From Chloroflexota bacterium (lineage in GTDB: Bacteria; Chloroflexota; Dehalococcoidia; JACQGW01), in contig JACQGW010000163.1 in NCBI GenBank assembly GCA_016199325.1, forward strand, positions 1 through 14,617: DNA of 14,617 nucleotides. Direction: 5' to 3'. Each line of letters starts with the position of its first letter. Position 1 is the stretch's first letter. Of the stretch, positions 1-14,617 are shown in pieces. Both the position numbers and the translations under genes were made by a program. The notes below the pieces were generated by a model. That model saw nothing but the letters and a program-made list of their open reading frames with translations, did not search any database and was not told where the DNA came from.

Positions 1-1349
1 ATCGTCGCCTCTGCGCTCGCCTGCTGAATGGCAAAGCCGTAGGTCGGGTAGGCGTGGATGGTCGCCGCAAGGTCGGCCAGCGTGAGGCGGCGGTCGACCG
101 CCAGCGCCAGCTCGTTGATCAGCTCGCCGGCCGCGCTGCCGACGACCGTTGCGCCGGTCAGGATGCCGTTCGGGCGAGCCACCAGCTTCAGAAAACCGGT
201 TCTCTCGCCGGCCGTTTGCGCCCGGTCGATCCGCTCTATCGGCCAGCGGTGGACCACCACCCGTTCGCCGCGCGCTCGGGCCTCTCGCTCGCCGAGGCCG
301 ACCTGGCCAACCTCGGGGTCGGTAAAGACAACCCACGGCACGGTCGGTCTGGTGCCTCGGGCAGCGCCGGGCAAGAGCGCGTTGCGCGCCGCGACGACGC
401 CCTGCCAGCCCGCGTAGTGGGTGAGCTGGACCGCGCCGGTGACGTCGCCGGCCGCATACACGTGCCGCCGATTCGTTTGCAGGTGGTCGTCCACCGGGAT
501 ACCGCTGGCGCTGTGCATGACCCCCGCTCGCTCGAGATCCAGGCCGGCTACGTTCGGCCTGCGGCCGGTGACCACCAGCAGGGCATCGCCGATGCAGGTG
601 TCCGCGCCGACAATCGCTCGGACGGCGCCGTCTCGCGCCTCGATCCGCTCGACGGCGGCCCCGAGTTGGAGCCGAATGCCCTCAGAGGCCAGTTGCTCGC
701 CAAGCGCCGCGCTGGCATCCGGATCGGCGACTGGCAGAACTCGGTCAGCCTGCTCGATCAGGACCACCTGCGAGCCAAGCCGGCGGAACGCCTGAGCCAG
801 CTCGACGCCGACGGGGCCGGCGCCAAGCACGAGGAGCCGCCGCGGCAGCTCCGACAACGCAAAGACGGTCTCGTACGTCAGATGCGGTGTCTCGGCCAGC
901 CCGGGAACTGGCGGAATGACCGGCCGGGCACCGGTAGAGATGACGAACCGCCTGCCTGCAAGCGTCTGGCCGTCGACGGCGAGGCGGTGCGGGTCGAGAA
1001 AGCGGGCCGGGCCTTGGATCACCGTGATCCCCTGCTTGGCCAGCACAGCCGGCGTCTCGAACTGGTAGACCCGCTCGACCGCCCGCCGCACCTCAGCCAT
1101 GACCTGCGCCAGGTCGACCGACTGACCGAGCAGCGGCAAGCCGAAGGCGTCCGCCCGCCGCATGGCGTGGGCGACTCCGGCTATCCTGAGGAGCGCCTTG
1201 CTAGGGACGCAGCCCCGCCAGGTGCAGTCGCCGCCGATCCGATCGCGTTCCACCAGCGCAACCCGCGCCCCGATCCGCGCCGCGAACGACGCCGCCGAGA
1301 GGCCGGCCGAGCCGGCCCCGATGACAACCAGGTCAAACCGATCGGTCAT
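1..1349 (-). CDS. MerA/Lpd-like FAD-NAD(P) disulfide oxidoreductase, 3' end beyond window
   Basis: A reading frame of 449 codons runs off the window with no stop. It shows the full class I pyridine-nucleotide disulfide reductase layout. The FAD motif GAGSAG is at residues 11-16, the redox-active CTWRGC at 42-47 (Cys42/Cys47), the NAD(P) motif GAGPVG at 176-181 and the second FAD motif YAAGDVTG near 298-305. The C-terminal active-site segment HAYPTY is at 432-437. The usual lipoamide-dehydrogenase base His is Tyr434, as in mercuric reductases, and the Glu that normally follows five residues later is Phe. There is no N-terminal heavy-metal-binding domain. The family is about 460-480 aa, so only a short tail is missing. 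The ATG overlaps the stop of the GH15 gene (ATGA), which implies translational coupling as last visible gene of operon I. The substrate is unknown; it could be a general disulfide or metal reductase. Confidence 0.9.
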   Translation of the reverse strand, partial: MTDRFDLVVIGAGSAGLSAASFAARIGARVALVERDRIGGDCTWRGCVPSKALLRIAGVAHAMRRADAFGLPLLGQSVDLAQVMAEVRRAVERVYQFETPAVLAKQGITVIQGPARFLDPHRLAVDGQTLAGRRFVISTGARPVIPPVPGLAETPHLTYETVFALSELPRRLLVLGAGPVGVELAQAFRRLGSQVVLIEQADRVLPVADPDASAALGEQLASEGIRLQLGAAVERIEARDGAVRAIVGADTCIGDALLVVTGRRPNVAGLDLERAGVMHSASGIPVDDHLQTNRRHVYAAGDVTGAVQLTHYAGWQGVVAARNALLPGAARGTRPTVPWVVFTDPEVGQVGLGEREARARGERVVVHRWPIERIDRAQTAGERTGFLKLVARPNGILTGATVVGSAAGELINELALAVDRRLTLADLAATIHAYPTYGFAIQQASAEAT

Positions 1350-3310
1350 TGCATACCCTTCTTAGCGAGGTACTGCTGGACCGACTCAACAAAGGCGGCG
1401 TGGCTCCAGGTCAGCGGCGAGACCGAGAGCGGCTCGCCCGTGTAGGGATGAACCTGCTCGGCCAGGACGCCGCTCGGTAGGGCGTGGTCGGCGACCCACT
1501 CGAGGAGCTTCCGGGGCTGGCTGAGATCCTCCAGCGTCCGGGCGTGCGCCGTGTGCCAATCGGCGAGCCACAACGTGCAGATGAACCAGGGGTTGCCGGG
1601 CACGCGGTCGAGATCGTGGCTGACCTGGTGGTAGTAGTCGTTCTCGTAGCGAGCGACCCCGCCGATCGCCGTCAGGCACCACAGGCGCTGCTCGATCGCC
1701 GACATGGTGCTGACGATCAGGGGATCGTCGGGCGCGAACAGGCCGAATTGGAGGACGCCTGCGATGCTGGCGTCGAGCGTCCGGTCGCGCTCGACGGTTC
1801 CATCGGGCCCCACCCGGATCAGGCGCGAGAAACACCCGCGCTCGGCATCGTAGAGATGCTCCCGCGCGGCCGCTCGAATCTCCGCCGCGGCCTGGCGGCA
1901 GGTCGTTTCCCGGCCTTGATCGCCAAAGGCGCCCGCAAAACTGGCGGCGGCCTCGAGGCCGGCAACGACGGCGGCAACCGTGTAGGCCATGATGCCGTGC
2001 CTTTCCTCCCAGAGGTCATAGGAGGGCGCCGGAAGACCGGTCCGCGGCTCGCGAAAGCGAACGAGGAAGTCGCCCGCCCGGGTGATCAGCCTGCGGTAGA
2101 GCGGCTTGATGAACTCGATGTCGCGGAACCGCTGCCAGTGCGCCCAGAGCGCCCAGAGGACCAGCGCCGTCTCGTCTTCCTGAATCGGCAACTGCTTCGA
2201 GCCATCCGGGCCGATCCACGGATGCCACGACGAGCCGGGCGACCCATCGGGATTGTACTTGTGTAACAGATACCCCTCGGGGCGGATGACGTCGGCGCAG
2301 AAGCTGAAGAAGCGCCGCGCGACCTCGCCGTAGCCGCCGCGGACGAGCGCATGTGCCACCAGCGCACCGTCGCGCGGCCACATGTACGCATAGGTATCAC
2401 GCCCGAACGCCAGGATGTCGGCGTCGTTGGCGGCAATGATCGCTCCACCGTTGTCGATCTGCGTCCGCAGGATGAGCAGGCTCTGCTTGTAGAGGCGCAC
2501 CAGGGCGTCGGACAGATCGCCGAAGGGTTGTTGCTCCTTGTTGACCCACAGACGCCAGTACTCACGCGTCCGGTCGAGGTAGCTCTGGGGGCCGCGCCGC
2601 ACAACGGTCTCGTGCAACCCTCGCACCTCGTCGTAGCTCTGGCCGGCAGCCAGCCAGAAGTAGGCGATGGCCGAACCGGCCATCGGTACGTGCAGGTCGA
2701 CGGCGCCGACACAATCCACCGATCCCTGCGCGATCGGATTGCCGCCGAGCTGGCCATCTTCGGCGTCCCGCCAGGTGCCCTCCTGGCCGTTGACCTCCTT
2801 GTGGCCGGTTGCCCAGGCCACCAGGCCATCGGCTTGCTCGGTTCTGGCTCCGAGCCAGAGGTAGCGACACGCCTTGTAGCCGACCAGGGCGCGGTGATCG
2901 GGATCGAAGAACGCCGTGTCGCCGATGGCGTTTCCCCAGAGATGCAGGTCCAGGTGCTGAAAGAGCCGGACCTGCCGCCCGCGTCCAAGCCGATCGTGGA
3001 CCTCCACCCGCTTCACGTACAGGTTCCGATGGAAGTCAACGCAGTCGCTGCAACTCAACTCGACGCCAAGGCGCTCGCTCCGGCACGTCACGCGGGTGAC
3101 GAGCGTTTCGTCCTCATAGCGCAGATCGCGCCGCCACTCGTCGGAGTCAATCCAGGAGAACTCTCCGTCTACCCAGAGGCCAAAGCGGTTCGGGTCGCCG
3201 CCGGTCTGGTTCTCCTGGCCAACGTGGGGGAAGTAGACGTCCCGCAGGGCGTAGTGGCGGTCGAAGTTGACCAGCATGTTCCCGTTGCCGATCGGTAGGT
3301 CACGCGGCAT
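1346..3310 (-). CDS. Glycoside hydrolase family 15 (glucoamylase/trehalase-like) protein
   Basis: The protein is 654 aa from the chosen ATG. That ATG is preceded by GGAGG with 8 nt spacing, and the product begins MPRDLPIGNGNMLVNFD, the usual start of bacterial GH15 proteins. An upstream in-frame start at 3355 would add 15 residues but has less support. An N-terminal beta-sandwich (about 1-260) precedes an (alpha/alpha)6 catalytic barrel. Marker motifs are MWPRDG at 310-315, SYDLWEER at 430-437 (general acid Glu435 or 436) and AEQVHPYTGEP from 617, with Glu618 as likely base. No signal peptide is visible, so the enzyme is probably cytoplasmic and acts on alpha-glucans, maltooligosaccharides or possibly trehalose. 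It lies 51 nt after the YjeF_N gene and overlaps the next gene by 4 nt. The family call is firm; the exact substrate is open. Confidence 0.93.
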   Translation of the reverse strand: MPRDLPIGNGNMLVNFDRHYALRDVYFPHVGQENQTGGDPNRFGLWVDGEFSWIDSDEWRRDLRYEDETLVTRVTCRSERLGVELSCSDCVDFHRNLYVKRVEVHDRLGRGRQVRLFQHLDLHLWGNAIGDTAFFDPDHRALVGYKACRYLWLGARTEQADGLVAWATGHKEVNGQEGTWRDAEDGQLGGNPIAQGSVDCVGAVDLHVPMAGSAIAYFWLAAGQSYDEVRGLHETVVRRGPQSYLDRTREYWRLWVNKEQQPFGDLSDALVRLYKQSLLILRTQIDNGGAIIAANDADILAFGRDTYAYMWPRDGALVAHALVRGGYGEVARRFFSFCADVIRPEGYLLHKYNPDGSPGSSWHPWIGPDGSKQLPIQEDETALVLWALWAHWQRFRDIEFIKPLYRRLITRAGDFLVRFREPRTGLPAPSYDLWEERHGIMAYTVAAVVAGLEAAASFAGAFGDQGRETTCRQAAAEIRAAAREHLYDAERGCFSRLIRVGPDGTVERDRTLDASIAGVLQFGLFAPDDPLIVSTMSAIEQRLWCLTAIGGVARYENDYYHQVSHDLDRVPGNPWFICTLWLADWHTAHARTLEDLSQPRKLLEWVADHALPSGVLAEQVHPYTGEPLSVSPLTWSHAAFVESVQQYLAKKGMQ

Positions 3311-3361
3311 TGCCGATCCCTCCATCGCATGATTGGTTGCATGATTCGAATGCAACTGCTT

Positions 3362-4141
3362 TCACGCCAACTCCTCCACGGGCTCTCCTGGCTCCCAGTC
3401 ACCATCCAGGCGGTGAATGCGGACGATTGGTCCAGGGGCAAACAGTGTCAGGGGATCGACCCCGACGGCGCGGTAGGCGGCGGCGGGGACGCTGATGTCG
3501 GCAAGGTACAGGGCGCCGACGTAGGCGTCCGCCGCGGCGGTCAGGAGCCCGGCCTTCGGCCAGGCCAGCATCAGGGTTGCATTCGCCTGCAGGCAGGGCT
3601 GGAGCGGCGTGCCGCGGTCGCCGTCCAACCCGGAGGGGAGGTCGAGCGCGAGTCGAGGAACACGCGTCGCGTTCGCCAGCCGGATGAAGCCGGCGATTGG
3701 CTCGCGTGGCGCCCCACGAAGGCTGTAGCCGATCAACGCGTCCAGGACGAGGTCGGCGCTCTCGATGACACTGGCAAGCCTCGACGGCGACAGTGCTCCA
3801 TCGCTCCCGCTGACGCCAAGGCGCGCCAGCACCTGTCGCTGCTGTTCAGGTACGTCGCCAAGCTGCTCGGGCGGGCTCGCCAGCGCCACCATGACGCGCG
3901 CTCCAGCATTGGCGAGGTGGCGTGCGGCGACGAGGCCCCCGCCGCCGTTGTTGCCCTTGCCCACCAGCACGACGACCCGCCGCCCGGCGACGCTCCCGCC
4001 GGCCAGCCGGCGGGCGACGATGGCCAGGCTGCGACCGGCGTTCTCCATCATCTGGACGAGCGTGATCCCGTATGCGCCTACCACTAACCGGTCGATTTCG
4101 ATCATCTGTTCAACGCTAATCGGTCCCACGATGCTGCTCAA
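3362..4141 (-). CDS. YjeF N-terminal domain protein (NAD(P)H-hydrate epimerase-like)
   Basis: The protein is 259 aa from a TTG start; a GTG four codons in is an alternative, and both leave SVEQM near the N-terminus as is usual. It carries the YjeF_N pattern: MMENAGRSLA at 31-40, the glycine-rich loop GKGNNGG at 61-67, LDALIGYS at 133-140 and DLPSGLDGD at 167-175. Canonical members repair hydrated NAD(P)H by epimerising NAD(P)HX. The Asp that normally follows NNGG is Gly68 here (NNGGGG), although Asp134 of the DALIGYS motif is kept. The protein may therefore belong to a divergent YjeF_N subgroup with another role. The C-terminal kinase-like dehydratase domain found in two-domain YjeF proteins is absent. 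It starts 16 nt after the histidine kinase frame ends and 51 nt before GH15, so it lies in operon I. Confidence 0.85.
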   Translation of the reverse strand: MSSIVGPISVEQMIEIDRLVVGAYGITLVQMMENAGRSLAIVARRLAGGSVAGRRVVVLVGKGNNGGGGLVAARHLANAGARVMVALASPPEQLGDVPEQQRQVLARLGVSGSDGALSPSRLASVIESADLVLDALIGYSLRGAPREPIAGFIRLANATRVPRLALDLPSGLDGDRGTPLQPCLQANATLMLAWPKAGLLTAAADAYVGALYLADISVPAAAYRAVGVDPLTLFAPGPIVRIHRLDGDWEPGEPVEELA

Positions 4142-4157
4142 CCTCTGGCCGTGCAGG

Positions 4158-4316
4158 CTACGCTGCGGGCCTGGCCGTCCCAGCGACAGGCGCCGCCATC
4201 GGTAGCCGCACGGTGAAGGTGGCGCCTGCCCCTTCGACGCTCGTCAGGGAGATGTCCCCACCATGCTGCCCGACGATCTGGCGGGCTCCCGCAAGCCCGA
4301 TGCCCGTTCCCGCGAC
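4158..4316 (-). pseudogene. Cut-off C-terminal end of the histidine kinase (G2 box)
   Basis: Directly after the TAG at 4317-4319 the same frame continues for 52 codons. It encodes [15 protein letters not shown] followed by a beta-rich end typical of HATPase_c domains, then stops at TAG (4158-4160). This is the ATP-binding G2 box missing from the upstream product. No ribosome-binding site or start suggests separate translation. Reading one codon through the TAG would restore a normal 545-aa kinase. Confidence 0.85.
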
Positions 4317-5795
4317 CTAGCCGGCGACGTTCTTCCCCCGGTAGAAGCGATCGAAGACGTGCGGCTGGTCGGCTACCGGGATACCGACTCCCCGGTCCTG
4401 GACTTGGAGGATCGCCCACCTCCCGTTCGCGCCCTCTTCCTGGGCGACGCGGATGGCGATGTCGCCTCCCTGTGGGCTGTACTTGACTGCGTTGGAGAGC
4501 AGATTGCCGAGTACCCGATCGAGTCGGGCAGCATCCCACAAGCCCACGAGCTGAGGCGCCGCTGCCTCGACCCGGATGCAATGGTGCTCGGTCGTGCGCT
4601 GATACTCGGCCGCAACCTGTTGAGCGAGCGCTGCCAGGTCGGTTGGACGCCGGTCGAGGGCGAGGGGCTGGCCGATTTGCAGGCGGGCCACATCCAGGAG
4701 CTCATCGATCATCGCTGCCATTTTCGTCGCCGTCGCATCGATGCTCACGAGTCCCTCGAGCACCCGTCCGGCATCTGGTGCCCCGGCGCGGCTCACCCGG
4801 CGCTTGAGGAATTGCGCGTGGCCCTTGATCGTCGCCAGGGGATTCTTGAGATCGTGTGAAACCGACGACAAGAACTCATTCCGTGCACGGATGGCTGCCT
4901 GAGCCTGGTGATACAGCCGGGCGTTGTCGACTGCCAGGGCAGCCCGCCGTGCGAGCTCCCCGGCCAGCCAGAGATCCGTCGGCTCGTAGCGGCGACCCGG
5001 CAGAGCCCGGACAAACGAGATCGCGCCGAGGGTGCGCCCCCGAGCCTGGAGTGGCACGATCATGGCGGAACAGAGTCCGAGCTGCCGGAGGATGGCGAGG
5101 TGTTCAGCATCAGGGGCGGCGGCTGCCAGCCACGCCTCGGAAACCTCGGGGACAAGCTCCGGCTGACCGGTGCACAGGACCTTCGCGACCCCGGCCGGCA
5201 CGCCGGGCTCGGGCGGATAGCGCTGCAGGGCGTTCGCCAGCTCGTCCCTGGCCGGATCGACGTGTGTCACGGCCAGCCGCCGGATGGCTCCATCCTCCTC
5301 GACCACGTCGACGACGCACCAGTGGGCCAGGTCGGGCACCGCCAGGCGCGCGAGGCTGGCGAGGGTCGTCTCGTAGTCGAGAGACGATGCCAGCACGGCG
5401 CCGGCCTCGGCCAGGAACGCGCAATGGCGCTGGGCAACCTCAACCTCGGCGCAGGCCGCGCTCGCCCGCTGCTGCGCGGTGTGGCGTTTCCCGCTCAGCC
5501 AACTGACCATCGTGGCCAGAACCACGAACGCGCCCAACTGCATCGTGGCGGGCGTAGCGGCGCCCGTCAACGGATGAGCCACCAACACAGACGAGGATGC
5601 GCCGGCCAGGGCGCCCAGGAAGGTGGCGAGCAGCCCCGGCCCCATGCCACCAGAGGAGGCGCTCACCACGACGGCCGCAAGCAGGAGCAGGAAAACACCT
5701 TCCTGCGGTACGGCGCCGAGCACTCGCGCCGGCAACAGTGCGAGCCCGGTCACCAGGACCGGAACGCCATAGCGCAGGAACGGTGTCGTCCACAT
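4317..5795 (-). CDS. DUF4118-GAF sensor histidine kinase, truncated by in-frame amber codon
   Basis: The frame gives 492 aa from ATG at 5795 to TAG. Three to four hydrophobic segments in residues 8-100 resemble the DUF4118 (KdpD-type) membrane domain. A GAF domain occupies about 125-295, followed by HisKA with phospho-acceptor His314 (SVSHDLKNPL) and HATPase_c. The N box has Asn431/Asn435 in NLLSNAVKYS, the G1 box is DRGVG at 467-471 and the F box is FDRF at 481-484. The frame stops after RGKNVAG, before the G2 box, which lies intact just downstream in the same frame. Without it, ATP binding and autophosphorylation should fail. It is 41 nt after the 4-TM gene in operon I. No response regulator gene is visible, so the partner is unknown. 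The start lacks an ideally spaced Shine-Dalgarno; GAGAAG is closest. Confidence 0.85.
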   Translation of the reverse strand: MWTTPFLRYGVPVLVTGLALLPARVLGAVPQEGVFLLLLAAVVVSASSGGMGPGLLATFLGALAGASSSVLVAHPLTGAATPATMQLGAFVVLATMVSWLSGKRHTAQQRASAACAEVEVAQRHCAFLAEAGAVLASSLDYETTLASLARLAVPDLAHWCVVDVVEEDGAIRRLAVTHVDPARDELANALQRYPPEPGVPAGVAKVLCTGQPELVPEVSEAWLAAAAPDAEHLAILRQLGLCSAMIVPLQARGRTLGAISFVRALPGRRYEPTDLWLAGELARRAALAVDNARLYHQAQAAIRARNEFLSSVSHDLKNPLATIKGHAQFLKRRVSRAGAPDAGRVLEGLVSIDATATKMAAMIDELLDVARLQIGQPLALDRRPTDLAALAQQVAAEYQRTTEHHCIRVEAAAPQLVGLWDAARLDRVLGNLLSNAVKYSPQGGDIAIRVAQEEGANGRWAILQVQDRGVGIPVADQPHVFDRFYRGKNVAG

Positions 5796-5836
5796 GCTCT
5801 TCTCAGCGTCCTCCGCGGTCGGTTGATTCGGCGCTC

Positions 5837-6310
5837 TCAGCGCGCCGGCTGGCTTGCTGGGGACTCCTCCTGCCCCCAGCCGAGGATCAAACCGAGCGCG
5901 GCGCCCCACATCATGTGCGAGAGGGCGAAGACGAGGCCGTTCAACTGGCGCATGACCGGGTCGATCAACGGCAGGACGATGAGCCACATCACGACGAAGA
6001 CGACTGCGCCGTAGACGGCGCCGCCGATGGCGAGCGAGCCGAGCCCACGGAGACGTGGAGCGACCACCGCGGCGAAGACCAGCCCCAGAATGACCGAGTT
6101 CATCATGTGGCCCATCAGGCCGAGCACCACCGGCACCGGCTGGAACGGAACCGGCGCCTGGCTGCCTTGCAGGTCGCGCAGGATCGTCGCGGCGATGAAG
6201 ACGACCGGCGACCAGAAGCCCGCCCCGGCAATCGCCTCGTAGACCATTTCGATCATGCCCATGACCATGCTGGCGACCAACCCGGCGATGAGAACGCGTC
6301 GCAGATCCAT
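5837..6310 (-). CDS. Four-TM membrane protein at head of operon I
   Basis: The protein is 157 aa from the ATG at 6310, chosen because GGAGG lies 9 nt upstream and the product opens with MDLRRVLIAG. The longer in-frame form from 6424 would translate the promoter region. Four hydrophobic helices are visible (about 6-29, 60-85, 93-118, 128-150), separated by short loops, with GHMMNSVILGLVF and YGAVVFVVMW stretches. No catalytic motif is recognised. It resembles the product at 11828-12286 in size, helix number and loop motifs, and both are the first gene of an operon with a related promoter. The histidine kinase follows after 41 nt, so a link to sensing or to membrane redox is possible but unproven. 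Confidence 0.8.
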   Translation of the reverse strand: MDLRRVLIAGLVASMVMGMIEMVYEAIAGAGFWSPVVFIAATILRDLQGSQAPVPFQPVPVVLGLMGHMMNSVILGLVFAAVVAPRLRGLGSLAIGGAVYGAVVFVVMWLIVLPLIDPVMRQLNGLVFALSHMMWGAALGLILGWGQEESPASQPAR

Positions 6311-6344
6311 CGTGAGAAACCTCCTTGACGGTTGATTTGCATTC

Positions 6345-6387
6345 AGTTTGCCACACGGCGGTGCAGAGAACTGTAATCCAGCATACA
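6345..6387 (-). promoter_or_regulatory. Weak third copy of CRP/FNR-like promoter module (operon I)
   Basis: TGTAA-N6-ATACA at 6372-6387 fits GTA-N8-TAC, with one mismatch in the 5-bp arms. Read on the plus strand, TGCCAC lies at the same distance (offset 6 vs 29) from TGTAATC as in the copy at 12336-12380. The hexamer at the -10 position is CAAACT, a poor match. It would place transcription start about 27 nt before the ATG at 6310. A GTA-N8-TAC match alone could be chance at this window size, so the call rests on the shared spacing. Confidence 0.45.
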
Positions 6388-6686
6388 AAGCCGCCAAACT
6401 GGCTGGATGCCGGAAGGAGTTCATCGAGGGCCATGATGAGGTCCGCCTGATCTTCGACGGGGCCGGGACCAGGTGGATCGGCGAGCTCGCGAAGCCGGAG
6501 CATCGGGCGCACGGCCTCTACGAGGCCGTCAAGCACAACATCGCCGGCGTTTGCGCCTTCTGTGCTGCGGCCTTCGGCGCCCGGGAAGCGGTCCGGGCCA
6601 GCGGCCTTCCCCTGCTCGACGAATACGAGCACCATACGAGCCTGCGCAAGCTGGTGACCGAGGGCTTCCAAGTGATCACGTTCTAG
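6348..6686 (+). pseudogene. DsrE-like protein gene lacking its normal N-terminus
   Basis: The frame encodes 112 aa from an unsupported TTG. From about residue 30 the product reads like DsrE-family proteins: DEVRLIFDGAGTRW at 30-43, GVCAFCAAAFGA at 67-78 with Cys69/Cys72, then LLDEY and a VITF end. The family normally starts with a hydrophobic beta strand (about 30-35 residues before the DEV segment). Here that part is replaced by a polar stretch with no strand, there is no Shine-Dalgarno, no in-frame ATG occurs before the conserved region, and a stop lies at 6333. The region that should encode the N-terminus coincides with the divergent promoter of operon I. DsrE-like proteins handle sulfur or thiol relay. 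It is most likely a 5'-truncated remnant, though translation from TTG cannot be excluded. Confidence 0.6.
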
Positions 6687-6939
6687 CCTCGCTTTCGTAC
6701 AACGAACGGTGGCGTTGACCTCGGGATGTGCCCCGCTGTTGACCAACGGCGGGCCGGTGTTGGCCAGAGGTCGAGCGGCAGTGGTACCGCCGAAGTCGAG
6801 CCGCGACCGCAAGCGGGGGAACTCGTAGGAGCTCGTGGGGATCGAGGAGGCCCCGACCGTCCGAGCCGCGACCGTGAGGGAGCGGTCCCCACGTCGGCGA
6901 GTCGGAGCCCCCGAGAGCAGGAGAGGCGAACCGGGGAAG
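6687..6939. other. 253-bp non-coding gap with short direct repeats
   Basis: No gene is supported on either strand. The gap holds two copies of the 13-mer CGAGCCGCGACCG at 6797-6809 and 6862-6874. The second runs into a GACCG...CGGTC hairpin (about 6870-6886). It separates the converging 3' ends of the DsrE-like remnant (+) and the deiodinase-like gene (-), so the hairpin could terminate either transcript, but no T-run was seen. Confidence 0.5.
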
Positions 6940-7653
6940 TTACGTCCGCTGTGACCGGCGGCTCGCCGCACGGGCCATGTCGTCGATGGCTTGCTGTCCG
7001 GCAATGGCAAGTCGTTCCTGGAACTTGGCGGGGTCGTTCCAGCGGAAGCCGACGAATTCGGCGTAGAAGGGTGCAAGGCGCAGCCCTTCCCGGCGCCGCC
7101 CGCGTGAAGCCAGGACGTAGTTCAGCACGAGCTCGACCGTCGGCGCGTCCGTCCAGTCGGACCGAAAGAGCACCTGGCCCCCGCGGCCGATGAGGTAGGT
7201 CATATTCGGGCGCGCCCCGTACAGCCGATGTCCGGTGCCCGGCAGGTCGTCGACCAGGATCGGCCGCGCGATGGCGAACCGATCGCGGAACGCCCTGGCC
7301 TGGGCGAGCTTCTGTTCCAGGCTGCCGTGGGCGGGGAAGTTCTCACCTGGATGTGCCTCGCGTGTGTAGACGAAGACCGAGGCAAACCCCTTGTCCGCGT
7401 AGTCGCGCGCCAACTGCTCCATGGCCGGCGCCGCCAGCCCGCAGTATGGTCAGGTGAGCGAGCCGAACTCCACCAGGACGTCTCGATCGCGCCAGCAATC
7501 GCTCAGGCGCATGGACTGGCCGCTTTCCATCAGCGTCACGGCGAAGTCCGGCGCTGAAGAGCCGGCCGGCGGCGCCGGACGAAACGCACTGCCATCGTCC
7601 GAGCCGTCGAAGGCGCTGTAGTTGTAGGTCTCGACTTCCGTGAGCGTGCCCAT
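6940..7653 (-). CDS. Deiodinase-like redoxin, probable selenoprotein (Sec68)
   Basis: The protein is 237 aa if the in-frame TGA at 7450-7452 is read as selenocysteine; standard calling would give two fragments. The start ATG has GAGG 8 nt upstream. Residues 30-66 follow the redoxin pattern (APDF, then VLVEFGSLT), leading into U68-P-Y-C71. The surroundings match the FGSxTU segment of the iodothyronine deiodinase/redoxin group, followed by FVYTREAHP, which resembles the EAH motif of that family. No signal peptide is seen, so it is likely cytoplasmic. Probable role: a selenol-dependent thiol peroxidase or reductase; bacterial relatives need not act on iodothyronines. The frame ends at TAA. It is 106 nt downstream of operon II and has its own promoter. 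Sec insertion needs selA/B/C/D elsewhere in the genome. Confidence 0.85.
7423..7452 (-). other. Sec codon TGA plus candidate bacterial SECIS hairpin
   Basis: TGA is at 7452-7450 on the minus strand. Ten nt later comes a 7-bp stem, GGCTGGC / GCCGGCC (one G-T pair), with loop GGC, covering 7439-7423. The loop is 18-20 nt after the TGA, within the range known for bacterial SECIS apical loops. The hairpin lies inside the coding frame, as bacterial SECIS elements do. Confidence 0.7.
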
Positions 7654-7677
7654 TCGTTGTCCTCGTCTCCTGAGAAT

Positions 7678-7728
7678 CCGGCGATCTCGCCGGGCGCATT
7701 GTATACCCTTCTTCACGTCGAGCAAAGC
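7678..7728 (-). promoter_or_regulatory. Promoter and palindromic operator candidate for deiodinase-like gene
   Basis: On the minus strand a TACAAT -10 (7703-7698) lies 17 nt after TTTGCT, a weak -35 near 7726-7721. A perfect palindrome CCGGCGA-GA-TCGCCGG occupies 7678-7693, covering the expected transcription start, about 38 nt before the ATG. This placement would suit a repressor operator or a 5' hairpin in the mRNA. Confidence 0.5.
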
Positions 7729-7759
7729 GACGCTGGAGCTCGCTCTCACCGCCTTGTGG

Positions 7760-9202
7760 CTACCGAGCCGGCTCCGCGGTCGGCCGGATCCCGCGCAGCC
7801 GGTCCCGGACCACGGCCAGTTCCGCGACCTCGCGCTCCTTGCCGACCTGGTCGGCGCTCCAGCGCACGACTTCCGAGAAGGTCGGATACGGGTGGAGCGT
7901 GTCGCCGACGGTCCAGGCGCTGACGTTCCCCGCCATGGCGACGAGGATCTCGCCGATGAGATCGTTGGCGTGGGCGCCGACGATCGCCGCCCCCAGGATC
8001 TGGCCGGTCGCTCGGTCGGCGATGGTCTTGACGAATCCCTCGGTCTGGCCGGTGATGATCGGTCGGGTCACCTCGTCGTAGCGGACCACCCTGACCTCGA
8101 CGTCCAGCCCCTGGCGCCGCGCCTCATCCTCTCGCATCCCGACGGCGGCCACCTCTGGAATGCTGTAGATCGGGCGCGGCACCACCCGGAAGTCGACCAT
8201 CTTCACCGGCCGGCCGTGCGCCGCGTTCCAGCCGGCGATCTCGGCGGCGTAGTCGCCGGAATGGGTGTACATGTGCTTGCCCGTCACGTCGCCTGCGGCC
8301 CAGATATGCGGCACGTTCGTCTGCATGGCCGCGCCGACCGGGATGCCGGCCGGCGATGCGACGACGCCCGCGCGCTCGACGTGAAGGTCGGCGAAGCGGG
8401 GCCTGCGTCCGGCGGCGAGCAACAGGTGGGCGCCGGCCACGCGCTCGGTCCCGCCCCCCTCCAGCTCGACGGCGACGCCGGGCTGCCCGCCGACCATCTC
8501 CAGCGCACGGGCCCGGCCGCGTACGACGCGGATCCCCCGCCGCTCGAAGGCGGCGGCCAGCGCCTCGCCGACGTCGGGGTCCTCCCGCGCCGCCGGGCGC
8601 CGCCCGACCAGCGCCACCGCCGTGCCCATCGCACGGAAGAAGGAGGCCAGCTCGCAGCCGATGATGTTCGAGCCGACGATCACGAGCGAATCCGGGCGCT
8701 CGCGCAGCTCCAGCGCGCCGTCGCTGGTCAGAAACGGCACCCGGCCAACGCCGGGCAGGTCGGGCACCTGCGTCTCCGAGCCGGTCGCAATGACGAGCTG
8801 CCCGGCCGTGTAGCGGGCGCCGCCGATCTCAAGGGTGCGCGGGTCGATGAAGCTGGCGGAATCCGCCAGCAGCTCGATCCCCTGTCGGCGCAGGCTCTCG
8901 ATCGGCCCCTCGCCGGAGAAGCCTTTGATGATCCGATCCTTGCGGGCCATCACGGCGGCGAAGTCGATGGAGACCTCGCCGACAATGATGCCAAGCTCGC
9001 CGGCCTGTCGAATCATCTCGGCCACTTCGGCCGCGCGGAGCAAGGTCTTCGTCGGCACGCAGCCGACGTTGAGGCAGGTGCCGCCGAGCTTCCAGCGCTC
9101 GACCATCGCGACTGTCCGGCCCAGCCTGGCGGCAGTGCTTGCGGCGGCGTAGCCGGCTCCACCACCGCCGATCACGATCACGTCAAAGTGGTTCTCTGCC
9201 AT
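7760..9202 (-). CDS. Mercuric-reductase-like FAD-NAD(P) disulfide oxidoreductase
   Basis: The protein is 480 aa from the second ATG (9202), which has AGGGG 6 nt upstream; the ATG at 9208 lies directly on that site. It has the complete class I disulfide reductase layout. The FAD motif GGGGAG is near 12-17, the redox pair is in GTCLNVGCVPTK (Cys43/Cys48), the NAD(P) site is around VIVGSNIIGCELA, the second FAD motif is WAAGDVTG, and the C-terminal active-site segment is HPYPTFSE. A Tyr replaces the lipoamide-dehydrogenase base His, as in MerA, but the heavy-metal N-domain and the paired C-terminal cysteines of true MerA are absent. It begins 21 nt after the glutaredoxin gene, so the two are co-transcribed. 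This suggests electron delivery to a thiol or selenol system. Mercury reduction itself is doubtful. Confidence 0.9.
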   Translation of the reverse strand: MAENHFDVIVIGGGGAGYAAASTAARLGRTVAMVERWKLGGTCLNVGCVPTKTLLRAAEVAEMIRQAGELGIIVGEVSIDFAAVMARKDRIIKGFSGEGPIESLRRQGIELLADSASFIDPRTLEIGGARYTAGQLVIATGSETQVPDLPGVGRVPFLTSDGALELRERPDSLVIVGSNIIGCELASFFRAMGTAVALVGRRPAAREDPDVGEALAAAFERRGIRVVRGRARALEMVGGQPGVAVELEGGGTERVAGAHLLLAAGRRPRFADLHVERAGVVASPAGIPVGAAMQTNVPHIWAAGDVTGKHMYTHSGDYAAEIAGWNAAHGRPVKMVDFRVVPRPIYSIPEVAAVGMREDEARRQGLDVEVRVVRYDEVTRPIITGQTEGFVKTIADRATGQILGAAIVGAHANDLIGEILVAMAGNVSAWTVGDTLHPYPTFSEVVRWSADQVGKEREVAELAVVRDRLRGIRPTAEPAR

Positions 9203-9223
9203 GGGCATCCCCTGATTTCGCTC

Positions 9224-9508
9224 TTATCGTGCTCGAACGATCTCATAGTCGACGAAGCCGAACAGGATGTCAAGCTCGTCGGCCGAGGGGTTGGTCAGGA
9301 TGCGGCCGTCGACGTCCCAGGTCGGGACGGTGCGATCGCCGCCATTCCAGCGCTCGACCCGGCGGGCGGCGGCGGGATCCGCTTCGACGTCGATCTCGAC
9401 GTAGGGCAAGCGTCGGCTTGCGAGGTATCGCCGTGCGAGTCGGCAGTACGGGCACCAGCTCGTCGTGTAGATCGTGATCTGGAGGTGTTTGCGCAATTGC
9501 TCGGTCAT
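9224..9508 (-). CDS. Glutaredoxin family protein
   Basis: The protein is 94 aa from the ATG at 9508, with AAGGA about 10 nt upstream; the longer in-frame form to 9631 has no homologous content. After a short N-tail it has the strand ITIYTTSW, then the redox motif C19-P-Y-C22, TVPTWDVDG with the cis-Pro (about 59-67), and a C-terminal helix. It is a cytoplasmic dithiol glutaredoxin/NrdH-like protein that would reduce disulfides using glutathione or a flavoprotein reductase. It is first gene of operon II, and the MerA-like flavoprotein 21 nt downstream is a plausible electron donor (inference). Confidence 0.9.
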   Translation of the reverse strand: MTEQLRKHLQITIYTTSWCPYCRLARRYLASRRLPYVEIDVEADPAAARRVERWNGGDRTVPTWDVDGRILTNPSADELDILFGFVDYEIVRAR

Positions 9509-9617
9509 GGGATTGTGATCCTTGTGGCTATTGGTGTTCGGCCCGTCGCATCCTGTCGGTGCTGCCACCTGCGGGCCCAGCCCGACCAGGGACAAGATCG
9601 CTCTCAGCCGACACCAC

Positions 9618-9662
9618 CAATCATGCGCCATTCGTCCACTTCGCTCCGTAACATCGCTTACG
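9618..9662 (-). promoter_or_regulatory. CRP/FNR-like class II promoter of operon II
   Basis: The palindrome CGTAA-N6-TTACG lies at 9647-9662. On the minus strand the hexamer CATGAT (9625-9620) is centred 32 bp downstream, placing the palindrome at -41.5. The neighbourhood aligns without gaps with 12336-12380: CAATCATGC is identical and lies exactly 29 bp from the palindrome in both. The likely transcript start is near 9613, about 105 nt before the glutaredoxin ATG. Confidence 0.6.
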
Positions 9663-9696
9663 TTTTCGAAGGCATTCTACGGTTGTGAGACCAGAA

Positions 9697-9769
9697 GGCC
9701 GGGCGCTGAAGCGCCAACTACGAGCGGGGGCGCTCTCCTCGTTCGTAGTTGGCGCTTCAGCGCCCGGCC
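9697..9769. repeat. Perfect 27-bp inverted repeat with 19-nt loop
   Basis: Arms at 9697-9723 and 9743-9769 are exact reverse complements. Each arm contains a nested palindrome (GGCGCT-TC-AGCGCC on one strand). It starts 32 nt past the end of the Sec-thioredoxin gene, so it could end or stabilise operon III mRNA. There is no T-run on either side. Its size and nested symmetry also fit a REP-like dispersed element. Confidence 0.85.
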
Positions 9770-9800
9770 GTGGACACGAGCGAGTGCTCCGGTGAGGTCA

Positions 9801-10316
9801 TCAGTCACCGGCGTACCGAGCGAGTCGCTGCTCAAAGCCGGCCGCCGTTGGAATGTAGCCGAAGCGATCGACCTCTTCCCCACGGGCGTCGAGCACGACG
9901 AAGGTTGGCGTGCTGAAGATGCGGAACGTGCGAAGCTCCGCGCGCGCGTGGTCGACGTCCTTCTCGACGAATACGAGCTTCTCGGCGAATCGGGCTGCCG
10001 ACGGTTCCACGAACCGCTCCATCTCGTGGCAGGCATCTCACCAGGTGGCCGAGAACCAGGCCACCGTGAATCGTCCGTCGGCACGGGGCGAGCCTGGCGA
10101 TGGCAGCGGCGCCGTCGAGTGGTGGACCGTGTGGATGCCGCGGTGAACGACGACGTCGGCCCGGTCGACCAGGCCTGATCCCGTGGGGGCCGGACCGCCC
10201 GCGGCCGGCTGCGACGCCGAAGCGCCACAGCCGGCCACGCCGAGCAAAGCAAGGAGGCTGAGCAGCAAGGGAGCGAGAGATCGAAGTTGTCTGCCAAACT
10301 GGGACTGAGGGAACAT
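9801..10316 (-). CDS. Thioredoxin-like lipoprotein, probable selenoprotein (Sec93)
   Basis: The protein is 171 aa if the in-frame TGA at 10038-10040 is read as selenocysteine. The ATG overlaps the DUF3179 stop by one nt (TGATG), with GGAGAG upstream. A signal peptide with a Leu-rich core ends in the lipobox GVAGC (lipidated Cys30), so the protein is extracytoplasmic and membrane-anchored. A low-complexity linker leads to the thioredoxin fold: FTVAWFSATW, then U93-D-A-C96-H-E-M, FVEKDVD, and the cis-Pro loop STPTFVVLDARGEEV. This resembles the DsbD C-terminal/TlpA type, with Sec in place of the attacking Cys. Without read-through the product would be only a linker, and the remaining 73-residue piece would lack the active-site half. 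It is last gene of operon III. Substrates are unknown. Confidence 0.85.
9995..10040 (-). other. Sec codon TGA plus candidate bacterial SECIS hairpin
   Basis: TGA is at 10040-10038. A perfect 6-bp stem CGGTTC/GAACCG with loop GTG lies at 10016-10002, 22-36 nt after the TGA. An outer 5-bp stem CTGCC/GGCAG joins 10032-10028 with 9999-9995. The GU in the apical loop and the loop distance (28-30 nt) fit known bacterial SECIS features. Confidence 0.72.
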
Positions 10317-11767
10317 CAAGGCTCTCTCCGAACGGTGGTCTGCGGCTTGAAGGCGGCCCAGGCGAACCAGAAATGCGTGCCGCTGACGACGGGCTCGAGC
10401 CGTTGCCCGGCGAGCGGTCCGGCCGTGGCGCGGCCCAGGATGTCCCAGGTCGAGCCCGTCTCAGCGTCGCGGAAGCCGTCGCTCGCTGCCGCGAAGGTGA
10501 GCGATCGGTCGCCGACGCGCGGCTTGAAGACACCGGTCGCGCCGATGTCGCGGGAGCTGCTCATCTGTCCCCGGTCCAGCGATGAGAGGGCACCCCGGGC
10601 AAACAGGACGACGACAGGTGTCCGGCCGACGGTGTCGTGGATGACCCGCCGCTCGGCCAGAACGCTGAACGGATAGGCGACGTCGGCGCCGTCGAGACTC
10701 ACGGTGACGACGCGCTCCATCGGCCGCAGCCGCCCGTCGGCCGGCCCGTCGTAGAGAAATGGCGACGAATCGACGTTGTCGTAGCCGACGTACGGGTTCT
10801 GACCGTAGTTCCGCGTGTAGCCGGTCTCGCGGGCCAGGACGGCGCCGTTGGGATGGGCCTGCTTGAACTGGCCGAAGCCGACGATCTGGGCCGGTATCGG
10901 TTCCAGCCGGGTGCCCGCCAGGCTCCCGACGATCGCCTCGCCGGTGATCTGCTGCCACCAGCTCTCCGTCCTGTCGTCCCACATCACGAGATCGGAGTGG
11001 CGGAGGTTCCCGGTCGTCCCGAAGCGGAGCGTGCCCTGGCCCGGCACCCGGCGGTCGAAGGCGATGGCCGTGTTGCAGAGCGGACAGAACGTCACGGCGA
11101 CCGGCGTGCCGCCGAAATCGTCATTGACGATCTCGTGCCAGATCAGGATCTGGAGGGGGTAAGCCCGGGCCTCCCCACTGAGCTCCACGGCGACAACGGG
11201 CTCGGCGTCGTTCAGCCAGTCGATCGTCCTGACGGCTGTCAGCACCGGTCGGTCGATCGGCGGGATGCCGTCACGTGGCGGACCGCCGGACGAGATCTCC
11301 GAAAGGGGGACCGTATGCCGGGAGAAGTCCGTCTTCCAGCCGCTCGTCGAGAACAGAATGCCGGCCAGCGGATTCGGCGTCGGGGTGGCCGCGCTCACGG
11401 CCATGGGCGCAGCCGTCGGCGACGCCAGCGCGGGCATGGCCGGGAGCGCAGGCGTCCCGCCTGCCCCTGCGGGTGCGGCAGGCGCCGTCGTCGCCCGTGC
11501 TGGGGCCGTCGCAACGGGGTGGGTCGTGTCCGACTGGCCGCCCGCAGGCGGCGTGCATGCGGCCAGCAAGACTGCCAGCGCGAATGCGGCCCAGCCAGCC
11601 AGCAAGCCGACATGCCCGCGCGCGATACGGTTGAACCGCCAAGACGCCAAGAACGCCAGGGCGCTCGCCAGAAATTCCGGGCAGACACCCATGCCAAATG
11701 CATGCCGGTGACTCTCCAGGCGGAGACCAATCCGTTGCGCAGGCGGCCGGCGGTCCTGTTGTACCAT
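10316..11767 (-). CDS. DUF3179 domain-containing lipoprotein
   Basis: The protein is 483 aa from the ATG at 11767. A lipoprotein signal (hydrophobic GLLAGWAAFALAVLLAAC, Cys71) lies unusually far from that start, so the true start may be an internal TTG about 30 residues before the lipobox. A Pro/Ala/Thr-rich linker (about 72-135) precedes the DUF3179 domain, with HEIVND at 211-216 and FCPLCNTA at 227-234 (Cys228/Cys231). It then contains repeated AGTRLEP / AGQRLEP segments. DUF3179 proteins are secreted and of unknown function; the conserved CPLC pair suggests metal or redox chemistry. The last base of its stop is the first of the Sec-thioredoxin ATG, so the thioredoxin could act on its cysteines (inference). 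Its first 45 codons lie inside a repeat-flanked segment. Confidence 0.88.
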   Translation of the reverse strand: MVQQDRRPPAQRIGLRLESHRHAFGMGVCPEFLASALAFLASWRFNRIARGHVGLLAGWAAFALAVLLAACTPPAGGQSDTTHPVATAPARATTAPAAPAGAGGTPALPAMPALASPTAAPMAVSAATPTPNPLAGILFSTSGWKTDFSRHTVPLSEISSGGPPRDGIPPIDRPVLTAVRTIDWLNDAEPVVAVELSGEARAYPLQILIWHEIVNDDFGGTPVAVTFCPLCNTAIAFDRRVPGQGTLRFGTTGNLRHSDLVMWDDRTESWWQQITGEAIVGSLAGTRLEPIPAQIVGFGQFKQAHPNGAVLARETGYTRNYGQNPYVGYDNVDSSPFLYDGPADGRLRPMERVVTVSLDGADVAYPFSVLAERRVIHDTVGRTPVVVLFARGALSSLDRGQMSSSRDIGATGVFKPRVGDRSLTFAAASDGFRDAETGSTWDILGRATAGPLAGQRLEPVVSGTHFWFAWAAFKPQTTVRREP

Positions 11768-11797
11768 TTCTTGGCGTCCTCGGCGTCTTGGCGGTTC
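11633..11797. repeat. 165-bp segment flanked by inverted GAACCGCCAAGACGCC repeats
   Basis: Left arm 11633-11658 and the reverse complement of 11768-11797 share GAACCGCCAAGACGCC exactly, followed by a looser run of CGCCAAG-type heptamers. The enclosed 109 bp code for the predicted N-terminus of the DUF3179 protein, and the ATG at 11767 abuts the right arm. The structure suggests a MITE-like or heptamer-repeat element that landed at the 5' end of the gene. Confidence 0.55.
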
Positions 11798-11827
11798 GGA
11801 CTTTCCAGAAACCGATCGAATGCGGTA

Positions 11828-12286
11828 TTACGCCAGCCGGCGGGCCGCGCTCGGGTAGACCAGTCCGGCGACCAGCCCATAGATCAGGTGCCCCATCAGG
11901 CTCATCAGCATCGTGCCGGACAGCGCCATGGCAAACTGGAGCCCCATCCCCAGGAGCGAGGGCATGATGGCGAGCGGGCCGAGGATCCACCAGATGAACC
12001 CGTAGACAAGGCCCGCCCACCAGCCGGACCTGACAGTGGCGCCGATGGAGCCGAAGACGAGCCCGTAGCCGGCGCCGATGGCGGCGCTGAGGACCAGATG
12101 GACGACGATTCCGACAAGCACGCTTGTTGAGCCGACGAGTCCGGCGACCATCGGGAGCATCCCCATCATGCCCATGAGCATGCCGAAGACAATGCCCCCG
12201 GCGATCCCGGCCGCAGCGCCGGCGCCGAGCCGGCCGGCGAAGGTAGCGGATCCCACTTCGGTCAGGGCGCGTTCTGCTTGTGTCAT
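11828..12286 (-). CDS. Four-TM membrane protein at head of operon III
   Basis: The protein is 152 aa. The ATG has a strong GGAGAGGTGA site directly upstream. A short polar N-tail is followed by four hydrophobic helices (about 17-50, 54-78, 88-112, 128-148), rich in Gly and Met, with HLVLSAAIGAGYGLVFG, GLVYGFIWWILGPL and GHLIYGLVAGLVY. No enzymatic motif is recognised. It matches the protein at 5837-6310 in length, topology and loop motifs, so the two are probably paralogues. The DUF3179 gene starts 60 nt downstream, after a repeat arm. It is preceded by a clear CRP/FNR-like promoter module. Confidence 0.82.
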   Translation of the reverse strand: MTQAERALTEVGSATFAGRLGAGAAAGIAGGIVFGMLMGMMGMLPMVAGLVGSTSVLVGIVVHLVLSAAIGAGYGLVFGSIGATVRSGWWAGLVYGFIWWILGPLAIMPSLLGMGLQFAMALSGTMLMSLMGHLIYGLVAGLVYPSAARRLA

Positions 12287-12335
12287 TTCACCTCTCCATT
12301 TCTCCCATCGTGGTGTTCGAGCGAACTCGACAGCT

Positions 12336-12380
12336 CAATCATGCCACCGTCGGCCATCGCCTTCTGTAATCTGCCTTACG
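12336..12380 (-). promoter_or_regulatory. CRP/FNR-like class II promoter of operon III
   Basis: TGTAA-N6-TTACG lies at 12365-12380. CATGAT on the minus strand (12343-12338) is centred 32 bp downstream, so the palindrome falls at -41.5. The likely transcript start is near 12331, about 45 nt before the ATG at 12286. It shares CAATCATGC and TTACGTT with the operon II promoter at identical spacing. Confidence 0.6.
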
Positions 12381-12440
12381 TTCGCCGCTCGGTTCGCACA
12401 GCGGCGCGGGGCACCGGTGCGCGCTCGAACCGCTCGGCGG

Positions 12441-12446
12441 TATACT
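12441..12446 (+). promoter_or_regulatory. Possible -10 box (TATACT) for plus-strand gene
   Basis: TATACT lies 48 nt before the ATG at 12494. No good -35 is found 16-18 nt upstream, so this is a weak call. It faces away from the operon III promoter. Confidence 0.3.
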
Positions 12447-12493
12447 GGTCAGTAGGGGAGCGGGTACGCGCTACTCGCATTCGGGGGGGCCAG

Positions 12494-12994
12494 ATGGACA
12501 CGACATTGCTGCTCTCGACGGCGCTGGCGGTACTGGCGGGGGGCCTGGCCGGTGCGCTCGCCAGCGCGATGATGGTCGGCCGGTGGTGGGCCGAGGATCG
12601 GCGTCGCCGGGTGCGGCGGGTTCAGCAGGCCGTCCTCAACGAGCTCCGGTACAACCTGCGGGCGGCGGAGTACAATCGGGTGACGAACCGCCCGGAGCTG
12701 CTGGCCTACCGCGCTGACGCGCTCCGCATGGCGCTCTTCGACCCGGACCGCTCCATCGACTTCGGCCGCCGCGCCGAGCCGGCCGCCCTCGCCTACCTGG
12801 ATCAGATCGAGGTGGCAACGCTCTTCTTCACCATCAACGGGCTCGTGCAGCCGACTGCGGATGCCGAGCGATGGCGGGCCGAGGCGACCAAGGGCGCTGA
12901 GCTACTGGCGGACCGGGCGGCGCAGCTCCAGGCAGTCTGGAAACCCGCACAGGAGCAGGAACGAAAGGGATCGCTCAGGTCGCCCGACGGGTGA
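12494..12994 (+). CDS. Membrane-anchored protein of unknown function
   Basis: The protein is 166 aa, the only well-supported plus-strand gene. The ATG follows a G-run 4 nt upstream; the longer in-frame form from 12278 crosses the divergent promoter and is rejected. One N-terminal hydrophobic helix (about 5-29) is followed by Arg-rich RRRRVRRVQQAVLNEL and a mostly helical, charged cytoplasmic part with a final coiled-coil-like Ala/Glu/Arg stretch. No family is recognised. Its 3' end overlaps the end of the PIN-domain remnant on the other strand. Confidence 0.7.
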   Translation: MDTTLLLSTALAVLAGGLAGALASAMMVGRWWAEDRRRRVRRVQQAVLNELRYNLRAAEYNRVTNRPELLAYRADALRMALFDPDRSIDFGRRAEPAALAYLDQIEVATLFFTINGLVQPTADAERWRAEATKGAELLADRAAQLQAVWKPAQEQERKGSLRSPDG

Positions 12995-13041
12995 TGCCGG
13001 GGATGCGGTCGAAATCGGTGTCGTAGCTCAGCATGCGGTTC
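12975..13041 (-). pseudogene. C-terminal remnant of a PIN-domain (VapC-like) toxin gene
   Basis: About 20 codons end at TGA (12977-12975) and read NRMLSYDTDFDRIPGITRR. This matches the conserved C-terminus of VapC/PIN ribonucleases (L-S-x-D-x-D-F-x-R-I-P-G). An in-frame stop lies just before it and no other part of a PIN domain or antitoxin is present. It is therefore a short scar of a lost toxin-antitoxin or PIN gene. Confidence 0.6.
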
Positions 13042-13043
13042 GA

Positions 13044-13544
13044 TCACCATCCCCCGCCTTGGAATGACCACCCCATCCCGAGCTTCCAGATCGGCAAGTA
13101 CACCCGATACGGCACCTGCTGGGCGCGCACCACGAAGGAGCTCAGATGCGGCAGCACCGCCGTCAGCCGGTGCCCCGCCCGGTCCACCGTCGTCGGCAGC
13201 GCCTCCAGTACCCCGCTCGGCTCGTTGACCACCCAGATCTGGAGCGTCGCCTCGTCCAGGCGGCGCGCCCGAACCTCCTCGGGGTCGTACGCCACCGCAA
13301 TCGTCAGCGGCTGCCCCAGCTGCGTCACCGTCGTCTCCCCCGCCGACGTCGTCAGAAGCCCGTCCGCCGTGAAGGCGAACAGCGGCTGGAGGACCGGCGT
13401 CGGGCTGCCCGCCACCACCAGCGGCGTGCCGGTGGCCGTCGCCGTGGCGGTGGCCGTCGCCGAAAAGGCGGCCGGCTGCAACCGGATGGTCAGGCTCTGC
13501 ATCACCACGCCGCCAACCTGGAGGAAACGGCCGCCCCACCGCAT
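13044..13544 (-). CDS. Surface-type protein fragment with C-terminal YLPI motif
   Basis: The protein is 166 aa from the ATG at 13544, which overlaps the stop of the upstream gene by one nt; a GTG at 13547 is equally possible. No signal peptide is visible. A short Ala-Thr repeat (SATATATATATG) precedes a beta-rich domain (LTIAVAYDPEEV...LPTTVDRAGHRLTAVLPHLSSFVV) and the end YRVYLPIWKLG. The beta-rich domain and end are clearly similar to those of the upstream protein ([12 protein letters not shown]...[24 protein letters not shown]...YRIFLPI). Without a signal of its own it may be a paralogous module split from a larger surface protein. Confidence 0.65.
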   Translation of the reverse strand: MRWGGRFLQVGGVVMQSLTIRLQPAAFSATATATATATGTPLVVAGSPTPVLQPLFAFTADGLLTTSAGETTVTQLGQPLTIAVAYDPEEVRARRLDEATLQIWVVNEPSGVLEALPTTVDRAGHRLTAVLPHLSSFVVRAQQVPYRVYLPIWKLGMGWSFQGGGW

Positions 13545-14617
13545 CACCAGCTCGTCGGTCGGTAAGTCCTGAGTAAGATCGGCAGGAAGATCCGGTACTT
13601 GGACAGGACAGCGAAGTTGCTGAAGCTCCGCACCTTGGCGATGAGTGTGCTCGTCGCGGCGTCCCAGGTCGTCGGCAGCGACTCGTACGTGCCGTCAGCC
13701 CTCACCCGGTAGACGATCAGGGACGTCGGGTCGACGCTGCGGAGGTCGTCGGGCGAGACGCGCACCCTGATCTCGACGTCCTTGGTGAACGTCAGGCCCG
13801 AGACGGACGGCTCGATGGAGAACGCCATCAGGACCTTCTGGCCGGAGGGCGGCGGCGCGGCCGGCGTGGCCGCTGGCTTGAATTCCAGCGTGAGGGAGGG
13901 CACGTTGGTTGGCAGCGCGCCCGCGTCCACCTTGATCTCGACGGCGCCGTTGTTGGAGCGGAGGACGCCGCCGCCCGTGGCGTCGACGACAGCCGCGGTC
14001 GGCTGCGCGGTCGCGGTGGGCGTGCCGGGCCCGGGCGTCGGCGTCACCTCGACGACGACGATGCCCGTCGCCGTCGGCGTGGCGGGCGGCGTGAGGGTTG
14101 GCGTCTCGGTCGCCGTCGGCGTATTTGTCGACGTGTTGGCTGGCGTCGGCGTGCTGGTCGGGGTATCCGCCGGTGCGCCGGTCGGCGTCGGCGTGCTCGT
14201 CGGCGTCGCCGTGTTCGTGGCCGTCGGCGTACTGGTCGGCGTGTCGGTTGCGGTCGGCGTGCTGGTCACCGTCGGCGTGCTGGTCGGCGTGTCGGTTGCG
14301 GTCGGCGTATGCGTCGGCGTGCGGGTCGCTGTCGGCGTGCGGGTGGGCGTCTGTGTCGGCGTGTTGGTGGGCGTCGGCGTTGGCGTCAGCGGGAGGTCGG
14401 TGCCCAGGTCCACGGCCGGGAGCTTGTCCCCCATCTCGTCCGCCGCGTCTCCCCGATTGTCCGTGTTCCCCAGGCCAAGCTGGCCGTAGGTGTTGTAGCC
14501 CCAGCACTTGACCTGCCCGTTGTCCAGGATAGCGCAGGTGTATTCGCCGCCGCCGGCGATAGCGGTGCCGGTGCGGCCGGTACCCAGGTCCACCGCCGGG
14601 AGGTTGTCCCCCATCTC
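13544..14617 (-). CDS. RCC1-repeat surface protein with Thr-Pro linker, 5' end beyond window
   Basis: At least 357 aa; the frame is open to the window edge. Numbering is from the Met at 14614. Residues 15-72 form an RCC1-type repeat ([30 protein letters not shown]), and the flanking [13 protein letters not shown] sequence recurs. Residues 77-183 are an almost pure Thr-Pro-Ala/Ser linker. Next come a beta-rich domain (about 215-335) and the terminal [17 protein letters not shown]. The layout fits a secreted beta-propeller carried on an extended linker. The YxxFLPI tail is common at the ends of Chloroflexota exported proteins and may be an attachment signal (inference). Confidence 0.85.
14066..14388 (-). 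repeat. Thr-Pro coding tandem repeat
   Basis: Imperfect short repeats (plus strand GTCGGCGT-G/A-CTGGTCG units) encode the TPT/TPTAT linker of the RCC1 protein. Codon-level variation and in-frame unit lengths show it is protein-coding low complexity. Confidence 0.85.

Follow-up and report, generated by a model that had tools for sequence, protein, structure and literature searches.

An in-frame UGA codon in the active site of a putatively anchored thioredoxin appears to encode selenocysteine in a probable Chloroflexota bacterium

A gene on the minus strand of the window (the whole 14,617-nucleotide stretch of DNA analysed here) would encode a complete thioredoxin lipoprotein were it not for a TGA triplet situated exactly at the codon of an active-site cysteine. 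Is this triplet a stop codon, a damaged cysteine codon or a codon for selenocysteine (Sec)? Our analysis favours the last of these readings. With a probability that we put at about 0.9, the thioredoxin gene is a genuine selenoprotein gene, and the bacterium, probably a member of the Chloroflexota, appears to use Sec in the active site of an externally anchored thioredoxin whose known relatives use Cys.

The interrupted gene and its thioredoxin family

The gene runs from an ATG at 10316-10314 to a TGA stop at 9803-9801 on the minus strand and comprises 171 codons when UGA is read as Sec. Its start overlaps the stop codon of a gene for a DUF3179 protein (TGATG, 10318-10314) and two consecutive stops, TGATGA, close it at 9803-9798, the second TGA lying at 9800-9798. 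Within the open reading frame (10316-9804), the sole in-frame stop is the TGA at 10040-10038, codon 93, which provides the first residue of the redox pair in W-U-D-A-C. The joined product consists, in order, of a signal peptide with the lipobox L-L-G-V-A-G-C30 (10227-10316), in which Cys30 is the predicted site of lipidation, a low-complexity linker and a thioredoxin domain (residues 52-170; 9807-10163). The domain is preceded by a strand pair with the family motif H-T-x-x-H-S-x-x-P-L-P, and contains both W-U-D-A-C, where U93 and C96 constitute by sequence a redox pair in CxxC spacing, and the cis-Pro loop S-T-P-T-F, the Pro137 codon of which lies at 9906-9908 on the same strand.

The 171-residue product matched PF13098 (Thioredoxin_2) at 6.8e-9 and 36.5 bits (curated cut-off 27) and PF00085 (Thioredoxin) at 7.9e-8 and 32.7 bits (curated cut-off 23.5). 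An AlphaFold2 model was confident over approximately residues 55-170, with a block pLDDT of 86 at residues 51-60 and of 96-98 beyond, and displayed a thioredoxin fold with a cis-Pro loop and with a helix that begins at U93-C96; the best structural matches of the model were solved thioredoxins. The first-pass annotation had proposed, without naming the strand, a TGA in place of the first thioredoxin Cys, a lipoprotein signal and linker upstream of it and the rest of a thioredoxin fold with its cis-Pro loop downstream, and the Pfam matches, the model, P137 and the alignments described below bear out this layout. Upstream, the lipobox V-A-G-C30 lies behind a hydrophobic 17-mer that begins at residue 14 and has a net charge of +2 ahead of it. 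The first arginine is residue 9; the strict classical lipoprotein rule calls for a lysine or arginine among the first seven residues. From the lipobox and the hydrophobic stretch, the thioredoxin is predicted to be an exported, membrane-anchored lipoprotein.

Standard gene callers split the gene into two meaningless pieces, and as a result the full-length protein is absent from the searched protein collection. A plain protein search with the joined product returned 892 candidates, none at E <= 1e-3, because thioredoxins are so common, and a scan of genome contigs with the thioredoxin gave 594 stretches that fitted a pattern, with no relative among them. Relatives were reached only by way of DUF3179, which led to Chloroflexota genomes and from there to a family profile. 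The best match among 301 Chloroflexota genomes was a 180-residue Cys-form protein of genome G243, 42% identical to the window protein and sharing with it the pre-domain motif H-T-x-x-H-S-x-x-P-L-P...D-G. A profile made from these two proteins identified eight strong members in 294 genomes of the class of G243, all of the Cys form, and the U93 column of alignment A3 is Cys in eight genome relatives; the Chloroflexota samples overlap between our searches.

Of 2733 candidates brought up by a broader protein search, 298 were relatives at E <= 0.01, and the best 120 of these were examined. The columns of U93 and of C96 are Cys in all 120 and the cis-Pro column is Pro in 119. Since these 120 relatives were retrieved with a profile that has Cys in place of U93, and from databases that cut proteins at UGA, Sec forms are under-counted among them. 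A hydrophobic 17-mer precedes the domain in 111 of the 120, and in 100 of these 111 the stretch follows a net positive charge; together, the two features suggest that the Cys-form relatives are anchored in the membrane and have their domain on its outer side. A simple regular expression for a lipobox matched none of the 120. Named relatives include Tepidiforma and Dehalococcoidia. With this anchored family (for instance P0124, 'thioredoxin family protein [Tepidiforma flava]') the window protein shares the motif, the domain, the C-x-x-C arrangement, the cis-Pro loop and an N-terminal anchor, and it differs from the family in having Sec and a lipobox where the relatives have Cys and mostly a transmembrane-type anchor. 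The window protein is thus, as judged from its sequence, a member of the anchored H-T-x-x-H-S thioredoxin family of Chloroflexota, and would add a Sec form to a family with Cys in every one of its 120 best listed members.

A second UGA form, the decoding machinery and the downstream hairpin

Searching 400 Chloroflexota genomes with the family profile revealed a Sec ortholog in genome G597 (E 4e-41), where one TGA occupies the same codon as in the window and the active site reads T-L-V-W-F-S-A-T-W-U-P-T-C. The two thioredoxins are 54.7% identical over 106 residues. A 130-row tree with Cys entered for Sec joins them at 95/94; in this tree the branches of both Sec rows are long and the bootstrap had yet to settle. 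By score, G597 is the fourth-closest relative of the window, three Cys forms being slightly closer, while the window is the closest relative of G597. No Sec ortholog besides the window and G597 was found: the family search gave no match in 29 genomes of the class of G002 (at 1e-9) or in 158 of the class of G628, and a match in one of 41 of the class of G597, namely G597 itself. Low-scoring family matches with an internal TAG or TAA were present in G354, G554 and G036. A TGA in G093 was rejected as a Sec codon, as it is a normal stop codon that precedes a cytosolic thioredoxin.

A tRNA-SeC(tca) was identified in G597 by Rfam (73.9 bits), in agreement with ARAGORN. SelB was not found in this genome at E <= 1e-60, which we read as a putative effect of an incomplete assembly. 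SelB was above the cut-off in four of six genomes (G002, G093, G014 and G172) and in four of a set of nine (G148, G387, G449 and G489), and tRNA-Sec scored at least 66 bits in all of these, in G001 and in G597. ARAGORN confirmed tRNA-Sec at five of the six loci submitted to it. The sixth, a weak Rfam match of 48.9 bits in G243, was rejected as a tRNA-Ser; the Rfam match of G430 has the same score of 48.9 bits. As the Rfam tRNA-Sec cut-off was also reached in five of 14 control genomes, scores near 48 mean little. G387, G449 and G489 encode SelB and tRNA-Sec and keep Cys in their family member, so Sec is not required in the family. The coexistence of Sec and Cys forms in related bacteria makes the family a natural experiment on what Sec brings to an exported thiol reductase.

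The first-pass annotation also described a hairpin with a GTG loop and an outer stem at the right distance from the TGA. Such a SECIS-like structure was present at 9995-10032 on the minus strand in the centroid fold, which contains an inner stem (10017-10011 with 10007-10001) closed by a GUG loop (10010-10008) and an outer stem, CUGCC/GGCAG (10032-10028 with 9999-9995). The inner stem has six pairs, CGGUUC/GAACCG, or seven with one G-U (10017-10001), and it alone is formed when the 68-nt piece is folded for minimum energy, which was ordinary (z -0.31). The bSECIS model, as given in the available part of PMC13188914, specifies a loop of 3-9 nt with a G within its first two positions, a stem of 4-16 bp, a spacing of 16-37 nt from the UGA and an MFE of -7.5 or lower. 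With a stem of 7, a loop of 3 (GUG) that starts 27 nt past the UGA and -8.5 kcal/mol, the hairpin agrees with this model. The specificity of these published criteria is low: they were passed by 105 of 300 synonymous recodings at a stem of at least 7, and by 183 of 300 at a stem of at least 4, and therefore discriminate little in such GC-rich coding DNA.

Compared with synonymous recoding, the thioredoxin hairpin was not significant alone (p_syn 0.107; MFE p 0.39), which makes it a weaker argument for Sec than had first been supposed. For six Sec genes the corresponding p values were 0.107 (the window thioredoxin), 0.029, 0.161, 0.430, 0.034 and 0.100, giving a Fisher p of 0.005 against 0.31 for eight Cys relatives. 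The hairpin scores of the six (12.5-18.1) all exceeded those of the eight Cys controls (7.9-11.1), which include near-copies; the codon usage of the window was applied in all hairpin resampling. The window and G597 hairpins lie in different registers, and for this reason provide no covariation evidence for a thioredoxin SECIS. A search of the whole window against Rfam at the gathering threshold gave no match.

A deiodinase-like gene and the reading of the UGA codon

The window carries what is by sequence a second selenoprotein gene, a deiodinase-like gene at 6940-7749 on the minus strand with a UGA at 7452-7450 (G-S-L-T-U-P-Y-C) and a match to PF00837 of 40 bits (cut-off 27). Twenty deiodinase matches were found in 18 of the 400 Chloroflexota genomes, 13 of them with one TGA. 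The TGA coincides with that of the window in 12 of 16 aligned loci and is one codon off in a thirteenth; L194-L197 are among the 16 because a TGA had already been seen in them. In three relatives that lack the TGA, its place is taken by Ala, Ser or Asp and not by Cys. A stem 10 nt past the UGA (7439-7433 with 7429-7423, minus strand) displays changes on both sides in six of its seven pairs over ten sequences, and its covariation score in these ten was reached by none of 500 shuffles, with slid partners scoring far lower. This count was based on ten of 14 sequences, L189, L194, L196 and L197 having been left out as their pair lies in another register. Over all 14, 76.5% of cells pair and the covariation score is 0.447, again reached in none of 500 shuffles, while the measure of 'further pair types' was matched by 42 of 500. 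It is thus very probable that UGA specifies Sec in this organism.

The thioredoxin gene itself reads on past its UGA without a break. A Cys-only profile of the 120 relatives, made without the window, gave 46.7 bits before the UGA and 77.3 bits after it in the same frame, against -2.3 and -2.7 bits for the other two frames and a maximum of 3.6 bits in 400 shuffles. There is no frameshift downstream, where conserved residues go on, and the GC content at third positions is 0.79 compared with 0.77 upstream. These observations weigh against the idea that an ordinary Cys thioredoxin gene acquired the TGA by nonsense mutation or through a sequencing error. A single base does part TGA from TGC, TGT or TGG, and chance read-through stops were seen in other search matches, such as the upstream stop of G093; an accident of this kind would nevertheless have placed the only stop of 171 codons precisely on the active-site Cys, in a window where another gene presents a like pattern with a covarying hairpin, and TGA recurs at this codon in an independent genome, G597. 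We regard such an accident as improbable.

Readthrough of TGA occurs in bacteria, and the codon might specify a standard amino acid through a variant code or plain readthrough. Yet TGA serves as the stop of five of the nine window genes with listed ends, including the DUF3179, GH15 and Sec thioredoxin genes, and tRNA-Sec is found in G597 and in other related genomes, so that we give this explanation very little credence. Equally slight in our estimation is the chance that the real protein is the 92-residue product ending at the UGA, with the remainder unused or forming a small gene from the ATG at 10022. A mechanical listing of open reading frames does yield exactly the pieces 10038-10319 and 9801-10022, but the cut falls within the active site of one thioredoxin domain, of which each piece holds a part, and a start at the ATG of 10022 (codon 99) would lose both active-site residues. 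The active site is spanned by all 120 of the best relatives, among which split ones would score too low to be listed. The pairing of Cys with Sec, the Sec ortholog of G597, the second Sec gene of the window and the tRNA-Sec of G597 are together our grounds for reading the UGA of the thioredoxin gene as Sec.

Related selenoproteins, neighbouring genes and possible function

The first-pass annotation held that an extracytoplasmic thioredoxin lipoprotein with Sec would be unusual. This holds for the literature consulted, and less so for the Chloroflexota, since G002 and G148 encode apparent Sec-containing thioredoxin-fold lipoproteins. Specifically, G002 has a TlpA-like lipobox protein with UGA at the first Cys (F-F-A-T-W-U-T-T-C; L127 4560, plus strand) and G148 a different lipobox thioredoxin with UGA at the first Cys (F-F-A-H-W-U-V-S-C; L173 4308, minus strand), both in genomes with SelB and tRNA-Sec. 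In G597, a redoxin/TlpA-like frame with UGA (W-A-S-W-U-G-C; L172 12424, plus strand) and no signal lies in the stretch separating a DUF3179 gene from the Sec thioredoxin; this W-U-G-C kind is listed as 'UGC-containing TlpA' (PMC13188914).

Even in the literature, Sec-containing thioredoxins are a known kind. Trx UxxC (PF00085) appears as an 'experimentally verified' selenoprotein in Table 1 of PMC13188914, which, in the part available, also gives PF13098 UxxC, cd02966 UxxC and UGC, and deiodinase-like UxxC as predicted Sec families. The window protein resembles the verified Sec thioredoxin in its fold and in its UxxC motif with Sec for the first Cys, and is set apart from it, by description, through belonging to a separate family that is exported, anchored and extended at the N terminus. 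Likened in the same way, by description, it has the best Pfam domain and the motif of the Sec thiol:disulfide interchange protein (PF13098, UxxC). The UGC-containing TlpA and cd02966 UxxC thiol-disulfide isomerase selenoproteins also combine a thioredoxin fold with Sec for the first Cys; they are of the TlpA/AhpC type rather than of the window's family, and G002 and G597 encode similar genes. An early survey recorded three selenoproteins in three families for Chloroflexi (Table 2 of PMC1794560). The main texts of PMC13188914, PMC9312934, PMC12013277 and PMC5029168 contain no word beginning with 'chloroflex', and no article whose title mentions a Sec-containing thioredoxin from Chloroflexota was found, supplements and subscription papers being outside the scope of this search. 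Within that scope, we found no Sec member of the window protein's family described.

Directly upstream of the Sec thioredoxin, at 10316-11767 on the minus strand, lies the gene for the DUF3179 protein (PF11376), which carries the motif C-P-L-C-N, invariant in 24 aligned DUF3179 sequences. DUF3179 proteins, whose function is unknown, include known Sec forms and constitute, as UxxC/T, a predicted selenoprotein family (PMC13188914, PMC9312934), from which the window's copy differs in having Cys (C-P-L-C). In G597 a DUF3179 gene lies about 2.5 kb from the Sec thioredoxin, and the thioredoxin and DUF3179 were the only genes shared by the two neighbourhoods in a clustering of open reading frames that was swamped by antisense frames. 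The DUF3179 signature occurred in one of the 11 loci scanned, that of G597 (L172), and in none of the eight loci with flanks around Cys-form members (L126, L198-L204). A general pairing of thioredoxin with DUF3179 was not supported, no clear family thioredoxin being found near 80 DUF3179 genes, many of them on short loci. In these 80 loci, tblastn gave two weak thioredoxin-like matches only (L070, E 0.002; L080, E 0.006). The matches of a motif scan were confined to L060, a locus in which the DUF3179 motif could not be found; the scan was insensitive, as it missed both tblastn matches. Among 12 deiodinase loci scanned with flanks of about 1.5 kb, one, that of G610, has a DUF3179 gene (L188 2374-3441, minus strand) near a Sec deiodinase-like gene.

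Based on these features, we propose a plausible course for the action of the protein. SelB and tRNA-Sec would recode the UGA at 10040-10038 to Sec, aided by the hairpin downstream. The product would then leave the cytoplasm, receive a lipid at Cys30 and remain attached to the outside of the cell membrane, as the lipobox and the anchored family suggest. By analogy with thioredoxin chemistry, U93 would act as the nucleophile on substrate disulfides in extracytoplasmic proteins and C96 would resolve the selenenylsulfide, after which a membrane donor would re-reduce the U93/C96 pair. The upstream DUF3179 protein could be the first candidate substrate, via its invariant C-P-L-C pair. That the Sec thioredoxin reduces this neighbour is only a hypothesis, for which the operon-like link offers a testable guess at the substrate of a family of unknown function.

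More tentatively still, and in our view doubtful as a general scheme, some Chloroflexota might operate an extracytoplasmic, membrane-tethered selenium relay composed of a Sec thioredoxin lipoprotein and DUF3179 with, in some places, a gene for a Sec deiodinase-like protein close by. Sec might then have been acquired repeatedly at the nucleophile of exported, anchored thioredoxin-fold proteins (window/G597, G148 and G002), so that Sec decoding would be coupled to lipoprotein export.

Several further features surround the gene. A near-perfect inverted repeat with 27-bp arms (9697-9723 and 9743-9769) lies between the Sec thioredoxin and glutaredoxin-like genes; this repeat (9697-9769), which was not found in the other loci compared, may be a terminator or a mobile repeat. 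The glutaredoxin/mycoredoxin-like protein (T-T-S-W-C-P-Y-C) is encoded at 9224-9631 on the minus strand, with a start that is possibly over-long. Two flavin disulfide-reductase paralogs, MerA/lipoamide-dehydrogenase-like, are encoded at 7760-9208 and 4-1349, also on the minus strand, and G387 has a related gene in the neighbourhood of its Cys-form thioredoxin.
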